Below are positions 1-64,000 of a stretch of DNA of 64,000 bases, piece by piece (the stretch's first letter is position 1; every line of letters starts with the position of its first letter). The notes under the pieces were generated by a model. It worked only from the letters and a program-made list of their open reading frames with translations, was not told the origin of the DNA and made no database searches. Where the stretch lies: NCBI RefSeq assembly GCF_014268455.2, contig NZ_CP077085.1, positions 2,955,001 through 3,019,000 on the forward strand. Reading direction: 5' to 3'. The position numbers and the translations under genes are program-made. This DNA comes from Pseudomonas shahriarae. GTDB taxonomy: Bacteria > Pseudomonadota > Gammaproteobacteria > Pseudomonadales > Pseudomonadaceae.

Positions 1-438
1 TATTTGGGCCGGGACCCATTCGGAGCCCGGGCCAACGGGCATGCGTCAACAGCGACATCAAGGCGTGAAGCCCAGTCGCCGAGCAGAAAATATGGGGTGT
101 ATGTTGGAATTTGGCGCGCATTGTCGCATATGTGCGGCGTGAGTTATATGACAGGCAGGCGTGTCGGGCCGCTGGAAGTGCCTGGTTTGTCTTTTTTTTG
201 CGGAAATCCTTACAAAAAGCATCGAGTTGTATCGAAACTGTATCGGCCGTCCGATCTGTGTTTGTTAACAGTTGAACATGCAATGACCGTGGATTAAGTT
301 TCCAGCGTTCGCCCTGCAGTGATGGCTCTTTACCGGTTCAAGGATGGCGAGGCTGTCGGTGCGGGGCGGACTCCCTTCTGTTTTCTTGACGACGCTCATC
401 GCCATCGTGTTGCGCACGTTCAATGGTTTGGAGACGCA
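1..438. other. Left-edge region without a supported gene
   Basis: This stretch precedes the methyltransferase. An open frame spans bases 4-297, but its translation has no recognisable domain, no ribosome binding site and starts at TTG, so I do not call it. Two direct copies of TGTATCG lie at 228-234 and 239-245, eleven bases (about one helical turn) apart, in an AT-richer stretch. This could be a regulator site or promoter for a gene outside the window or for the methyltransferase. Confidence 0.4.
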
Positions 439-1251
439 ATGGACACGCTGTCTGCTCAACAGGCAATCGCCAGCAACAAGGCCGCCTGGAACGAATCCGC
501 CGAACACCACAAAGCTACCGAGCACTGGCAAAGCCTGCTCGCGGATGTCGGCGCGCCTGATTTCTCCTGCCTGGATCCCACCCTGACCACCCTGTTAATG
601 CAGGTGGGCGTCAAGGGGCGGGACGCCGTGCAACTGGGTTGCAATAACGGCCGTGAAAGCCTGTCGCTGTATGGGCTGGGCGCCAGCAGTGTGGTGGGGG
701 TCGACCAGTCCGATGCATTTCTGGCACAGGCGGCGGAGCTGGCCAGTCGCTCACCCCATGCGCCCGAGTTTATCGAAGCCGATATTCATCATTTGCCCGA
801 GCGGTTGCAGGGGCGTTTTGATATCGCCCTGATCACCATCGGGGTGTTGGGTTGGATGCCGGATATCGGGCTATTCATGGGGCATGTCGCCAGCACCCTC
901 AAAGACGGCGGGACGCTGGTGATCTACGAGACTCATCCGATCCTGGAAGTGTTCGACCCCGCAGCGCCGAACCCGATGCTGCCGGTCACCTCATATTTTC
1001 GCCGCGAGCCTTTTGTGCAGCACGAGGCGATTGTCTATGAGGGGCCGAGTAACAGCGCAGTCGCGGCGTCTTACTGGTTCGTGCACACCTTAGGCGAGGT
1101 TGTCAGCGCGGCCATCGCGGCAGGCTTGCAGATCAGCCACCTGCAGGAGTACCCGCACTCCAATCGCGAAGAGCTCTACGACCAGTACGAGAACCAGGCG
1201 GCGCAACTGCCGATGTGCTACACCCTGACCGCCGTCAAGCGCCCGGCCTGA
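439..1251 (+). CDS. Class I SAM-dependent methyltransferase
   Basis: This 270-residue protein is a predicted soluble class I methyltransferase that would use S-adenosylmethionine; the acceptor is unknown. The SAM-binding loop is the stretch around QLGCNNGRES, followed by an acidic strand end (VVGVDQSD) typical of motif II, and a post-I strand FDIALITIGVLGW. The reading frame is open further upstream to 319, but ATG 439 has a GGAG ribosome site seven bases before it and yields the usual family N-terminus, so I chose it. It stands alone and is convergent with the small minus-strand gene downstream. The family is clear; the substrate cannot be read from the sequence. Confidence 0.85.
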   Translation: MDTLSAQQAIASNKAAWNESAEHHKATEHWQSLLADVGAPDFSCLDPTLTTLLMQVGVKGRDAVQLGCNNGRESLSLYGLGASSVVGVDQSDAFLAQAAELASRSPHAPEFIEADIHHLPERLQGRFDIALITIGVLGWMPDIGLFMGHVASTLKDGGTLVIYETHPILEVFDPAAPNPMLPVTSYFRREPFVQHEAIVYEGPSNSAVAASYWFVHTLGEVVSAAIAAGLQISHLQEYPHSNREELYDQYENQAAQLPMCYTLTAVKRPA

Positions 1252-1255
1252 AGGC

Positions 1256-1284
1256 AAAAAAAAGGCCCGCTGGGGCGGCGGGCC
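1256..1284 (-). terminator. Rho-independent terminator
   Basis: A perfect 7-bp stem (GGCCCGC at 1264-1270 with GCGGGCC at 1278-1284) and a 7-base loop is flanked on its left by eight A residues (1256-1263). Read on the minus strand this is a hairpin followed by a U-tract, so it terminates the small minus-strand gene ending at 1379. It may also slow plus-strand transcription from the methyltransferase. Confidence 0.8.
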
Positions 1285-1378
1285 AAGGGATTCATCTGAG
1301 GAGTTGGGTCTAACCTAGCGCGCCAAACGTGAATACTTCGTGAAAATCCTGTCGCAAAAACGAATGCCCCTCATCCGT

Positions 1379-1789
1379 TCATGACCGGCGTACGAAAGTG
1401 CGCATTGTCTGCCCTGGCGTCGTACTGAAACGCGTCGGCCGGGGCATGCCTTCATCCGCCGCGATAAACACGAAGCGCTCATCATCCAGGGTGTAGCTGG
1501 CGGGCAGGTGCTTTCCGGCGTCGGCACCGATGGCGTCGATCCAGGTGATGCTCTTGGGCGTGGTGCTGGCGTCCAGGGTAAAACTGCCCTGCAGTAATAC
1601 CTCGCCATCTTGGGTCATGACCCGAAACTGATCCCCCTCGATTGTGGTCAGCGCACCGGGCGCACTGTGTTCATCCGGTGGGTTGGCGATGCCGCTGTCT
1701 TCCAGGGCGATTTGTTCCCAGGTGCCTTGCAGGGCTTGTTTGTCCTGTTCGGTCGGGCACGGCGTGGTGCGGGGAGGGGACGTGGGCAT
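1379..1789 (-). CDS. TIGR03067-like small protein
   Basis: A 136-residue soluble protein of unknown role. After a proline- and threonine-rich start, residues about 15-130 fit the TIGR03067 pattern: a LQGTWEQIALE opening, an interior GDQFRVMTQDGEVLLQGSF beta-hairpin, and a late SYTLDDERFVFI strand. This resembles a lipocalin-like beta-barrel. No convincing signal peptide is visible. The gene is single, convergent with the methyltransferase and divergent from wzz across a 402-base gap. I recognise the family by its sequence pattern only; no function is assigned. Confidence 0.65.
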   Translation of the reverse strand: MPTSPPRTTPCPTEQDKQALQGTWEQIALEDSGIANPPDEHSAPGALTTIEGDQFRVMTQDGEVLLQGSFTLDASTTPKSITWIDAIGADAGKHLPASYTLDDERFVFIAADEGMPRPTRFSTTPGQTMRTFVRRS

Positions 1790-2191
1790 ATAAAAATTCC
1801 TTTTTTAATGAGGCATAAATGGCGGGACCGCCCACAGCAGCAATGCGCCCTGGCAAATTCCGTTCAAAGGTATGGCAGAAAACTTCCTCAAGGTCTGTCC
1901 CGGTCGGTTTTTCCTTTGCCAGCAGCTATTTAAAGCGGTTCTGACATGTCGTTATCCCGATGTTTTCCGATATGTCGTCTACGCTGATCAATGCCTTATA
2001 CGACATTATTTTTTCTGAAGGAAAACAATCTGAATGGGGTAGGGATTTTTTCAGTGACGCAATGGTCGGATGACCGTTGCCTCGTGTCGTACTGGCCATA
2101 TCCAGGGCGTTGTCCCTGTATTTTCAGTTGGTTATTCAGATCTATTGTGTAGTGGGCAGCCAGCGTCCACTTCTAAAAGGGTGTCCCCATT
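1790..2191. other. Divergent intergenic region before wzz
   Basis: This 402-base gap separates the TIGR03067-like gene and wzz and must hold both promoters. It is AT-richer than its neighbours. Related segments GACATGTCG (about 1944) and CGATATGTCG (about 1968) form an imperfect repeat. A weak hairpin, CAGGG/CCCTG, precedes TATTTT near 2104-2124. I see no open frame with support and no certain promoter elements. Confidence 0.4.
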
Positions 2192-3535
2192 TTGAACAGA
2201 ACTCCCCAGGTGCAAGCTCCCGTGGTGTCCGATGAAATTGATTTATTTGATCTGTTCCACTCGATCTGGCGACAAAAGAAACTGGTTATCGGCTGTACCC
2301 TGTTTGCCGGCCTGATTGGCGTTGGCTACGCGTTGCTGGCACCCCGTGAGTACCAGGTCAGCAGCGTGCTGCGCCCGGCGGCTATCAATGAGCTGGATGC
2401 CCTCAATCGCTCCGAAGTCTATAAGTTGCCGCCGGCGGACGCACTGGCCAAAGTCGGCGCGCAACTGGACTCGTATGACGCGCGACTGGGGTTCTTCAAG
2501 GCCAACCCGGCGTTGTTCCAGGCGTTTCAGGAGCCAGGGCGCAGCCTTGAACAGAGTTTTGAAGCGTTCAACCGTAACTCGATCAAGCTGATCCTGCCCG
2601 ACCCGAAAAAATCCGACTCCCTGAGCAGCTATATTCGTCTTGAGCTGCAATACCCCACGGACGTTGACGGGGTGGCGATTCTCAACGGTTTTGTCGACTA
2701 CGCCATTGCGCAAGAGCGTGAGCAGGTGGGCGCCGACCTCAAGGTGATCGTCAACAACCGCCTCACCGAGCTCAAGGGCAAGATTGATGCAGCGCGCTCC
2801 AATTATGAAACCGACAAGGAATCGAAGATCGCCAAGCTGCTGGAGGGCGACAAGCTCAAACGCGCACAGCTGGAAGATGAACTCAGTGCCCTGCGCCTAC
2901 AGATGAAAATGCAGCGTTCCAACCGCCTGGCAGAGTTGAACGAAGCGATCTCGATTGCCAAGTCCATGGGTATCAAGAGCCCGACCACACCCTCGTCTAT
3001 GGCCGATGCCGGGCGTAGTGGCTCCAGTCAGGTGATGCGTACCGAGGTCAATAATCAGCAGATTCCCCTGTACTTCCTCGGCACCGACGCCCTCGAAGCC
3101 GAGCGCAGGGCTTTGCAGCAGCGGACCAGCGATGACTTCACCAGTAGCCGTGTTGCGGAAATCGGCAAGGAGCTGCAACTGCTGGAGGTCAATCGCCAAG
3201 TCGAAGTCCTGAAGCGGCGGGGCAATGAAGATATTTTCCTGCAGGACGTCGAGCCCTTGCGTGCTGAAGTGGCACGCCTGCGTGGCCTGAATATTGATAT
3301 GAGTGCGTTGAAACTGGTGACGATTGACCGGCGCGCGCAAGAGCCGCTGAGCCCGATCAAACCGAAAAAAGTCCTGGTGGTTGCATTGAGCCTGGCAGTC
3401 GGCTTGCTGCTGGGGATGTTCGTTGCGCTGGTTCGCCATCTGGTCTTGACGCGGCGCCAGACTGTGGCCTATTCAGGCCTGGACGATGACCGTTTTACCC
3501 GGCGTGAACGCAAGGATGAGCCGCCATTGGGCTGA
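2192..3535 (+). CDS. wzz: Wzz-type O-antigen chain length determinant
   Basis: A 447-residue inner-membrane polysaccharide co-polymerase that sets the modal length of O-antigen made by Wzy. The architecture is standard: an N-terminal cytoplasmic tail with DEIDLFDLFHSIWRQKK, transmembrane helix 1 at about 31-50, a long periplasmic part with coiled-coil character (residues about 180-270), and transmembrane helix 2 at about 393-415, preceded by the proline-rich EPLSPIKPKK. The length is closer to P. aeruginosa Wzz2 (about 440 residues, from memory) than to Wzz1. The start is TTG 2192 with AAAAGGG about ten bases upstream; the next internal ATG would remove TM1. The next gene is lpxO, also in LPS modification. 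Confidence 0.9.
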   Translation: MNRTPQVQAPVVSDEIDLFDLFHSIWRQKKLVIGCTLFAGLIGVGYALLAPREYQVSSVLRPAAINELDALNRSEVYKLPPADALAKVGAQLDSYDARLGFFKANPALFQAFQEPGRSLEQSFEAFNRNSIKLILPDPKKSDSLSSYIRLELQYPTDVDGVAILNGFVDYAIAQEREQVGADLKVIVNNRLTELKGKIDAARSNYETDKESKIAKLLEGDKLKRAQLEDELSALRLQMKMQRSNRLAELNEAISIAKSMGIKSPTTPSSMADAGRSGSSQVMRTEVNNQQIPLYFLGTDALEAERRALQQRTSDDFTSSRVAEIGKELQLLEVNRQVEVLKRRGNEDIFLQDVEPLRAEVARLRGLNIDMSALKLVTIDRRAQEPLSPIKPKKVLVVALSLAVGLLLGMFVALVRHLVLTRRQTVAYSGLDDDRFTRRERKDEPPLG

Positions 3536-3553
3536 GTCACACCGGACCTTTCC

Positions 3554-3572
3554 CGGGCTGCGTCGCAGCCCG
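3554..3572. terminator. Hairpin after wzz, possible terminator
   Basis: A GC-rich 8-bp stem (CGGGCTGC at 3554-3561 with GCAGCCCG at 3565-3572) has a 3-base loop, 19 bases after the wzz stop. There is no T-run after it, so it may be a weak terminator or an mRNA 3'-end stabiliser between wzz and lpxO. Confidence 0.4.
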
Positions 3573-3819
3573 GCACTCCCGCCACCGCCCGTTCGAGGTG
3601 GCGCGGCTATACAGTCGGAAGACACCTTTTCACAATTCTTAGTTAACCTTTGGTTACAAACTATGGCTAAAATAACTGCCATTGGCCACTATCCGAATTG
3701 TCTCCAAGACGGTCGTGGGTCTGTTAATGAATTGTGATTTCAGGTGCTGCATTTTCCATCCCCAGCCCGGTAGGGCCTGGCGGAGCAGCCTGTACTCTTC
3801 TGATATGTGACGAATTCTC

Positions 3820-4719
3820 GTGAAACTCATTATTGTTGCTCTGTACGTTGCGTCCATTGCGTATGTCCATCTGCGTGGCCGGGTGCGACATAAGCTGGGC
3901 CGTCAATTAAGCGACCACTCCACCTTCCTCGCCCCGGTCAATTGCTTCCTTTACCTGTTCTCCAAGCTGCCCGGCCGGCCGTACCTTGCCCCCAGTGACT
4001 TCCCCGACCTGAGCCCGCTCCAGGAGCATTGGCAGGAGATCCGCGAGGAAGGCCAGAACCTGATGCGCGCCGGCGAGATCAAGCGCTCCGACCAATACAA
4101 CGACGTTGGCTTCAACTCGTTTTTCAAATCGGGCTGGAAGCGTTTCTACCTCAAGTGGTACGGCGACAGTCACCCCTCGGCCATGAAGCTGTGCCCGCGC
4201 ACTACCGAGCTGGTGCAAAGTATCGGCTCGATCAAGGCGGCGATGTTTGCCGAACTGCCGCCAGGTTCCAGGCTGGTCCGCCATCGCGATCCTTATGCTG
4301 GCTCCTATCGCTACCACCTGGGGCTGGATACGCCCAACGATCCAGGCTGCTACATCAACGTGGACGGTGAGAATTATTACTGGCGTGACGGCGAAGCGGT
4401 GATGTTCGATGAGACCTACATCCACTACGCCGAAAACACCACGGCGCAAAACCGTATCATTCTGTTCTGCGATATCGAGCGACCGATGAAATATCGTTGG
4501 GCGGCAGCGTTCAATCGCTGGTTCAGCCGCAACGTCATGGCGGCCGCCGGCTCACCCAATGATGCCGGGGACAAGACCGGTGGCTTGAACCGCGCTTTCA
4601 CCCGCCTGTACAAGATCCGCTTGCGGGGCAAGGAGCTGAAAAAGCGTAACCGCACCCGCTATTACCTGGAAAAGTGGGCGATCTTTGCCGGTTTGGCAGT
4701 GATTTTTATCCTGATCTGA
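3820..4719 (+). CDS. lpxO: Lipid A hydroxylase LpxO
   Basis: A 299-residue Fe(II)/2-oxoglutarate dioxygenase of the aspartyl/asparaginyl beta-hydroxylase fold. It adds a 2-hydroxyl to a secondary acyl chain of lipid A at the inner membrane. The iron triad is H155 and D157 in the RHRDPY motif and H202 in YIHYAEN; R212 ten residues later would hold 2-oxoglutarate. Residues 1-18 form an N-terminal membrane segment and about 285-299 a C-terminal one. It starts at GTG 3820; the first residues MKLIIVALYV match my memory of P. aeruginosa LpxO. Its Shine-Dalgarno is poor. It follows wzz by 284 bases, so co-transcription is uncertain. Confidence 0.92.
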   Translation: MKLIIVALYVASIAYVHLRGRVRHKLGRQLSDHSTFLAPVNCFLYLFSKLPGRPYLAPSDFPDLSPLQEHWQEIREEGQNLMRAGEIKRSDQYNDVGFNSFFKSGWKRFYLKWYGDSHPSAMKLCPRTTELVQSIGSIKAAMFAELPPGSRLVRHRDPYAGSYRYHLGLDTPNDPGCYINVDGENYYWRDGEAVMFDETYIHYAENTTAQNRIILFCDIERPMKYRWAAAFNRWFSRNVMAAAGSPNDAGDKTGGLNRAFTRLYKIRLRGKELKKRNRTRYYLEKWAIFAGLAVIFILI

Positions 4720-4724
4720 GCATC

Positions 4725-4755
4725 AGCCCCCTTGCCATCGGCGGGGGGCTTTATT
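4725..4755 (+). terminator. Rho-independent terminator of lpxO
   Basis: AGCCCCC (4725-4731) pairs with GGGGGCT (4744-4750) around a 12-base loop and is followed by TTATT. It lies just after the lpxO stop. Its T-tract overlaps the stop codon of the convergent ligD (4751-4753), so the two genes end almost on top of each other. Confidence 0.85.
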
Positions 4756-7174
4756 CTGGCGGCTGGGCCCCCAGTTTCTGCCACATCTTCTTGCTGAGCC
4801 GTTGGCGGTTGGCATAACCCGCCCAGGGATCAGCTTTCAGGCTGTTTAAGCGCGCCTGCAAATTCGTCACATTCCATTGCTGGGCGCTGCGCAGGCTGTC
4901 GAGTTCATCTCGGCTGATGGGCACGGAAACCGGCAGCCCCGGGCGGGCGCGTACCGAATAGGCGGCGACGGTGCTGGCACCGCGGCCATTGCGCAGGTAG
5001 TCGATAAAGATCTTGCCGATGCGGTTTTTGGGGCCGCTGGTGGCGGTAAAACGCTCCGGCAGTTGCTGTGTCATGAACAGCGCAATGGCCTTGGCGAAGG
5101 CTTTCACCGTGTCCCAGCCATCCCGGCGCGCCAACGGCACAATCAGGTGCAAGCCCTTGCCGCCACTGGTCTTGATATAGGCAGTCAGGCCCAGTTCATC
5201 CAGCACCGACAACACCAGTTGCGCTGCCTCCAACATGCTCTTCCAGGGCAGCGCCGGGTCCGGGTCCAGATCGAGTACAAACAGGTCCGGGGTGTCGATT
5301 TTGTCGACCGTGGCCCCCCAGGTGTGCAGCTCAATCGCGCCCATTTGTACGGCGCCGATCAATGCCGCGAGGTTATGAATTTCCATCAGGCGCGCATGGC
5401 CGGGGTCGAGGGCCTGATCCAATTGAGTGATAAGGGGAATGGCCAGGCGCTCGCTGTGTTTCTGGAAAAACTGCTCGCCGTCGACCCCTTCGGGTGCCCG
5501 CAGGAGTGCGACCGGGCGATGGCGCAAGTGGGGCAGGAGCCACTCGCTGATATCTTCGTAGAATCGGGCCAGTTGCGCCTTTTGTGTGCCACTGGTGGGA
5601 TCAATGATTCTCTCGGGGTGGGTAATGCGGATCTGTGAAACACGGCTTTGCGCCAGTGGTGGCTCGTGCACAATCTGCTCCTGTGGTTTATCGCTGCGCA
5701 GGCCAACAAAGGCAGCCTGGCGCACCAGGCCTTCGCGGGTCCATTCGGCAAATTGCACTTCGGCCACCAACTGCGGCCTTATCCAGTGCACGCCACGGGC
5801 CTGGGCGGCGGTCACGGGGTTGGCCAAGGGCGAGGATTGCCGGGCCAGGGGCTGCATTTTTTTATACAGCGTTTGCAGGGTTGCCTGATCGAAGCCGGTC
5901 CCCACGCGCCCGGCATACACCAGGGCACGGTCCGCGTGGACTGCCAGCAGCAGCGCGCCAAACCCGCTGCGTGAACCCTGGGGGCGGGTGTAGCCGACGA
6001 TTACGAACTCCTGGCGCCGGCGGCATTTGAGCTTGATCCAATCGGCGCTGCGCGTGGAACTGTAGGGGCTGCCGGCGCGCTTGCCGATCACACCTTCCAG
6101 GCCCAGGCTGCAGGCGCTGTGCAAGATATCGTGATGATCAGCCGCGAAGGCTTCGGAAAAGCGCAGCAATGGGCTCTGGTTCCCCGCCAATGCCGCCTTG
6201 AGGGCTGCCCGGCGCTCTTGCAGGGCAACACTGCGCTGATCCTGGCCGTGCAAGAACGGCGCGTCGAACAGGTAATACACCAGGTCCTGGCTGCGACCGC
6301 TATCGAACGCCTGCTGCAATCCCTGGAAGTCCGGCAGCCCGTCGCGATTGAGGCTGACCACCTCGCCATCGAGCCAGCAGTCCTTGAGTTTCAGCGCCGC
6401 GAGGGCTTTGACCTGGCGGGGCAGGCGATCGCTCCAGTCATGGCCGTTGCGGGTAAACAGGTGCACATGGCCATCGCGTACCCGCGCCAGGATCCGGTAG
6501 CCGTCGAATTTGATTTCGTAATGCCAGTCGCCAGCCGGGGCGCGGTCTACCAGGGTCGCCAGTTGCGGCGCCATTTGGTCGGGCAGGGTGGGCTGGCGGG
6601 TCTTAGGCTGGCCTACCCGCGCATTGCTCAAGACACTCGTGGGCTGGGCCTGGACGATGTCGTAATCGCTGATGGGGCGCGCCTGTTGATCATTCTCCTT
6701 GATCAACAGCCATTGCTCCTTGTCGCCACTGCCTTTGAGCCGAGTGCGCACCAAGGCCCAATCGCCCGCAAGCTTTTCGCCGACCAGGGTGAACTTCAGT
6801 TTGCCGGCGGCGTAGGCCTTGTGCGGGTCGTCGTGGGGTTGCCAGATGCCACGGTCCCAGACAATCACGTCACCCGCCCCATACTGGCCGGCGGGGATGC
6901 TGCCTTCAAAGGCGCCATAGCTCAACGGATGATCTTCGACATGCACCGCCAGGCGTTTGTGGCTCGGGTCCAGGCTGGGTCCCTTGGGCACTGCCCAGCT
7001 TTTTAGCACCCCGTCGAGTTCGAGGCGAAAGTCGTAGTGCAGGTTGCGTGCCGCGTGTTTCTGCACCACAAACGTCAAAGCTAACGCTGGGCGCCGTGCG
7101 GGGCTTGACGGCGACGGTTCTGAAGTGACCTTGAAGTTGCGCTTGCGCTGATACTCACTCAGGGGTTTGGGCAT
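4751..7174 (-). CDS. ligD: Multifunctional DNA ligase D (NHEJ)
   Basis: An 807-residue three-domain repair enzyme that processes and seals double-strand breaks with Ku. Domain order is phosphoesterase, ligase, polymerase, as in P. aeruginosa LigD. In the phosphoesterase (about 30-170) the metal residues H40, H46 and D48 and the EDHPLSYG motif are present. The ligase domain (about 200-510) carries the nucleotidyl lysine K222 in YEIKFDGYRI and the DCWLDGEVV motif. The primase-like polymerase (about 540-807) shows VLDLDPDP, the metal-binding motif, and TSGGKGLHL. ATG 7174 lies 24 bases after the ku stop, so ku-ligD is an operon. All key motifs are intact. Confidence 0.95.
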   Translation of the reverse strand: MPKPLSEYQRKRNFKVTSEPSPSSPARRPALALTFVVQKHAARNLHYDFRLELDGVLKSWAVPKGPSLDPSHKRLAVHVEDHPLSYGAFEGSIPAGQYGAGDVIVWDRGIWQPHDDPHKAYAAGKLKFTLVGEKLAGDWALVRTRLKGSGDKEQWLLIKENDQQARPISDYDIVQAQPTSVLSNARVGQPKTRQPTLPDQMAPQLATLVDRAPAGDWHYEIKFDGYRILARVRDGHVHLFTRNGHDWSDRLPRQVKALAALKLKDCWLDGEVVSLNRDGLPDFQGLQQAFDSGRSQDLVYYLFDAPFLHGQDQRSVALQERRAALKAALAGNQSPLLRFSEAFAADHHDILHSACSLGLEGVIGKRAGSPYSSTRSADWIKLKCRRRQEFVIVGYTRPQGSRSGFGALLLAVHADRALVYAGRVGTGFDQATLQTLYKKMQPLARQSSPLANPVTAAQARGVHWIRPQLVAEVQFAEWTREGLVRQAAFVGLRSDKPQEQIVHEPPLAQSRVSQIRITHPERIIDPTSGTQKAQLARFYEDISEWLLPHLRHRPVALLRAPEGVDGEQFFQKHSERLAIPLITQLDQALDPGHARLMEIHNLAALIGAVQMGAIELHTWGATVDKIDTPDLFVLDLDPDPALPWKSMLEAAQLVLSVLDELGLTAYIKTSGGKGLHLIVPLARRDGWDTVKAFAKAIALFMTQQLPERFTATSGPKNRIGKIFIDYLRNGRGASTVAAYSVRARPGLPVSVPISRDELDSLRSAQQWNVTNLQARLNSLKADPWAGYANRQRLSKKMWQKLGAQPPE

Positions 7175-7198
7175 GGGGGCGTCCTTTGGGCAAACGGC

Positions 7199-8035
7199 TC
7201 AGGAGGCCTTGGTGGTTTTTTTACGCGCAGCGGGCTTGGCCGTCGATTTGCCGGCCAGGCTGCGCTTGAGCAGCTCCGTGAGGTCGAGTACGTCAGCCGA
7301 CTTGCGCTCTTGCGCACCGTCCTGGGCCTCGACGTTTTCAATCTTGCCGGCCTTGGCCTTCTTCTTGACCAGGGCCATGATCTTGTCCTGGAAACTGTCG
7401 CGGTAGTCGTCCGGTTGCCAGTCGGCACTCATGCCTTCCACCAGGCGCCTGGCCATGTCCCGTTCGCCTTTGGCCAGGCTCGGCTTGATCACGTCCTCGC
7501 CCAACTCCAGTTCGTCGAGGCCGCGAACTTCAGCGGGCCAGCGCAACATCACCAGCACCAGCGCTGAATCCAGGGGCATCAGTGCGGCGAGGTGTTGCTT
7601 GGTATGCAGTATCACGTTGGCCAGGGCGACCTTGGCGGTCGTGTCCAGGGTTTCACGCAAGAGCGCATAGACCTTGCCGCCGCGTTTGTCCGGGGCCAGG
7701 TAGTAGGGGGTGTCGATGTTCTGCAAAGGGATCTGGTCGCGGTCAATAAACGCGATGATCTCTATGGTTTGCGTGGACTTGGGATGGGCAGCGCGAATCT
7801 CTTCTTCGCTGAGCACCACGTAGCGGCCTTTCTCATAGGCCACGCCCTTGACGATGTTGTCCTTGGTGACTTCCTTGCCGGTGGTCTTGTTGATGCGCTT
7901 ATAGCCCACGGGGTCCATGCTGCGTTTGTCCAGCCAGTCGAAATCCACGCCCTGGGCCGAGGTGGCCGAGACCAGCGACACGGGGATGTGTACCAAGCCG
8001 AAGCTGATTGCGCCTTTCCATATTGCCCGTGGCAT
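7199..8035 (-). CDS. ku: Ku double-strand-break-end binding protein
   Basis: A 278-residue prokaryotic Ku homodimer subunit that encircles DNA ends and recruits LigD. The N-terminus ARAIWKG-like (RAIWKGAISFGLVHIPV) is the hallmark of the family; the core beta-barrel runs to about residue 240, and the tail is rich in lysine and alanine (AKPAARKKTTKAS), which in other bacterial Ku proteins promotes DNA threading. The start ATG 8035 is unambiguous. It is the first gene of the ku-ligD operon and is divergent from a small exported protein gene across about 200 bases. Confidence 0.95.
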   Translation of the reverse strand: MPRAIWKGAISFGLVHIPVSLVSATSAQGVDFDWLDKRSMDPVGYKRINKTTGKEVTKDNIVKGVAYEKGRYVVLSEEEIRAAHPKSTQTIEIIAFIDRDQIPLQNIDTPYYLAPDKRGGKVYALLRETLDTTAKVALANVILHTKQHLAALMPLDSALVLVMLRWPAEVRGLDELELGEDVIKPSLAKGERDMARRLVEGMSADWQPDDYRDSFQDKIMALVKKKAKAGKIENVEAQDGAQERKSADVLDLTELLKRSLAGKSTAKPAARKKTTKAS

Positions 8036-8232
8036 GGCCGTGCTTCCTGATGGGGAATGGTCTTCAGGTGACCTGTAGCCGCTGGCAAAAGTTTCGGCTG
8101 TCGGCCGGTTGGCACAGGGGCATTCGAAAAGCCGTGTTACACCTGCCTGGAAAGTATTTAGTTACCAAATCCGAACCCAGGGCGTAGCGTGTTATCGAAT
8201 GCAGGTATTCCTCGCCCTATAGAGGTTTTGTC

Positions 8233-8550
8233 ATGAACAGCCGTACACGCAGCCTTGCAGTACTGGCCCTGGGCCTTGCCTTGAGTGGCGGGTTGCAGGC
8301 GCAAAACCTGCCCGGCAACAACAACCCGTATAACAGCCCGATCAAGCGGGCCAATCCCAATAGCATGCAGGGCACCCAGCCCAATACGCCCGCCGCCCGC
8401 GGTACCTACACCGCGCCGGTACCGCGGCCGCCGACCCTGGAAAACGGCGGTATCGGCAATCGCTATCCGCAACGTGATGCAGTGCCCACACGCCCTGCCA
8501 CCCAACCTTCAGCCCCGACACAAGATGCCAATGGCAATCGCCGGCCCTGA
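8233..8550 (+). CDS. Small exported Pro/Asn-rich protein
   Basis: A 105-residue hypothetical protein. Residues 1-23 form a clear signal peptide (charged NSRTR, hydrophobic LAVLALGLALSGG, AQA cleavage site). The mature part is low in complexity, rich in proline, asparagine, arginine and threonine, with no cysteine and little predicted order. ATG 8233 is preceded by AGAGG. It lies 18 bases before the sugar dehydrogenase gene and is probably co-transcribed with it. I do not recognise a family; it is likely a periplasmic accessory or envelope-binding protein, but this is inference. Confidence 0.75.
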   Translation: MNSRTRSLAVLALGLALSGGLQAQNLPGNNNPYNSPIKRANPNSMQGTQPNTPAARGTYTAPVPRPPTLENGGIGNRYPQRDAVPTRPATQPSAPTQDANGNRRP

Positions 8551-8568
8551 ACGCAAGGAACCCCACGT

Positions 8569-9726
8569 ATGTTTCTACGCAAAACCCTTTTAGCGACCTG
8601 CTGCGCTGTCGCCCTGGCAAGCGCGCTGCCCGCGTTGGCCGCCGAGACCCGCCAGTTCCCCAGCGAGCAAGGCAGCCTCACCGCGACCCCGATTGTCAAA
8701 GGCCTGGACCATCCCTGGGCGGTGGCGTTTTTGCCCGACAAGCAAGGTTTCCTGGTCACCGAGCGGCCAGGCGCGCTGCGCTATGTGAGCAGTGATGGCA
8801 AATTATCGGCGCCATTGAGTGGCGTGCCGCAGGTCTGGGCCAAAGGGCAGGGCGGTTTGCTGGATGTGGTGTTGTCACCGGATTTCAAGGAAGACCGCCT
8901 GGTCTACCTGTCCTACGCCGAAGGTGGCGGCAAGGGCGGTACGGCCGGCACGGCGGTAGGCCGTGGTCGCTTGAGCGATGACTTGAGCGGCCTCAAGGAC
9001 TTCCAGGTGATCCTGCGCCAGGAGCCCAAGCTCTCTACCGGTAATCACTTTGGCTCGCGCCTGGTGTTTGACCGAGACGGCTACCTGTTTGTGACCCTGG
9101 GCGAGAACAACGATCGGCCCACGGCTCAGGACCTGGACAAGCTGCAAGGCAAGGTGGTGCGCATCTACCCGGATGGTCGCGTGCCGGATGACAACCCGTT
9201 TGTCGGCCAGCCGGGAGCGCGGCCGGAGATTTGGTCCTATGGCCAGCGCAACCCACAGGGCGCGGCGCTGAACCCGTGGACTGGCACCCTCTGGGAAAAC
9301 GAACACGGCCCGCGTGGCGGCGATGAAATCAATATCATCGAACGTGGCAAGAACTATGGCTGGCCCCTGGCGACCCACGGCATCAACTATTCCTTGCTGC
9401 CGATTCCCGAGGCCCGTGGCAAGACAGCCGAAGGCACGGTCGGCCCCCATCATGTGTGGGAAAAGTCACCGGCCATCAGCGGCATGGCGTTCTACGACGC
9501 TGACCGCTTCAAAGCCTGGCAGCACAACCTGTTTATCGGCGCCCTGGCCAGCCAGGAACTGATTCGCCTGCAGTTCGAGGGCGACAAGGTGGTCCACGAA
9601 GAGCGCCTGCTGGGCGAACTGAAGGCGCGTATCCGCGATGTACGCCAGGGCCCGGATGGTTTCCTGTACATACTCACGGATGAGGAGGATGGCGTGTTGT
9701 ATCAGGTGGGGTTGAAGCAGGATTGA
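8569..9726 (+). CDS. PQQ-dependent soluble aldose dehydrogenase (YliI-like)
   Basis: A 385-residue periplasmic beta-propeller oxidoreductase that oxidises aldose sugars with pyrroloquinoline quinone. A signal peptide (1-24, ending ALAAE) is followed by the GSDH/YliI fold. Diagnostic segments are HPWAVAFLPD, the GQGGLLDV loop, HFGSRLVFDRDGYLFVTLGE, and WSYGQRNPQGAALNPWTG then ENEHGPRGGDEINI, which carries the calcium- and PQQ-binding residues. The length matches YliI-type enzymes. It is the second gene after the small exported protein. The exact sugar is unknown. Confidence 0.88.
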   Translation: MFLRKTLLATCCAVALASALPALAAETRQFPSEQGSLTATPIVKGLDHPWAVAFLPDKQGFLVTERPGALRYVSSDGKLSAPLSGVPQVWAKGQGGLLDVVLSPDFKEDRLVYLSYAEGGGKGGTAGTAVGRGRLSDDLSGLKDFQVILRQEPKLSTGNHFGSRLVFDRDGYLFVTLGENNDRPTAQDLDKLQGKVVRIYPDGRVPDDNPFVGQPGARPEIWSYGQRNPQGAALNPWTGTLWENEHGPRGGDEINIIERGKNYGWPLATHGINYSLLPIPEARGKTAEGTVGPHHVWEKSPAISGMAFYDADRFKAWQHNLFIGALASQELIRLQFEGDKVVHEERLLGELKARIRDVRQGPDGFLYILTDEEDGVLYQVGLKQD

Positions 9727-9736
9727 CGGGCATTGC

Positions 9737-9771
9737 AGGAGCCGGCAAGGACTCGACGCCCCCCGGCTCCT
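9737..9771. terminator. Stem-loop between convergent genes
   Basis: AGGAGCCGG (9737-9745) pairs perfectly with CCGGCTCCT (9763-9771) around a 17-base loop. It sits between the stops of the sugar dehydrogenase (9726) and the NTF2-like gene (9778). There is no T-run. It could act as a bidirectional terminator or be a REP-type palindrome. Confidence 0.5.
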
Positions 9772-9777
9772 ACAAGG

Positions 9778-10257
9778 TTACAGCCCCAGTTCGGACAGCC
9801 CCGGATGATCATCCGGGCGCCGCCCCAGCGGCCAGTGGAACTTGCGTTCGCTTTCCTTGATCGGCATGTCATTGATGCACGCATGCCGATTGGACATCAG
9901 ACCGTCCTGGTCGAACTCCCAGTTCTCGTTGCCGTAGGAGCGGAACCAGTTGCCGGAATCGTCGTGCCATTCATAGGCATAACGCACCGCGATGCGGTTG
10001 CCGGTAAACGCCCACAACTCCTTGATCAAGCGGTAGTCCAGTTCCCTGGCCCATTTGCGCGTCAGGAAGTCCTTGGCCTGCTCGCGGTTATGGGCGAACT
10101 CGGCGCGGTTACGCCACTGGGTGTCCAGGGTGTAGGCGAGCGACACGCGTTGCGGGTCACGGGAGTTCCAGCCGTCTTCGGCGAGACGGATCTTTTCAAT
10201 GGCCGATTGCTCGGTGAAGGGCGGTAAGGGCGGACGCACGTGTGCATTGGCGGTCAT
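9778..10257 (-). CDS. DUF1348 NTF2-like protein
   Basis: A 159-residue soluble protein of the nuclear-transport-factor-2-like fold, DUF1348 family. Recognisable segments are [38 protein letters not shown], and [25 protein letters not shown]. The family is strongly conserved but has no proven activity. The gene starts at ATG 10257 behind a strong AAAGGAG and lies 44 bases downstream of a TetR regulator on the same strand, so the pair is probably one operon controlled by that regulator. Confidence 0.85.
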
Positions 10258-10301
10258 TTGACTGCTCCTTTGGATCGTTAGTTGTTAAACCCGTACAACT
10301 T

Positions 10302-10865
10302 TCAAAGTGCCAATAAGTTCTGCGCCATGCATTGCGCATTATCAGCGGCGGTGACATCGCCCATGATCAGGGCGATGGTAATGGCGCCATCGACCAGGAT
10401 CAGCAGTTGCGCGGCCTGCTGCTCCGGGGCCGGGGTGCCATGTGCCTCGCACAGTTCAAGCAAATACTCGAACAGTTTCTGTTTGTGTGCCTTGGCCAGT
10501 AAACGTACCGGGTCTTGCGGGTTACCGGTTTCGCCGCTGGTGTTGATAAAGGCGCAGCCGCGAAAGTCCGCAGAGTCGAACCAGGTCTTCAGAGCGCTGA
10601 ACACGCCGAGCAAGCGGGCGCCGCTGCCGGCGTATTGCTCGACCTCGCTGCGCAGCCATTGCAACCAACGTTCATCGCGCCGCTGCAGGGCGGCGATCAC
10701 CAGTTCGTCCTTATTGGCAAAGTAGCGGTAGATACTTTTCCTGGAGACGCCGGCGGTTTTCACCAACAGATCCATACCGGTGGCCGCAATGCCGTGCCGA
10801 TAGATCAACTTTTCGGTGACGTCCAGAATAATGTCGCGGGTTTCACTGCTGGTCATATCGTTCAT
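10302..10865 (-). CDS. TetR/AcrR-family repressor
   Basis: A 187-residue transcriptional repressor. The N-terminal helix-turn-helix is TGMDLLVKTAGVSRKSIYRYFANKDE; the rest is an all-helical ligand domain. The frame is open to 10901, but I chose ATG 10863-10865 (MNDMTSSETRD) because a perfect 14-base palindrome at 10878-10891 would otherwise lie inside the coding sequence. ATG 10854-10856 is also possible. It heads a two-gene unit with the DUF1348 gene and is divergent from pssA. The ligand is unknown. Confidence 0.85.
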   Translation of the reverse strand: MNDMTSSETRDIILDVTEKLIYRHGIAATGMDLLVKTAGVSRKSIYRYFANKDELVIAALQRRDERWLQWLRSEVEQYAGSGARLLGVFSALKTWFDSADFRGCAFINTSGETGNPQDPVRLLAKAHKQKLFEYLLELCEAHGTPAPEQQAAQLLILVDGAITIALIMGDVTAADNAQCMAQNLLAL

Positions 10866-10877
10866 GCTGCAAACAGT

Positions 10878-10891
10878 AGAACGATCGTTCT
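10878..10891. promoter_or_regulatory. Palindromic operator for the TetR regulator
   Basis: AGAACGATCGTTCT is a perfect 14-base palindrome, 13 bases upstream of the chosen TetR start and in the intergenic region shared with pssA. Its length and position fit an autoregulatory TetR operator. Confidence 0.6.
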
Positions 10892-10989
10892 TCTTGGTCA
10901 ATCAATTATTTTCAGCGGCCAGTGGGCAGACCTGAGGACCCCCATGGTGTAAGCTCTCGGGCTCTTCGGATTCGATCATTGCGAGCCCT

Positions 10990-12333
10990 ATGCCGTCGTT
11001 ATTCAAACGTTCCCTGTTGCCCAAGTTGCGCGGTTTCCCCCTGGCCACCGACGCGATTGAGGTGCTGTCCGGCGCTGCCGAGTTTCGCCGCTGCCTGCTG
11101 CAGCAAATCGCCCAGGCCCAACACCGCATCTACCTCGTCGCGTTGTACCTGCAACAGGACGAAGCGGGCCAGGAGGTGTTTGACGCGCTGCACGCCGCCA
11201 AGGCCGCACGGCCCGAACTGGATATCGTGGTGATGGTGGATTGGCTGCGTGCCCAGCGCGGGTTGATCGGTGCGGGCAAGCAGCCGGGCAATAGCGCCTG
11301 GTACCAGGCAATGACTCAGTCACATCCGACACATGTGCCGGTGTATGGGGTTGCGGTGCAGACCCGCGAGCTGTTTGGCGTGCTGCATCTGAAGGGCTTC
11401 GTGATCGACGACAGCGTGCTGTACAGCGGCGCCAGCCTGAACAATGTGTATCTGCACAAGTTCGATAAATACCGCTTCGACCGCTATCACCTGATCCACA
11501 ACAAGCCATTGGCCGACTCCATGCAGCACCTGGTGGAACACGGCCTGGTGGCGGCCAAGGCGGTACACCGCCTGGACCTGCCCAACCTGCCCACCACCCG
11601 CAGCCTGCGCAATGACATCGGCGACCTGCGCAGCCGGCTCAAGCACGCGACCTATGACACCACGGCCGGCCAGGCTGGGATTGGTGGGTTGTCGGTCAGC
11701 CCGTTGTTGGGAGTGGGCAAGAACAACCCGCTGAGCCGGGTGATCTGCGAGCTGATCGCCAGTGCCCAGCGGCAGTTGACCATCTGCACCCCGTATTTCA
11801 ACCTGCCACTGCCGGTGACCCGGGAAATCAACCGGGCCCTGGCCCGTGGGGTGAAGATCGACATCATCGTTGGCGACAAGACCGCCAACGACTTCTACAT
11901 CCCGCCCAGCGAGCCTTTCAAAATCATCGCCGCGCTGCCGTATCTCTACGAAATCAGCCTGCGCCGCTTTGCCAAGCGCCACCAGCGCATGATCGACAGT
12001 GGCCAACTCAACCTGCACCTGTGGCGCGACGGGGATAACACCTATCACCTCAAGGGCATGTGGGTCGACGAACGCTATACCTTGCTCACCGGCAATAACC
12101 TCAACCCCCGGGCCTTTCGCCTGGACCTGGAAAACGCCCTGCTGATCGACGATCCCCAGGGCCAGTGGTTGGCGCCACGGCGCCGCGAGCTGGAGGACAT
12201 TTTCCAGCACACCACGCGGATCCAGGGCTACCAGCAGTTGCAGACACTGGTGGATTACCCCGAAGCCGTCGGCAAGTTCCTGCGCCGGGTCAGTCGCGTC
12301 CGAGTCGAGCGCTTGCTTTACCGGATCCTCTAG
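10990..12333 (+). CDS. pssA: Phosphatidylserine synthase (PLD-type)
   Basis: A 447-residue CDP-diacylglycerol-serine O-phosphatidyltransferase of the phospholipase-D superfamily, the enzyme that makes phosphatidylserine for phosphatidylethanolamine synthesis; E. coli PssA is 451 residues. Both HKD motifs are present: H133-x-K135-x4-D140 (HLKGFVID) with the following YSGASLNN, and a second at about residue 353 (YHLKGMWVDE) followed by LLTGNNLNPRA. It is cytosolic or peripheral on the membrane. ATG 10990 is the start. Its TAG stop overlaps the stop of the convergent MFS gene in a shared CTAG. Confidence 0.92.
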   Translation: MPSLFKRSLLPKLRGFPLATDAIEVLSGAAEFRRCLLQQIAQAQHRIYLVALYLQQDEAGQEVFDALHAAKAARPELDIVVMVDWLRAQRGLIGAGKQPGNSAWYQAMTQSHPTHVPVYGVAVQTRELFGVLHLKGFVIDDSVLYSGASLNNVYLHKFDKYRFDRYHLIHNKPLADSMQHLVEHGLVAAKAVHRLDLPNLPTTRSLRNDIGDLRSRLKHATYDTTAGQAGIGGLSVSPLLGVGKNNPLSRVICELIASAQRQLTICTPYFNLPLPVTREINRALARGVKIDIIVGDKTANDFYIPPSEPFKIIAALPYLYEISLRRFAKRHQRMIDSGQLNLHLWRDGDNTYHLKGMWVDERYTLLTGNNLNPRAFRLDLENALLIDDPQGQWLAPRRRELEDIFQHTTRIQGYQQLQTLVDYPEAVGKFLRRVSRVRVERLLYRIL

Positions 12334-13526
12334 TGGCGCGGTGCCGGCCAGAGCGCAATGAGCAACAGCAGGGCAGCCGCGACCAGGTAGGGTAGCCGCG
12401 GTTCAACGGCATAGATCAGGGTCCCGGCCAGCGGCCCGACCACCACGCCCAGCCCTTGCGCCGCCCCCACCGATCCGGCAGTGGCGCCTTGTTCCGAGGC
12501 GTCCACCGCGTTGGCCGCCAGGGCGGCGAACGATGGGAAGATCCAGCCCATGCCGGCCGCCGAGACGAAGAAACACAGCCAGAGGATCCACGCCGTATCG
12601 GCGAACATGCTCCCGGCAAACCCCAGGGCCGAAACAAGCGCGCCGACGCGGATCAGCCGCAGGGGTGGCCATTCCAGCTTGCGCACCAGCAATTGCGAGC
12701 AGATCAAGGCCAGGCCGACCATGGTCAGGGCGATCCCGGCGGTTTGTGCGGCGTCGGCGGGGTTCATCTGCAGGCGATCCAGGGCAAAAAAGCCCACCGT
12801 GATCTGGGCAATCGACACGCAGAGCATCGCCGCAAAGGCCACCACCAATGGCCGGCGCAAGCGTGGGTCCGAGAGGTTGACGGCCTTGGGCGGTTGTTTG
12901 AGGTGCAACTCCTGGCGCGGCAGCTTCATCAGCAACACCAGAAACCCGAGCATCGGCAGCAGCGCCATCACATAAAACGGCAGGCTCAGGCTGTGGCGGG
13001 CCAGCAGCGCGGCAATCGCCGGGCCCAACACCAGGCCACAGGCGTTGGCCGCCCCCAGCGAGGCCATGGCCTTGGCGCGATGGGCCGGCTCGATATTGTC
13101 CGCGATCAGCGCATAGCCCCCCACTGGGATCGCCGCGTAAAACACCCCGATCAACCCGCGCCCGAGCACCAGCCCGATAAATGCCAGCATCGCCGAGGGC
13201 AGCAGTTGCAGGGAGGCGTCGATAAACACGCACAGGGCCCAATAGGCCAGGGTGAAGCCCCCGGTGCCCAGCAACAGCACGCGCCGCCGACCCAGGCGAT
13301 CACTGGCCTGGCCCCAGGGCCGCGCCAAAAGCATCCAGATCACACCGGACACCGTCACCGCCGCGCCGGCCTGCCAGGTCGCCAGCCCCAGCACCCGCGC
13401 GATGGGGCCGATCAGCGAGACAAACGCCATCATCGCCATGGTGCAGGCCATATTGGCCAGCAGCAGGGGGCGCAGGTTGAAGGGAGTGGGCGGGGCGGCA
13501 TCAAGGCGGGTGGCCGAATGAGGCAT
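12330..13526 (-). CDS. MFS transporter (DHA1-type)
   Basis: A 398-residue inner-membrane transporter with about 12 predicted helices. The loop 2-3 signature appears as ARPWGQASDRLGRRRVLLLG, and the motif-C-like ANACGLVLGPAIAALL lies in helix 5, which points to drug:H+ antiport. The end of the protein (GATAGSVGAAQGLGVVVGPLAG) mirrors that motif. Substrate is unknown. The gene stands alone, overlaps the pssA stop by four bases, and is followed upstream (beyond its start) by REP repeats. Confidence 0.85.
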   Translation of the reverse strand: MPHSATRLDAAPPTPFNLRPLLLANMACTMAMMAFVSLIGPIARVLGLATWQAGAAVTVSGVIWMLLARPWGQASDRLGRRRVLLLGTGGFTLAYWALCVFIDASLQLLPSAMLAFIGLVLGRGLIGVFYAAIPVGGYALIADNIEPAHRAKAMASLGAANACGLVLGPAIAALLARHSLSLPFYVMALLPMLGFLVLLMKLPRQELHLKQPPKAVNLSDPRLRRPLVVAFAAMLCVSIAQITVGFFALDRLQMNPADAAQTAGIALTMVGLALICSQLLVRKLEWPPLRLIRVGALVSALGFAGSMFADTAWILWLCFFVSAAGMGWIFPSFAALAANAVDASEQGATAGSVGAAQGLGVVVGPLAGTLIYAVEPRLPYLVAAALLLLIALWPAPRH

Positions 13527-13620
13527 GGGAAATCTTCCGTGAGTGGGAGTCTATGGAACGTTATAGGTAAGACGGTTAAACGCACAGCGCGATTAACCCG
13601 GATGATAGGGATCTACAGCT

Positions 13621-13708
13621 GTGGGAGTGGGCTTGCTTGCGATGGCGGTGCTTCAGTCACTATGGTCGGTGATTGAATCACCGCCATCGCAGGCAAGCCA
13701 GCTCCCAC
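13621..13708. repeat. REPIN (paired REP elements)
   Basis: Two inverted REP sequences face each other: GTGGGAGTGGGCTTGCTTGC (left, from 13621) and the matching arm ending GCCAGCTCCCAC (right, to 13708), with about 30 bases between. It is an extragenic palindromic repeat of the type common in P. fluorescens. It is related to the array at 25435-25789 and shares the same downstream spacer. Confidence 0.85.
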
Positions 13709-13754
13709 ATTTGATTTGTGGTGTGGCGAACATTTTCTGCTCGCTGAGACCCCT

Positions 13755-13783
13755 GTGGGAGCGGGCTTGCCCGCGATGGCGGT
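13755..13783. repeat. Single REP element
   Basis: One REP copy (GTGGGAGCGGGCTTGCCCGC and following GATGGCGG) without a partner arm. It follows the REPIN at 13621-13708 after a spacer that matches the spacer of the 25.4 kb array, so this place looks like one and a half units of the same tandem repeat. Confidence 0.75.
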
Positions 13784-13815
13784 GGGTCAGGCTCAGAGCC
13801 GCTAGCGTTGAGGTG

Positions 13816-14628
13816 TCAGTTCAAACCCAGTTTGCCACGCAGGGTCGAGAGGTCTTCGGCCAGGGTGTTGACCGGGCCCACCAGGGCCTTGCGGTCGCTT
13901 TCCTTGACCTTGTCGTAGGTTTCAAAGCCGCCATCGGCAGTTTTGTATTTGGCCAGGATGGTGTTCACCGTGGCGAAGTTCTTGTCGACCTTGGCCAAAA
14001 ACGCCTTGTCCTGCTGTTCGATCTGCCCACGGAACAGGTCGACGATCTTCTTCGCTCCGTCGATATTGCCCTGGAAGTCATACAGGTCGGTGTGGCTGTA
14101 GCGGTCTTCTTCGCCGGAAATCTTCGTGGCGGCCACTTCTTCGAGCAATGCGGCAGCGCCGCCGACGACTTTTTCCGGCGGGAAGGTCAGACCGGCAACG
14201 CGGGTTTGCAGATCCTTGACGTCCGTGTTCAAGCCGTCGGCAAGGGTGCCCAGGCCCTGGGTAGTGTTTTCGGCAAACAGGCTGTATTCAATGCGGTGGA
14301 AGCCGGTGAAGTCTTCGGCTTTCACACCTTTTTCGTGGTCGTCGACCCGTGAGTCGATCGATGCATCGAGGTCGCTGAACAGCTCGGCGATGGGCTCGAT
14401 GGATTCGTAGTAAACGCGGGTGGGCGCGTAGAGTTTTTTCGCGGTGGCCAGGTCACCTTTTTTCACCGCGTCGGTGAAGGCCTGGGTCTGGGTCACCAGT
14501 TCCTCGATCTTGTCGGTGACATAGATCTTGTAGTCCGACACCGGGCCCACCAGATCCAGGGGCGCCGGCGCGGCAAAGGCCGCGAGCGGAGAAAGGCTCA
14601 ATAACAACGCAAGAGACGACATGTTCAT
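13816..14628 (-). CDS. efeM: EfeM-type periplasmic M75 protein
   Basis: A 270-residue periplasmic protein of the EfeO/EfeM family (peptidase M75/imelysin-like helical domain) but without the N-terminal cupredoxin. Signal peptide 1-19 ([19 protein letters not shown]) has no lipobox cysteine. The hallmark HxxE metal motif is present in [10 protein letters not shown]. It follows efeB by 23 bases, as the last gene of the efe operon. Its likely task is binding iron in the periplasm for the EfeU permease, in parallel with the cupredoxin-bearing EfeO. The longer open frame to 15150 merely runs into efeB in another frame. Confidence 0.88.
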
Positions 14629-14651
14629 AGGGCGGTTTCCGCTGTGGAGGG

Positions 14652-15959
14652 TTAGGTCTTGGCAGTGCTGTGCAGCAAGGTTCGGCCGATGAAATCCTGC
14701 GGCCCGGTGGCGCCCGGCAAGGTGAAGAAATACCCGCCGCCCACTGGCTTGAGGTATTCCTCCAGGGGCTCGCCATTGAGCCGGGTTTGTACGCTGATAA
14801 AGCCTTTCTCCAGGTCCGCCTGATAGCAGATAAACAACAGGCCCATGTCCAGCTGGCCGTTCTTGTTGACGCCGTTGGAGTAGTTGAATGGCCGACGCAG
14901 GATCAGGTTGGCCTGGGTCGCGGCCGTGCGCGGGTTGGCCAGGCGGATATGGGCATCGAGCTTGGTCAGTTTGCCGGCCGGATCCTTGCTGTAGTCGGGC
15001 ACCTGGGCTTCGCTGTGACCGTCCATGGGCGCGCCGCTGGTCTTGATCCGGCCGATGATGCTTTCCTGCTCCTGCAAGGGCGTGCGGTCCCAGCGTTCGA
15101 CGAAATTGCGGATGATCCGTACCGCCTGGTAGCTGCCATGGGCGGCCCACGCGGGCTCATCACTGCCGGGCTGGACCCAGACCAGTTGGTCCATGGTTTT
15201 GGTGTCGTTGGAGTCGGGGTTGGCCGAGCCATCGCGAAAGCCCAGGAAGTTGCGTGCGCTCTGCGCCGGTTGCCCGGCACGGGCAGGGGCCTGGGGCGGT
15301 ACGCTGCCTTCCTGTTTCCAGCGCACCAGCAGCAGGTCCGGCAGGTTTTTCACGATATCGCGCAGGGCGTGGATATTGGTGTCGGGGGTGTTGGAGCTGA
15401 ACTGCAGGCTCAAGTCACCGTGGCACTGCGCCGGTTCCAGGGCGTCGTTGGGGAAGCCGACCATGCGGATCAGGCGCTTGGGTTTGGCGGCGGCCAGGCC
15501 GAAACGCTCGTCGAACAGCGATTCACCCACCGATACGGTGATGGTCAGGTTATCCGGGCTGACCACCGGGCCGAGGATCCCGGAATCGCTGGGCGGCAGT
15601 TTCGGGTCGACTTGCGGCACGCTGCCGCCGGTCATCAAAAAACGGATGCGCTGGTTGAGGGTGCGAAACAGCCGCTCCAGGTCTTCGCGGTCGCTGGCCA
15701 GGACGTCGAACGCTACCAGCATGCCGCAGGCCGGGCGCGGGGTGACGATGCCGCTCTGGTGCTTGCCGTGGAAGGCCTGGTGGTCCTGGGTTTTTTCGCT
15801 GCTGGGCGCGGTGGTGACCTGGGCTGCGCCGGCTGCCATTGCCGGGCAACTGAGGCTGCTGCCGGCAATCGCGGCGCCGGTGGCGGCCATCCCGAGCAAC
15901 ACACGGCGGCGTTGGGCGTTGAACTGTGGTGAATCACTCATGTGTTTGGTCGTCTTCAC
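14652..15959 (-). CDS. efeB: EfeB deferrochelatase/DyP-type peroxidase
   Basis: A 435-residue haem peroxidase exported folded by the Tat system: the N-terminus carries [20 protein letters not shown], a twin-arginine signal. In the efe system EfeB oxidises ferrous iron or extracts haem iron in the periplasm. The DyP motif [10 protein letters not shown] supplies the distal aspartate, and [10 protein letters not shown] carries the proximal haem histidine. The start is GTG 15957-15959, which overlaps the efeO stop as GTGA and suggests translational coupling; ATG 15941 is an alternative and leaves the signal intact. The full catalytic domain is present. Confidence 0.93.
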
Positions 15960-17158
15960 TTAAGGCCGGAGAGGCCAAGGGCTGGGTCGATTCCATCGAG
16001 TGCGGCGGCCAGAGCCTTGGCCTTGTCGGCGATCAGCTGGCGCTGAGCGGCGGTAACGCGGTTGTAGCTGCGGTAATGGCCATCGACCTGCAAGTCGTCG
16101 AGTTGCGCGGCGAAGGCGTTGATCGCGCTATCAATTCCCGGCAGCAGGTCGGCGGCGGACTTGGTCAACAGCGGCCGCATCAGGTCCACCACCTTGCGCG
16201 TCACCGTCAGGTTGGCGGCAAAACCGTTGAGGTCGAGGTGGCTGTAGCGCTCCTCTTCGCCACTGGCGGCGCGCACGTCGGCCAGGCTGTTGAGGTTGCG
16301 CACCAGGATGCTTACCAGTTGCTCGGGCGGCAGCGACTGCGCCAACAACTGTTGCTTGAGGGTGGTGACATCGGCCAGCAGACGCTGGGCAATCGGTGTC
16401 AGGTCGCCGAGAGTGTGCTGCTCGAACAGGCCATATTCCAGGCGATGGAAGCCGCTGAAGGCCGGGTCTTGTTCACGCTTCTCGAAGTAATCGGCGCGGG
16501 CATTGATTGCGTTGTCCAGCTCGGCCAGGCGCTGGGCCGCCGGGGCCAGTCGTTGGTAAGCCTCGCGAGCCGGCAGGTACAGGGCCTGGGCCTGGGCCTG
16601 GGCCAGGTCGCCGGCGGCAATCGCTTGTTCAAGGGCGCTGACGGCCTTGATCAAAGCGCCACCCTGGCTGCTCAGGTACACGCGAAATTCCGACAGCGGG
16701 CCGATAAAGGCCACCATCGAGGGCTTGGCTTTGGCCTGGGCGTCAGACTCGGCCGTCGGGGTTACATGCAGGGTGCCGCGTGGGTTGCTCAACAGGCCGC
16801 AGGTGATGGCGTAGTCGCCCGGCAGCAGGTTGGCGTTGATCACCTGGCTCAAGCCCGGCGCAATGTTTTCGCGCTCTTCGACCACCAGCACGCCGTCAAG
16901 GATTTCCCACTCCACCGCGCGATCCGAACGGTTGATGATGCGAAAACTCGCACGGCCCGCCGGTACGCTCAGGGCGTTGGGTTCGCAGGCGTGGGCGTGG
17001 ATGATCACGGCGATTTCGTTGTGATTGACCTGGCGCTTGGCGGCGGCCAATTGCGCGGCGTAGTAGAACAGGCCGCCGGCGGCGATCATCACGATCACCG
17101 AACCGGCGACCGCCCAACGCAACGCGCGGGGTGGTGAGACAGGGGCTGGGTTTGGCAA
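15956..17158 (-). CDS. efeO: EfeO iron-binding protein (cupredoxin + M75)
   Basis: A 400-residue periplasmic subunit of the ferrous iron uptake system. Residues about 14-35 are a single hydrophobic segment, probably an uncleaved anchor or signal. A cupredoxin domain (about 45-135; ACEPNALSVPAG to LPGDYAITCGL) is followed by an M75 helical domain with the HxxE motif in GFHRLEYGLFEQH. The cupredoxin is thought to receive iron or copper and the M75 domain to hand iron to EfeU. It lies nine bases after efeU and overlaps efeB. Confidence 0.92.
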   Translation of the reverse strand: MPNPAPVSPPRALRWAVAGSVIVMIAAGGLFYYAAQLAAAKRQVNHNEIAVIIHAHACEPNALSVPAGRASFRIINRSDRAVEWEILDGVLVVEERENIAPGLSQVINANLLPGDYAITCGLLSNPRGTLHVTPTAESDAQAKAKPSMVAFIGPLSEFRVYLSSQGGALIKAVSALEQAIAAGDLAQAQAQALYLPAREAYQRLAPAAQRLAELDNAINARADYFEKREQDPAFSGFHRLEYGLFEQHTLGDLTPIAQRLLADVTTLKQQLLAQSLPPEQLVSILVRNLNSLADVRAASGEEERYSHLDLNGFAANLTVTRKVVDLMRPLLTKSAADLLPGIDSAINAFAAQLDDLQVDGHYRSYNRVTAAQRQLIADKAKALAAALDGIDPALGLSGLK

Positions 17159-17167
17159 GGGACGACC

Positions 17168-18001
17168 TTACTGGCTGGAGACGGAAGAAGAGGTGGCTGG
17201 CGCGGCGGGCATAAAGAACATCGCCAGCGCCAGCGCCAGGTAAATCAGGTAGGCGCCCAGGGTGCTGACGGTCGGTGCGTCCTGGTAGCCGAACATGCCG
17301 GCCAGCACCGAACCCAGCGGGCCATCCATCGGCAGGGTTGCGCTGAAATCGAACAGCACGCCTTGCAGGTGGTTCCACACCCCGGCTTCATGCAGGGCCT
17401 GCACCGAGTTGGCGAGGATCCCGGCGGCTACCACCAGGATGAACAGCCCGGTCCAGCGAAAGAACGCACCGAGGTTCAGGCGCATGCTGCCGCTGTAGAT
17501 CAGGAACCCGACGATGATCGCCAGCACCAGGCCGAGCAGGGCGCCGATGGGCGCGGCCGGGCCTTCGCTCTGCTGGAACACCGCCAGCAAGAAGAACACC
17601 GTCTCCAGGCCTTCACGGGCCACGGCGAAAAACACCATGGCGATCAGGGCAAGCACCTGGTTGCGCGAGCCGGCCAACGCGTGATCCAGGGACTGGTGCA
17701 GGGAGTGCTTGATCGAGCGTGCGACCTTGCGCATCCAGAACACCATGGAGCTGAGAATCCCCACGGCGACCAGGCCGACAATGCCTTCGAACAGCTCTTG
17801 CTGTTTTTGCGGGAACTCGGCGCTGACCAACTCCAGGCCACCGCCGACCAGCAGGGCCAAAGCGGCGGCGAGAAATACGCCGATCCATACCGCTGGCATC
17901 CACTGACCACGGCCGGTCTGTTGCAGGTAGCTGGCGATGATGCCAACGATCAATGCGGCTTCAATGCCTTCGCGCAGCATGATGAGAAAGGGGACGAGCA
18001 T
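17168..18001 (-). CDS. efeU: EfeU/FTR1-type ferrous iron permease
   Basis: A 277-residue inner-membrane permease of the oxidase-dependent iron transporter family with about seven helices. Both iron-binding REGxE motifs are present: LREGIEAAL near the N-terminus and AREGLETVF near residue 130. The frame is open to a TTG at 18013, but ATG 17999-18001 gives MLVPFLIMLREGIEAAL, the usual family start. It is the first gene of efeU-efeO-efeB-efeM and has a Fur box 40 bases upstream, so the operon should be repressed by iron. Confidence 0.93.
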   Translation of the reverse strand: MLVPFLIMLREGIEAALIVGIIASYLQQTGRGQWMPAVWIGVFLAAALALLVGGGLELVSAEFPQKQQELFEGIVGLVAVGILSSMVFWMRKVARSIKHSLHQSLDHALAGSRNQVLALIAMVFFAVAREGLETVFFLLAVFQQSEGPAAPIGALLGLVLAIIVGFLIYSGSMRLNLGAFFRWTGLFILVVAAGILANSVQALHEAGVWNHLQGVLFDFSATLPMDGPLGSVLAGMFGYQDAPTVSTLGAYLIYLALALAMFFMPAAPATSSSVSSQ

Positions 18002-18041
18002 CGGGCACCGCAACGTAATTAGTTAGGGTGCTAAGTTGTAA

Positions 18042-18060
18042 CATAATGATACTCATTACT
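18042..18060. promoter_or_regulatory. Fur box
   Basis: CATAATGATACTCATTACT matches the 19-base Fur consensus GATAATGATAATCATTATC at 15 positions. It lies 41 bases upstream of efeU on the minus strand and 129 bases upstream of the divergent AraC-type gene. I infer Fur-iron repression of the efe operon and perhaps of the regulator. Confidence 0.85.
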
Positions 18061-18189
18061 AAACAGAGGATCTTGACGTTTTCTGAACGCGGCCTGAACA
18101 GCCCTCTATGTCGTTGCTGCGTGGGTATGTGTTCCTTACAAGCCAACACGCTCCTACAATGGCCGACCTACAAGATTGAGCCCTGGCCC

Positions 18190-19206
18190 ATGTCGGAAAA
18201 AGACACAATCTCCATCCACCTGGTTCGTGAAGCCCTGTTGCAGAGTTGCGCCCCCGGTGCGGCGACGTGGGAGGCCCTGAGCAAGGTCGGGATCGACCCC
18301 GCGTTGCTGGAGCAGCCCGCCGCCCGGGTTCCGGCGCTGGCATACGCGCGGCTCTGGCGCTTGCTGGCGCGGCGCCGGGATGATGAGTTCTTTGGCATGG
18401 ACCCGCGCAAGTTGAAGTCGGGCAGCCTGGGGTTCCTGTGTCGTGCCTCCATGGCCCAGCCCACCCTTGGCGAGGCGCTGGAAACCGGCCTGGGCTTCCT
18501 GTCGTTGATGCTTGAGCACCTTCCCGCGCAGCTGGTGCGTCAGCAAAGCCTGGCGGAAATCGTGCTGCTGGAACCTGAGCCGGAACCACGGCGCGCGTTT
18601 ACCTACTTTTGCTATTGGATGATCGTCCACGGCGTCGCCTGCTGGCTGGCCGGCCGACGCATCCCGATCCTGGCCATCGAACTGCGCAGTGCGCAGCCGG
18701 CATTTTGTGATGATTACCAGGTGATGTTTTCCGACAACCTGCGTTTTGATCGCACCCGTACCCGCATGATTTTTTCGGCAGACTGCCTCGACCTGCCGGT
18801 CAAGCGCAGCCCCGAGGAACTCAAGCGCTTCCTGGCCCAGGCGCCCGCCAACATCCTGGTCAAATACCGCGACCCGGACAGCCTGGCGATGCGCATCAAA
18901 CACGACCTGCGCCAGCGCCCGGCCCAACAGTGGCCGGAAACCGACAGTCTGGCCCATGAGTTGTGCATGTCCGCCTCGACGCTGCGCCGGCGCTTGGCCG
19001 AAGAAGGGCAGACGTACCAGGGGCTCAAGGACAGCGTGCGCAAGGAGCTGGCAGTGGTGTGGCTGGCCGAGGCCGATATCAGCTTTGCCGAGATCGCCAG
19101 CCGCCTGGGTTTTGCCGATGTGAGCTCGTTCTACAAGGCCTTTCGCAAATGGTCGGGCTCCAATCCCGGGCATTACCGCAGCTTGATCCTCACGGAATCC
19201 AGCTGA
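18190..19206 (+). CDS. AraC-family transcriptional regulator
   Basis: A 338-residue regulator. The N-terminal two thirds fit the Arabinose-binding-like (PF12625) ligand domain of the OruR/ArgR-like group; the C-terminal 100 residues are the double helix-turn-helix with LCMSASTLRRRLAEEGQTYQGLKDSVRKEL and IASRLGFADVSSFYKAFRKWSG. ATG 18190 is chosen; the frame extends upstream without a good ribosome site. It is divergent from efeU and convergent with oprN, and it could control either; the sequence does not decide this. Confidence 0.88.
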   Translation: MSEKDTISIHLVREALLQSCAPGAATWEALSKVGIDPALLEQPAARVPALAYARLWRLLARRRDDEFFGMDPRKLKSGSLGFLCRASMAQPTLGEALETGLGFLSLMLEHLPAQLVRQQSLAEIVLLEPEPEPRRAFTYFCYWMIVHGVACWLAGRRIPILAIELRSAQPAFCDDYQVMFSDNLRFDRTRTRMIFSADCLDLPVKRSPEELKRFLAQAPANILVKYRDPDSLAMRIKHDLRQRPAQQWPETDSLAHELCMSASTLRRRLAEEGQTYQGLKDSVRKELAVVWLAEADISFAEIASRLGFADVSSFYKAFRKWSGSNPGHYRSLILTESS

Positions 19207-19282
19207 GTTGGATCAGCGCAGCTCCTACCTTTGATCTTTGTGACCGTCTTTAAGCAAAGGGTGTGACCGGTTTCACGCAGGC

Positions 19283-19320
19283 AAAAAAAGCCCCGTGACC
19301 GAATGGACCACGGGGCAAAA
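19283..19320. terminator. Bidirectional rho-independent terminator
   Basis: GCCCCGTG (19290-19297) pairs with CACGGGGC (19309-19316). Seven A residues precede it and a run of A follows it, so on the minus strand it is a strong hairpin followed by seven U, terminating mexEF-oprN. A second hairpin (TTGGTTGG/CCAACCAA, 19322-19343) lies between it and the oprN stop. Confidence 0.85.
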
Positions 19321-19357
19321 ATTGGTTGGATGCGACCAACCAAAGGAGCTCTTTACA

Positions 19358-20773
19358 TCATTTTGCGCTGGCGACCACCGTCTCCGGCTGCCAGCCGCCA
19401 CCCAATGCCTTGTAGATCGCCACGATGCCGCGATACAGGTCCACTTCGGCCAGGGCCTGGGCGTCTTCGGCCGCCAGGCGTTCACGCTGGGCGTCGAGCA
19501 GCACGAGGAAGTCGGCGGTGCCTTCGCGGTAGCGAATCTGCGCCAGGTCGGCCGCGGCACGGCTCGATTCGCTCTGGCGGATCAGCGACACCAGGCGCTG
19601 CTGGCGCTTGCCGTAGTCGCTGAAGGCGTTTTCTGACTCTTCCAGCGCCAGCAACACTTGCTGCTCGTAGGTGGCCAGGGCGCCATCGGCTTCGGCATCC
19701 GCACCGCGCAAGCGGGCGCGTACGCTGCCCAGGTCAAAGGCGGCCCAGGTGATGCTCGGGCCCAGGGCCCAGGCATTGGCGGCGGATGAGCCGATCTGCG
19801 AGCCACGGCCAGCGGTAAACCCGAGGAAACCACTGAGGCTGACCCGTGGAAACAGGTCGGCCTTGGCCACGCCGATTCGCGCGGTGGCGGCCGCCAGTTT
19901 GCGTTCGGCACTGAGAATGTCCGGGCGCCGTTGCAGCAACTGCCCCGGGTCACCAATCGGCAAGGCCTTGGCAATCGCCGGCAGGTTGGCCGGGCTCAGG
20001 TCCACGCTGAGTTTGTCCGGGCGCTGGCCGAGGAGGGTGGCGATGCGATTGCGCTCGCGCACCTGCTCGGCCTGCAATTGCGGCACGCTGGCTTCGACTG
20101 CTGCCAGGCGCGCATCGGCACGCACCACGTCCAGTTGGTCGCCGACGCCGGCGTCACGCAGGCTTTCGGTGATGGTGCGCGAATCCTGCTGGTTCTTCAG
20201 GTTGGCGAGGGCGATTTTTTCCCGCAGTTGCGCCCCGCGCAGTTGGCCGTAGGCGTCCACCAGTTCGGCAATCATGCTGACCTGCAGTTGATAGAGGTCG
20301 GCTTCGGCGGCCTGCTGGTCAGCGTCACTGGCTTCCAGGTTGCGCTGGATGCGGCCAAACAGGTCCAGTTCCCAAGCCATGTCCAGGCCCAGGTCATAGC
20401 GTTCGCTATTGACCCGGCGGGTGGTCTGGCCTGGGATCTGGCCCTTGGCCAAATCGCTGCTGGCACGGCTGGTGATGGTCGGCATCGCGTCATTGCTGGC
20501 GTCATCGCGAATCGCCCGGGCAGCTCGCAGGCGGGCAAACGCTACCCGCAGGTCTCGGTTGCCGCTCAACGATTGGGTCACCAACTGGTTGAGGATCGGG
20601 TCCTCGAACTGCTGCCACCAGATGCCTTCGAACTTGGCGTGGTCGTACTGCTTGGCATCGGTGGCGGCCGTGATATTGGCCGCCTCCAGCTGCTGGGCTT
20701 TATAGTCCGGGCCGACGGCACAGGCGGCGAGCGCCAGTACCAGCAGGCTCGGCAGGAACACTTTCACACTCAT
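19358..20773 (-). CDS. oprN: Outer membrane efflux channel OprN
   Basis: A 471-residue outer membrane lipoprotein of the TolC-like OMF family. It forms the exit duct of the RND pump. The signal peptide ends in a lipobox (LALAAC, cysteine 18). Two homologous OEP repeats follow, with typical helices such as ARLRAARAIRDDASND and ATARIGVAKADLFPRVSLSG. Its ATG overlaps the mexF stop as ATGA, so translation is probably coupled. P. aeruginosa OprN is 472 residues (from memory). Confidence 0.92.
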   Translation of the reverse strand: MSVKVFLPSLLVLALAACAVGPDYKAQQLEAANITAATDAKQYDHAKFEGIWWQQFEDPILNQLVTQSLSGNRDLRVAFARLRAARAIRDDASNDAMPTITSRASSDLAKGQIPGQTTRRVNSERYDLGLDMAWELDLFGRIQRNLEASDADQQAAEADLYQLQVSMIAELVDAYGQLRGAQLREKIALANLKNQQDSRTITESLRDAGVGDQLDVVRADARLAAVEASVPQLQAEQVRERNRIATLLGQRPDKLSVDLSPANLPAIAKALPIGDPGQLLQRRPDILSAERKLAAATARIGVAKADLFPRVSLSGFLGFTAGRGSQIGSSAANAWALGPSITWAAFDLGSVRARLRGADAEADGALATYEQQVLLALEESENAFSDYGKRQQRLVSLIRQSESSRAAADLAQIRYREGTADFLVLLDAQRERLAAEDAQALAEVDLYRGIVAIYKALGGGWQPETVVASAK

Positions 20774-23700
20774 TGCTGTGTCTCCAGCTGCAAGGCCTTG
20801 GCCGCTTTGCGTGCTTCGCTGCGCTCCACATAACGGCGGATCAACACGTAGAACACCGGCGTCAGCAACAGGCCGAAGAAGGTCACCCCGATCATCCCGG
20901 AGAACACCGCCACGCCCATGGCATGACGCATCTCGGCACCGGCACCGCTGGAGAACACCAGGGGCACCACGCCCATGATGAAGGCGAACGAGGTCATCAG
21001 GATCGGCCGCAGACGCAGGCGGCAGGCTTCCAGCACCGCAGCCAGCGGGTCGAGGCCTTCTTCCTGTTTATCCTTGGCGAACTCGACGATCAGAATCGCG
21101 TTCTTACAGGCCAATCCCACCAGTACGATCAAGCCGATCTGGGTAAAGATGTTGTTGTCGCCACCGGACAGAATCACCCCGGTAATAGCCGACAGCAGGG
21201 TCATCGGTACGATCAGGATCACCGCCAGTGGCAGGCTCCAGCTTTCGTACTGGGCGGCCAGTACCAGAAACGCCAGCAGTACGCAGAGCGGGAACACGAA
21301 CAGCGCGGTGTTGCCCGAGAGGATTTGCTGGTACGTCAGGTCGGTCCACTCGTAGGTCATGCCGTTGGGCAGTTCCTCTTTGAGCAGTTTTTCGATCGCT
21401 GCCTCTGCCTGGCCCGAGCTGTAGCCGGGTGCAGCGTTGCCGTTGATCTCGGCGGTGATAAAGCCGTTGTAGTGCATCACGCGGTCCGGCCCCGAGGTGT
21501 CGCTGACCTTGATAAAGGTCGCCAGGGGGATCATCTCGCCCTTGTTGTTGCGCACTTTCAATTGGCCGATCTGATCCTGGTCCAGGCGGAACTGCTGTTC
21601 AGCCTGCACGTTGACCTGATAGGTCCGGCCAAAGCGGTTGAAGTCGTTGGCATACAACGAGCCCAGGTAGATCTGCAGGGTGTCGAAGATGTCGCTGATC
21701 GCCACGCCGTGGGTCTTGGCTTTTTCCCGGTCGATAGCAGCATCGACCTGGGGCACGTTGACCGTGTAGCTGGTGAACAGGCCAAACAGTTCCGGCACGT
21801 TGTGGCTCTTGGCGATGACGTTCTGTACTTCTTTGTACAGTTCCTCGTAGCCCAGGTTGCCACGGTCTTCGACCTGCAGGCGGAACCCGCCGATAGTGCC
21901 CAGGCCCTGTACCGGCGGCGGTGGGAAGATCGCCATGTAGGCTTCCTGGATATCGGCGTACTTGCCGTTCAGCGCCCCGGCAATCGCCCCGGCGGACATG
22001 CTTGGGTCTTTACGCTCGCCGAACGGTTTCAACGTCACGAACACGATGCCGCTGTTCGGGCTGTTGGTGAACCCATTGATCGACAGGCCCGGGAAGGCGA
22101 TGGCGCTTTCCACGCCGGGCTGTTTCAAGGCGATGTCGGACATGCGCTTGATCACGTTTTCGGTGCGGTCCAGGCTGGCGGCGTCCGGCAACTGGGCGAA
22201 GGCCACCAGGTATTGCTTGTCCTGGGCCGGTACGAAACCGGTCGGTGTGTGGGCAAAGCCGAAGAAGGTCAGCACCATCAGGCCGCCATACACGAACAGC
22301 GCGATACCGGTGCCGCGAATCACTCGGCGCACGGTGCCTACATAGCCATGGCTGGCCTTTTCGAAGAAACGGTTGAACGGGCGGAACAGCCAACCACCGA
22401 AGAGCTTGTCGAGGAACCTGGAGAACCGGTCTTTCGGCGCGTCATGGCTGCGCAGCAAGACCGCTGCCAGGGCCGGCGACAGGGTCAGGGAGTTGAATGC
22501 CGAAATCACGGTGGAGATGGCGATGGTCAGGGCAAACTGCTTGTAGAACTGCCCGGTCAAGCCACTGATAAAGGCGGCCGGAATAAACACCGCACACAGC
22601 ACCAGCGCCGTGGCAATGATCGGCCCGGTCACTTCGCTCATGGCTTTTTCGGTGGCCGGGAAGGGCTCCAGGCCCAGCTCGATGTTACGTTCGACGTTCT
22701 CCACCACCACGATGGCGTCGTCCACCACGATGCCGATGGCCAGCACCAGGCCGAACAGCGACAGCGCATTGAGGGAGAAGCCGAACAGGTGCATTACCGC
22801 AAAGGTGCCGATCAACGATACCGGCACCGCGACCAGGGGGATGATCGACGCACGCCAGGTCTGCAGGAACAGGATCACCACCAGCACCACCAGGATCAAC
22901 GCCTCGAACAAGGTGTGCACCACCGCCTCGATCGAGCCGCGCACAAACACGGTCGGGTCGTAGGCGATGCGGTAGTCCATGCCTTCGGGGAAGCTCTTTT
23001 TCAGCTCGGCCATTTTGCTGCGCACATCATTGGAGATGTCGATGGCATTGGAGCCCGGGCGCTGGAAGATCGGAATCGCCACCGCCGGCTGATTGTCGAT
23101 CAGCGAGCGCAGGGCATATTGGCTGGAGCCCAGCTCAACACGAGCGATGTCCTTGAGGCGCGTGATTTCACCGTTGTCGCCGGCGCGAATCACGATGTTT
23201 TCGAACTCTTCCTCGGTGACCAGGCGGCCTTGGGTATTGACCGACAATTGGAAGCTGGTGTCGTTGGGCGCAGGCTGCGCGCCCAGGGCACCGGCGGCCA
23301 CCTGGCGGTTCTGTTCGCGGATCGCGGTCACCACATCGGTGGCAGTCAGGTTGCGCGAGGCGGTCTTGTTCGGGTCCAGCCACACCCGCAGGGAGTAATC
23401 GCCCATGCCGAACAACTGCACATCACCCACGCCGCCCAGCCGCGCCAATTCATCCTTGATATTGAGGATCGCGTAGTTGGACAGGTAGAGCATGTCGTAG
23501 CGCTGGTCCGGGGAGGTCAAGTGCACGACCATGGTCAGGTCGGGGGAGGCCTTGTCCACGGTAATCCCGATGCGCGTCACTTCCTCAGGCAGTTTGGGCT
23601 GAGTGCGCGTCACACGGTTTTGCACCTGTACCTGCGCGTTATCCAGGTCGGTGCCCAGGGCAAAGGTGATGGTCAGGGTGAGCTTGCCGTCGGCGGTCGA

Positions 23701-23949
23701 CTGCGAGGACATGTAGAGCATGTTCTCGACGCCGGTGATCGCCTGTTCCAGCGGCGAGGCCACGGTTTCGCCGATGACCTTGGGGTTGGCGCCGGGGAAG
23801 TTGGCGCGCACCACCACGGTTGGCGGTACCACTTCCGGGTATTCGCTGATCGGCAGTTGGAACAGCGAGATCGCGCCGGCGATCAGAATCAGCAGCGATA
23901 GCACCGCTGCGAAGATCGGCCGCGATATGAAGAACTTGGAAAAATTCAT
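20770..23949 (-). CDS. mexF: RND efflux transporter MexF
   Basis: A 1059-residue inner-membrane proton/drug antiporter of the HAE1 RND family with 12 helices and two large periplasmic loops. Helix 4 carries the essential proton-relay aspartates in AIGIVVDDAIVVVENVER, the HAE1 signature; the N-terminus is MNFSKFFISRPIFA. The pump expels chloramphenicol, quinolones and trimethoprim in P. aeruginosa. It lies 15 bases after mexE and overlaps oprN. The antisense open frame of more than 1000 codons is a by-product of codon bias. Confidence 0.95.
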   Translation of the reverse strand: MNFSKFFISRPIFAAVLSLLILIAGAISLFQLPISEYPEVVPPTVVVRANFPGANPKVIGETVASPLEQAITGVENMLYMSSQSTADGKLTLTITFALGTDLDNAQVQVQNRVTRTQPKLPEEVTRIGITVDKASPDLTMVVHLTSPDQRYDMLYLSNYAILNIKDELARLGGVGDVQLFGMGDYSLRVWLDPNKTASRNLTATDVVTAIREQNRQVAAGALGAQPAPNDTSFQLSVNTQGRLVTEEEFENIVIRAGDNGEITRLKDIARVELGSSQYALRSLIDNQPAVAIPIFQRPGSNAIDISNDVRSKMAELKKSFPEGMDYRIAYDPTVFVRGSIEAVVHTLFEALILVVLVVILFLQTWRASIIPLVAVPVSLIGTFAVMHLFGFSLNALSLFGLVLAIGIVVDDAIVVVENVERNIELGLEPFPATEKAMSEVTGPIIATALVLCAVFIPAAFISGLTGQFYKQFALTIAISTVISAFNSLTLSPALAAVLLRSHDAPKDRFSRFLDKLFGGWLFRPFNRFFEKASHGYVGTVRRVIRGTGIALFVYGGLMVLTFFGFAHTPTGFVPAQDKQYLVAFAQLPDAASLDRTENVIKRMSDIALKQPGVESAIAFPGLSINGFTNSPNSGIVFVTLKPFGERKDPSMSAGAIAGALNGKYADIQEAYMAIFPPPPVQGLGTIGGFRLQVEDRGNLGYEELYKEVQNVIAKSHNVPELFGLFTSYTVNVPQVDAAIDREKAKTHGVAISDIFDTLQIYLGSLYANDFNRFGRTYQVNVQAEQQFRLDQDQIGQLKVRNNKGEMIPLATFIKVSDTSGPDRVMHYNGFITAEINGNAAPGYSSGQAEAAIEKLLKEELPNGMTYEWTDLTYQQILSGNTALFVFPLCVLLAFLVLAAQYESWSLPLAVILIVPMTLLSAITGVILSGGDNNIFTQIGLIVLVGLACKNAILIVEFAKDKQEEGLDPLAAVLEACRLRLRPILMTSFAFIMGVVPLVFSSGAGAEMRHAMGVAVFSGMIGVTFFGLLLTPVFYVLIRRYVERSEARKAAKALQLETQQ

Positions 23950-23964
23950 CTGGTGTGTAGTCCC

Positions 23965-25209
23965 TTAACCGCGTGGAATCGCGACACTGGCGAGCTTGGG
24001 CGCGGCTTTATCCGGCGCCACTTGCTCCAGGTTGCTGGCTTCAAGCGCTTGTCGTTGTTGGGCCAGGGCGGCGAGGGTTGCCTGGCTGGCCATCGGGATG
24101 GTTTCTGGGGCAACCGGCGAACCCGGACGTACCCGCTGCAGGCCTTTGACGATAATGGTGTCGTCCTTGCTCAGGCCGCTGCGCACGATGCGCAAGCCTT
24201 CGATCTTCGGCCCCAGTTCCACGGCGCGGTAGGCGGACTTGTTGTCGGCGTCCATCACTAGCACAAACTTCTTGCCCAGGTCGGTGCCCACGGCTTCGTC
24301 GGTGATCAGCACGGCAGAGTAGGTGCCGCTGCCGACCAACTTGAGGCGCGCATACAGGCCGGGGGTGAAACGCCCGTCACTGTTATCGAACACCGCGCGG
24401 CCGCGGATGGTACCGGTGGCCGGGTTGACCTGGTTATCGACAAAGTTCATCTGGCCCAGGTGCGGGTTGCCGTCTTCATTGGACAGGCCCAGGTACACCG
24501 GGGTGGTGGCGCCGCGACGGCCCTGGCGCGCCAGTTCGGTGTACTTGAGGTACACGCGCTCATCGGCGTCGAAGTAGGCGTAGACCTTGTCGGTGGAGAC
24601 CACGCTGGTCAGCTCGGTGACATCGGCGGTCACCAGGTTGCCGGCGGTGATTGCGGCGCGGCTGACACGGCCACTGATGGGCGAGGTGACGCGGGTGAAA
24701 CTGAGGTTCAGGCGGGCCAGGTCAAGTTGCGCCTGGATCCCCGCCACCGCTGCGCGGGCTTCCTGGGCGGCGGTGGTGCGCGAGTCGGCCAGTTCGGCGG
24801 AAATCGCATTGCTCTGGCGCAAGCGCTCGCCACGCTGGGCCTCGTTGTCACTGCGCGATGCGGCGGCTTTGGTTTGTTGAAGCTGGGCTTCCAGACGGCG
24901 GACTTCAGCCTGGAACGGACGCGGGTCGATCTGGAACAGCAGGTCGCCTTTTTTCACCAGTGCGCCTTCAGTAAAGGCGACCTGGTCGATCTGACCCGAC
25001 ACGCGTGGGCGGATCTGTACGGTTTCCGGGGCTTCCAGGCGGCCGGTGAACTCGTCCCATTCATTGACCGGTTGTTCCAGGACCTTGGCAACGCTGACTT
25101 TGCTGGCGGGCATGGCGGCCGCTTGCTCGGGGGCCTTGCCGCATGCGCTCATCACCAGCACGGCCAAAAGGGCCAGGGGATAGCGCAAATGTTTGAGTGA
25201 CTGTTCCAT
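23965..25209 (-). CDS. mexE: RND membrane fusion protein MexE
   Basis: A 414-residue periplasmic adaptor joining MexF to OprN. The lipobox is VMSACGK (cysteine 23). Key segments are PVNEWDEFTGRLEAPETVQIRPRVSG, GALVKKGDLLFQIDPRPF (lipoyl half), a coiled-coil hairpin to about residue 180, and RVTSPISGRVSRA (second lipoyl half). I chose ATG 25207-25209 (MEQSL), which matches the start and length of P. aeruginosa MexE; ATG 25218 is possible. It is the first gene of the operon. No mexT gene is next to it. Confidence 0.92.
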   Translation of the reverse strand: MEQSLKHLRYPLALLAVLVMSACGKAPEQAAAMPASKVSVAKVLEQPVNEWDEFTGRLEAPETVQIRPRVSGQIDQVAFTEGALVKKGDLLFQIDPRPFQAEVRRLEAQLQQTKAAASRSDNEAQRGERLRQSNAISAELADSRTTAAQEARAAVAGIQAQLDLARLNLSFTRVTSPISGRVSRAAITAGNLVTADVTELTSVVSTDKVYAYFDADERVYLKYTELARQGRRGATTPVYLGLSNEDGNPHLGQMNFVDNQVNPATGTIRGRAVFDNSDGRFTPGLYARLKLVGSGTYSAVLITDEAVGTDLGKKFVLVMDADNKSAYRAVELGPKIEGLRIVRSGLSKDDTIIVKGLQRVRPGSPVAPETIPMASQATLAALAQQRQALEASNLEQVAPDKAAPKLASVAIPRG

Positions 25210-25294
25210 GAGGTGCATCCGCCAAATGTATTTGAGATGGGCGGATCATGCTCGGCAGCGTGCTCGCTCACGAATCGAATGAAACAAAGGTAAC

Positions 25295-25311
25295 TATCAT
25301 TCGGAATGATA
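25295..25311. promoter_or_regulatory. Palindromic operator upstream of mexE
   Basis: TATCATTC-G-GAATGATA is a perfect 8-base inverted repeat with a one-base centre, 86 bases upstream of mexE. On the minus strand it overlaps TATATC/TATCAT-like -10 hexamers. It looks like a repressor site (TetR or similar) rather than a MexT nod-type box. Confidence 0.55.
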
Positions 25312-25434
25312 TAAGGGCCGGCCAAGCCCTCTAGGATGGGGGTTTCGTTAGGGGGCTATCAATCCCATTGATGACAAGACACCGTTGTGCGAACTGCAAC
25401 CAACCAAGAAATCCTGCCCTAAAGAGATCACCCT

Positions 25435-25789
25435 GTGGGCGGGCTTGCCCGCGATAGCGGAGGGTCAAGTAGGGATGTGTCGACTGATCCACCGCCATCG
25501 CAGGCAAGCCAGCTCCCACATTTGACTTGTGGTGTGGCCACAATTTTCTGTTCGCTGAGTTCCCCCTGTGGGAGCGGGCTTGCCCGCGATGGCGGTAGGT
25601 CAAGTAAGGATGTGTCGACTGACCCACCGCCATCGCAGGCAAGCCAGCTCCCACATTTGACTTGTGATGTGGCCACAATCTTCTGTTCGCTGAGTTCCCC
25701 CTGTGGGAGCGGGCTTGCCCGCGATGGCGGTAGGTCAAGTAGGGATGTGTCGACTGATCCATCGCCATCGCAGGCAAGCCGGCTCCCAC
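25435..25789. repeat. Tandem array of three REPINs
   Basis: Three REPINs lie at 25435-25519, 25568-25654 and 25703-25789. Each has a left arm GTGGGAGCGGGCTTGCCCGC (first copy slightly changed), a right arm ending GCCAGCTCCCAC and a stem spacer with GATGTGTCGACTGA. The units repeat every 133-135 bases and share a 48-base joining spacer with TTCTGTTCGCTGAG. The array fills the 720-base gap between mexE and yddG; the rest of that gap shows nothing else clear. Confidence 0.9.
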
Positions 25790-25939
25790 ATTTGAGGTGT
25801 GGCGTGGCCAGAATTTCTGCCCTCAATGAGATTCCTTTGTTGTGGTTCCCACAAGGAGACAAGCAATAGCCCAAGCGTGTACCGTTGCGGCCTTTGTGCC
25901 GCAGGCGCTGCGGTTGGGGACATTCACAGAGAGGCATCC

Positions 25940-26830
25940 ATGCAGATCAGGGTTGAACGGGCCGCGACGGTGTGTGGTTTGGTCGCGATCATTTTATGGA
26001 GCACCGCCGCCGGGTTGATCCGCAGTGTCAGTGAGCTGTTCGGGCCACTGGGCGGTGCGGCGTTGATCTACACCTTGGGCGCCATCCTGCTGCTGGCCTG
26101 GTTGGGGCGGCCGCGTCTGCGTGCCACGTCCTGGCCTTATCTGATCATGGGCAGTGGCTTGTTCGTGGCCTACGAGGTCTGCCTGTCCCTGGCTCTGGGG
26201 TTTGCCAGCAACCGCAATCAGGCGATTGAGCTGGGGGTGGTGAACTACCTCTGGCCGTGCCTGACAGTGCTGCTGGCAATCGTCATGAATGGCCAAAGGG
26301 CGCGCTGGATCATCGTGCCAGGCTCGGCGCTGGCGCTGTTTGGCATTCTGTGGGTGGTCAGTGGCGATGGCCTGGCGCTCGCAACCATCGTCGCCAATGT
26401 GCAATCCAACCCCCTGAGTTACAGCCTGGCCCTGGGCTGCGCGATCACTTTCGCCTTGTATTGCAACGTCACGCGGCGCTATGCCGGCGGGCAAAACCTG
26501 GTGGTGCTGTTTTTCATCCTCACCGCCGCCGTACTGTGGGTGAAATACGCCTTCAGTGCCGAGGTGCTGCCGGCCTTCAGCCTGGGCAACAGCCTGGAGT
26601 TGCTGGCCACCGGTGTGGCCATGGCGGGCGGCTATGCACTGTGGAATATCGGCATCCTACGCGGCAACCTGACGTTGCTGGCGACCGCGTCCTATGGCGC
26701 GCCGGTACTGTCCTCGGCCTTCGCCGCGCTGTGGCTGGGCGCCCACCTTACCCCGCAGTTCTGGCAAGGGGCGGTGCTGGTGACCGCCGGTTCGCTGGTG
26801 TGCTGGCACGCGACACGCGCGCAATCCTAG
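25940..26830 (+). CDS. yddG: YddG-type aromatic amino acid exporter (DMT)
   Basis: A 296-residue inner-membrane transporter of the drug/metabolite superfamily with ten predicted helices in two EamA halves. It resembles YddG (E. coli, 293 residues), which exports phenylalanine, tyrosine and tryptophan. Typical segments are AIILWSTAAGLIRSVSE, VNYLWPCLTVLLA and GGYALWNIGILRGN. ATG 25940 has GAGAGG eight bases upstream; the open frame reaching 25799 runs into the REPIN array. Its TAG stop overlaps the stop of the convergent gene in CTAG. Confidence 0.85.
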   Translation: MQIRVERAATVCGLVAIILWSTAAGLIRSVSELFGPLGGAALIYTLGAILLLAWLGRPRLRATSWPYLIMGSGLFVAYEVCLSLALGFASNRNQAIELGVVNYLWPCLTVLLAIVMNGQRARWIIVPGSALALFGILWVVSGDGLALATIVANVQSNPLSYSLALGCAITFALYCNVTRRYAGGQNLVVLFFILTAAVLWVKYAFSAEVLPAFSLGNSLELLATGVAMAGGYALWNIGILRGNLTLLATASYGAPVLSSAFAALWLGAHLTPQFWQGAVLVTAGSLVCWHATRAQS

Positions 26831-27789
26831 CGGCTGCGCCAGACCAGGGCCGGGATCACGCGGATATAGATCAGCTCACACACCAGTTCGATCAAGGTCT
26901 GGGTGATAACGGCAGCAGCGGCCAGGGCGCGGATATCTGCCGGCAGTGCCAGCGCCAGCGGCAGGACCACCAGTGAGTTGCGGGTTGCACTGCTGAACGT
27001 CACCGAACGCGCGGTGCTTGCCGGCAGACGAAAGACCCAGGCCGTGAGCGCCCCGAGCATTGGCGCCAGTAGCATAAAGCCTAAGTAGACCGGCACCACC
27101 GGCAGCAACTGTTCGAGCTCCTGCGCGACAAACGCGATCTGCGAACCTATCACCACTATCAGCACCGCCGCCATGGCCGGCACCGGCATCCACGCCCAGG
27201 CGTCGTTCCAGCGTTCGACCAGGCGCGAGCGCCGGGCCCCGGCGCTGGTCAGTACCGCCAGCAGCAATGGCACCACGATCAGCAGCAAAAAAGCCTCGAC
27301 AAATGGGCCGATGGGGATTGCCACCGCCGCCTCTACGCCCGGCAGCACCGCCAGGTACAGCGGCAGCAGCGCCAACTGCAGCAACAGCAAGACGGGGGTG
27401 GCGGCCAGTGTCAGCCGCGCATCGCCTTTGCCGATATGGGTAAACACCACCACGTAGTCGATGCACGGCGTGAGCAGCACCAGCAACGCGCCGATCAGCA
27501 GCGCCGGACGCTCGCTCAAGCCACGGGTCAGGCCCCAGACCAGCAGGGGGATCAAGACAAAGTTGGCAATCAGCAGTGCCGCCATAAAGCGTTTATTGGC
27601 GAGCCCCTGGCGCAACTGCAGAAACGGGATCTGCAGGAACATGGCGTACATCAGCACGGCAATCGTCGGGGTTACCAGGGCGCCAAGAGCCGGTGCGGCC
27701 TGTGGGGCGAGCAGACCGCCGAGCACCGCGCCGATCACGGCGACGAGGTAGACGGGGATCTGGTTGTGCTCAAGTTGTTCTCGGGTCAC
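26827..27789 (-). CDS. ACR3/SBF-fold anion transporter
   Basis: A 320-residue inner-membrane protein with about ten helices of the bile-acid/arsenite/riboflavin (BART) superfamily, annotated in many Pseudomonas as an arsenic resistance protein. The segment LLTPCIDYVVVFTHIGKGD holds the cysteine that ACR3 needs for arsenite, and SVTFSSATRNSLVVLPLALALP is a second conserved stretch. No arsR, arsC or arsH is nearby, so arsenic transport is unproven. It overlaps the yddG stop by four bases. Confidence 0.75.
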   Translation of the reverse strand: MTREQLEHNQIPVYLVAVIGAVLGGLLAPQAAPALGALVTPTIAVLMYAMFLQIPFLQLRQGLANKRFMAALLIANFVLIPLLVWGLTRGLSERPALLIGALLVLLTPCIDYVVVFTHIGKGDARLTLAATPVLLLLQLALLPLYLAVLPGVEAAVAIPIGPFVEAFLLLIVVPLLLAVLTSAGARRSRLVERWNDAWAWMPVPAMAAVLIVVIGSQIAFVAQELEQLLPVVPVYLGFMLLAPMLGALTAWVFRLPASTARSVTFSSATRNSLVVLPLALALPADIRALAAAAVITQTLIELVCELIYIRVIPALVWRSR

Positions 27790-27950
27790 GGGGTGTCCTT
27801 GTCACGGGGGGCTGTTTGCGCCGTGCAGGGTAATCGAAACCACAGCCCCGCGCGCGGCCGCCATGTCCGCCCGCCGGATCGCCCCCGTGTAAGCCCAGCG
27901 CGCGCTGCAATGTCTGGCGCACAGGCAGGCCATCCAGTCTTTGGTCCGGT

Positions 27951-28577
27951 CTATTTTTGACTGAGTGCCGCTACCGAAAGCCCGGACGCGACGAAGGTCA
28001 GTCCGGCGCCCACATTCAGGCCATTGACCACTTTTGGCTTGCGCTGCAGCCATGTCGACAGGCGCGTCGCAAAGATCCCCATGAGCGCAAAGCCCAGGGC
28101 GGTCAATGCGGCGAACCAGGCGCCATAGACCATCATTTGCACGGTGACCGAACCCAATGACGGGTTGACGAACTGCGGAATGAACGCGAGCACAAACAGC
28201 CCAGGCTTAGGGTTCAGCGCCGCCGACAGGAAGCCGGTGAGGAAGATGTTTTTGAGCGGTTGCCGCGCCGCCGGTTTGAAGTTGATCAGGCTGCGCGAAC
28301 GCAAGACCTTGATGCCCAGCCACAACAGGTAGCTGGCGCCGATGACTTTGACCACCCAGAAGGCCACGGCGGATGTCTGCATCAGCAGGGTCAAGCCCAG
28401 CGATGCGGTGGCCACGTGAAACAGAATCCCGGTACCCGACGCGATCCCCGAAATGGCGGCTGCCATACGCCCCTGGCTCAGGCCCCTGGCGATGGCCAGC
28501 AGATTGTCCGGCCCGGGGGAGAGCACCAGCAACAGGCAGGCGGCGGTATAGGTCAGCCAGATTTCCAGGGGGAACAT
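27951..28577 (-). CDS. LysE/RhtB-family amino acid exporter
   Basis: A 208-residue inner-membrane exporter with about six helices. The family signature LSPGPDNLLAIARGLSQGRMAAA is complete near the N-terminus, and GASYLLWLGIKVLRS and NPKPGLFVLAFIPQFV follow. The usual substrates are threonine, homoserine or related amino acids. ATG 28577 is the start. It is a single gene. Confidence 0.87.
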   Translation of the reverse strand: MFPLEIWLTYTAACLLLVLSPGPDNLLAIARGLSQGRMAAAISGIASGTGILFHVATASLGLTLLMQTSAVAFWVVKVIGASYLLWLGIKVLRSRSLINFKPAARQPLKNIFLTGFLSAALNPKPGLFVLAFIPQFVNPSLGSVTVQMMVYGAWFAALTALGFALMGIFATRLSTWLQRKPKVVNGLNVGAGLTFVASGLSVAALSQK

Positions 28578-28733
28578 AACGACAGTCCTTTCGTCGAGGG
28601 GGTAGGGAGGCCATCGTGCTCCCGCGGGGCCTCCAAGATCAAGCCTGCTGCCACAGGTTTGTTGGAACTAGCGCCTTCTCAGGGCATGGCGTAGTCGCCA
28701 CGAATATGGTTCAACCCTCTCGACGCCGCGACA

Positions 28734-29129
28734 TCACTGCGGTCCCAGATCTACGATTTTGTTTCGCTGCAGTTCTGCGTCAATCTGCTGATCAAACCGG
28801 TTCACTTTCTCCAATTGCACAGGGCTGAACTTTTCGTCGGGCAGGTCTGGCCTGAAATGAATGCTGACGGGCCACACATTTTTCGGTGGGGTTACATAGT
28901 CAGCGAAGTGAGGTGCGCCGATTGACACGCTGACGTTTTCAATACCCAGTGAATCGGCCAGTTTATGAAAGCTTTCGGCCGTCGGGAATACGTGTTCATT
29001 GGCTACGCTGACGCGCACAGTTTGTCGATTCGGCATGCCTGGCTCGGGGGGCATGCGCAGCTCTTCAATCTGTGGTTGAGCATTGGCTGAGAGGGCCGCT
29101 GATGGCTGATATGGAGCGCTGTTGATCAT
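28734..29129 (-). CDS. Hypothetical 131-residue protein
   Basis: I do not recognise this family. Residues 1-35 are low in complexity, rich in Ser, Ala, Gln and Pro, with a few glutamates. Residues about 38-131 look folded, with RVSVANEHVFPTAESFHKLADSLG and VWPVSIHFRPDLPDEKF. No signal peptide or membrane segment is visible. ATG 29129 has TTAGGA ten bases upstream. It is a single gene between the LysE-type exporter and a MerR gene. Confidence 0.55.
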   Translation of the reverse strand: MINSAPYQPSAALSANAQPQIEELRMPPEPGMPNRQTVRVSVANEHVFPTAESFHKLADSLGIENVSVSIGAPHFADYVTPPKNVWPVSIHFRPDLPDEKFSPVQLEKVNRFDQQIDAELQRNKIVDLGPQ

Positions 29130-29521
29130 GCTGGATTCCTAAGTGTTGTTGAGGGGATCAGGGGGTTGCCTGATCGCTCAACTCAGTGAGTGATTCAGCC
29201 ATTTGGGTTCCGGTCAGAGAGTCATCAAGCAATACGGGGTGTTTAACGGGGAGGGGGCCTCAAGGGCGGCTTCCCCCAGACTCTTAGCCTGTACGAAATC
29301 ATCTGATTGACGTCCCGGCCAGGCTTTCGGCGTGAGGGGCTGAAGGAGTGGATGGCGACGACACGAAAAGCCTCCGCGCAATAATTGGGTGCATTTGAAC
29401 ATTCACCGCATCTTGGTGGGGGGTGGTGATGTTCGGCCGTTTCCCCCAAAGCCGGTATTACCCACTGGAAGCCCAACCCAGTAAACTGCGGTCCGACGTC
29501 GCATCAGGGAGAAGACGGTAT
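29130..29521. other. Intergenic region before the MerR gene
   Basis: A gap of 392 bases. Two short minus-strand frames between 29214 and 29476 overlap each other and show no family resemblance. I see no terminator with a T-run and no clear repeat. The MerR promoter should lie near 29470-29510 but I cannot place its hexamers. Confidence 0.35.
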
Positions 29522-29911
29522 ATGTACATTGGTGAACTGGCCAAGCTGACGGGATGCACGCCCAAAGCCATCCGTTTGTATGAACAACTGGGCCTGCTGA
29601 CGCCGCAGCGCCGTGGCAGTTATCGGTTGTACACCGCCCATCACCTGAGGTTGGTGCAGATGATTCGCCGCGCCCAGGCGGTGGGGTTCAAACTGGCTGA
29701 ATTGAGTGAGTTGCTGGCTGCCAAGCAACACCAGGCACCGTTCCCCCTGGCACTGGCCAATCAGGGCATCGAGGTCAAGCGCTTGGAGTTGCAGGCGCAG
29801 ATCCTGGCCTTGCAGGATCGGCAGCAGCAGCTGACGCAGTTGCAACAACAGATCAACCAGCAATTCGCCCCCAGCCTCAGCGTGCCAACAAATGCGCAAA
29901 TGCCTGGGTGA
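29522..29911 (+). CDS. MerR-family regulator
   Basis: A 129-residue regulator with the MerR winged helix at the N-terminus: YIGELAKLTGCTPKAIRLYEQLGLLTPQRRGSYRLYT. It has a coiled-coil dimerisation helix rich in glutamine (about 75-115). No metal-binding cysteine pair is seen at the C-terminus, so the inducer is probably not a thiophilic metal. ATG 29522 has GGGAG ten bases upstream. Its end overlaps the convergent reductase gene by 35 bases. Confidence 0.85.
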   Translation: MYIGELAKLTGCTPKAIRLYEQLGLLTPQRRGSYRLYTAHHLRLVQMIRRAQAVGFKLAELSELLAAKQHQAPFPLALANQGIEVKRLELQAQILALQDRQQQLTQLQQQINQQFAPSLSVPTNAQMPG

Positions 29912-30857
29912 GGGCGTCATGCGGCGAGCGCGGCTGGTAGCCCAGTTCGTTGACCGCCTTGTCGATGCAGTAAACCTGACGCACGCCATAGAACATTTGC
30001 ACCTGGCTGAGCAGCAAGTCAGCTGGCCGGCCGGTGTAGCGTGCCTGCTGCTCTTTCAGCCAGGCGATCAGCAATAGCAGGGGTTTGGGGGCGCGGCGCG
30101 GCAATGGGTAGCCTGGGCTAAGGGCGTTGAGGGCTTCGATCACCTGCGCCAGTGATGAGGCCTGCCGGTTGGCCAGTAGGTAGCGCTGGCCGGGCCTGCC
30201 GTTTTCCGCCGCGCGGATCAGCCCATCGGCCACGTCGCGCACATCGACAAAGTTGAAATGAAAATTCGGGTCCAGTACCAACTTGCGCGCCAGTACGGCT
30301 GCCAGAAACCCCATGGTGTCGGTAAGCCGCGTGGTATGCGGGCCGATGATTGCCGAGGGCAACACGCTGACCAGGGGCAGGTCATAGGCCCGGGCGGTTT
30401 CCCAGGCCGCGCGTTCAGAGAGGATTTTTGAGCGGTAGTAGGGGTTTTGCTGATCAGCGTTCCAGCTGGTTTCATCCAAAAACTGACCGTTGTGCCCGAC
30501 GGCTGCCACGGAACTGACATACACCACCCGCCGAACCCCGGCCTCGGCGGCGGCACGCAGGACATTGCGTGAGCCTTGCACATTGACCTCGACGATCTCG
30601 GTCTGTGGATCCTTCGCCCAGTGCTTGAACACCGCCGCCACGTGGTACAGCACACCCACCCCTTGCAGGGCCTGGCGCAAGGATTGCGGATCTTGCAGCT
30701 CGGCGCGCACTAACTGGCAGTCGAGCCCTGCCAGGGCGGTGCTTCGCTCCGGGTCACGGACCCCGGCGCGCACCTGTTGCCCGCGGGCGAGCAGCGTCCG
30801 CACCAGGGTGTTGCCCAGATGCCCATTCGCACCGGTGACCAACGATAGCGTACTCAT
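29877..30857 (-). CDS. Extended SDR / dihydroflavonol-reductase-like enzyme
   Basis: A 326-residue NAD(P)-dependent oxidoreductase of the extended short-chain dehydrogenase family. The Rossmann motif GANGHLGNTLVRTLL is at the N-terminus (TGxxGxxG form), followed by VYVSSVAAVGHNG and the catalytic YxxxK as YYRSK. The frame is open to 30920, but ATG 30857 (MSTLSLVTGANG) fits the family. Substrate unknown. It is convergent with the MerR regulator. Confidence 0.85.
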   Translation of the reverse strand: MSTLSLVTGANGHLGNTLVRTLLARGQQVRAGVRDPERSTALAGLDCQLVRAELQDPQSLRQALQGVGVLYHVAAVFKHWAKDPQTEIVEVNVQGSRNVLRAAAEAGVRRVVYVSSVAAVGHNGQFLDETSWNADQQNPYYRSKILSERAAWETARAYDLPLVSVLPSAIIGPHTTRLTDTMGFLAAVLARKLVLDPNFHFNFVDVRDVADGLIRAAENGRPGQRYLLANRQASSLAQVIEALNALSPGYPLPRRAPKPLLLLIAWLKEQQARYTGRPADLLLSQVQMFYGVRQVYCIDKAVNELGYQPRSPHDALTQAFAHLLAR

Positions 30858-31029
30858 GGGTTGCCTTATCCGCTGACGGCGGAAACTGAAATAGATAAGG
30901 CAGGGTAGGGCTTGTCCCAAGGGACAGAGTCAAGCGCTGCCGTCAGCAAAAACCGCAATTTCGAGTGAACGGGTTCGCCCCTGGATTTCTTGTAGAATCC
31001 AACGCCGACTTATATTCATGGAGAGAACA

Positions 31030-31569
31030 GTGCGCATCTACATTACTGGCGCTTCGTGCGCAGGCGTCACGACGTTGGGGCAAGCCCTGGCTGCGTCGCT
31101 GGGCTTGATCCATGTGGATGTGGATGACTTTTACTGGCTGCCCACCCACCCACCGTTCACCACCAAGCGGCCACCCAATGAGCGCGTGTGTTTGATCAAG
31201 CAAGCGCTCGGTGACCAAGGCTGGGTGCTGACCGGCTCTTCTGATGGCTGGGGCGAAGCGCTTATGGTGCATGTGGACCTGATCGTGTTCGTGATAACGC
31301 CAACACCTGTGCGCCTTCAGCGGTTGGACCTGCGTGAAAAGCGCCTCTTTGGCGAGCGCATTGCCCCTGGGGGCGATATGCACGAGATACATGTCGCCTT
31401 TCGCGAATGGGCCTCCCAGTATGACGATCCGCGCTGTTCCGGGCGCAACCGAGCGCGGCATGAAGCGTGGATTTCCAGGCAGACGGTGCCGGTCTTGCGC
31501 ATTGACGGGGAACACACGGCTGAGCAAATGGTTGCGCACGCCTTTCAGGCGACGTTGCTATACCGATAA
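31030..31569 (+). CDS. P-loop nucleoside/adenylate-kinase-like NTPase
   Basis: A 179-residue P-loop protein. The Walker A loop is GASCAGVTTLG right at the N-terminus, and the core carries VDVDDFYWLPT (acceptor-site acidic residues) and VFVITPTPVRLQRLDLREKRLFGER, an arginine-rich lid as in small-molecule kinases. I chose GTG 31030 because GGAGA lies seven bases before it, whereas ATG 31018 has no ribosome site. Substrate unknown; it is a stand-alone gene. Confidence 0.75.
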   Translation: MRIYITGASCAGVTTLGQALAASLGLIHVDVDDFYWLPTHPPFTTKRPPNERVCLIKQALGDQGWVLTGSSDGWGEALMVHVDLIVFVITPTPVRLQRLDLREKRLFGERIAPGGDMHEIHVAFREWASQYDDPRCSGRNRARHEAWISRQTVPVLRIDGEHTAEQMVAHAFQATLLYR

Positions 31570-31746
31570 ATCCCGTTCAGCACAGGAGTCGGCGGCGACG
31601 TCAGGCGTCACAAAGGACACCTAACCGCCATCACCAAGGCGAAAACCTGCAAGTAGGCTTAAATCAGTGGTAACGAACGCGTCGATGGGTTTTAAACGAC
31701 AGCTATCAATACCTTGTTTTAGGCCATAACCGCAGAGGGCTTAGGG

Positions 31747-33360
31747 ATGTCGATAAAACTTCGTCTGTTTTTGCTGATCGGCACCAGTGTGCTTACCGTG
31801 CTGGTCATCAGCCTGGTGAACTACCTGGGGAATGCGCGGATGGAGGCGGCGATGATTGACAGTGAGGTCAGCATGACCGCCCTGAGCAATCATCTGGAGG
31901 CCGACATGATGCACGACGCGCTGCGCGCCGATGTGCTGTCGGCAATGCTGGTGGGGCTGGGCAAAAGTGTCAGCAGTCGGGATGAAGTACTTGAAGCCGT
32001 CACCGACCATACCGCGCACTTTCGCGAGGCGCTGGGCAATAACGTTGCGCTGCCGCTCAACCCGACCCTCGAAGCCGCGCTGAGTGACATCAAGCCCAGC
32101 CTCGACAATTACATCGCCCTGGGGGAGCGGATTGTCGGCGTGGCGATGAACGATCCGGTTGCGGCCCAACAAGAACTGGGCACCTTCAGCGACGCCTTCA
32201 CCCAGTTGGAAGGCCGGATGGCCAGCCTCAGTGAACTGATCGAAAACAACTCCAAGGCCACTGGCGAGCAGACCCGTCAAACCGTGCGCAGCGCCAATTT
32301 TACCCTCGCGGTGGTGCTGGTGCTGTGCCTGCTGTTGCTGGTTGCCCAGGGCTACTGGGTCACCCGCAGCATCATGCGGCCGCTGCAACTGGCGCGGCAG
32401 ATTGCCGAGAGCATTGCCCATGGCAACCTTAGCGAAGCGATTCCCGAACCCGCCAGCCGCGATGAGGCAAGCATGCTGATTCGCAGCCTTGCCGTTATGC
32501 AACATGACCTGCGCGGCATGATCGACGTGGTGCGCAGCAATGCCCAGGGCGTTACGCGCATGAGCCAACAACTGAGCAACGGATGCCATGAAGTGGCTGC
32601 CAGCAGTCAGCAGCAGAGTTCTGCAGCGGGGACCATGTCGGCCGCCACCAGCCAAATGACCGCCAGCATCGAAGAAATCACCCGGCATGCCGAGCACGCC
32701 CTGGAAATGGCCAACCAGGCGCAAACCCTGGCCAAAAACGGTGGGCAAGTTATTCACCAAGTCGTCAGCGACATGGACGCCATCGCTCGCTCGGCGCAAC
32801 ACTCGGCCCAGGTGATCCGCACCCTGGACAAGGAGTCCGAAGGCATCTACAGCATTATCCAGGTAATCAAGGGCATCGCCGACCAGACCAACCTGCTGGC
32901 CCTCAATGCCGCCATTGAAGCCGCCCGCGCCGGCGAGCAGGGGCGCGGCTTTGCCGTGGTGGCTGACGAAGTGCGCAGCCTGGCAGGGCGCACCAGCGCC
33001 TCCACCCAGGAAATCGCCAGCATGGTCACGCGTATCCAGCAAAGCACCCGCGAGGCTGTCACCAGCATGGAAGAAGGGGTGGCCCAGGTGGATAAAGGCA
33101 TGGCCGTCACGGCCGATGTGGAGCGGGCGATCCGTGAGATTCTTGACGCGACGTTGAATACTACGCAGCTGGTTAACGACATTACCCGCACGATTGGTGA
33201 GCAGAGCCTGGCAAGTAATGAGATCGCGCATCAGGTCGAGATGATTGCCGGGATGTCGGAAGGCAATACACGGGTGATTGGCCAGACGGCCGGAACTACG
33301 GATGAGTTGTCGGCGCTGGCGGGGCAGTTGGCGCAGTCGGTGGGGCGGTTTCGACTTTGA
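31747..33360 (+). CDS. Methyl-accepting chemotaxis protein
   Basis: A 537-residue chemoreceptor. Transmembrane helices lie at about 6-26 and 185-205, bounding a periplasmic helical domain of about 155 residues. A HAMP domain (206-260) and the cytoplasmic signalling coiled coil follow; the CheA/CheW-binding hairpin tip is near residue 381 ([17 protein letters not shown] then [12 protein letters not shown]). The periplasmic part shows no family motif I can name. No che genes are adjacent, as usual for Pseudomonas receptors. ATG 31747 has GAGGG about nine bases upstream. Confidence 0.92.
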
Positions 33361-33465
33361 TGGGCTGAGACGCTCTGGGTCGGGGATTGGTGTCATGCGC
33401 CAGGAGTGGGCTGCAGAGCGGCTGTTTTCGAGGTGAAACGATCACTCTTTAGCCCATTTGCATGC

Positions 33466-33496
33466 AGGTCTCGCACAGAGCAAACTTGCGAGACCT
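33466..33496. promoter_or_regulatory. Inverted repeat upstream of the XRE gene
   Basis: AGGTCTCGCA (33466-33475) and TGCGAGACCT (33487-33496) are perfect inverted 10-base arms with an 11-base centre. They end 21 bases before the XRE start and 106 bases after the chemoreceptor stop. Either an XRE operator or a terminator hairpin; TCCACTTTT follows, which is a poor T-tract. Confidence 0.55.
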
Positions 33497-33517
33497 TCCA
33501 CTTTTCCGTAATACCAA

Positions 33518-34075
33518 ATGTCTGACATGTTGCTAAGTCCTGTCTTACCCGGCGTTATGCTCAGGCGATGGCGCCTGTTACACCGGGTCAAACAATCCCA
33601 TGCCGCGGAGCTGTTTAACGTCACTCAATCGACTATCTCTCGCTGGGAGAGTGGCGTACTCGAGTTGGATCCTCTCGCGCACAAAAAGCTTGAGCAATTG
33701 CTGGCCGCTCGTCTCACCACCGCGGCGGATAAAGCGCTGGGACGAATGGTGCGGGAAAGCTCGCGTCCTGTTCATCTCATGTGTGATTTGACGCACCGTC
33801 TGCTTGCTTGTTCTCCTTCGCGCGCCGCCCAGTTCACGAGTCCGGTCAGTGAACTGCTGGGTCGCTCGCTATGGCGCTTCGCTACGCCCAATATCATCAG
33901 CACCGAGCTCGCCCTGGATAAATTGGGCTGGCGGGAAGCCTTTGCACCCCCCGCGCTGGAGTTTCTGACGGGTGACAATAATTCGTCCATCGTTCCGATC
34001 AGCCAAAGCCTGTGTCGTTGGACGCGTATGCCCCTGTGCGACGGAACAACAGCGCGCTTGGTCGAGTCGCTCTGA
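33518..34075 (+). CDS. XRE-type DNA-binding protein with C-terminal domain
   Basis: A 185-residue protein. Residues about 14-50 are a Cro/CI helix-turn-helix: RRWRLLHRVKQSHAAELFNVTQSTISRWESG. The remaining part (about 75-185) has SRPVHLMCDLTHRLLACSPSRAAQF and ends in LCRWTRMPLCDGTTARLVESL, which could be a PAS-like sensor, though I cannot confirm the fold. ATG 33518 lies in a perfect inverted repeat's shadow (33466-33496). It is followed by the HD hydrolase. Confidence 0.75.
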   Translation: MSDMLLSPVLPGVMLRRWRLLHRVKQSHAAELFNVTQSTISRWESGVLELDPLAHKKLEQLLAARLTTAADKALGRMVRESSRPVHLMCDLTHRLLACSPSRAAQFTSPVSELLGRSLWRFATPNIISTELALDKLGWREAFAPPALEFLTGDNNSSIVPISQSLCRWTRMPLCDGTTARLVESL

Positions 34076-34182
34076 CGGCATCGCCCTGCATATTTTATGC
34101 GTGGACGCTGAACATCTTGAGATTTAGTCTGGCGTGAACAAGGTGAGCGGTATTCGGTTCGCCGACTGAATCAGAGGTTTTC

Positions 34183-34764
34183 ATGGACATCGAAAAAATC
34201 AAAGGGCGCCTCGAATTTCTACGCGAGGCGGAAAAGCTCAAAGACGTGCTTAGAAGCGCGCACACCTCTTGCGGGCGCACCGAAAGCACGGCGGAGCATA
34301 GCTGGCGCCTTTGCCTGATGGCCATTGTCTTTGGGGACTACCTGACTGATCTCGATCGGCTGAAAATGCTCAAGATGTGTGTTATCCACGACTTGGGGGA
34401 GGCCATTAACGGAGATGTTCCCGCCGTCAATCAAGATTCGTTTCCCAACAAGAGCGAGCAAGAGAGAAACGATCTCCTGCTCTTGACCAGTGCCCTGGAT
34501 GAACCGTTGAAGGCCGAGATACTGGCGCTTTGGGATGACTATGAAAATGCTTCGTCGCCAGAGGCCGTAGCCGTCAAGGCGCTGGATAAGTTGGAAACGA
34601 TGCTGCAGCACAACCAAGGCAAGAACCCAACGGGCTTCGATTACGAATTCAATCTTGCCTATGGCAAAAAATACACAGATGCCGCGCCGTTGTTTGAGGT
34701 GCTGCGCACTATCATCGACCAGGAGACCAAAGAACACATACTGGCGAATTCTAAAAATCACTAA
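34183..34764 (+). CDS. HD-domain hydrolase (YfbR-like)
   Basis: A 193-residue HD-superfamily metal-dependent phosphohydrolase. The metal residues are in STAEHSWRLCLMA, CVIHDLGEAINGD and a later aspartate in VAVKALDKLETML. This order fits the YfbR/5'-deoxynucleotidase group, which removes phosphate from deoxynucleoside monophosphates. GC is lower than in the core genes. Its TAA stop overlaps the last codon of the decayed recombinase on the other strand. Confidence 0.82.
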   Translation: MDIEKIKGRLEFLREAEKLKDVLRSAHTSCGRTESTAEHSWRLCLMAIVFGDYLTDLDRLKMLKMCVIHDLGEAINGDVPAVNQDSFPNKSEQERNDLLLLTSALDEPLKAEILALWDDYENASSPEAVAVKALDKLETMLQHNQGKNPTGFDYEFNLAYGKKYTDAAPLFEVLRTIIDQETKEHILANSKNH

Positions 34765-34985
34765 GTGGGTGCCGATTCGGGATGTGACTGAGGAGTCCCC
34801 TGAGTAGATCTCAAGTACCGATAAAGTGTCTGGCGACTGATTTCAAAGTTACGCGCTAGTTTAGATTTACTATCTCCAGCGCAGGCGCGGTCAATTCAGC
34901 TTACCACCAGATTGTTGGACGGTTTTTTCTTGCGGCCTCTGTAAACCCCACGCATCTTTGCGCCAGCAATTCCTAAATCCCGAAA
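34761..34985 (-). pseudogene. Relic of a serine recombinase (resolvase/invertase C-terminus)
   Basis: Reading the minus strand from about 34985 gives LGIAGAKMRGVYRGRKKKPS, an in-frame TGA at 34896-34898, then DRACAGDSKSKLARNFEISR and QTLYRYLRS, ending at TAG 34761-34763. This is the typical linker and DNA-binding helix-turn-helix of Tn3-type resolvases and Pin-type invertases. The catalytic N-terminal domain is missing and the reading frame is interrupted, so the gene is dead. It marks a former mobile element beside the HD gene. Confidence 0.75.
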
Positions 34986-35399
34986 GCCGACAGGTGACGG
35001 TCATCGCCATTGGGCGCACACCGCTAACAACGCCAAATATCAAGCATCCCACCAAGTTCAGTGATGCGTTGCAGGTGGCCATGTCACAAAGTGGTTGAAG
35101 CGGTGTAGAGAACAACAAAGCCTCGATCTTCGAAGTGGTCTCGGACGGTGCCGAGGCGAGGTATTTGATGAAAGGATTGGTAGAAATGTTTGCATTCGAT
35201 TTTTGGGGGGCTACGACGCCTATCGCTACTTACAACCTGAAGGCTATGATCTGTTGCTCAAAAGTAGGGCCAAGGGTCGAGGCGACAATATCCCGATGAC
35301 CATCGGCATACTCTACAAGGCCATGAGGGCCCAACGCTGGAACACTTAGGAGTCTGAAGGACTCTCGATGTGCAAAGCGAGCATCTATAAGGACAAAAC
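34986..35399. other. Unassigned stretch between the recombinase relic and a transporter
   Basis: About 410 bases lower in GC than the flanks. A plus-strand frame at 35095-35349 (84 codons, with GYDAYRYLQPEGYDLLL) is open but has no ribosome site or family I know. I leave it uncalled. The relic of the recombinase implies that this is debris of a mobile element. Confidence 0.35.
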
Positions 35400-36266
35400 G
35401 TGGATGTACTAATGGGGTTGCTGGCTGCCTTACTCTGGGGCGGTACAGATTTTTTAGTGGGCCTAAACGCTCGCGCAGTCGGCGTCAAACGCGCCGTGTT
35501 TTTCGGTCAGACGATGGGTTTTGCCATCATGAGCATACTGCTGATCGTTTTCCCGACCTTCATTCTTAAATCCATGGCAGCACCATTCGATATATGGCTC
35601 ATCGGCATCGCCGCTGCCGTTTTGACTGTGTTCGGCGCCTTGGCCCTGTCCAAAGCGTTCGCACTTGGCAAAGCTTCTATCGTTGCGCCGCTGGTGACGT
35701 CCTACGGTGTGGTTACGACATTGCTGTCATGGGCTGGCGGTGAGCAGATCAGTCTAATCCAGTTGCTGTGCATCGCCTTGTGCGTGCTCGGAGTAATTCT
35801 CTCCAGCATTCACTCTGACTCGAAAGTGCCACACACCACGCAGGCCAGTAGTTCAATTTCCTTTGCGTTACTGGCGGCAGTGTTCTTCGGCACCAGTTTT
35901 TGGTTGCAGGGGCATTTCGTTCTCCCCGTCCTTGGACCAGTGACCATGCTTTGGCTGGCCTATCTGGTCGGGCTGATTGTAATGTTCGTTATGGTTTTGA
36001 AGATCAAGGAAGGGTTGAAATTTCCGCCCTTAAAAAACTGCATGGCGCTAACGGGTGTGAGCCTGATGAACCTAGGTGGTTTTTCGGCGTTCGCTTATGG
36101 AGCGGTGTCGGGATCAGTTTCGGTGGTGACAGTAATCAGCACATTGTCGGGCGGTATCGCGGCAATTTTGGGTTATGTGTTTTTCAAGGAACGACTGGGA
36201 AAGGTGCAGGTGCTGGGCGTTGTTCTGGTACTGGGCGGTGCATTTGTGCTGCACCTGAAAACCTGA
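35400..36266 (+). CDS. EamA/DMT-family transporter
   Basis: A 288-residue inner-membrane protein with ten predicted helices in two EamA repeats. The first half opens with MGLLAALLWGGTDFLVGLNARAVG, and the second half has LLAAVFFGTSFWLQGHFVLP and SVVTVISTLSGGIAAILGY. The start GTG 35400 is preceded by AAGGA seven bases before; the first in-frame ATG is 35412. Substrate unknown. It lies in the accessory region. Confidence 0.8.
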   Translation: MDVLMGLLAALLWGGTDFLVGLNARAVGVKRAVFFGQTMGFAIMSILLIVFPTFILKSMAAPFDIWLIGIAAAVLTVFGALALSKAFALGKASIVAPLVTSYGVVTTLLSWAGGEQISLIQLLCIALCVLGVILSSIHSDSKVPHTTQASSSISFALLAAVFFGTSFWLQGHFVLPVLGPVTMLWLAYLVGLIVMFVMVLKIKEGLKFPPLKNCMALTGVSLMNLGGFSAFAYGAVSGSVSVVTVISTLSGGIAAILGYVFFKERLGKVQVLGVVLVLGGAFVLHLKT

Positions 36267-36538
36267 TATCTGCGCTCAAAAAAAGTAAGCGTATATCCAA
36301 CACACGTTCACATGACCGACGGTGTGTGGTTCAGCCCGTCGACGGCATCCTGTATTTGCCGTACCCGATCTGTAACGGATGGCCAAGAGATAAGCGCAGT
36401 GCGTCTTCGCCGCACCGAATACGGCAACCACTCTGGCCGATGCTGGCGACTAGCCGATTCGACCCGAAGTGAGGTATCTGTAGTTGCTTCGACGCTTTTG
36501 TATGAGCATCATCAGGGTTCGACAAGGAGACGTCCCCT

Positions 36539-37024
36539 ATGCCCAAACCCGTGCTTCATCTGATCTCAGGCAAGATTGCATCCGGCAAATCAACGCTGGC
36601 CAAAAGTTTGGCAGCCGAACAGTCGGCGATTCTGCTGAGTGAGGATCATTGGCTGTCACGGCTTTACCCTAATCAGATCAAGTCAGTAACCGATTACGTG
36701 CGCCTGTCGCGCCAGATTAGAGAGGTGGTGGGCCCGCTCGTCGTCGATGTGCTGAATACTGGCGTGACAGTGGTCTTGGATTTTCCCGCCAACACCCCTG
36801 AAGATCGACAATGGTTGCGCGGCCTCGCTGACTCAGCCGGGGTTGCCCATTGTGTCCACTACCTTGAGGTGGACGATGAGACCTGTCGAGGCAGGTTGCA
36901 TATCCGCAACCGCCGCGCCGACCATGAGTTTGCGGCGACAGATGCTGAGTTCGATCTGATCACTAGCTACTTTCGGGCCCCGGACGAGGATGAAGGACTC
37001 CAGATTAAAATCCACCGTCTTTGA
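36539..37024 (+). CDS. AAA_33-type P-loop kinase
   Basis: A 161-residue ATP-binding protein. Walker A is GKIASGKST at the N-terminus; VTVVLDFPANTPEDRQWLR holds a Walker-B-like aspartate, and RGRLHIRNRRADHEF is a lid segment. The size and motifs fit the small kinases of the AAA_33 family, which includes polynucleotide-kinase and zeta-toxin-like enzymes; no antitoxin is adjacent, so I do not propose a toxin. ATG 36539 is preceded by AAGGAG. It is a single gene. Confidence 0.75.
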   Translation: MPKPVLHLISGKIASGKSTLAKSLAAEQSAILLSEDHWLSRLYPNQIKSVTDYVRLSRQIREVVGPLVVDVLNTGVTVVLDFPANTPEDRQWLRGLADSAGVAHCVHYLEVDDETCRGRLHIRNRRADHEFAATDAEFDLITSYFRAPDEDEGLQIKIHRL

Positions 37025-37075
37025 CGGGTAGCGGCGCCTAGGGACGGCATCCTCCGGGGATGGCTCACATCCTCC

Positions 37076-38242
37076 TCACACCACCGCTGCCGCCACCGCC
37101 CTCGACCGCCAGGCAAACCCCAGCACCATCAACAACCCCAGCCCCGCCATTGCCGCTCCAGCCAGGGAAATCGCCGGATAACCCAACCCGGCGTTGATCA
37201 CCGCGCCGCCCAGTGCCGCACCAATCGCGTTGCCGAAGTTGAAGGCGCCAATGTTCACCGCCGAGGCCAGGTTGGGGGCGTCCTTGGCGGCTTCCATCAC
37301 GCGCATCTGCAGCGGCGGTACCAGGGCGAAGCTGGCGATGCCCCATATCAGGATGGCCACGGCAGCTGGCAACGGCCAGCGCATCAGTACGGTGAACGCC
37401 AGCAAGACGGCAATCAGCACGCTCAACGATACGATCAGGGTACGATCTATCGAGCGGTCGGCAGCCTTGCCACCCCACATGTTGCCCAGTGTGAGCCCCA
37501 CGCCGAACAGCACCAGCATCGCGGTGATGTAGGCGGTGGACGCGTGGGTCTCGCTGCTGAGGATCGGCGCGATGTAGGTGAAGACGGTAAACATGGCACC
37601 CGAGCCGACGACGGTGAGGGCCAACGCACCCAGCACCGGGCCACGGCCCAGTACGCGAATTTCGGCCATTACTCCGACGCTTGGCGGCGCCTTCAGGTTG
37701 GGCAGGGCGAACCACAATGCGGCCATGGCCACCACGCCGAGGCCGGTAATGCCCCAGAACGCGGTGCGCCAACCGAACAGTTCGCCAAACCAGGCAGCCA
37801 GCGGCACACCGCCGATGGTCGCCAGGGTGAGGCCCATAAACATTGCCGCCACCGCGCCGGCGCGTTTCTCTGGGGCGACCACGCTGGCGGCGACGATGGA
37901 GCCCACGCCAAAAAACGCGCCGTGGTTCAGTGAGGTCACCACCCTGGCGACCATGAGGCTGTAGTAATCGGTCGCCAGGGCTGACATCAGATTGCCCAGG
38001 GTGAAAATCGCCATAAGCCCTATCAGCAGGTAGCGCCGGGGAATCCTGCCGGTGGTCAGGGTCATCAGTGGCGCGCCGAGCAGTACGCCCAGGGCGTAAG
38101 CGCTCACCAACAGGCCCGCAGCAGGAATCGAAACGCCGAGGTCCGCCGCAATGCTCGGCAACATGCCCATGGGGGCGAACTCGGTAACGCCGATGCCAAA
38201 GGCACCCATGGCGAGTGCAACGAGGGGTGGATTGATACGCAT
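37076..38242 (-). CDS. MFS efflux transporter
   Basis: A 388-residue inner-membrane MFS protein with about 12 helices, close to the AraJ/YdhP sugar or drug exporters. The N-terminus ALAMGAFGIGVTEFAPMGML and the loop APLMTLTTGRIPRRYLL are characteristic. ATG 38240-38242 follows AAGGAG; the far longer open frame to 39070 is antisense to the LysR gene. It is divergent from that LysR regulator, which very likely controls it. Confidence 0.88.
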   Translation of the reverse strand: MRINPPLVALAMGAFGIGVTEFAPMGMLPSIAADLGVSIPAAGLLVSAYALGVLLGAPLMTLTTGRIPRRYLLIGLMAIFTLGNLMSALATDYYSLMVARVVTSLNHGAFFGVGSIVAASVVAPEKRAGAVAAMFMGLTLATIGGVPLAAWFGELFGWRTAFWGITGLGVVAMAALWFALPNLKAPPSVGVMAEIRVLGRGPVLGALALTVVGSGAMFTVFTYIAPILSSETHASTAYITAMLVLFGVGLTLGNMWGGKAADRSIDRTLIVSLSVLIAVLLAFTVLMRWPLPAAVAILIWGIASFALVPPLQMRVMEAAKDAPNLASAVNIGAFNFGNAIGAALGGAVINAGLGYPAISLAGAAMAGLGLLMVLGFAWRSRAVAAAVV

Positions 38243-38253
38243 GAAAGGCTCCT

Positions 38254-38300
38254 TATCTATGCCGCCAATGCTACGATCCAGCCATCTGAGGCGGTAGATA
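38254..38300. promoter_or_regulatory. Imperfect inverted repeat between MFS and LysR genes
   Basis: TATCTATGCCGCC (about 38254) and GGCGGTAGATA (about 38290) are inverted arms differing by two extra bases. They lie between the divergent starts and are candidates for the LysR binding site. Confidence 0.4.
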
Positions 38301-38336
38301 GCATTTTTGGCAATCACCTTTGCGCAAGAGGCACAA

Positions 38337-39230
38337 ATGGACTTCAACGGCAGATCCGGTGAAATGCTTGTGTTCGCCAGCGTGGCGCAGGAGGGCAGCC
38401 TCTCGGCGGCCGCCCGTGCATTGGGGCTGACACCCTCGGCGGTCAGCCGGATCATCGCGCGTACCGAACTACGCCTTGGCACCCGGCTGCTGTTGCGCAC
38501 CACTCGCGCGATCATCTTCACCGCCGAGGGCGAGGCGTTCCTGCGAGGTGCCCGACGTATTCTGTCGGACATGAACGAGATGGAAGAGGCCATCGCCGAC
38601 CAGGGCGTGCCCAGGGGCCGATTACGGGTCAGCGCCGCCCTTGGCCATGGGCGGCAGACCATCGTTCCCTTGGTGGCGGCATTCAGCGCGCAGTACCCGA
38701 ACATCGTCGTCGACCTCAACCTTGGCGACGAAGTGGTCGACATTCTTGGCGGCCAAGCCGACGTAGCAATACGCTTTGGCCATCTGCCCGACAGCCCGCT
38801 GACCGCACGCAGGCTCGGCGACACCGGTGAGGTCGTGGTGGCATCGCCCGAGTATCTACAGCGCCACGGCACCCCCCAGGAACCGGAAGACCTGCTCCGG
38901 CACAACTGCCTGGGTTTCAACTTCCGGCGTGCCGAGCCTAACTGGCCGTTCATCCGCGACGGGAAAGAATTTTCCCTGAAGGTCAGCGGCAATATCGAAT
39001 GCAGCAGCGGTGAAGCGCTGGCACAACTTGCGCGAGTCGGTGCCGGCATTGCGCGTATCGGCGAGTTCACCGTAAACGAGGATCTGCAGCGCGGCGACCT
39101 GATACCACTGCTGCAAGCCTGGAACCCCGGCGACCGGGAACCGATTCATGCGGTGTTCGTAGGCGGCTCGGCAATGCCTGCGCGGGTGCGGTTGTTTGTG
39201 GACTTTTTGCTGGAACATCATCGGATCTAG
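38337..39230 (+). CDS. LysR-family regulator
   Basis: A 297-residue regulator with the usual N-terminal winged helix (MLVFASVAQEGSLSAAARALGLTPSAVSRIIARTE) and a C-terminal co-inducer domain of the LysR substrate-binding fold (RLRVSAALGHGRQTIVPLV). ATG 38337 has GAGG seven bases upstream; the frame extends to TTG 38307 but that start has no support. It is divergent from the MFS transporter. Confidence 0.88.
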   Translation: MDFNGRSGEMLVFASVAQEGSLSAAARALGLTPSAVSRIIARTELRLGTRLLLRTTRAIIFTAEGEAFLRGARRILSDMNEMEEAIADQGVPRGRLRVSAALGHGRQTIVPLVAAFSAQYPNIVVDLNLGDEVVDILGGQADVAIRFGHLPDSPLTARRLGDTGEVVVASPEYLQRHGTPQEPEDLLRHNCLGFNFRRAEPNWPFIRDGKEFSLKVSGNIECSSGEALAQLARVGAGIARIGEFTVNEDLQRGDLIPLLQAWNPGDREPIHAVFVGGSAMPARVRLFVDFLLEHHRI

Positions 39231-39586
39231 GCGGTGGTGGCAGATCAGCTTTCCGGGGGAGGGGGCGCGGAGGGGCAAGTAGTGAAAAACGCGGTAGTGT
39301 GGTCTGCCTGATGGGAGCAATGGGATGGGTGTCTGGCCTGCAGGTTGTGAATGGGCTTGATTGGTTGAAGGCTATTTGTGGGGGGCGGCTTGCGACCCAT
39401 AGATGCCGCTGGAGACCAGAAGAAATCGGCCATTAGCCCATTGAGTGTCTACAAAATCAGAAGCGACTCACTTCGAGGCGATGGAGTGACGAAAAAGGTC
39501 GACTCTTCCATCGTTTTTCCTTCAGCGTTCGTATGCGCCCTCTATTCAAGAAAGAGGGCGCAAATGAGTCGTTGCTCTTTTGAGGG
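39231..39586. other. Intergenic region between convergent genes
   Basis: A 356-base gap between the stops of the LysR gene and of the hydrolase gene. The short frame at 39378-39656 runs into the hydrolase and shows no family. The only clear structure is the hairpin at 39534-39562. Confidence 0.35.
39534..39562 (-). terminator. Hairpin downstream of the hydrolase gene
   Basis: TGCGCCCTCT (39534-39543) pairs perfectly with AGAGGGCGCA (39553-39562) around nine bases, 25 bases beyond the hydrolase stop on the minus strand. No T-run follows, so it is a likely but imperfect terminator. Confidence 0.5.
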
Positions 39587-40531
39587 TCAGCTTGCAGACG
39601 TCTTCTTTAACCAGTCCAGAATTGTCTCGGTTGTCTCTTTTGGCTTTTCTTCCTGAATCCAGTGGCCTGTGTCCAGGCTGACAACCTCGACGTTTGGCAC
39701 AAAGTCACTTAGATTTGGGGACTTTGGTATCGTATCGCGGTCCCCGTAGATCATTAGAGCGGGGTGATGAACAATCGGGTCAACGCCCGCCAAGAGATGC
39801 CAGTTGCGGTCCAGATTTCGATACCAGTTGATGCTGCTCGTGAAGCCAGAGATCTCAAACGCGGCGTCGAGGACAGACAAATCGGTATCTGTCATGAGCG
39901 GCTCTCCGGTATCAGCCTCAGCCTCAGCCAAGTTGATCATTGCCATTCCTAGTTCTGGTGCTTGTGTTTGTTCGTTCTTGCGATACAGATTTCGAAGGAA
40001 CTGTTGCCTGTTTTGATCCAGGATCGCATCCGCCACTCCGGGGTACCGATTGAAATGCACCATGTAGTTATCAGGCCCCATGAAGCTTTCAATCAACTCC
40101 ACCCACGGGATGTCACCCCGTTCCTGATACGGAAGTGCGAGCGCGATGAGCTTGCTCACTCGGTTTGGATGCAGTAGCGCCGTTCCCCAGACAACATTGG
40201 CGCCCCAATCATGGCCGACAAAGACGGCATCGTCGTATCCGAAGTGATCAAGCAGCGCGACAAGGTCGCCAGTCAAATGCGCGAGGTCATATGCGGTCAC
40301 ATCAGTCGGCCGTGCAGAATTGCCATACCCACGCTGGTTCGGCACGATGACGTGATAGCCAGCGGTCGCAAGCGCTGGCAATTGATACCGCCAGCAAAAG
40401 GCATGCGCCGGCCAGCCGTGACAAAGTACGATCGGGTTTCCAAAGTTTTCTTTTCCGGCTTCAAACACTTCCAATTCAACACCGTTTACCGAGATCAAGG
40501 TGGGCTGGGGAAAGCCGTTGGAGGTAAGCAT
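39587..40531 (-). CDS. Alpha/beta hydrolase, epoxide-hydrolase-like
   Basis: A 314-residue cytosolic alpha/beta-hydrolase. The oxyanion motif is HGWPAHAFCW (38-47), and the nucleophile is D108 in GHDWG. NWYRNLDRNW carries the tyrosine that opens the epoxide ring, YGDRDTI the acidic partner and DTGHWIQEEKP the histidine. All residues for a soluble epoxide hydrolase are present; haloalkane dehalogenase is less likely. ATG 40531 is the start. It is divergent from a YafY-type regulator across a perfect operator. Confidence 0.85.
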   Translation of the reverse strand: MLTSNGFPQPTLISVNGVELEVFEAGKENFGNPIVLCHGWPAHAFCWRYQLPALATAGYHVIVPNQRGYGNSARPTDVTAYDLAHLTGDLVALLDHFGYDDAVFVGHDWGANVVWGTALLHPNRVSKLIALALPYQERGDIPWVELIESFMGPDNYMVHFNRYPGVADAILDQNRQQFLRNLYRKNEQTQAPELGMAMINLAEAEADTGEPLMTDTDLSVLDAAFEISGFTSSINWYRNLDRNWHLLAGVDPIVHHPALMIYGDRDTIPKSPNLSDFVPNVEVVSLDTGHWIQEEKPKETTETILDWLKKTSAS

Positions 40532-40648
40532 TTATCTTCCTTTTGGGTTTGGATGGGCGACCAGGTAGCGGCGCAGCACTTAATGCCGGTAGGTCCGAGG
40601 GCTCGAGTCAGACATCAAGCTGGCGTCGACACTCGTAAACTATGAGGT

Positions 40649-40673
40649 AAAGGTGTCAAAATCTGACACCTTT
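40649..40673. promoter_or_regulatory. Operator of the YafY-type regulator
   Basis: AAAGGTGTCA (40649-40658) and TGACACCTTT (40664-40673) are perfect 10-base inverted arms with a 5-base centre. They sit between the divergent hydrolase and regulator genes. A TTG start at 40672 would lie inside the site, which argues for the ATG at 40693. Confidence 0.7.
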
Positions 40674-40692
40674 GATTATTGATCCAAAGAAG

Positions 40693-41424
40693 ATGAATGT
40701 TCGCCTTCGACAAGAAGCCATCATACGCAGCCTCCGTCGCAACGGATCATCAACCATTGCCGAGCTCGCAGGGCAGGTAGGGGCATCCCGCAGCACGCTG
40801 CTACGTGACATTAACGCGTTGCGAGAGCAGGGTTTTGTCATTCGCTCTGAACCTGGTCGCGGCGGCGGGCTGCAGCTTGACCCTCGTTCAGTTCAGACCG
40901 CGCCACGTTTATCAGTGATCGAGGTTTTTGCGCTTTTGATTAGCGTGGCATCTATGCGCGCGGCGGGAAATCTACCATTTTCAAGCGTTGCAGATACCGG
41001 GCTTGCAAAGATTGAAAAGGCACTGCCGTCAGACAAGATTCGGGATCTGCGGCATTTTCTGGACTGCCTGTATATTGGAGAACTTGCCCCGCAGGTGGAG
41101 AGATCCAATATCGGAACAATGGACCCTGCCTTGCTTCCGGAGTTCGAGGCAGCGTTTCTTCAGCGCCTGCATCTGCGGTTCAATTACCGCGATGCGAAAG
41201 GTGAAAGCAGCACACGTGTGGTTGAGCCGCAAGCGATGTTGATTCTGCCGCCCCTCTGGTATCTGGTGGCCTGGGATCCTGCACGTGAAGATTTCCGGCA
41301 TTTCCGCATGGACAGGATCAGAAAACCGCACTGTATCGAAGGAACGAAGTTTCGAAAGCGGAACGTCGTTTTCGATGATGGCGTCCGGCCTCTGGATAAT
41401 TCTGAATCGCCCCTGTCTTTTTAG
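40693..41424 (+). CDS. YafY/WYL-type transcriptional regulator
   Basis: A 243-residue regulator with an N-terminal HTH_11 winged helix (IIRSLRRNGSSTIAELAGQV then SRSTLLRDINALREQGF) and a C-terminal WYL-like domain (LPPLWYLVAWDPAREDFRHF). The 5' extension to TTG 40672 overlaps the operator, so I use ATG 40693. It is divergent from the epoxide-hydrolase-like gene and probably represses it. Its 3' end is 18 bases from the IS1182-type element. Confidence 0.82.
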   Translation: MNVRLRQEAIIRSLRRNGSSTIAELAGQVGASRSTLLRDINALREQGFVIRSEPGRGGGLQLDPRSVQTAPRLSVIEVFALLISVASMRAAGNLPFSSVADTGLAKIEKALPSDKIRDLRHFLDCLYIGELAPQVERSNIGTMDPALLPEFEAAFLQRLHLRFNYRDAKGESSTRVVEPQAMLILPPLWYLVAWDPAREDFRHFRMDRIRKPHCIEGTKFRKRNVVFDDGVRPLDNSESPLSF

Positions 41425-41441
41425 ACACACTGACCGCTTTA

Positions 41442-43058
41442 GGCCGATTCTGTTGAAAAAGTCGGATTTTCAGATCGCCTGAACTCAGGCACGACCACCA
41501 CCGGAGAACCTACTCACCACATTGAGTGGTTTTTCGGCCCTTCGGTGACCTTTGCTGCTCTGTTATTGGGTTAATTTGAGGTTTTTTGCTTGGTGCAGGC
41601 GCACCTATCCCGTGACTGGTGGCCCTTGAGATGAAAATTTGGCCAGCCGTCGCAGGTTCTGCACCGCAGCGGCCAGCGTGAATTCATCCGTCGCACCACT
41701 CATGCCACGTAGTCTCAGGCGATCCAATTTCAGGATGCGCTTGAGGTGGGCAAACAACATTTCGACCTTTTTACGTTCGTGGCGAGAGCGCTGATATGCC
41801 GGCGTTGCTGCAATGCGCCGAGCCACATCGCGAGCGGCTTCATGGACGCTGCGAGCGATCTTGCGGAACGAAGTGTTCGGGCAGCACTTGGCTTTCATCG
41901 GACACGTAGCGCAGTCGGTCTGCCGGGATCGGAAGATGATGGTGTTGGCTTTGGTGACATGTGAACGCTCATTCTTGAAGGCTCGCCATTCGCTGCGCAA
42001 TGGGTTGCCGGCCGGGCAGCAGTATTCCTCAGTCTCTTCATGCCAGTGGAAATCGTTGCTCGAGAAACTGTCGTTCTTGCGCTCGGTTTTGTCCCATACC
42101 GGCACATGCGGCTCGATGTCCTTTTCCTCCACCATCCAGGCCAGCATCGGCGCTGTACCGTAAGCGGTGTCGCCAATGAGGCGTTCCGGCTTGATGTCGA
42201 ACTGCGTTTCGACCCGATCAATCATCGTCTTGGTACAATCGACTTCTGCGGTTCGATGAGCCGGTGTGGGTTCCACATCCATGATCACGCCGTACTCTGT
42301 ATCGATCAGATAATTCGTGGAGTAAGCGTAGAAAGCTGGGCCTCCTGGAGCAGCGGTCCAGCGGGCTTGAGGATCAGTCAGCGACAGGCGCTTCGGTAGC
42401 GTTTCGGCCAGAGCCTCTTCATCGAGTGCCTCAAGGTACTCACGCACGGCGCGGGTGCTCAGAGATGGATCGCTCCAGTTGACCTGTTCATCTCCCGGTA
42501 CGCCGCGCTGCCGACTCGCATCTGCTTTGATAATGCTGGCGTCCACTGCAAAGCCTTCGCCCTTGACCAGACCGGCGTCCATGCAGCGACGCAGCACTTC
42601 ATTGAACAACCAGCGAAACAGATCACTGTCCCGAAAACGGCCGTGTCGATTTTTGGAAAACGTCGAGTGATTGGGTACTTCATCTTCAAGGCTCAACCGG
42701 CAGAACCAGCGATACGCCAGGTTCAAATGGGCCTCTTCGCACAACCGCCGTTCGGAGCGGATGCCATAGCAGTAGCCGACGATCAGCATGCGGATCATCA
42801 GTTCAGGATCAATCGACGGACGCCCAATCGGGCTATAGAAATCGGCGAGGTAATGGCGCAGGTCGCTCAGATCAAGACACCAATCAATGTTGCGTAGAAG
42901 GTGAGTGGCTGGGATGTGATCTTCAAGGTTGAACGAGTAAAACAGCCGCTCCTGCCCACTCGATAACTGTCCCATCATGTTGCGTGCTTCCCTGCTGGCC
43001 AATGCGGAGATTTTGCCGGAGGCCAGCCAGGGGAGCTACTTTTTCAACAGAATCGGCC
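41442..43058 (-). mobile_element. IS1182-family insertion sequence
   Basis: A 1617-base element bounded by identical 21-base inverted ends (41442-41462 and 43038-43058), each containing GATTCTGTTGAAAAAGT. It carries one intact transposase gene on the minus strand. A single extra copy of the end lies at 50446-50466. I cannot fix a target duplication: 'TTTA' precedes the left end and 'GATA' follows the right one. Confidence 0.88.
41605..42978 (-). CDS. IS1182-type DDE transposase
   Basis: A 457-residue transposase of the IS5/IS1182 superfamily. The DDE residues are in VDASIIKADAS, IGDTAYG and KKVEMLFAHLKR. The N-terminal DUF772 part (SFNLEDHIPATHLLRNIDWC) and the C-terminal zinc-like segment with CCPAGNPLRSEW and CPMKAKCCPN are typical. 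I take ATG 42976-42978 with AGGGAAG before it; TTG 43002 would add eight residues. The gene appears intact and may be active. Confidence 0.9.
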   Translation of the reverse strand: MMGQLSSGQERLFYSFNLEDHIPATHLLRNIDWCLDLSDLRHYLADFYSPIGRPSIDPELMIRMLIVGYCYGIRSERRLCEEAHLNLAYRWFCRLSLEDEVPNHSTFSKNRHGRFRDSDLFRWLFNEVLRRCMDAGLVKGEGFAVDASIIKADASRQRGVPGDEQVNWSDPSLSTRAVREYLEALDEEALAETLPKRLSLTDPQARWTAAPGGPAFYAYSTNYLIDTEYGVIMDVEPTPAHRTAEVDCTKTMIDRVETQFDIKPERLIGDTAYGTAPMLAWMVEEKDIEPHVPVWDKTERKNDSFSSNDFHWHEETEEYCCPAGNPLRSEWRAFKNERSHVTKANTIIFRSRQTDCATCPMKAKCCPNTSFRKIARSVHEAARDVARRIAATPAYQRSRHERKKVEMLFAHLKRILKLDRLRLRGMSGATDEFTLAAAVQNLRRLAKFSSQGPPVTG

Positions 43059-43208
43059 GATACCTGACAGTGACGAACGGCGACTAATGGCCGTTTTCTG
43101 CCTTTCGTGACCGGCTGAAAAGGACCAAGACGGCCGTTGGCCAGGAGCATAGGCTGGAGATGTCTCCGGTGCAGGGGGCAGTCCAAAGCAGCCAACGGGT
43201 TGTCTAGT
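43059..43208. other. Non-coding sequence at the IS right flank
   Basis: About 150 bases between the IS end and the HEPN-like relic. It includes the palindromic GACGAACGGCGACTAATGGCCG area and no coding signal; this is the junction where an upstream gene part was lost. Confidence 0.35.
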
Positions 43209-43436
43209 ACATCTGGGGCGATTCAGAACGTGCCGAAGAAGATCGAACGGCTGAGGGCGCTTGGGTTGTTGGCGCCAAGTCTCTTGCGTAAAGTCGTCGA
43301 CATGCGAAATATTCTCGAGCACGAGTACCCAACGCCTGAGCTTAAAAATGTTGAAGATGCGTTGGATATCGCTAGCCTATTCGTGATGTCCGCTTCAGCT
43401 TTGTTCATTCCATTCGATGATGTATTGGAGTTTTAA
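43209..43436 (+). pseudogene. 5'-truncated HEPN-like fragment
   Basis: The last 70-75 codons of a gene survive, ending at TAA 43434-43436: NVPKKIERLRALGLLAPSLL then RKVVDMRNILEHEYPTPELK. The RNILEH segment fits the HEPN motif R-x4-6-H. The open frame further 5' has no sensible start and reads through unrelated DNA toward the IS. Its N-terminal half is gone, probably by IS-related deletion. Confidence 0.65.
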
Positions 43437-43653
43437 CTTCCTGACGTCGTTGTGCTCGCATAATTAATATTATGGCTGTGAACGGCTGCAATCCACCAAA
43501 AAGAGCCCGTCCAAGGTGGTGGCATCAAACTAAGCTCAAGCAAGTCTGGTGATGGGCAATACAAAGTCTCGTGGAAGATATCGAGACGCCTACAAAAACC
43601 AGCGAAACCAAGGTAAGTTTAGCTCACTTTTTCTCGAATCTACGGAGCGGATA

Positions 43654-44091
43654 ATGAAGAATGGAAATGAAGAGTTAAGTCCGGATCTGCACGCGCAAAT
43701 AAAGAAATTCAGCAGTGACGGAGACCTACTGGCTGAGTCAGGCCGCTTTGAAGAAGCGGTAGCCCAATATAATAACGCTTGGGAATTGATCCCTTCCCCC
43801 AAAAATGATTGGGAGGCTGCAACCTGGATCTTGGCGGCTATCGCTGACGCTTGCTTCCTATCAGGGTTTACCACCTCAGCACGCGAGGCTTTGCAGTACG
43901 CAATGACGTGCCCTGGTGGTCTTGGGAACCCCTTTTTGCATCTGCGCCTTGGACAGGTTCTACTGGATGATGCGCAAAATGACCTCGCAGTAGAAGAACT
44001 TATGCGTGCATACATGGGAGCTGGCCCAGAGATTTTCGCTGCAGAGGACGCCCGTTACCTGAACTTTCTCAAGACACGTGCTGATCTTTGA
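43654..44091 (+). CDS. TPR-repeat protein
   Basis: A 145-residue soluble protein with tetratricopeptide-like helices: DGDLLAESGRFEEAVAQYNN, NDWEAATWILAAIADACFLS and LGQVLLDDAQNDLAVEELMR. Such small TPR proteins often sit as orphan immunity genes or adaptors. I chose ATG 43654 with GGAG nine bases upstream; the frame is open to 43549. The neighbouring 5' gene is truncated, so any partner may be lost. Function unknown. Confidence 0.7.
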   Translation: MKNGNEELSPDLHAQIKKFSSDGDLLAESGRFEEAVAQYNNAWELIPSPKNDWEAATWILAAIADACFLSGFTTSAREALQYAMTCPGGLGNPFLHLRLGQVLLDDAQNDLAVEELMRAYMGAGPEIFAAEDARYLNFLKTRADL

Positions 44092-44227
44092 CAATAACGT
44101 AATCATCAGGTCCTGCATTTACATTCAGGCTTCTCTGAGCCGCGCCTTCTTCTGTAGACGCCTTCAGGCTTCAAAGAGGGCTCCTAACCCTGCGTAACAG
44201 TCCGCTTTTGGCCGATAGCCGAAAAAC

Positions 44228-44665
44228 TTAGAGGTTTGTGATCAGCACGATGTGGGTCGCGTCAGCGTCTTCTGTTCGAATGAAGCCGCAGCGCAGGTAA
44301 AAAGTGCTCCCATCGGGGGTATCGGTGTAGAGACGCACACTTTCAAAATGCAATGCGGCGTGGGCAAGCAACGCGCTAACCAATCTCCGGCCAACCTGTT
44401 GCCCACGTGATAACGGCGCCACATACACACGTCGCAGCCTTCCCGTACGGTCATGCGTGAACGGATCAACAGACAGACCTCCAATGCCTACAAGCTGCTG
44501 GTTCAGATACGCTGCCATGAGGCATTCGCCAGGCCCATCGAAGCGATTGGTGCCTGACTGCCATTCTGAAGTCAGTCGGGTGAGAAACCTGAAGCCTTCT
44601 GCAACCGCGGTTTTCTCAAGGTCGAGGATTTGTGGCGGCAGATGCGTGATCCGTTGAATTTCCAT
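44228..44665 (-). CDS. GNAT acetyltransferase
   Basis: A 145-residue GNAT-family acyltransferase. The acetyl-CoA loop is GRLRRVYVAPLSRGQQVGRRLVSAL, with RxxGxG spacing, and GSTFYLRCGFIRTE is motif B. The substrate is unknown. ATG 44663-44665 is used; the frame extends to TTG 44674. It stands alone between the TPR and DJ-1 genes. Confidence 0.82.
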   Translation of the reverse strand: MEIQRITHLPPQILDLEKTAVAEGFRFLTRLTSEWQSGTNRFDGPGECLMAAYLNQQLVGIGGLSVDPFTHDRTGRLRRVYVAPLSRGQQVGRRLVSALLAHAALHFESVRLYTDTPDGSTFYLRCGFIRTEDADATHIVLITNL

Positions 44666-44828
44666 TGAGGTCAATTCTCTCTGATCGGGCGCGAAACCCT
44701 TCTGAGTTCTCTGGGGATCTTGATGTGTGGGCCGTGGGTACGCCAGTGGCAGCTATCGACCCCTAGCTGCCCTTGATGTATGTGTGTCGTCGCCATATGT
44801 TATTGGTATTCATGGAGGATTCTGACTG

Positions 44829-45398
44829 ATGGCACGTGTGGGATTGATACTGACACCCGGTTTTGCGGACTGGGAATACGCTTTCATTGCTGGAACTGCG
44901 TCTCCGTTTTACGGGATCGACGTCAGGTTTTTCGCTTCTGCTACGGGGCAGTTTCGCTCGCAGGGTGGATTGGCGGTAACGGTCGAGAGCAGTTTGCAAC
45001 AATGTCTGGACTGGAAACCGGACGTTGTAGTCGTGATTGGAGGAATGGTCTGGGAACGTGCAGAAGCACCTGATATCCGAGAGTTTCTTCATGCTAGTCG
45101 TGCAAGTGGAGCGACAATTGCCGGTATCTGTGGGGGAACGCTGGCACTTGCCAGGGCCAGCCTTCTCGACACCGTTCCTCATACCTCGAACAGCGCCGAT
45201 TTCCTGCAACAGAATGCCATGGGTTATGAGGGGGGCACGCTTTATCGAAGCAGCCCAGTAGCTGTGGTTGCAGACCGCATCATAACTGCTCCAGGCCCTG
45301 CACCCGTTAGCTTCACCTGCGCAGTGTTCGAAGCTGCCGGGCTATCTTCCGAGACCACTTCTCAATTCAGATCAATGTTGGCAGCGGAACATCGGTGA
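44829..45398 (+). CDS. DJ-1/PfpI-family protein
   Basis: A 189-residue member of the class I glutamine amidotransferase-like superfamily. The nucleophile elbow is AGICGGTLALA with its cysteine near residue 100, and the acidic partner is E16-E17 in DWEYAFIAG. This group includes PfpI-like proteases/chaperones and sensor-type GATase domains; the reaction is not known. ATG 44829 has GGAGG ten bases upstream. Confidence 0.85.
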   Translation: MARVGLILTPGFADWEYAFIAGTASPFYGIDVRFFASATGQFRSQGGLAVTVESSLQQCLDWKPDVVVVIGGMVWERAEAPDIREFLHASRASGATIAGICGGTLALARASLLDTVPHTSNSADFLQQNAMGYEGGTLYRSSPVAVVADRIITAPGPAPVSFTCAVFEAAGLSSETTSQFRSMLAAEHR

Positions 45399-45542
45399 CT
45401 GCGTCGCGCCAAGGAGTTTCTAATACAAAATCCTCGGTGTAGCATCTTGTCGATGCTCGTCTGCGGTAGCCGAGGGTGGGGTTCAGCGTGTCAGGTCTGA
45501 TCAACTGCAGAGTGAGCGGACACGGCTGAACGCCCCGTAACC

Positions 45543-46463
45543 TCATATTAGTGCTGAGCCGCGTTTACATTCGAGGCTTTCACCTAAGCCGCGGATCATT
45601 TCCATCAAGGCCTTCACCCGCATTGGCAAATTTCCGGCCGGGTACACCGCGTGCATCTGTGGGCTCTCACCGTTGCTGGAGGTGAGCTTGTACTCAGGAC
45701 AAACCCGAAACAGGCGTCCCGCATCCACTTCGGGCTCCGCCATCCAATCTGCCAAGCGGGCGATCCCGACGCCCGCCAGGGCTGCCTGGAATACCGCCAG
45801 GCCGGAGCTGAAACGAAATTTTGGATGCACCCGAAAGCTGATGGCCTGCTCTTCACTGCGAAAATTCCACTCCTTGAGAATCCGTGGCGCCGTATGCAGG
45901 ATCAGCGAATGCGACTCCAGTGCCTCGATGGAGTCGGGCATGCCGTTGCGCTCCAGGTAGTCGGGGCTGGCATACAGATAACGTGAGTAACTCCAGAGCG
46001 CAAAGCCGATCAAGTCGCTGGATTGTGGGAACGCACCGCGAATCGAGAAGTCCAGCTTGCTCTTGGCCGGGTCGATGATCTCATCGGTGAAAATCACATC
46101 GATGTTAACGTCCGGATAACGCTCGCAGTACTGTGCGATCAACCGGGGCAATACCCCGTGTCCGAGAACCTCGGGGGCGGAAAAACGGATCCAGCCAGAG
46201 GCCAGGCCGCTGAGACCGGCCAGGTCTTCATCCACCTCACGTTGCAGATCGAGCATTTTGTGCGCGTGGGGCAATAAGCATTCACCCGCTTCGGTCAAGG
46301 TCACGGCATTGGACGAGCGATGGAACAACTTGAGCCCCACACTTTCCTCCAGGGCTTGAACGGCACGGGTCAGTGCGCTGGGGGAGCGCCCCAGAGTCCG
46401 TGCCGCGGCGACGAAGCTGCGCTTGCGAGCCACGGTCGCGAAGGCTTCAAGTTCCCCCAACAT
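45543..46463 (-). CDS. LysR regulator of the hydroxylase operon
   Basis: A 306-residue LysR regulator, with HTH MLGELEAFATVARKRSFVAA to RAVQALEESVGLKLFHR and a co-inducer domain. The frame is open to 46580, but ATG 46461-46463 gives the family start. It is divergent from the oxygenase operon, which it most likely controls. CATTGCA repeats at 46485 and 46507, 22 bases apart, may be its sites. Confidence 0.85.
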   Translation of the reverse strand: MLGELEAFATVARKRSFVAAARTLGRSPSALTRAVQALEESVGLKLFHRSSNAVTLTEAGECLLPHAHKMLDLQREVDEDLAGLSGLASGWIRFSAPEVLGHGVLPRLIAQYCERYPDVNIDVIFTDEIIDPAKSKLDFSIRGAFPQSSDLIGFALWSYSRYLYASPDYLERNGMPDSIEALESHSLILHTAPRILKEWNFRSEEQAISFRVHPKFRFSSGLAVFQAALAGVGIARLADWMAEPEVDAGRLFRVCPEYKLTSSNGESPQMHAVYPAGNLPMRVKALMEMIRGLGESLECKRGSALI

Positions 46464-46484
46464 ATTCAACGCCACTCTCCACCT

Positions 46485-46513
46485 CATTGCATTTTTCACA
46501 ACGCGGCATTGCA
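46485..46513. promoter_or_regulatory. Candidate LysR-site direct repeats
   Basis: CATTGCA occurs at 46485-46491 and again at 46507-46513, 22 bases apart (two helical turns), in the 121-base region between the divergent LysR and oxygenase genes. This spacing fits a LysR tetramer. TTGCATTTTTCACAA at 46488 has T-N11-A character. Confidence 0.45.
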
Positions 46514-46584
46514 ACACAAAAAAGGTCCTTCCGTTAACCTTCCCGTTCAACCCACAAGGATGGGGCAAACAGGAGCGCAAGGAC

Positions 46585-47670
46585 GTGTCGAAGCTGGAAG
46601 AAGTAATCGGGAAAGCCGCAGCGGGTGTTGATGAAGTAATTCATGAATGGCAGGAACAAAATTCAGTGACGTCGACCCGACGGGAGATACCGCAAATTCA
46701 TCTGTCGCTCGAAGAACAACGCACACTTCAGGCCGGTCTGGCATCGCTGGACGTGACCGATAGCGCCTCGGGTATCCGCCACATGCCGGTCCTGGGGTTG
46801 TTGCTGGAAAGTGTCCTGTGCACCGAGAAAATCCAGCAGCTGCGCAATTTTCCACAGGCCCCTGAGGTGGCGATGATCATCAGGGGGCTGCCGCTGGACC
46901 CGCAACTGCCCGCCACGCCCTATGACCTGGAGCCGGGTATCGAGAACGTGCCGACGCTGGCCGGGGCTATTTTGTCCGTGCTGCAAACTCTGCAAACCCA
47001 TCCGCTGGCGTACGACGGTGAGAGCAACGACACAGTGTTCCGTCACGTATCGCCCAAGCATAAGCGAGAGACCGAAAAGAGTTCCTATGGCTCGCGCGCG
47101 GATCTGGACATGCATGTCGACAACCCTCACTTGCCTTTGACCTGCGAACCCGTCTCGCAGTTGTCGGCCTGTCCGGAGTACCTGTCCCTGACCGGCCTGC
47201 GCTGCGAGCTCGACGTGCCGACGCGCATCGTCGCAATTGACGAGGTGCTGGCCATTCTCCCGGCCTGCGTCGAAGAAGAATTGTCACGACCGAACTTCAC
47301 CGTTCGCCGACCGGCCTCCTTCGGCAAACAGGGGAATGTGCTGGAAAACGTCCCCTTGCTGTACAGAAGCGCAAACGATGGCCTGTATTGCCGCTACAAC
47401 AAAGCGAGTGTCGAAACGACCTGCGCCAATGCGCAGTTTGCCCTCCAGCTGTTCGCCGCCGCTGCCAATCATCCCGATGTCGTGCACCACATACTGCTGC
47501 AACCAGGGGACATGCTGATCTTCAAAAACCAGCAAACCCTGCATGCCCGGGATGGTTTTACACCCCGTTACGACGGCCGTGATCGCTGGATGTTACGTGT
47601 CTTCGGGGTCAATGATCCGGCACGCGTGGTGCCGCTGGACCCTCATCAACCCTACATAGTCAGAGCCTGA
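46585..47670 (+). CDS. Fe(II)/2-oxoglutarate amino acid hydroxylase, CAS-like
   Basis: A 361-residue TauD/clavaminate-synthase-like dioxygenase, similar in length and motif layout to the free L-arginine or L-asparagine hydroxylases VioC and AsnO. The iron triad is H177-x-D179 (MHVDNPHL) and H320 (TLHARDGFTPRYDGRDRW); R334 lies 14 residues after the distal histidine, as in AsnO for 2-oxoglutarate binding. Here the first acidic ligand is Asp, not Glu. GTG 46585 has AGGAG nine bases upstream and is favoured over ORF starts within the LysR gene. It heads an operon with the permease and the deacylase. Confidence 0.82.
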   Translation: MSKLEEVIGKAAAGVDEVIHEWQEQNSVTSTRREIPQIHLSLEEQRTLQAGLASLDVTDSASGIRHMPVLGLLLESVLCTEKIQQLRNFPQAPEVAMIIRGLPLDPQLPATPYDLEPGIENVPTLAGAILSVLQTLQTHPLAYDGESNDTVFRHVSPKHKRETEKSSYGSRADLDMHVDNPHLPLTCEPVSQLSACPEYLSLTGLRCELDVPTRIVAIDEVLAILPACVEEELSRPNFTVRRPASFGKQGNVLENVPLLYRSANDGLYCRYNKASVETTCANAQFALQLFAAAANHPDVVHHILLQPGDMLIFKNQQTLHARDGFTPRYDGRDRWMLRVFGVNDPARVVPLDPHQPYIVRA

Positions 47671-47674
47671 TTTC

Positions 47675-48433
47675 ATGGTCGATATTGTCATCCTTTGCGT
47701 GTTCGCCTTCGCCGCCGGCCTGATCGATGCGGCGGTGGGCGGCGGCGGACTGATCCAGATTCCCGCGCTGTTCAACGTGCTACCCAGCGCTCAACCGGCG
47801 GCGCTGCTGGGTACCAACAAGGTTGCGGCCGCCTGCGGCACGGCATTCGCGGCTCGGTCCTTCGTGCGTAAGGTGGTGATTGACTGGGGTCTTGTGATCC
47901 CCGCGGCCTGCGCGGCTTTTGTCATGGCCTTCTTCGGAGCCGCCACGGTGTCGTTCGTACCCCAGTCGATGATCCGGCCGGCGGTGCTGGTGTTGATTGT
48001 ACTGATGGCGATCTACACCTTCTGGAAAAAAGATTTCGGCGCCCTGCACAAACCCATGCGTATCGGTACCAAGGAAAAACTGCTGGCGATCGTCATCGGC
48101 GGTGCCATCGGTTTCTACGATGGTCTGTTCGGCCCCGGTACTGGCAGCTTCCTGATCTTCCTGTTCATCCGCTGCTTCGCCTTCGACTTTCTTCATGCCT
48201 CGGCATCGGCCAAGCTAGTGAACATCGCGACCAACGTAGCGGCACTGATGTTCTTCATTCCGACGGGTAACGTGCTCTACCTGATCGCAATCCCCATGGC
48301 GGCATTCAACATTCTGGGCGCGCTCACTGGCACCTGGCTGGCGGTTCATAAAGGCGTGCCCTTTGTCCGGGCTCTATTCCTGGTGTTGCTGGTGATTCTG
48401 ATCAGCAAACTGTCCTACGACCTGCTCCTGTAA
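47675..48433 (+). CDS. TSUP (TauE/SafE) family exporter
   Basis: A 252-residue inner-membrane protein with about eight helices of the sulfite/sulfonate exporter family. The hallmark GLIDAAVGGGGLIQIPAL opens the first half and GFYDGLFGPGTGSFLIF the second. TSUP members export sulfite, sulfoacetate or organic anions. It lies four bases after the hydroxylase stop and 16 bases before the deacylase gene, so it should export the product or by-product of that pathway (inference). Confidence 0.85.
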   Translation: MVDIVILCVFAFAAGLIDAAVGGGGLIQIPALFNVLPSAQPAALLGTNKVAAACGTAFAARSFVRKVVIDWGLVIPAACAAFVMAFFGAATVSFVPQSMIRPAVLVLIVLMAIYTFWKKDFGALHKPMRIGTKEKLLAIVIGGAIGFYDGLFGPGTGSFLIFLFIRCFAFDFLHASASAKLVNIATNVAALMFFIPTGNVLYLIAIPMAAFNILGALTGTWLAVHKGVPFVRALFLVLLVILISKLSYDLLL

Positions 48434-48449
48434 ACCAGAGGAAAACTCC

Positions 48450-48929
48450 ATGCATCCCATGTTCGATCGCCTCGTGGCACTACTCGATGCCCGCTCAGCC
48501 TCCTACCGGGTGTTGATGCACGATGCCGAGGGCCAGTCGGCGCGCGTCGCCGAAATCCGTGGCACCGAGCCCGGCCAGGGCGCGAAGGCCATGCTTTGCT
48601 CCCTCAAGGGGCAGGCCGGACCCTATGCACTGGTGATACTGCCGGGCGACCAGAAGCTGGACATGAAGAAAGTCGGAGCGGCCCTGGGCGGCAAAAAAGC
48701 CGAGCTGGTGAAGGCCGAAACCGCCATGGAACTGACCGGGTGCCGGATCGGCGCCATCCCTCCTTTTGTCTTCGATGAGCGAATTCAATTGATCGTCGAT
48801 CCGGCCTTGACCACAGGCTACGCTGAAATAGCCTTCAACGCGGGGCGGCTGGATGCGTCGATGGTGCTCGATACGCAGGATTATCTGGCGATTGCCATGC
48901 CTCGATTGCTGGATATCAGCCAGGCCTGA
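48450..48929 (+). CDS. YbaK-type aminoacyl-tRNA deacylase
   Basis: A 159-residue protein of the YbaK/ProX (INS) superfamily, free-standing trans-editing domains that hydrolyse misacylated tRNAs. Lysine K46, the conserved catalytic lysine of this family, is in GQGAKAMLC; VILPGDQKLDMKKVGAAL, MELTGCRIGAIPPF and VDPALTTGYAEIAFNAG are the other core segments. Being last in the operon with a free-amino-acid-hydroxylase suggests that it clears tRNA charged with the modified amino acid. Activity is inferred, not shown. Confidence 0.88.
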   Translation: MHPMFDRLVALLDARSASYRVLMHDAEGQSARVAEIRGTEPGQGAKAMLCSLKGQAGPYALVILPGDQKLDMKKVGAALGGKKAELVKAETAMELTGCRIGAIPPFVFDERIQLIVDPALTTGYAEIAFNAGRLDASMVLDTQDYLAIAMPRLLDISQA

Positions 48930-49204
48930 GCAGACGTTTTCACAACGCCGCAAAAAAGAAAAAGGGGACAGATCTATATCAAGGCCTATGGCCTTCACCC
49001 AGCCTTTGCCGATACGAGTGTATTGAAGAGTGGGTAGAGGGGCTGCGGTATGCAGGCCACGAGAGCTGACCGTGTTTGCTCAGTGATCTCAAACTGCACT
49101 GGCCGCTGCATTGCCAACTTCGTCGGCGTTGGGTCGATTTTTAGCTTGCTGAAGCGTTTCATCAAGTTTATAAAAATGGCACAACTCCAAGAAAGGCTGC
49201 CGCC
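48930..49204. other. Intergenic region with GGGGACAGATC motif
   Basis: At 48959-48979 a run AAAAAGGGGACAGATC resembles the sequence often left beside REP-associated tyrosine transposase genes and other decayed elements in Pseudomonas. No transposase gene remains here. The rest of the gap shows no gene. Confidence 0.35.
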
Positions 49205-50419
49205 ATGACCCCGCTCAAACTCTTTGTTGCCCTCAGCGCACTGTCCGCTGCCTCCCACGCCATGGCTTGGGATTACGTTCTGCTCGACACCGACAAAGCT
49301 GCCCAGAACTGGCAGATCACCAGTCAGCAACTCGGACTAAAAACCGACAAACCCTTCAGCGTTACCCTGCGCACCCTGCACGGCGGTCGGCAGGAGGGCG
49401 TCAGCATCGTCGAAATCGATAACGGCACGCTGAAACTCTCGGTAGTGCCGACTCGCGGAATGAACGTCTTGCAGGCCTCGGTGGGCAATGTGCGCATGGG
49501 CTGGGATTCGCCGGTCAAGGAAGTGGTCAATCCGTCCTTCATCGAGCTCAATGGCCGCGGTGGTCTGGGCTGGTTGGAAGGTTTCAATGAGCTGGTCACC
49601 CGCTGCGGATTCGAATGGGTCGGCCACCCAGGCATCGACAACGGCGAACTGCTGACCCTGCACGGTCGGGCCGCCAACATTCCTGCGAACAAAGTCACCC
49701 TGCATATCGATGAAAAACCACCGTACGCCATCACCCTACGTGGCGAACTGAAAGAGCAGGCGTTCAAGAAGGTCGATTTCTCGGTCGCGACCGAACTGGT
49801 CACCGAACCCGGCAGCGTCGTGTTCACCCTCAACGACACCCTGACTAACAACGGCGACTATCCGAAGGAATACCAGGCGCTGTATCACAGCAACTTCAGC
49901 ACCCCGTTCCTGGAGCAGGGCGCCCGTTTTGCCGCGCCGGTGAAACAGGTGTCGCCGTTCAACGACAAGGCCAAGGGCGATCTGCCCGACTGGCAAACCT
50001 ACCGCGCACCGACCAGGGACTACGACGAAACGGTTTACAACGTGGTGCCGTATGCCGATGCCAAGGGCGACACGTTGACCGTGTTGCACAACAAGGCCGG
50101 CAGCCTGGGCGTTTCGGTCGGCTTCAACACCCAGACACTGCCCGTGTTTTCCCTGTGGAAAAACACCGATACCCAAGGCCAGGGCTATGTCACGGGGCTG
50201 GAGCCGGGGACAAGTTTTTCCTACAACCGCCGTTATCAGCGGCCACTGAACCTGGTACCGACAATTGGGCCCAAGGAACACAAGCAGTTCCGCATCAGCT
50301 ACAGCTTGTTGGCGGATAAGGTGGCGGTGGATAAGGCCTTGAAGCGGGTGAGCGAGATTCAGGATGGGCGGGAGACTGAGGTGCGGCAGACGCCGTTGGT
50401 TGATCTGAGCAAGGGGTGA
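49205..50419 (+). CDS. Periplasmic DUF4432 aldose-epimerase-like protein
   Basis: A 404-residue exported protein of the DUF4432 family, which has the galactose-mutarotase-like beta-sandwich fold. Signal peptide 1-20 ends in ASHAMA. Markers are VPTRGMNVLQASVG, GWLEGFNELVTRCGFEWVG, and YQALYHSNFSTPFLEQGA with likely carbohydrate-binding histidines and aspartates. Its substrate is unknown, probably a sugar. It stands alone after the YbaK gene across 275 bases; no ribosome site problem, AAGAAAGG precedes ATG 49205. Confidence 0.85.
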   Translation: MTPLKLFVALSALSAASHAMAWDYVLLDTDKAAQNWQITSQQLGLKTDKPFSVTLRTLHGGRQEGVSIVEIDNGTLKLSVVPTRGMNVLQASVGNVRMGWDSPVKEVVNPSFIELNGRGGLGWLEGFNELVTRCGFEWVGHPGIDNGELLTLHGRAANIPANKVTLHIDEKPPYAITLRGELKEQAFKKVDFSVATELVTEPGSVVFTLNDTLTNNGDYPKEYQALYHSNFSTPFLEQGARFAAPVKQVSPFNDKAKGDLPDWQTYRAPTRDYDETVYNVVPYADAKGDTLTVLHNKAGSLGVSVGFNTQTLPVFSLWKNTDTQGQGYVTGLEPGTSFSYNRRYQRPLNLVPTIGPKEHKQFRISYSLLADKVAVDKALKRVSEIQDGRETEVRQTPLVDLSKG

Positions 50420-50445
50420 GACCGGCTGGAGCATTGTCGGCTCTT

Positions 50446-50466
50446 GGCCGATTCTGTTGAAAAAGT
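50446..50466. repeat. Orphan IS1182 terminal repeat
   Basis: The same 21 bases that end the IS1182-type element (41442-41462) occur here once, followed by CGACTTCGTG. No second end or transposase lies within the next kilobase, so this is a single IS end left by a past insertion or deletion. Confidence 0.7.
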
Positions 50467-50490
50467 CGACTTCGTGTTGGCACCGAAGTC

Positions 50491-50587
50491 GAATTGACCC
50501 AGTTGCCGAAATATTGCTGACCCGGTCTGCCGCCTCGAAAACCATTGCCCTTAATGGATTAGTACCGATAGGGAGGTGGGTCAATTC
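50491..50587. repeat. 97-base mini-element with GAATTGACCCA ends
   Basis: GAATTGACCCA (50491-50501) and TGGGTCAATTC (50577-50587) are perfect inverted 11-base ends around 75 bases. The ends resemble those of IS21-type elements (GACCCA repeats), as far as I remember. GTGTTGGCA occurs at 50474-50482 and again at 50589-50597. Confidence 0.55.
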
Positions 50588-50724
50588 TGTGTTGGCATTC
50601 ATAGACAAACTATATTGCTGGTAACCAGCATTGCCTGCGTGAACGCCCGCAGCGATAGGTGGCGTTGACGAAATTTATGGGGTAAAGATGGGGCTTCAAT
50701 TAGCAATGATCTGAAGGAGACAGC

Positions 50725-51969
50725 ATGCTTATCCGACGTTCATCCATCGCCGCCGCGCTCGCGTGTTCATTCTTATCCTGTACCGCGTTCGCTACGGATT
50801 TGGCCCCCCAGTTGCTGAAAAAAGCCGAGGCCGAACAAAAATCCTATCTTGCCACCGTCAAAGAGCTGGTGGACATTGATACCGGAACCGGCCATGGGCT
50901 CGGCCTGAAAACCGTCAGCGCGATGTTAGTTGAGCGGCTCAAGGGGTTGGGTGCTGAAGTCACCACGACACCTGCGACCCCCTCTGCGGGCGATAACATC
51001 GTGGGCACGCTCAAAGGCACTGGCAGCAAGAACTTTCTGCTGATGGTCCACTACGACACGGTGTTCGGGCCAGGTACAGCGGCGAAACGCCCATTCAAGC
51101 TCGACGGCGAGCGCGCCTATGGTCCCGGTGTTGCTGACGCCAAAGGTGGCGTCGCGATGATTCTGCATTCATTGCAGATACTGCAGGACCAGAAGTTCAA
51201 GGATTTCGGTACCCTAACAGTGCTGTTCAATCCCGATGAAGAAACCGGCTCTGCGGGTTCGAAAAAAATCATCGCCGAGCTCGCTCGTCAGCAGGACTAT
51301 GTGTTCTCGTACGAGCCACCGGACAGGGACGCGGTAACCGTCGCTACCAACGGCATAAACGGCGTGTTTCTCGACGTGAAGGGCAAGTCTTCGCATGCTG
51401 GTTCTGCCCCTGAAGCCGGGCACAACGCGGCCATGGAACTCGCGCACCAGATGTTGCAACTCAAGGACCTTGGCGATCCGGCCAAAGGCACCACGGTCAA
51501 CTGGACGTTGATAAAAGGTGGAGAGAAACGCAACATCATTCCTTCCAGCGCCTCGGCCGAGGCAGATATGCGTTACGCCGATCTGAGTGAAACTGACCGC
51601 GTACTCGCCGACGCCCAACGCATCGCTGCGAATAAACTCATCGATGGCACTGAAGTGACATTGCGCCTGGAAAAGGGTCGCCCACCGCTGGCCAAGAATC
51701 CGGGCTCCGAACAACTGGCGAAAGCCGCACAAGCGCTTTACAAAAAAATAGGCCGCAACATTGAGCCTATCGCCATGCGCTTTGGCACCGATGCGGGCTA
51801 CGCATACATGCCAGGGAGCGCGAAACCGGCTGTGCTGGAGACGATGGGTGTCGTCGGTGCCGGATTGCACGCCGATGACGAATACATCGAGCTGTCGAGC
51901 ATTGCTCCGAGGCTTTACCTTACGGTGGCACTGATCACCCAGCTGTCCGGCGCTGACGTAGCACCGTAA
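50725..51969 (+). CDS. Carboxypeptidase G2-like M20 metallopeptidase
   Basis: A 414-residue periplasmic dinuclear-zinc peptidase of the M20 family, with length and segments like CPG2 of Pseudomonas RS-16 (415 residues, from memory), which cleaves C-terminal glutamate from folates. Signal peptide 1-23 (CTAFA). Metal motifs are MVHYDTVF and GVADAKGGVAM, and the base is in FNPDEETGSAG; KGKSSHAGSAPEAGHNA belongs to the dimerisation domain. ATG 50725 follows AAGGAG. It is convergent with the porin gene. The natural substrate may be any acyl-glutamate. Confidence 0.88.
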   Translation: MLIRRSSIAAALACSFLSCTAFATDLAPQLLKKAEAEQKSYLATVKELVDIDTGTGHGLGLKTVSAMLVERLKGLGAEVTTTPATPSAGDNIVGTLKGTGSKNFLLMVHYDTVFGPGTAAKRPFKLDGERAYGPGVADAKGGVAMILHSLQILQDQKFKDFGTLTVLFNPDEETGSAGSKKIIAELARQQDYVFSYEPPDRDAVTVATNGINGVFLDVKGKSSHAGSAPEAGHNAAMELAHQMLQLKDLGDPAKGTTVNWTLIKGGEKRNIIPSSASAEADMRYADLSETDRVLADAQRIAANKLIDGTEVTLRLEKGRPPLAKNPGSEQLAKAAQALYKKIGRNIEPIAMRFGTDAGYAYMPGSAKPAVLETMGVVGAGLHADDEYIELSSIAPRLYLTVALITQLSGADVAP

Positions 51970-52056
51970 CTACGACGGTTTCCGCAGCCACAGGCGACAA
52001 AATGCTTGTGGCCGGTCGGGAAGCTCCGTTTTTGGCAAAGACGAATGCCCAACGAC

Positions 52057-53310
52057 CTACCAGAGTGCGATGTCGTAGGTGAGGTAGAGGCGGTTGCTGT
52101 CACGGCCCCGGGAGAACTCGGAGCGGTAGACGTAGTTGCGCATGCGCATGCCCAGGCCCTTGAACGTGCCGGTTTGCACAACATAGGCCAGCTCGGCGTC
52201 ACGCTCCCATTCCTTGACCGTGCTCGTGGACTTGCCGTCATTGCCGCTCAGGTAGCGCGTGGAGAAGGTCAGGCCCGGCACGCCAGCGGCGGCGAAGTTG
52301 TAGCCGTAGTTGAGCATCCAGGTGTTCTCATCTTCCTCGATGAACTTGCCGATACCGGCGTTGCTGAACGAGTACACGGTGGCGCCGCTGATGTAGGGCA
52401 AACCGGCATCGCCGCGCAGGGTCTGGTAGCCGCCGCCGAACGTATGGCCTGCGATCGCGTAGGACAATTGGCCGCTGAGCATGTCATTGTCGATTTTGCC
52501 GGCGTAGGCCGAGCCGCCATCAACGCTGTTGAAGTAACGCAGGTCGCCGGTCAGCACGCCTCCGGCCAACGGCAGGTCGTGCTGGATGCCGGCGAAATTC
52601 TGTCGGTAAAAGTTTTCCAGTTCACCGTAGAAATAGCTCAGCCGGGTGTTCTTGCCCCATTTGTATTCAGCACCGGCGTAGTTGAAATCCCCTGATTTTT
52701 CGCCGCTGTAGCCATCCGGCACGATCGGTACGCTGTCGCTGGAGTCGCGTAATTTGAAACGGTCCAGGTGCCCACCGGTGACGGTCAGGTTCTCGATGTC
52801 GTTGCTGCTGACCTGGGTGCCCTGGTAGGTCTGGGGCAGCAAGCGTGCGTCGTTGTAAATCAGCACCGGCGTCTTGGGCAGCAAGGTGCCGTACTTGACG
52901 ATGGTTTTGGCGAACCTGGCTTTTACGGTGGCACCGGCACTGGCAAATTCACCGGCTGCGCGGCCGTCATCGTGAACCGGCAGCAGCCCCGTGCCGCTGC
53001 GCCCGCGGCCTGAGTCGAGCTTCATGCCATAGAGCCCCAGGGCATTCATGCCCAAGCCGAGGGTGCCGGCGGTGAACCCGGACTGGTAGTCCAGCAGGAA
53101 TCCCTGGGCCCACTCGGTGCGCTCGCTTTTGGCCGTTCTTGCGGCGCGTGCGCTCATGCCGTGCTCATCGCGAAAGTTCTCGTTGAAATACACATTGCGC
53201 AGTTGCAGCTTGAGTTTGCTGTCGTCAATAAAGCCTTCGGCATTGGCACCGGCGAGGGGGACCAGGCCGAACGCGCAAAAAAGGGCCCGACGGGTATACA
53301 TAGGGTTCAT
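52057..53310 (-). CDS. OprD-family substrate-specific porin
   Basis: A 417-residue outer-membrane beta-barrel of the OprD/OpdK family. Signal peptide 1-24 ends in AGANA. Family features are FIDDSKLKLQLRNVYFNENF at the mature N-terminus, FLLDYQSGFTAGTLGLGM and the terminal aromatic TYDIALW. ATG 53308-53310 is chosen. It is last in the organic-acid operon, suggesting uptake of a carboxylate (inference). Confidence 0.9.
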   Translation of the reverse strand: MNPMYTRRALFCAFGLVPLAGANAEGFIDDSKLKLQLRNVYFNENFRDEHGMSARAARTAKSERTEWAQGFLLDYQSGFTAGTLGLGMNALGLYGMKLDSGRGRSGTGLLPVHDDGRAAGEFASAGATVKARFAKTIVKYGTLLPKTPVLIYNDARLLPQTYQGTQVSSNDIENLTVTGGHLDRFKLRDSSDSVPIVPDGYSGEKSGDFNYAGAEYKWGKNTRLSYFYGELENFYRQNFAGIQHDLPLAGGVLTGDLRYFNSVDGGSAYAGKIDNDMLSGQLSYAIAGHTFGGGYQTLRGDAGLPYISGATVYSFSNAGIGKFIEEDENTWMLNYGYNFAAAGVPGLTFSTRYLSGNDGKSTSTVKEWERDAELAYVVQTGTFKGLGMRMRNYVYRSEFSRGRDSNRLYLTYDIALW

Positions 53311-53396
53311 GGCAAACGTCTCGTTGTTGTTATTCGGGGTGCAAGGCAACACGCGCCCCGTGAGCGAGGCGCGTTGAACGGCAGCAGGAAGATGAA

Positions 53397-54701
53397 TCAG
53401 GTAAACAGGCTGATGGCCCCAGTCAGCAATGCCAGGGCGGTAACGACCAGGGAGGTCAGCACCGCCCATTTGACGGTGGCTTTCTGGAAGTCGCCGATGT
53501 CACGGTCGACCATGCCCACCAGCAGCAGGGTCGAGGCGACCAGCGGGCTCATCAGGTGCACCGGTTGCCCGAGGATCGAGGCCCGCGCGATTTCCACCGG
53601 GTCGATGCCGTATGCCGCGGCGGCATTGGCCAGGATCGGTACCACGCCAAAGTAGTAGGCGTCGTTGGACAGCACGAAGGTCAGCGGCATGCTGGTGATT
53701 GCAACCACCAGCGGGAACAGGTGGCCCCAGGAGGGTGGGATCCAGTCGACCAGGGTCTGCGCCAGGGCGTCGACCATCTTGGTGCCGGAAAAAATCCCGG
53801 CAAAGATCCCTGCGGCAAATACCAGCAGCACCACCGTCATGGCATTGCCCGAGTGCGCCAGGATGCGTTCTTTCTGAATGTCCAATTGCGGATAGTTGAT
53901 CATCAGCGCGAGCACAAAGCCGATCAGGAACAGGATCGCCGAATGCATCAGGCCCAGGACCAGGGCGACCATCACCGCAATCACCAGCACCAGGTTGACG
54001 TAGGCCAGCTTCGGACGCTTGTGAGGGGTGTCCTCAAGAATCGCGTTGATGTAGCAATCGCCGCCACCGCTTTGCAGTTGCACGTTGCCGATACGCTTGC
54101 GCTCGGCTCGCCCCAGTAGGAAGGCGGAGAAGACCACCCACATGGCGCCGCCGATCATGGTCGGCAGCAACGGCACGAAGTATTCCCCGGCATCCAGGCC
54201 CAGCGCGGCGATGGCCCGTGTCGCGGGGCCGCCCCAAGGGGTCATGCCGCTCATGATGCTCAACGACAGCATGGAGATGGTCGCCAGGATCATCGGGTTC
54301 ATGCCGATGCGTTTATACAGCGGCAACATCGCCGCGCAGGTAATCATGTAGGTGGTGGTGCCGTCGCCGTCGAGCGCGACCAGCAAGGACAGCAGGGCCG
54401 TGCCCACTGCGATTTTCATCGGGTCGCCATTGACGCGTTTGAGGATCTTGCGGATCAGCGGGTCGAACAACCCCGCGTCGATCATCAGGCCAAAGAACAG
54501 GATGGCAAACAGCAGCAACGCGGCAGACGGTGCAACCATTTTCAGGCCGTCGAGCATCATTTTGCCGGTGGTGCCGCCGAAACCGCCAATCACGGCGAAG
54601 ACTATAGGCACCACGGTGAGCGCGACGATCGGCGACAAGCGCTTGGTCATGATGAGGAAGGTGAATACGACCACCATGGCCAAGCCAAGGAAAGCGAGCA
54701 T
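53397..54701 (-). CDS. CitMHS-type citrate/tricarboxylate transporter
   Basis: A 434-residue inner-membrane protein with about 12 helices, CitMHS family (citrate-metal or citrate-H+ symport). Segments include LVALDGDGTTTYMITCAAML and SGMTPWGGPATRAIAAL, plus VLSNDAYYFGVVPILA near the C-terminus. It lies between the porin (86-base gap) and the dctA-like gene (127-base gap). Together with the latter it points to di- and tricarboxylate uptake. Confidence 0.88.
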   Translation of the reverse strand: MLAFLGLAMVVVFTFLIMTKRLSPIVALTVVPIVFAVIGGFGGTTGKMMLDGLKMVAPSAALLLFAILFFGLMIDAGLFDPLIRKILKRVNGDPMKIAVGTALLSLLVALDGDGTTTYMITCAAMLPLYKRIGMNPMILATISMLSLSIMSGMTPWGGPATRAIAALGLDAGEYFVPLLPTMIGGAMWVVFSAFLLGRAERKRIGNVQLQSGGGDCYINAILEDTPHKRPKLAYVNLVLVIAVMVALVLGLMHSAILFLIGFVLALMINYPQLDIQKERILAHSGNAMTVVLLVFAAGIFAGIFSGTKMVDALAQTLVDWIPPSWGHLFPLVVAITSMPLTFVLSNDAYYFGVVPILANAAAAYGIDPVEIARASILGQPVHLMSPLVASTLLLVGMVDRDIGDFQKATVKWAVLTSLVVTALALLTGAISLFT

Positions 54702-54828
54702 AGGACGATTCTCTTGTTGTTATCGTAAGAATGGCTGACGCCGAGGCGCACGAGCCCTGACCCGCCGGGTGGCACAATGGCGCCTGGCGGGGAGGGGGGG
54801 CAGTCAAGTCAGGTGTTTGCGGTTTGCG

Positions 54829-56124
54829 CTAGACGCGTTTGGCGACCTTCAGGTCTTCCCAGGCTGTTGCCTCATCGGGTTTTGCGTCGAGCATCCGCGT
54901 CAGCGTTTCGCGGTGGCAGGCATTTTCAGACATCGAAATCACCACGGTCGCGACCGCGTTACTGGCCAGGCTGGTCAGGGCCCGCGCTTCAGACATGAAG
55001 CGGTCAACGCCGATCAGTAACGCCAGGCCGGCCAGCGGGATGTCGTGAATGACCGTCAGGGTCGAGGCCAGTGCCACGAACCCGCTGCCGGTCACGCCGG
55101 CCGCGCCTTTGGAGGACAGCAGCATGATCGCCAGCATGGTGATGATTTGCGTAAAGCTCAGGTCAATGTTGCAGGCCTGGGCAATGAAAATCGCCGCCAA
55201 TGACAGGTAGATGGCCGTGCCGTCCAAGTTGAACGAGTAGCCTGTGGGCAGTACCAGGCCCACGATGCCTTTTTTGCAACCCAGTGCTTCGAGTTTCTCC
55301 AACATGCGCGGCATGACGGGTTCCGTGGAAGAGGTGCCGAGTACCACCAGGAACTCTTCGCGCAAGTAGCGCAGCAGTTTCCACAGGCTGAAACCGTTGG
55401 CCCGGCAAATACTGCCCAATACGACGAACACGAAGAAGCCGCAGGCGATGTACAAGGTCATGATCAGTTTCGCCAGCGAACCCAGCGAAGTGATGCCGTA
55501 CTGGCCGACGGTGAACGCCAAGGCGCCAAAGGCGCCGATCGGAGCAAAACGCATCAGGTAAGCGAAGATCTTGAACACCATCTGCGAAGCCGATTCGAGC
55601 ACGTCGAGTACTGGCTTGCCACGCTCGCCCAGGGATGACAGGGCGAAGCCGGACAACACCGCGATAAACAGCACCGGCAGCACTTCCCCTTTACTGAAGG
55701 CACCGATAAAAGTGTCCGGGATGATGTGCATGAAAAACTCCACAACCCCAAGCTTCGCAGCCGACTCCGTGTACTGGGCCAGGCCCATGGTGCTCAGTTG
55801 GCTGGGATCGATGTTCATGCCGGCACCCGGCTGGAACACGTACACCGCCACCAGGCCGATCACCAGGCTGATCACCGTGAGGCCGAAAAACAGCAGCATG
55901 GTTTTGCTGAGCAGGCGGCCGAGCGAGCGTTTGTCGCTCATCCCGGCGATGCCAGTGACGATGGTGCAGAACACCACGGGGGCAATCATCATTTTGATGA
56001 GCTTGATGAACGCATCACCCAGTGGTTTGAGCGCGATGGCCTGCTGAGCCCAGAAATGCCCAACCATGATGCCCAGCACCACGGCGCAGAGAATCTGGAA
56101 GTAGAGCGATTTAACAACTTTCAT
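54829..56124 (-). CDS. DctA-like C4-dicarboxylate symporter
   Basis: A 431-residue DAACS-family symporter that imports succinate, fumarate or malate with protons or sodium. Signatures are VGLVLPTGYSFNLDGTAIYL, SSKGAAGVTGSGFV and GVDRFMSEARALTSL. I chose ATG 56122-56124 (MKVVKSLYFQ); 56136 is possible. It is a second-type paralogue, not the housekeeping DctA by its divergent N-terminus. It lies in an operon with a PrpF-type isomerase. Confidence 0.9.
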   Translation of the reverse strand: MKVVKSLYFQILCAVVLGIMVGHFWAQQAIALKPLGDAFIKLIKMMIAPVVFCTIVTGIAGMSDKRSLGRLLSKTMLLFFGLTVISLVIGLVAVYVFQPGAGMNIDPSQLSTMGLAQYTESAAKLGVVEFFMHIIPDTFIGAFSKGEVLPVLFIAVLSGFALSSLGERGKPVLDVLESASQMVFKIFAYLMRFAPIGAFGALAFTVGQYGITSLGSLAKLIMTLYIACGFFVFVVLGSICRANGFSLWKLLRYLREEFLVVLGTSSTEPVMPRMLEKLEALGCKKGIVGLVLPTGYSFNLDGTAIYLSLAAIFIAQACNIDLSFTQIITMLAIMLLSSKGAAGVTGSGFVALASTLTVIHDIPLAGLALLIGVDRFMSEARALTSLASNAVATVVISMSENACHRETLTRMLDAKPDEATAWEDLKVAKRV

Positions 56125-56179
56125 GGCATCACCCATTTTTAGAATTGTGCGGATGCAAAAGCGCCAACGACCACCGGAA

Positions 56180-57262
56180 TTACCCGGCCAGGCGTTGAGC
56201 GTTTGTGGCGTAGACATAACCAGAGAAAAGCCTGCGCGCAGTGCGTACGACGGACGCTTGAATTGTCTCATCGTTGACGCCGGTGTAGGACAATACGACA
56301 TCAATCCCGCCGCTCGGATGTTCGATACGCACCGCTTCAAGGCGCGGCGTACTGATCCCGCCGAGCATCTGCGCGACGATGCTGCCCTCTATCACGCATG
56401 CGGTGGCCAACCCAATCGAGCCGGTAATGGCCAGGGCGCGGTGGCAGTTATGTGGCATGAAATAGCGAACCTGGATCGTACCGCCGGCTTTGGCGGGCGA
56501 GACCAGCACCGGCTTTGGAATCACTTTGTCGCTGACATCACCCAGGCCCATGGCCAGGCCTGCCTTAAGCCGCAATGACTCAAGGCGCCGCAGGAAGTCT
56601 TTATCGGCGTCCAGTTCTGCCGGGCTTTCATCGCCACGCTTGCCCAGTTGACTGGCCTCGATCAGCACCATGGGCATGGCCATATCGATGCAGGTCACTG
56701 CAATGCCGTCGATCACGTCTTGCCTATTGCTGGTAGGGAAAAGTTTGCCGGTCTTGCTGCCAGCCGCATCGAGGAACGTCAGTTGCACCGGCGCTGCCGT
56801 ACCCGGCACACCATCGATGGCGGTGTCGCCCTCGTAACTGACCTTGGCATCCGGTGTGTACACGTCGGCGTTGATAAAAGTCCCTGTGTTTACGTTGCGA
56901 ATGCGCACACGAGTGCGACCCGGTGTGCCTTTGACCAGGCCCTGTTCGATGGCGAACGGGCCGACGGCGCACAGCATGTTGCCGCAGTTGGGCGCGCTGT
57001 CGACCCGGCGTTGCGAAACCATCACTTGAACGAACAGGTAGTCAACGTCTGCGTCCGGGTGCAGCGAAGGGCTGACAATCGCCACCTTGCTGGTTTGCGG
57101 GCTGCCACCGCCGATTCCGTCGATCTCCAGCTCGTGGCCGGAGCCCATCAGGTTGAGCAGCAGTTCGTCACGGGCCTCAATGGCTGCCGGTAAGTCCCAG
57201 TCGAGAAAAACCGGGCCTTTAGAGGTGCCACCGCGCATAAGCACACAGGGAATTCTTTGCAT
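56180..57262 (-). CDS. PrpF-family isomerase (GalD-like)
   Basis: A 360-residue enzyme of the PrpF/diaminopimelate-epimerase-like fold. Members isomerise double bonds of tricarboxylates: cis/trans-aconitate and methylaconitate (PrpF) or 4-oxalomesaconate (GalD). Conserved segments are RGGTSKGPVFLDWDLP, DGIGGGSPQTSKVAIV and DSAPNCGNMLCAVGPFA, where the cysteine is catalytic in the DAP-epimerase fold. No galA/B/C or prpB/C/acnD is nearby, so aconitate isomerisation for uptake through CitMHS is my favoured reading. It is divergent from the LysR gene. Confidence 0.82.
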   Translation of the reverse strand: MQRIPCVLMRGGTSKGPVFLDWDLPAAIEARDELLLNLMGSGHELEIDGIGGGSPQTSKVAIVSPSLHPDADVDYLFVQVMVSQRRVDSAPNCGNMLCAVGPFAIEQGLVKGTPGRTRVRIRNVNTGTFINADVYTPDAKVSYEGDTAIDGVPGTAAPVQLTFLDAAGSKTGKLFPTSNRQDVIDGIAVTCIDMAMPMVLIEASQLGKRGDESPAELDADKDFLRRLESLRLKAGLAMGLGDVSDKVIPKPVLVSPAKAGGTIQVRYFMPHNCHRALAITGSIGLATACVIEGSIVAQMLGGISTPRLEAVRIEHPSGGIDVVLSYTGVNDETIQASVVRTARRLFSGYVYATNAQRLAG

Positions 57263-57279
57263 GATGCTGACTCTTGTTA

Positions 57280-57298
57280 ATCAATCGACGCAATTGAT
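57280..57298. promoter_or_regulatory. LysR-type box upstream of prpF-like gene
   Basis: ATCAAT-CGACGCA-ATTGAT is an inverted repeat with six-base arms and a T-N11-A core, 17 bases upstream of the isomerase start in the region shared with the divergent LysR gene. Confidence 0.5.
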
Positions 57299-57427
57299 GT
57301 TCTTGGGGCAAGAGTCTCAAGCTTTAAAAAATCTATCAAATGCAAAGATTGAAGAGATTATTGCGTTTTGCGAATGATAAATTTACGCTGGGTGTTCTTC
57401 TGGTGCCTGCTGCTGATGAGATAAGAC

Positions 57428-58318
57428 ATGGACTATGAGCTGAACGACATTCGATCTTTCGTTAAAATTGCCGAACTTGGCAGTTTTCACGAAGCAGCTG
57501 ATGCCTTGCATCTGTCTCAACCTGCACTCAGTCGGCGGATAAAAAAACTGGAGGAGGGGTTGGGCACCTCTTTACTGGATCGCACCACACGCAAGGTCAG
57601 CCTCACGAGCGTCGGCCGCGACTTTCTTCCAAAGGCGCGTCGGTTGCTGGATGACTTCGATGAGTCGATTCTCAATATCCGTGAACTGGCCGAGCGCCAG
57701 ATTGGCCGGGTAACCCTGGCGTGTATCCCAACTGCCGCATTCTATTTCTTGCCTTCAGTCATTCGGCTGTACAACGAGCGCTACCCAAAAATCCGGATCC
57801 GTCTGCTGGATTTGAGTGCCAATGAGGGGCTTGAAGCGGTACTGCGGGGGGAGGCCGACTTCGGTATCAACATGATGAGTGGGCAGCATCCGGACATTGA
57901 GTTCGTGCCATTGGTCAGCGAACCTTTTGTACTGGCGTGCCGGCGCGATCATGAATTGGCTGGGCGCAGTGCGGTCACTTGGTCTGAACTGAGCGATTAC
58001 CGTCTTATTGGGGTAGGGCGCCTGAGCGGGAACCGCATGCTGCTCGATCATGCCCTTTCTGGGTTGAGTTGGCGGCCGCAATGGTTCTACGAAGTGCAGC
58101 ATCTCTCCACTTCTCTGGGCCTGGTGGAGGCCGGCCTGGGGGTTTCGGCGATGCCGAGCCTGTCCATGCCGGCGGAAGATCATCCCACCTTGGTCAGCGT
58201 CCCGTTGATCGAACCGGTTGTGAACCGCTCTTTGGGCTTGGTCTACCGCCGCGGATCATCACTTTCGCCAGCGGCGGAAAAATTCGTCTCGATATTGCTT
58301 GAGCAATGGCCGCAATAG
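57428..58318 (+). CDS. LysR-family regulator
   Basis: A 296-residue LysR regulator; HTH DIRSFVKIAELGSFHEAADA to PALSRRIKKLEEGLGT, and a co-inducer domain with GRVTLACIPTAAFYFLPSVI. It is divergent from the prpF-dctA-citMHS-oprD operon across 165 bases and is its probable activator. Confidence 0.88.
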   Translation: MDYELNDIRSFVKIAELGSFHEAADALHLSQPALSRRIKKLEEGLGTSLLDRTTRKVSLTSVGRDFLPKARRLLDDFDESILNIRELAERQIGRVTLACIPTAAFYFLPSVIRLYNERYPKIRIRLLDLSANEGLEAVLRGEADFGINMMSGQHPDIEFVPLVSEPFVLACRRDHELAGRSAVTWSELSDYRLIGVGRLSGNRMLLDHALSGLSWRPQWFYEVQHLSTSLGLVEAGLGVSAMPSLSMPAEDHPTLVSVPLIEPVVNRSLGLVYRRGSSLSPAAEKFVSILLEQWPQ

Positions 58319-58367
58319 ACAGTGAACGGCTGAGTTTGGCCGATTGCTGCCTGCCGTGGACGACCGT

Positions 58368-59324
58368 TTAACCCCAAGCCCGACTGGATTGCAAACGGCT
58401 TCCTGCAACCATCAAGTCCAGATTCTGCACCGCCGCTCCAGCGGCTCCCTTCCCAAGATTGTCAAACACCGCAGCCAACAAAACCTGCCCCGTCTCATCA
58501 TTTTCACACACCACCAAGCGCAATCTGTCCGTCCCGTTAAGCGCCTGAGGATCAAGGTGCGTCAACTCTTTAGACTCTTGCATCGACATCACCTGTACAT
58601 GCTCCGCACCGATGTAGTGCTGCATAAGGCACGCATGCAACCGCAGCGCATCCACGCCCGGCGCCAACAACCGAAGTTGCAACGGTATGGTCAGCACGAT
58701 CCCCTGACGAAAAGCCCCATAGGCCGGCACAAACATCGGCCGTTCCGTCAGACCGCTTTGCTGCTGAATTTCCGGAATATGTTTGTGTGCCAGCCCCAGG
58801 CCATAAACCTGAAACGACGGCGCCTGTGACGCGCCTTCTCCCTCATGCTCTTGCACGCCGACGCGGCCTTTTCCGGAATAGCCCGACACCGCATGAATGT
58901 TCGTCGGGAAGTCCCTGGGCAGCAACCCGGCCTCCAGCAATGGGCGCAGCAACCCTATCGCTCCCGTGGGATAGCAACCGGGGTTGCTGACCCGCCGCGC
59001 CAGGGCGATGTGCTGGGCCTGCTGTGAGTTCATCTCCGCAAAACCATAGGTCCAGTCTGGATGAGTGCGGTGCGCCGAACTCGCATCGATCACCCGAACG
59101 GCGGGGTTTTCGATGCTCGCTACGGCGTCGCGTGCGGCTTGGTCGGGCAAGCAGAGAATCGCGATGTCGCAGGCGTTGATGATTTCGGCGCGACGTTGCG
59201 GGTCCTTGCGGTGTTCGGGGCTGAGCGTGATAAGCCGCAGATCGGTCCGGTCGCGTAGACGTTGATGGATTTGCAACCCGGTGGTGCCTTGGTCGCCGTC
59301 GATGAATACAAGGGGGCTTGCCAT
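58368..59324 (-). CDS. argC: N-acetyl-gamma-glutamyl-phosphate reductase (type 2)
   Basis: A 318-residue cytosolic arginine-biosynthesis enzyme that reduces N-acetylglutamyl phosphate with NADPH. The Rossmann loop is [12 protein letters not shown], the nucleophile C117 in [10 protein letters not shown], and the histidine-bearing [10 protein letters not shown] follows. The length fits the short type-2 ArgC group. ATG 59322-59324 is the family start; the frame extends to 59360. It is divergent from a LysR regulator and far from other arg genes. Confidence 0.88.
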
Positions 59325-59410
59325 GGAATGCTCTCGGACATAGGAAATCAGGAGTTCCAATCTTCAGCGCGGGGTTAAGATAGGAAAAGTTGAATTTCCA
59401 AACGATGAGA

Positions 59411-59425
59411 TTCAGTTTTTCTGAA
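59411..59425. promoter_or_regulatory. Short inverted repeat upstream of LysR gene
   Basis: TTCAG-TTTTT-CTGAA has 5-base arms and a T-N11-A layout between divergent argC and LysR genes; it is a plausible binding site, but weak. Confidence 0.35.
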
Positions 59426-59437
59426 GGATGAGTGATC

Positions 59438-60322
59438 ATGCGCGAAATCAGCCTGGACCGTCTGCGCACGTTGGTGGCCATTGCCGACCTGGGTTCGTTT
59501 GCCGAGGCGGCCCGTGCACTACACCTGGCGCCCCCCACGGTGAGTTTGCATATCGCCGACCTGGAGTCGCGGGTTGGCGGCAAGCTGTTGTCGCGCACGC
59601 GTGGGCGCGTGCAGCCTACGGCGATAGGAGGAACCCTGGTGGACCGCGCGCGGCGCCTGTTGGCGGATGCTGAGCAGGCGCTTGAGGATGTGGAGCGTCA
59701 GGTGCAGGGCTTGGCCGGGCGTGTGCGGCTGGGTGCCTCCACAGGGGCTATCGCGCAGTTGTTGCCGCAAGCGTTGGAGACCTTGAGCCAACGCCATCCC
59801 GCTATTGATGTGCAGGTCGCGGTGCTCACGTCGCAGGAAACCTTGAAGAAGCTTGCCGAGGGCTCTTTGGAGATCGGTCTGGTCGCGCTGCCACAGACCC
59901 CGGTGAAGGCATTGCGGATCGAACCATGGCGGCGGGACCCGGTCATGGCCTTCTTGCCGGCACGCTGGGAATGCCCGGAGGTTGTGAGCCCTGGTTGGCT
60001 GGCCGCTCAGCCATTGATTCTGAATGACAACACTACTCGGCTTTCGCGCTTGACCTCGGAGTGGTTCGCCAGTGATGGATGCCAGCCCATGCCGCGTATT
60101 CAACTGAACTACAACGATGCGATCAAAAGCCTGGTGGCGGCCGGTTACGGCGCGACGTTGTTGCCCCATGAAGCCTCCACACCATTGCCCGATACCCGGA
60201 TCGTCATGCGGCCATTACAGCCTTTATTGTGGCGTCAACTCGGTATTGCCCACCGTGGTGGGGACGTCGAGCGGCCGACGCAGCATGTGCTGGATGTGTT
60301 GTGGGGGTTGAGCGCGGGCTAG
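59438..60322 (+). CDS. LysR-family regulator next to argC
   Basis: A 294-residue LysR regulator with HTH LDRLRTLVAIADLGSFAEAA to PTVSLHIADLESRVGGK. The start is ATG 59438 with AAGGA nine bases upstream, preferred over GTG 59432. It is divergent from argC; regulation of argC is an inference from context. Confidence 0.85.
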   Translation: MREISLDRLRTLVAIADLGSFAEAARALHLAPPTVSLHIADLESRVGGKLLSRTRGRVQPTAIGGTLVDRARRLLADAEQALEDVERQVQGLAGRVRLGASTGAIAQLLPQALETLSQRHPAIDVQVAVLTSQETLKKLAEGSLEIGLVALPQTPVKALRIEPWRRDPVMAFLPARWECPEVVSPGWLAAQPLILNDNTTRLSRLTSEWFASDGCQPMPRIQLNYNDAIKSLVAAGYGATLLPHEASTPLPDTRIVMRPLQPLLWRQLGIAHRGGDVERPTQHVLDVLWGLSAG

Positions 60323-60444
60323 GGCGATGTTGTCAGAGAAAGGAGCGCTTTCGAGCTATCGCTGACGTTGGCGACAGTCAGCCCGGCCTCTATTTATCGC
60401 GCCTGTCAGAAACCGGAGGCGACTAACCGTTCATCGGGATTGAG

Positions 60445-60512
60445 TGATGTCATGACGACATCATCCAAATATATCTGTACAAGAGTTGTACAGGAATAAT
60501 TTCTTGTACAAG
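60445..60512. promoter_or_regulatory. Cluster of inverted repeats upstream of the chemoreceptor
   Basis: Three structures lie here. TGATGTC-ATGAC-GACATCA (60445-60463); CTGTACAA-GAG-TTGTACAG (60475-60493), a perfect 8-base inverted repeat; and CTTGTACAAG (60503-60512), a perfect palindrome with the same TTGTACA core. They start about 200 and end about 130 bases upstream of the receptor. The core resembles sites of GntR/FadR-type repressors. The rest of the 323-base gap shows nothing else. Confidence 0.6.
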
Positions 60513-60645
60513 TGTCACTGACCAGGAAACAACGCCGCTACTCGTTGCCGATGAACAAAAGAATACCTGCGCAGGATGCGGACCAGGGGCGAATACAGCC
60601 CTTGCAGGTGTCCCTAAATTGCTCCTCTCATTCCGCAGGTACATC

Positions 60646-62301
60646 ATGCCATCGCACACTCTCCGGCTCTCTACACGCACCAGTCTCTATGCCGGCTATG
60701 CCAGCCTGGTCGCGTTTATGTTGCTGATCGCCGCCATCTCGCTGTACGCCCTGGCTAACAGCAATAAGGACTTTTTCCTCTACGTTAACGGCGTTGATGC
60801 ACGTACCCGCCTGGCCAACACACTGAACGACGCCGCCGCCCAGCGCGCGATTGCCCTGCGTAACATCGCCTTGAACAGCAATGTCACCGCGAGAGGACAG
60901 CAGCGGGGCGCGATTGCCCTCAACGAACAAACGGTGGCCAGCAGCCTCGCCGCGCTACGCCAGGCAATTGATAGCCATGATGATGTGTCGCCCAGATCAC
61001 GTGAGCTGTTCTCAACCATCGAGCAGGTCGAGAGCCGCTACAAACCGGTAGCGCACACCATTGCCGAACACCTGTTCAAGGGTGAAAACGATGAGGCCAT
61101 GCGCATGGTCAGCGAGCAGTGCACACCATTGCTGGCCGAGCTGACCCGGGCAATTGGTGAATACCTGCGCTACACCAACCAGAAGGCAGACCTGCAGGTC
61201 AGCGAAAATGACGCAAACTATCTGTCACAACGCAACCTGCTGCTCGCCATTACGGCGCTGGCCGTCTTGCTAGCAGCGGTACTGGGCTACGTCATCAGCC
61301 GCAACCTGCTGCGCGCGCTGGGTGCCGAACCGAGTGAACTCAACCAGCTCGCCCAACGGGTTGCCCAGGGCGATTTGCGCGCTAGCGAGCGCACGATTGA
61401 GCCACCACAAGCCAGCATCATGGCCGCCTTGCTGAGCATGCAGGAGAACCTGCGGGACATGACCAAGGGCATAAACCTGTCCTCACAGACCGTGGCCGAA
61501 TCCAGCCAGGAGCTTAGCCAGTCGAGCCTGAGAAACGCCGAAAGCGTGGCCGTGGCACAGTGCGAGGTCGAGCAGATCGTCACCGCCGTTCACCAAATGG
61601 CCGCCACCGTGCAGGATGTCGCGCGCAATGCCGAATCCGCCGCCAGTGCCGCCAGCGAGGCCGATAGCGCGGCTCTGTACAGCCAGCAGAAGGCCAAAGA
61701 TGCCGTGAACATGATCGGCGAACTGGCCGAGACAATCGAACAGTCCAATATGGCCATGGGTCGGCTGAAGAATGAAACCGGCAATATCGGCGGCGTGCTT
61801 GAAGTGATCAAGTCGGTGGCCGACCAGACCAACCTGCTGGCGCTCAACGCTGCCATCGAGGCTGCCCGTGCTGGCGAGGCCGGACGCGGCTTCGCGGTAG
61901 TCGCCGACGAGGTGCGCAGCCTGGCACAGCGTACCCAGAAGGCCACCTCAGAGATTGAGGGGCTGATCGCCAGTCTGCAGAAAATTGCCGATGAGACCTC
62001 GCAGCATATGCAACGCTGCAAGCACTCCAGTGCGCAGTCGGTGTCCGGCGTTTCCGAGGCCGGTGACGCGGTAAGCACGATCGTCACCATGATCGAGCGG
62101 ATCAACGGCATGAACCACCAAATCGCCGCTGCCGCCGAGCAGCAGAGTACCGTTGCCGAGCAGATCAGCCGGGGCATCGTGACCGTCAGCCAAAGCGCCG
62201 AGCAATCCGCTGCAGCCTTCCGCAGCGCTCAGCAGGAGAGCGAAGGATTGGCACGCACCAGCGTGACATTGCGAGAGAACATCTCGCGCTTTCAGCTCTA
62301 G
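60646..62301 (+). CDS. Methyl-accepting chemotaxis protein (4HB type)
   Basis: A 551-residue chemoreceptor. TM1 is about 15-37, TM2 about 197-217; the periplasmic domain between is helical and holds LRNIAL (about 71-76), as in 4HB ligand domains. HAMP and the signalling domain follow, with the hairpin [20 protein letters not shown] near residue 400. It starts at ATG 60646 behind GCAGGT; a TTG start at 60619 has no support. Ligand unknown. Unusual inverted repeats upstream suggest dedicated control. Confidence 0.9.
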
Positions 62302-62442
62302 GGGCTGTTGCCGTTTCATCGCGAGCCGCGTTGCTGCGAGAAATGGCTCCCTAGCAATGATCATTGAGTTGCACTCGGAAAGCTGGCCCACATCCAACTC
62401 ATCATTGGGAACCCAGCTTACTGCCCAGTTCAGACTGAGCGT

Positions 62443-64000
62443 TCAACCCGTTGCGGATATATGGGCTCGCAACGGTGGCTGCGAGTGCATAGGCGTCGTA
62501 AACATCGCGGGCGATGGGGCCCCCGCACGCCCAGGCGTGGCGCGAGTGGAACGACGCTCATCACTCGGAATATTTCTGATCCGAAGAGCGTCTTCAAGGA
62601 CCTCCTTAAAAATCGGTGCTGCAATAGCTCCCCCGAAATAGCCTCCGGCAGTGGGTTCATCTACGATTACGGCCATTATGAATTCCGGCGCGTTGGCCGG
62701 AGCGATACCTACGAACATGGCTCTATATTTATTGTTTTGATATCCGCCGCTGGATGCCTTGCGTGACGTGCCGCTTTTGCCTGCAACTGTGTAACCGTCG
62801 ATGGCTGCGCGCTTTCCACCTGCTCCAGGGCCATCCACGGCCTGCACCATCATGCTCAGAACACTGTTGGCGACCTCCGGACTTATGACGTTGCGTGCCG
62901 GCTTTGCCTCGCCTTTGATTATTGATAATGGAACTAGATTCCCGTCATTCGCAAAGACGGTATAGGCCTGAGCCAGTTGTGCCAAGTTGACAGACAAGCT
63001 GTATCCGTATGAGAGACTCGCTGTAGCAATGTCGGACCACACCCGGTTGACTGGAACCGTCCCGACGCTTTCTCCGGGGAAGTAGATAGCTGTGTTGATT
63101 CCGAATCCCAACTCAGTAAGCAATTGCGAGATGACTGCGCCACCTGTCGGAATCGCAACCTTGCTCATGCCAACATTTGAAGAGCGGCGGATAATTCCCG
63201 CCAAATCCAATTGGCTGTCTCTGCCTACATCCCTGATGGTATATCCATTTATCTTTACGAATCCTGGTGCTATTTGAATAATGGCGTCTTTGTCAATTAT
63301 TTTAGCCGTCAGAACGGCTGCCATACTGAATGGTTTTATCACTGAGCCGGGCTCATACACATCAGTGAAAACGCGATTTCGAATAAGCTCCGCGTTGAAG
63401 CTTTTGCGTGCATTGGGATTAAAGGAGGGCATTGTAGAGAGTGCTAGTATCTCACCTGTTTTAGCGTGTATAAGGATCGCACTTGCAGACTTGGCTGCAT
63501 TTTTCATGAGGGCTTTCAGTAGTGCTTTTTCAACGTAATGTTGAAGTGTGGAGTCAATCGTCAAATGCAGATTGTCTCCCGGAGTAAAGGGTTTGTGCAC
63601 AACGATTTCACGAGTGGCTCGCTTGTGTAGGTTTAACGTGTGCTCTTCTATGCCAGGCAGGCCAGAAAGTTTATGGTTATACATTAATTCGATACCTTCG
63701 ATACCTTTCTGGTCAATATTGGTGAAGCCTATTGACTGAGCAAGCATCGAGGATTGAGGGTAGTATCTCTTGTATTCCTGGCGTTCATAAACGCCAGGAA
63801 TAGATAGTTCCATTATCGTGTTCGCCAGCTGGGGATCAATCCTTCTGGCCAAATAGGCAAAGGATTTGTTTTGAGTGTTTAGTGTTAGGTTTTTTGTTAG
63901 TGATTCATTGATGTCAAGATGTTCTTTGAGTAAGGCTGCTTGCTGATTTGTTGGGTCAAACTGTTTAGGGTTTACCCACAAGGTGCTCACCGGTGTGGAA
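62443..64000 (-). CDS. FtsI/PBP3-like transpeptidase, 5'-truncated by window edge
   Basis: The C-terminal 519 residues of a class B penicillin-binding protein; it crosslinks septal or side-wall peptidoglycan in the periplasm. Coding continues past 64000: the codons before the apparent start read STPVSTLWVNP, a family motif. The dimerisation domain is followed by the transpeptidase with EPGSVIKPFS (SxxK serine), SSNVGMSK (SxN) and VAGKSGTSRK (KSGT). It is not in a dcw cluster, so it may be a PBP3a-type paralogue. DNA is AT-richer than neighbours. A 40-residue C-terminal tail is rich in Pro, Arg and Thr. Confidence 0.9.
   Translation of the reverse strand, partial: STPVSTLWVNPKQFDPTNQQAALLKEHLDINESLTKNLTLNTQNKSFAYLARRIDPQLANTIMELSIPGVYERQEYKRYYPQSSMLAQSIGFTNIDQKGIEGIELMYNHKLSGLPGIEEHTLNLHKRATREIVVHKPFTPGDNLHLTIDSTLQHYVEKALLKALMKNAAKSASAILIHAKTGEILALSTMPSFNPNARKSFNAELIRNRVFTDVYEPGSVIKPFSMAAVLTAKIIDKDAIIQIAPGFVKINGYTIRDVGRDSQLDLAGIIRRSSNVGMSKVAIPTGGAVISQLLTELGFGINTAIYFPGESVGTVPVNRVWSDIATASLSYGYSLSVNLAQLAQAYTVFANDGNLVPLSIIKGEAKPARNVISPEVANSVLSMMVQAVDGPGAGGKRAAIDGYTVAGKSGTSRKASSGGYQNNKYRAMFVGIAPANAPEFIMAVIVDEPTAGGYFGGAIAAPIFKEVLEDALRIRNIPSDERRSTRATPGRAGAPSPAMFTTPMHSQPPLRAHISATG

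Follow-up and report, generated by a model that had tools for sequence, protein, structure and literature searches.

A conserved Pseudomonas operon joining a CAS-like hydroxylase, a TSUP permease and a ProXp-ST1-like tRNA deacylase: a candidate hydroxyaspartate antimetabolite cassette

The window, a stretch of 64,000 nucleotides of Pseudomonas shahriarae (contig NZ_CP077085.1), contains three tightly spaced genes preceded by a divergent regulator. The arrangement given in the initial annotation was confirmed in its coordinates and spacings, with 4 bases between HYD and TSUP and 16 bases between TSUP and the deacylase. The features of the locus are the following:

45543..46463, minus strand: LysR-family regulator with HTH_1 and LysR_substrate domains (Pfam), divergent from the operon
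46487..46514, no strand: inverted repeat TTGCA-N18-TGCAA between LysR and HYD, a possible LysR site
46585 (GTG)..47670, plus strand: HYD, CAS-like Fe(II)/2-oxoglutarate hydroxylase, predicted L-aspartate 3-hydroxylase (PDB sequence matches, model, residues)
47675..48433, plus strand: TSUP (TauE/SafE) permease, predicted exporter of the product (PF01925, beside HYD in 22/22)
48450..48929, plus strand: YeaK/ProXp-ST1-like aminoacyl-tRNA deacylase with K46, predicted to clear hydroxyaspartyl-tRNA (PF04073, YeaK identity, tree, 20/22 loci)

HYD at an identity of at least 63% was present in 22 of the 398 genomes of the genus. TSUP adjoined it in all 22 loci and the deacylase came next in 20, while L054 and L055 had HYD and TSUP without the deacylase, which we counted against the interpretation developed below. 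This conserved linkage goes beyond chance, whereas the following neighbors in the window accompany the trio in only 0 to 2 of 51 loci. The TPR, GNAT, DJ-1, and M20 neighbors appeared in none of the 51, and DUF4432 and a transposase in two each, where the two loci were in both cases duplicates of a single contig; TPR, GNAT, DJ-1, DUF4432, and M20 were consequently rejected as members of the unit. All 30 named trio-type loci have the trio (with broken frames in one), and the three genes are under purifying selection (10/10 comparisons). The start position of HYD was the same in the 13 other trio loci checked, with GTG in 11 and ATG in 2. A contig scan with just two short motifs yielded 63 loci, a set that is for this reason biased toward HYD sequences with HVDNP or FKNQ.

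The divergent LysR gene, with in-frame ATG codons at 46463 and 46487, matched its two Pfam domains with 117.2 and 68.6 bits, and a copy was found in 21 of the 22 loci (missing from L052). Both arms of the inverted repeat were identical in 13 of 14 aligned loci, and L119 had neither the repeat nor LysR. The repeat is possibly the site of the LysR product, which would regulate the unit. TSUP was identified by its match to TauE (PF01925, 156.6 bits, cut-off 32.6) together with its constant adjacency to HYD, upholding the permease assignment, and is predicted to move the product outward.

The proposal that the first gene encodes a CAS-like hydroxylase held at the level of residues, PDB sequence matches, and fold. 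Numbered from the GTG, the HxD motif H177/D179, H320, and R334, i.e., the facial triad and the 2-oxoglutarate arginine, were present in all 52 trio HYD rows. A search of PDB sequences gave AsnO and the lysine hydroxylase KDO1 as the nearest solved enzymes, and the structure model (pLDDT 90.2) has the fold of AsnO, KDO1, VioC, and CS1 (Foldseek), all of the best 50 PDB fold matches being CAS-like amino-acid oxygenases. Fold, facial triad, and arginine residues are thus common to HYD and AsnO, KDO1, VioC, GntD, and clavaminate synthase, and HYD falls below every NCBIfam equivalog cut-off (GntD, 82.1 versus 345). R338, invariant in the alignment, corresponds to AsnO Arg305, the residue by which that enzyme binds its substrate's alpha carboxylate, and is suggestive of a free amino acid as the HYD substrate. 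HYD departs from AsnO at the position of D241, where an asparagine (N272) is found in all 52 trio rows (37 distinct). By contrast with N272, the YdfG-group rows have an aspartate there in all 35 scorable of 37, two rows being gapped at most scored columns, with L157 fragmentary. The AsnO D241N variant is listed, in a table of PMC9968057, as converting L-aspartate to L-threo-hydroxyaspartate, and by this analogy N272 would favor a substrate with an acidic side chain. Against aspartate in particular we counted the asparagine at the same position in L091-L094, and this residue could also suit another acid such as glutamate.

The third gene is a tRNA_edit protein (PF04073, 88.4 bits, cut-off 25.5), and its K46, initially pointed out, was invariant among 15 aligned deacylases. 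The YbaK type assigned to it did not stand, since the match to Cys-tRNA-Pro deacylase (YbaK proper, TIGR00011) reached 60.6 bits, below the cut-off of 153.25. Its nearest named relative is instead E. coli YeaK, which we take to be ProXp-ST1, with 47% identity over the match and 128 bits, compared with 45 bits for E. coli YbaK in the PDB set; in the full alignment with YeaK (45% identity), K46, G101, and P105 were invariant. According to PMC11295145, Ser- and Thr-tRNAs are substrates of ProXp-ST1, and fluorothreonyl-tRNA is hydrolyzed by its relative FthB. By sequence, therefore, the operon deacylase is YeaK/ProXp-ST1-like, of the kind that edits beta-hydroxy amino acids, its activity being predicted. 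A role of K73/K74 in binding an acidic side chain was discarded because the pair also occurs in E. coli YbaK and is missing from L162, and the structure model (pLDDT 44.5) was kept out of the evidence.

E. coli YeaK (L167) has no neighboring hydroxylase or TSUP, unlike the operon deacylase, and the two lay on either side of a 91/85 branch in our unrooted tree, which was built from 31 selected rows. Long branches L174, L192, and L193 were left out of this tree, which covers a minority of the trio copies and does not include L175, L181, L186, L188, L189, L194, L195, L204, or L205. Relatives of the deacylase adjoin a threo-3-hydroxyaspartate ammonia-lyase in nine loci (L162, L164, L165, L166, L177, L178, L180, L204, and L205). 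Six of these (L164, L165, L166, L177, L178, and L180) grouped together with L190, which has no such link, as sister clade to the Pseudomonas deacylases (96/90), and the 91/85 branch that joins the ammonia-lyase-linked and the Pseudomonas operon deacylases was not starred. The catabolic clusters that hold deacylase relatives include uptake symporters, and an asparaginase is present as well in those of L162 and L165. On the opposite side, the ammonia-lyase-linked deacylase of L162, although from Pseudomonas, clustered on a long branch with enteric YeaK, and L190 and four solo deacylases had no ammonia-lyase link in their neighborhoods. In the host genome, no threo-3-hydroxyaspartate ammonia-lyase scored over the cut-off of 452 (best 267).

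Two independent lines, the ammonia-lyase-linked relatives of the deacylase and N272, thus make hydroxyaspartate the likely product. Our preferred reading, to which we give a probability of about 0.55, is that of a small antimetabolite cassette. HYD would take a free amino acid, most probably L-aspartate, and hydroxylate its beta carbon, giving L-threo-3-hydroxyaspartate; TSUP, as an anion-type permease, would export the acidic product, which might harm competitors; and part of the hydroxyaspartate retained in the cell would be charged onto tRNA (tRNA-Asp or tRNA-Asn would be expected), from which the deacylase would hydrolyze it ahead of incorporation into protein. Threo-hydroxyaspartate has been described as an antibiotic amino acid, and we know of no dedicated editor of hydroxyaspartyl-tRNA. 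In the open-licence literature we found no report of a bacterial synthetase that charges hydroxyaspartate, nor of bacterial growth being inhibited by it.

The same scheme could operate with another beta-hydroxy amino acid, such as 3-hydroxyasparagine or 3-hydroxyglutamate, a variant that we regard as rather unlikely. AsnO and KDO1, as the nearest solved relatives of HYD, would be in keeping with it, as would the general handling of beta-hydroxy amino acids by ProXp-ST1 proteins (PMC11295145) and the asparaginase of L162 and L165, by which hydroxyasparagine could feed those clusters; the replacement of Asp by N272 in every trio row argues for an acidic side chain instead. It is also unlikely, somewhat more so, that the product serves as a nutrient, a signal, or a metal ligand, with the deacylase merely limiting a side effect on translation. 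The cassette is indeed small and sporadic (22/398 genomes), and toxicity of the product to bacteria is a prediction, but the extra trpB and glyA genes of sister cassettes resemble spare targets, though copies also occur outside clusters.

A unit for defense, in which HYD alters an imported toxic amino acid, the resulting compound leaves through TSUP, and mischarged tRNA is cleared by the deacylase, seems improbable to us. It would accommodate the solo deacylases, the relatives in catabolic clusters with uptake symporters, and the loci L075 and L077, where HYD is broken and LysR, TSUP, and the deacylase are intact. However, genes for uptake or breakdown are lacking from the trio, the known CAS-like enzymes among the fold matches produce hydroxylated or desaturated amino acids, and the deacylase branch suggests that the hazard is an amino acid carrying a hydroxyl group, with HYD as its would-be source. 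The Pfam names TauD and TauE might evoke sulfonate metabolism, with HYD as a TauD-like sulfonate dioxygenase, TSUP as a sulfite/sulfonate exporter, and an incidental deacylase. The TauD match (PF02668, 40.2 bits, cut-off 27) is nevertheless limited to residues 275-339 rather than the full length, HYD is a CAS-like amino-acid oxygenase by sequence, profile, and fold, and the deacylase is kept in 20/22 loci, so this highly improbable pathway was rejected.

The hydroxyaspartate cassette may belong to something broader, as HYD-TSUP recurs with other third genes (a YdfG-like or HIBADH-like dehydrogenase, GNAT, or an extra TrpB) and sister cassettes hold the additional trpB or glyA copies, which look like spare targets. 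Other genes in the third slot of sister cassettes likewise have a protective look. We tentatively propose, at somewhat less than even odds, a modular family of antimetabolite cassettes for beta-hydroxy amino acids that is built around HYD and TSUP, with members in Pseudomonas, Serratia, Deefgea, Parendozoicomonas, Vibrio, Rickettsiales contigs, and a Klebsiella plasmid. In it, the self-protection gene would be swapped among a tRNA deacylase, a YdfG-like/HIBADH-like dehydrogenase, a GNAT acetyltransferase, and spare serine-using PLP enzymes (TrpB/TrpA, with SHMT in a relative without TSUP), the lineage of the window having L-threo-3-hydroxyaspartate as product and hydroxyaspartyl-tRNA editing as protection. 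If protection is truly the reason why the third gene is exchanged, genome sequences could reveal which targets the products have.

The initial scheme of making, exporting, and self-protecting survives, supported by the conservation of the unit, the YeaK/ProXp-ST1 kind of the deacylase, the link to 3-hydroxyaspartate catabolism, and the genes of the sister cassettes; besides the YbaK type, what falls is the novelty of the principle. We found no description of the HYD-TSUP-deacylase trio as a unit in the open-licence literature. Should the preferred reading be true, this would be the second producer chemistry guarded by tRNA editing, after the fluorothreonine-making Streptomyces; a branch of the ProXp-ST1-like editors would gain a role in hydroxyaspartate protection, in makers and consumers alike; and a generic "TauD, TauE, YbaK" annotation would become a testable antimetabolite cassette with a product of known structure.

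The families of a maker, a predicted exporter, and a ProXp-ST1-related deacylase come together in 20/22 loci, and one locus, L171, appears, from its reading frames, to hold all three fth genes. The fth maker is a fluorothreonine transaldolase, while that of the operon is a 2OG oxygenase; the fth exporter looks EamA-type by eye and the operon permease is a TSUP; and the fth deacylase, 38.7% identical to that of the operon, lies elsewhere in the tree. According to PMC7408626, PMC7162832, and PMC11295145, the fth locus of Streptomyces cattleya combines, as predicted for the trio, an enzyme that makes a beta-hydroxy amino acid with an exporter (FthC) and a ProXp-ST1-related deacylase (FthB), the last two protecting producers of 4-fluorothreonine. 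CtdA, the canavanyl-tRNA deacylase of Pseudomonas canavaninivorans, is, according to PMC10018355, likewise a stand-alone editor that shields Pseudomonas from a non-protein amino acid, but has a B3/4 editing domain and protects a consumer, not a maker. The principle is therefore already known from FthB/FthC, and the chemistry of the trio would be what is new.

The window genome is a single contig of 6.05 Mb. Sequence and family searches bore out the four genes, spacings (4 and 16 bases) and residues of the initial annotation, which lie in the window as follows:

41605-43002, transposase-like open reading frame
45543-46463, minus strand, divergent LysR regulator
46487-46514, LysR-HYD intergenic inverted repeat, TTGCA-N18-TGCAA, the same in 13 of 14 loci
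46585-47670, plus strand, HYD, a CAS-like Fe(II)/2-oxoglutarate hydroxylase
47675-48433, plus strand, TSUP, a TauE/SafE permease
48450-48929, plus strand, deacylase, a YeaK/ProXp-ST1-like tRNA-editing-domain protein

HYD starts with GTG at 46585, a start place shared by the 13 orthologues checked (GTG in 11, ATG in 2). One locus, L119, has neither the inverted repeat nor LysR. In the scan of named genomes, the named relatives of the operon were Pseudomonas, among the nearest P. brenneri DSM 15294 (HYD 94%, TSUP and deacylase 100% identity). Close to its operon, the P. brenneri contig (one contig under two handles, L035 and L095) has a fragmented copy of the transposase-like frame at 93-94% identity.

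HYD matches of any kind were found in 85 of 398 genomes of the genus Pseudomonas, with a copy at ≥63% identity in 22 of them, own genome counted. At these 22 loci TSUP always adjoins HYD, and the divergent LysR is present in 21. Co-occurrence of the three genes, proposed earlier as a check, held across genomes: the deacylase comes next in 20 of the 22, and among 63 HYD loci in named genomes all 30 of trio type (67-94% identity; one, L117, is the same broken contig as L048) carry HYD, TSUP and deacylase. The two sets overlap and together give 52 trio rows including the window, with 37 distinct HYD sequences. The window neighbors TPR, GNAT, DJ-1, and M20 appeared at none of 51 trio loci, and DUF4432 and the transposase at two each. 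Ten dN/dS comparisons (HYD, 0.14-0.29; TSUP, 0.04-0.11; deacylase, 0.04-0.16) indicate selective maintenance of all three genes, HYD being the fastest changing.

TSUP is broken across frames in L048 and L055, as is the deacylase in L048, a draft with 78% completeness. L054 and L055 lack the deacylase and carry AzlC/AzlD exporter-like genes (by eye) further downstream on the same strand. At four further loci HYD itself is broken: L075 and L077 retain intact LysR, TSUP, and deacylase genes, L076 retains only TSUP of these, and in L078 all three are decayed. That L075 and L077 lost the maker but not the protectors fits a producer/immunity unit, although two cases are few and perhaps recent. Four Pseudomonas genomes (L158-L161) have the deacylase (75-78% identity) with no operon adjacent.

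Sequence (AsnO in the PDB, 3.3e-18), profile (KDO1, 6e-33; AsnO, 1.4e-31), and fold searches agree that HYD is a relative of the CAS-like amino-acid oxygenases; the first 50 PDB fold matches of its model (pLDDT 90.2) were KDO1, KDO5, AsnO, NapI, OrfP, VioC, CmnC, and clavaminate synthase. The only Pfam match was C-terminal TauD, and no NCBIfam equivalog cut-off was reached. The metal-binding triad and R334 are present in 52/52 trio rows. R338 lies opposite AsnO chain Arg329, which with an offset of 24 is the published Arg305, described as binding the substrate alpha carboxylate (PMC6817910). In both the sequence and profile alignments N272 lies opposite chain residue 265, by the same offset the published D241. 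This position is N in all 52 trio rows and D in the 35 scorable rows (of 37) of the YdfG group, whose HYD-TSUP cassettes have a YdfG-like dehydrogenase in third place; 34 other rows have D (21), S (5), N (4), Y (2), A (1), and a gap (1). Since the AsnO D241N variant is tabulated as converting L-aspartate to L-threo-hydroxyaspartate (PMC9968057), aspartate is the predicted substrate of HYD.

The deacylase had been called YbaK-type, a label that its score (60.6 bits against a cut-off of 153.25) does not sustain. It shares 47% identity with E. coli YeaK, which carries the annotation mischarged aminoacyl-tRNA deacylase and which we take to be ProXp-ST1. ProXp-ST1 and ProXp-ST2 are described as hydrolyzing Ser- and Thr-tRNAs over a broad tRNA range, and FthB, which clears fluorothreonyl-tRNA, as ProXp-ST1 related (PMC11295145); serine, threonine, and fluorothreonine share a beta-hydroxyl. 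In the tree, operon and solo deacylases form one clade (100/99), sister to six proteins linked to threo-3-hydroxyaspartate ammonia-lyase plus the unlinked L190 (96/90). The branch joining both is 91/85, not starred, and enteric YeaK, FthB, and L162 (on a long branch) fall outside.

This ammonia-lyase recurs beside relatives of the deacylase. From 27 plasmid records with such a relative, 12 neighborhoods were examined, and all five at 50-58% deacylase identity have the gene nearby (L165 is so annotated; L164, L166, L204, and L205 give tblastn matches of 69-78%); none was found near the other seven (L167, L171-L174, and L176 by tblastn; L175 by annotation). Across 398 genomes of the phylum there were 18 deacylase matches of at least 149 bits, own included; of the 17 others, three are ammonia-lyase linked (L177, L178, L180), 10 are closest to E. 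coli YeaK, and four are neither. The link was absent from these last 14 and from two weaker partial matches. The fullest cluster, L162 from the genus search, holds the ammonia-lyase (556.7 bits, cut-off 452), a type II asparaginase (379.2 bits, cut-off 314.3), a dicarboxylate symporter, RidA, and a BhcD-like reductase that falls short of its cut-off. The window genome has no threo-3-hydroxyaspartate ammonia-lyase above cut-off.

The third slot varies in sister cassettes. The 33 other named HYD loci have a TSUP match in 29 and a YdfG-like dehydrogenase (325.3 bits, cut-off 411) after it in 25; the divergent regulator of this group is MocR-like. The HYD tree separates two clades, one of the deacylase group together with L054 and L055 (100/100), the other of the YdfG group together with L125 (100/99). 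By annotation, plasmids carry HYD-TSUP-GNAT (Serratia symbiotica pSsAf2.3-2, L170) and HYD-TSUP-small ORF-GNAT (Klebsiella pneumoniae pBio19, L169, the one examined of 40 Klebsiella records among the 79 plasmids that matched HYD); the GNAT had zero NCBIfam matches. A HIBADH-like dehydrogenase occurs, below cut-offs, in Vibrio plasmid and Parendozoicomonas (L129) cassettes and, by eye, in HYD clusters of two Rickettsiales contigs. L154, a contig labeled Rickettsia typhi MAG, perhaps by binning error, has HYD-TSUP and a HIBADH-like gene. Three clusters hold serine-using enzymes:

L125, 7699-10523, TrpB and TrpA within the HYD-TSUP cluster, Deefgea
L129, 8882-10841, TrpB and TrpA (TrpA by eye) within the HYD-TSUP cluster, Parendozoicomonas
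L132, 1294-4783, HYD, then BenE-type transporter and SHMT, without TSUP, Burkholderiaceae MAG

Cluster copies counted, trpB above cut-off occurs twice in the Deefgea genome and three times in Parendozoicomonas, and SHMT twice in the Burkholderiaceae MAG, once in the cluster. If PLP enzymes that use serine are the targets of a serine-like amino acid, spare copies of them would make sense; mouse serine racemase is reported to be inhibited by L-erythro-beta-hydroxyasparagine (Ki 40 uM; PMC8071972). Parendozoicomonas weakens this argument, since it has two SHMT copies, neither in its cluster, so that a second copy alone proves little.

The pairing has limits within Pseudomonas. Among the distant HYD loci L069-L074 and L079-L094, part of the weaker genus matches, TSUP lies beside HYD in L091-L093 only; others have, by eye, a LysE-type exporter or carbamoyltransferase partner. 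L069-L074 and L084, with carbamoyltransferase-, ATP-grasp-, and LysE-like genes (by eye), perhaps make other amino-acid natural products.

We propose that HYD would convert aspartate, 2-oxoglutarate, and O2 to L-threo-3-hydroxyaspartate, that TSUP would export it, and that the deacylase would hydrolyze residual hydroxyaspartyl-tRNA. We give this scheme as a whole a probability of roughly 0.55. A wider reading, in which HYD-TSUP is a modular core for beta-hydroxy-amino-acid antimetabolites with an exchanged protection gene (in the window, hydroxyaspartyl-tRNA editing against L-threo-3-hydroxyaspartate), is offered tentatively. The SHMT pair of Parendozoicomonas and the broken TSUP frames of L055 lower both probabilities slightly. 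Beta-hydroxyaspartate is among the PanD inhibitors listed in PMC7770189, so harm to competitors might take several routes; we found no report of bacterial growth inhibition by it in the open-licence literature.

The trio, initially thought undescribed as a unit, was indeed absent from the open-licence literature searched, but its logic, an exporter and a deacylase protecting the maker, is known from 4-fluorothreonine producers such as Streptomyces cattleya. There, FthB is described as acting against fluorothreonyl-tRNA, and loss of the exporter FthC as lowering secreted and raising intracellular 4-fluorothreonine (PMC7408626). The operon differs from that system, and is new, in its maker, transporter family, deacylase branch, and predicted product; its apparently exchangeable third slot is new as well.
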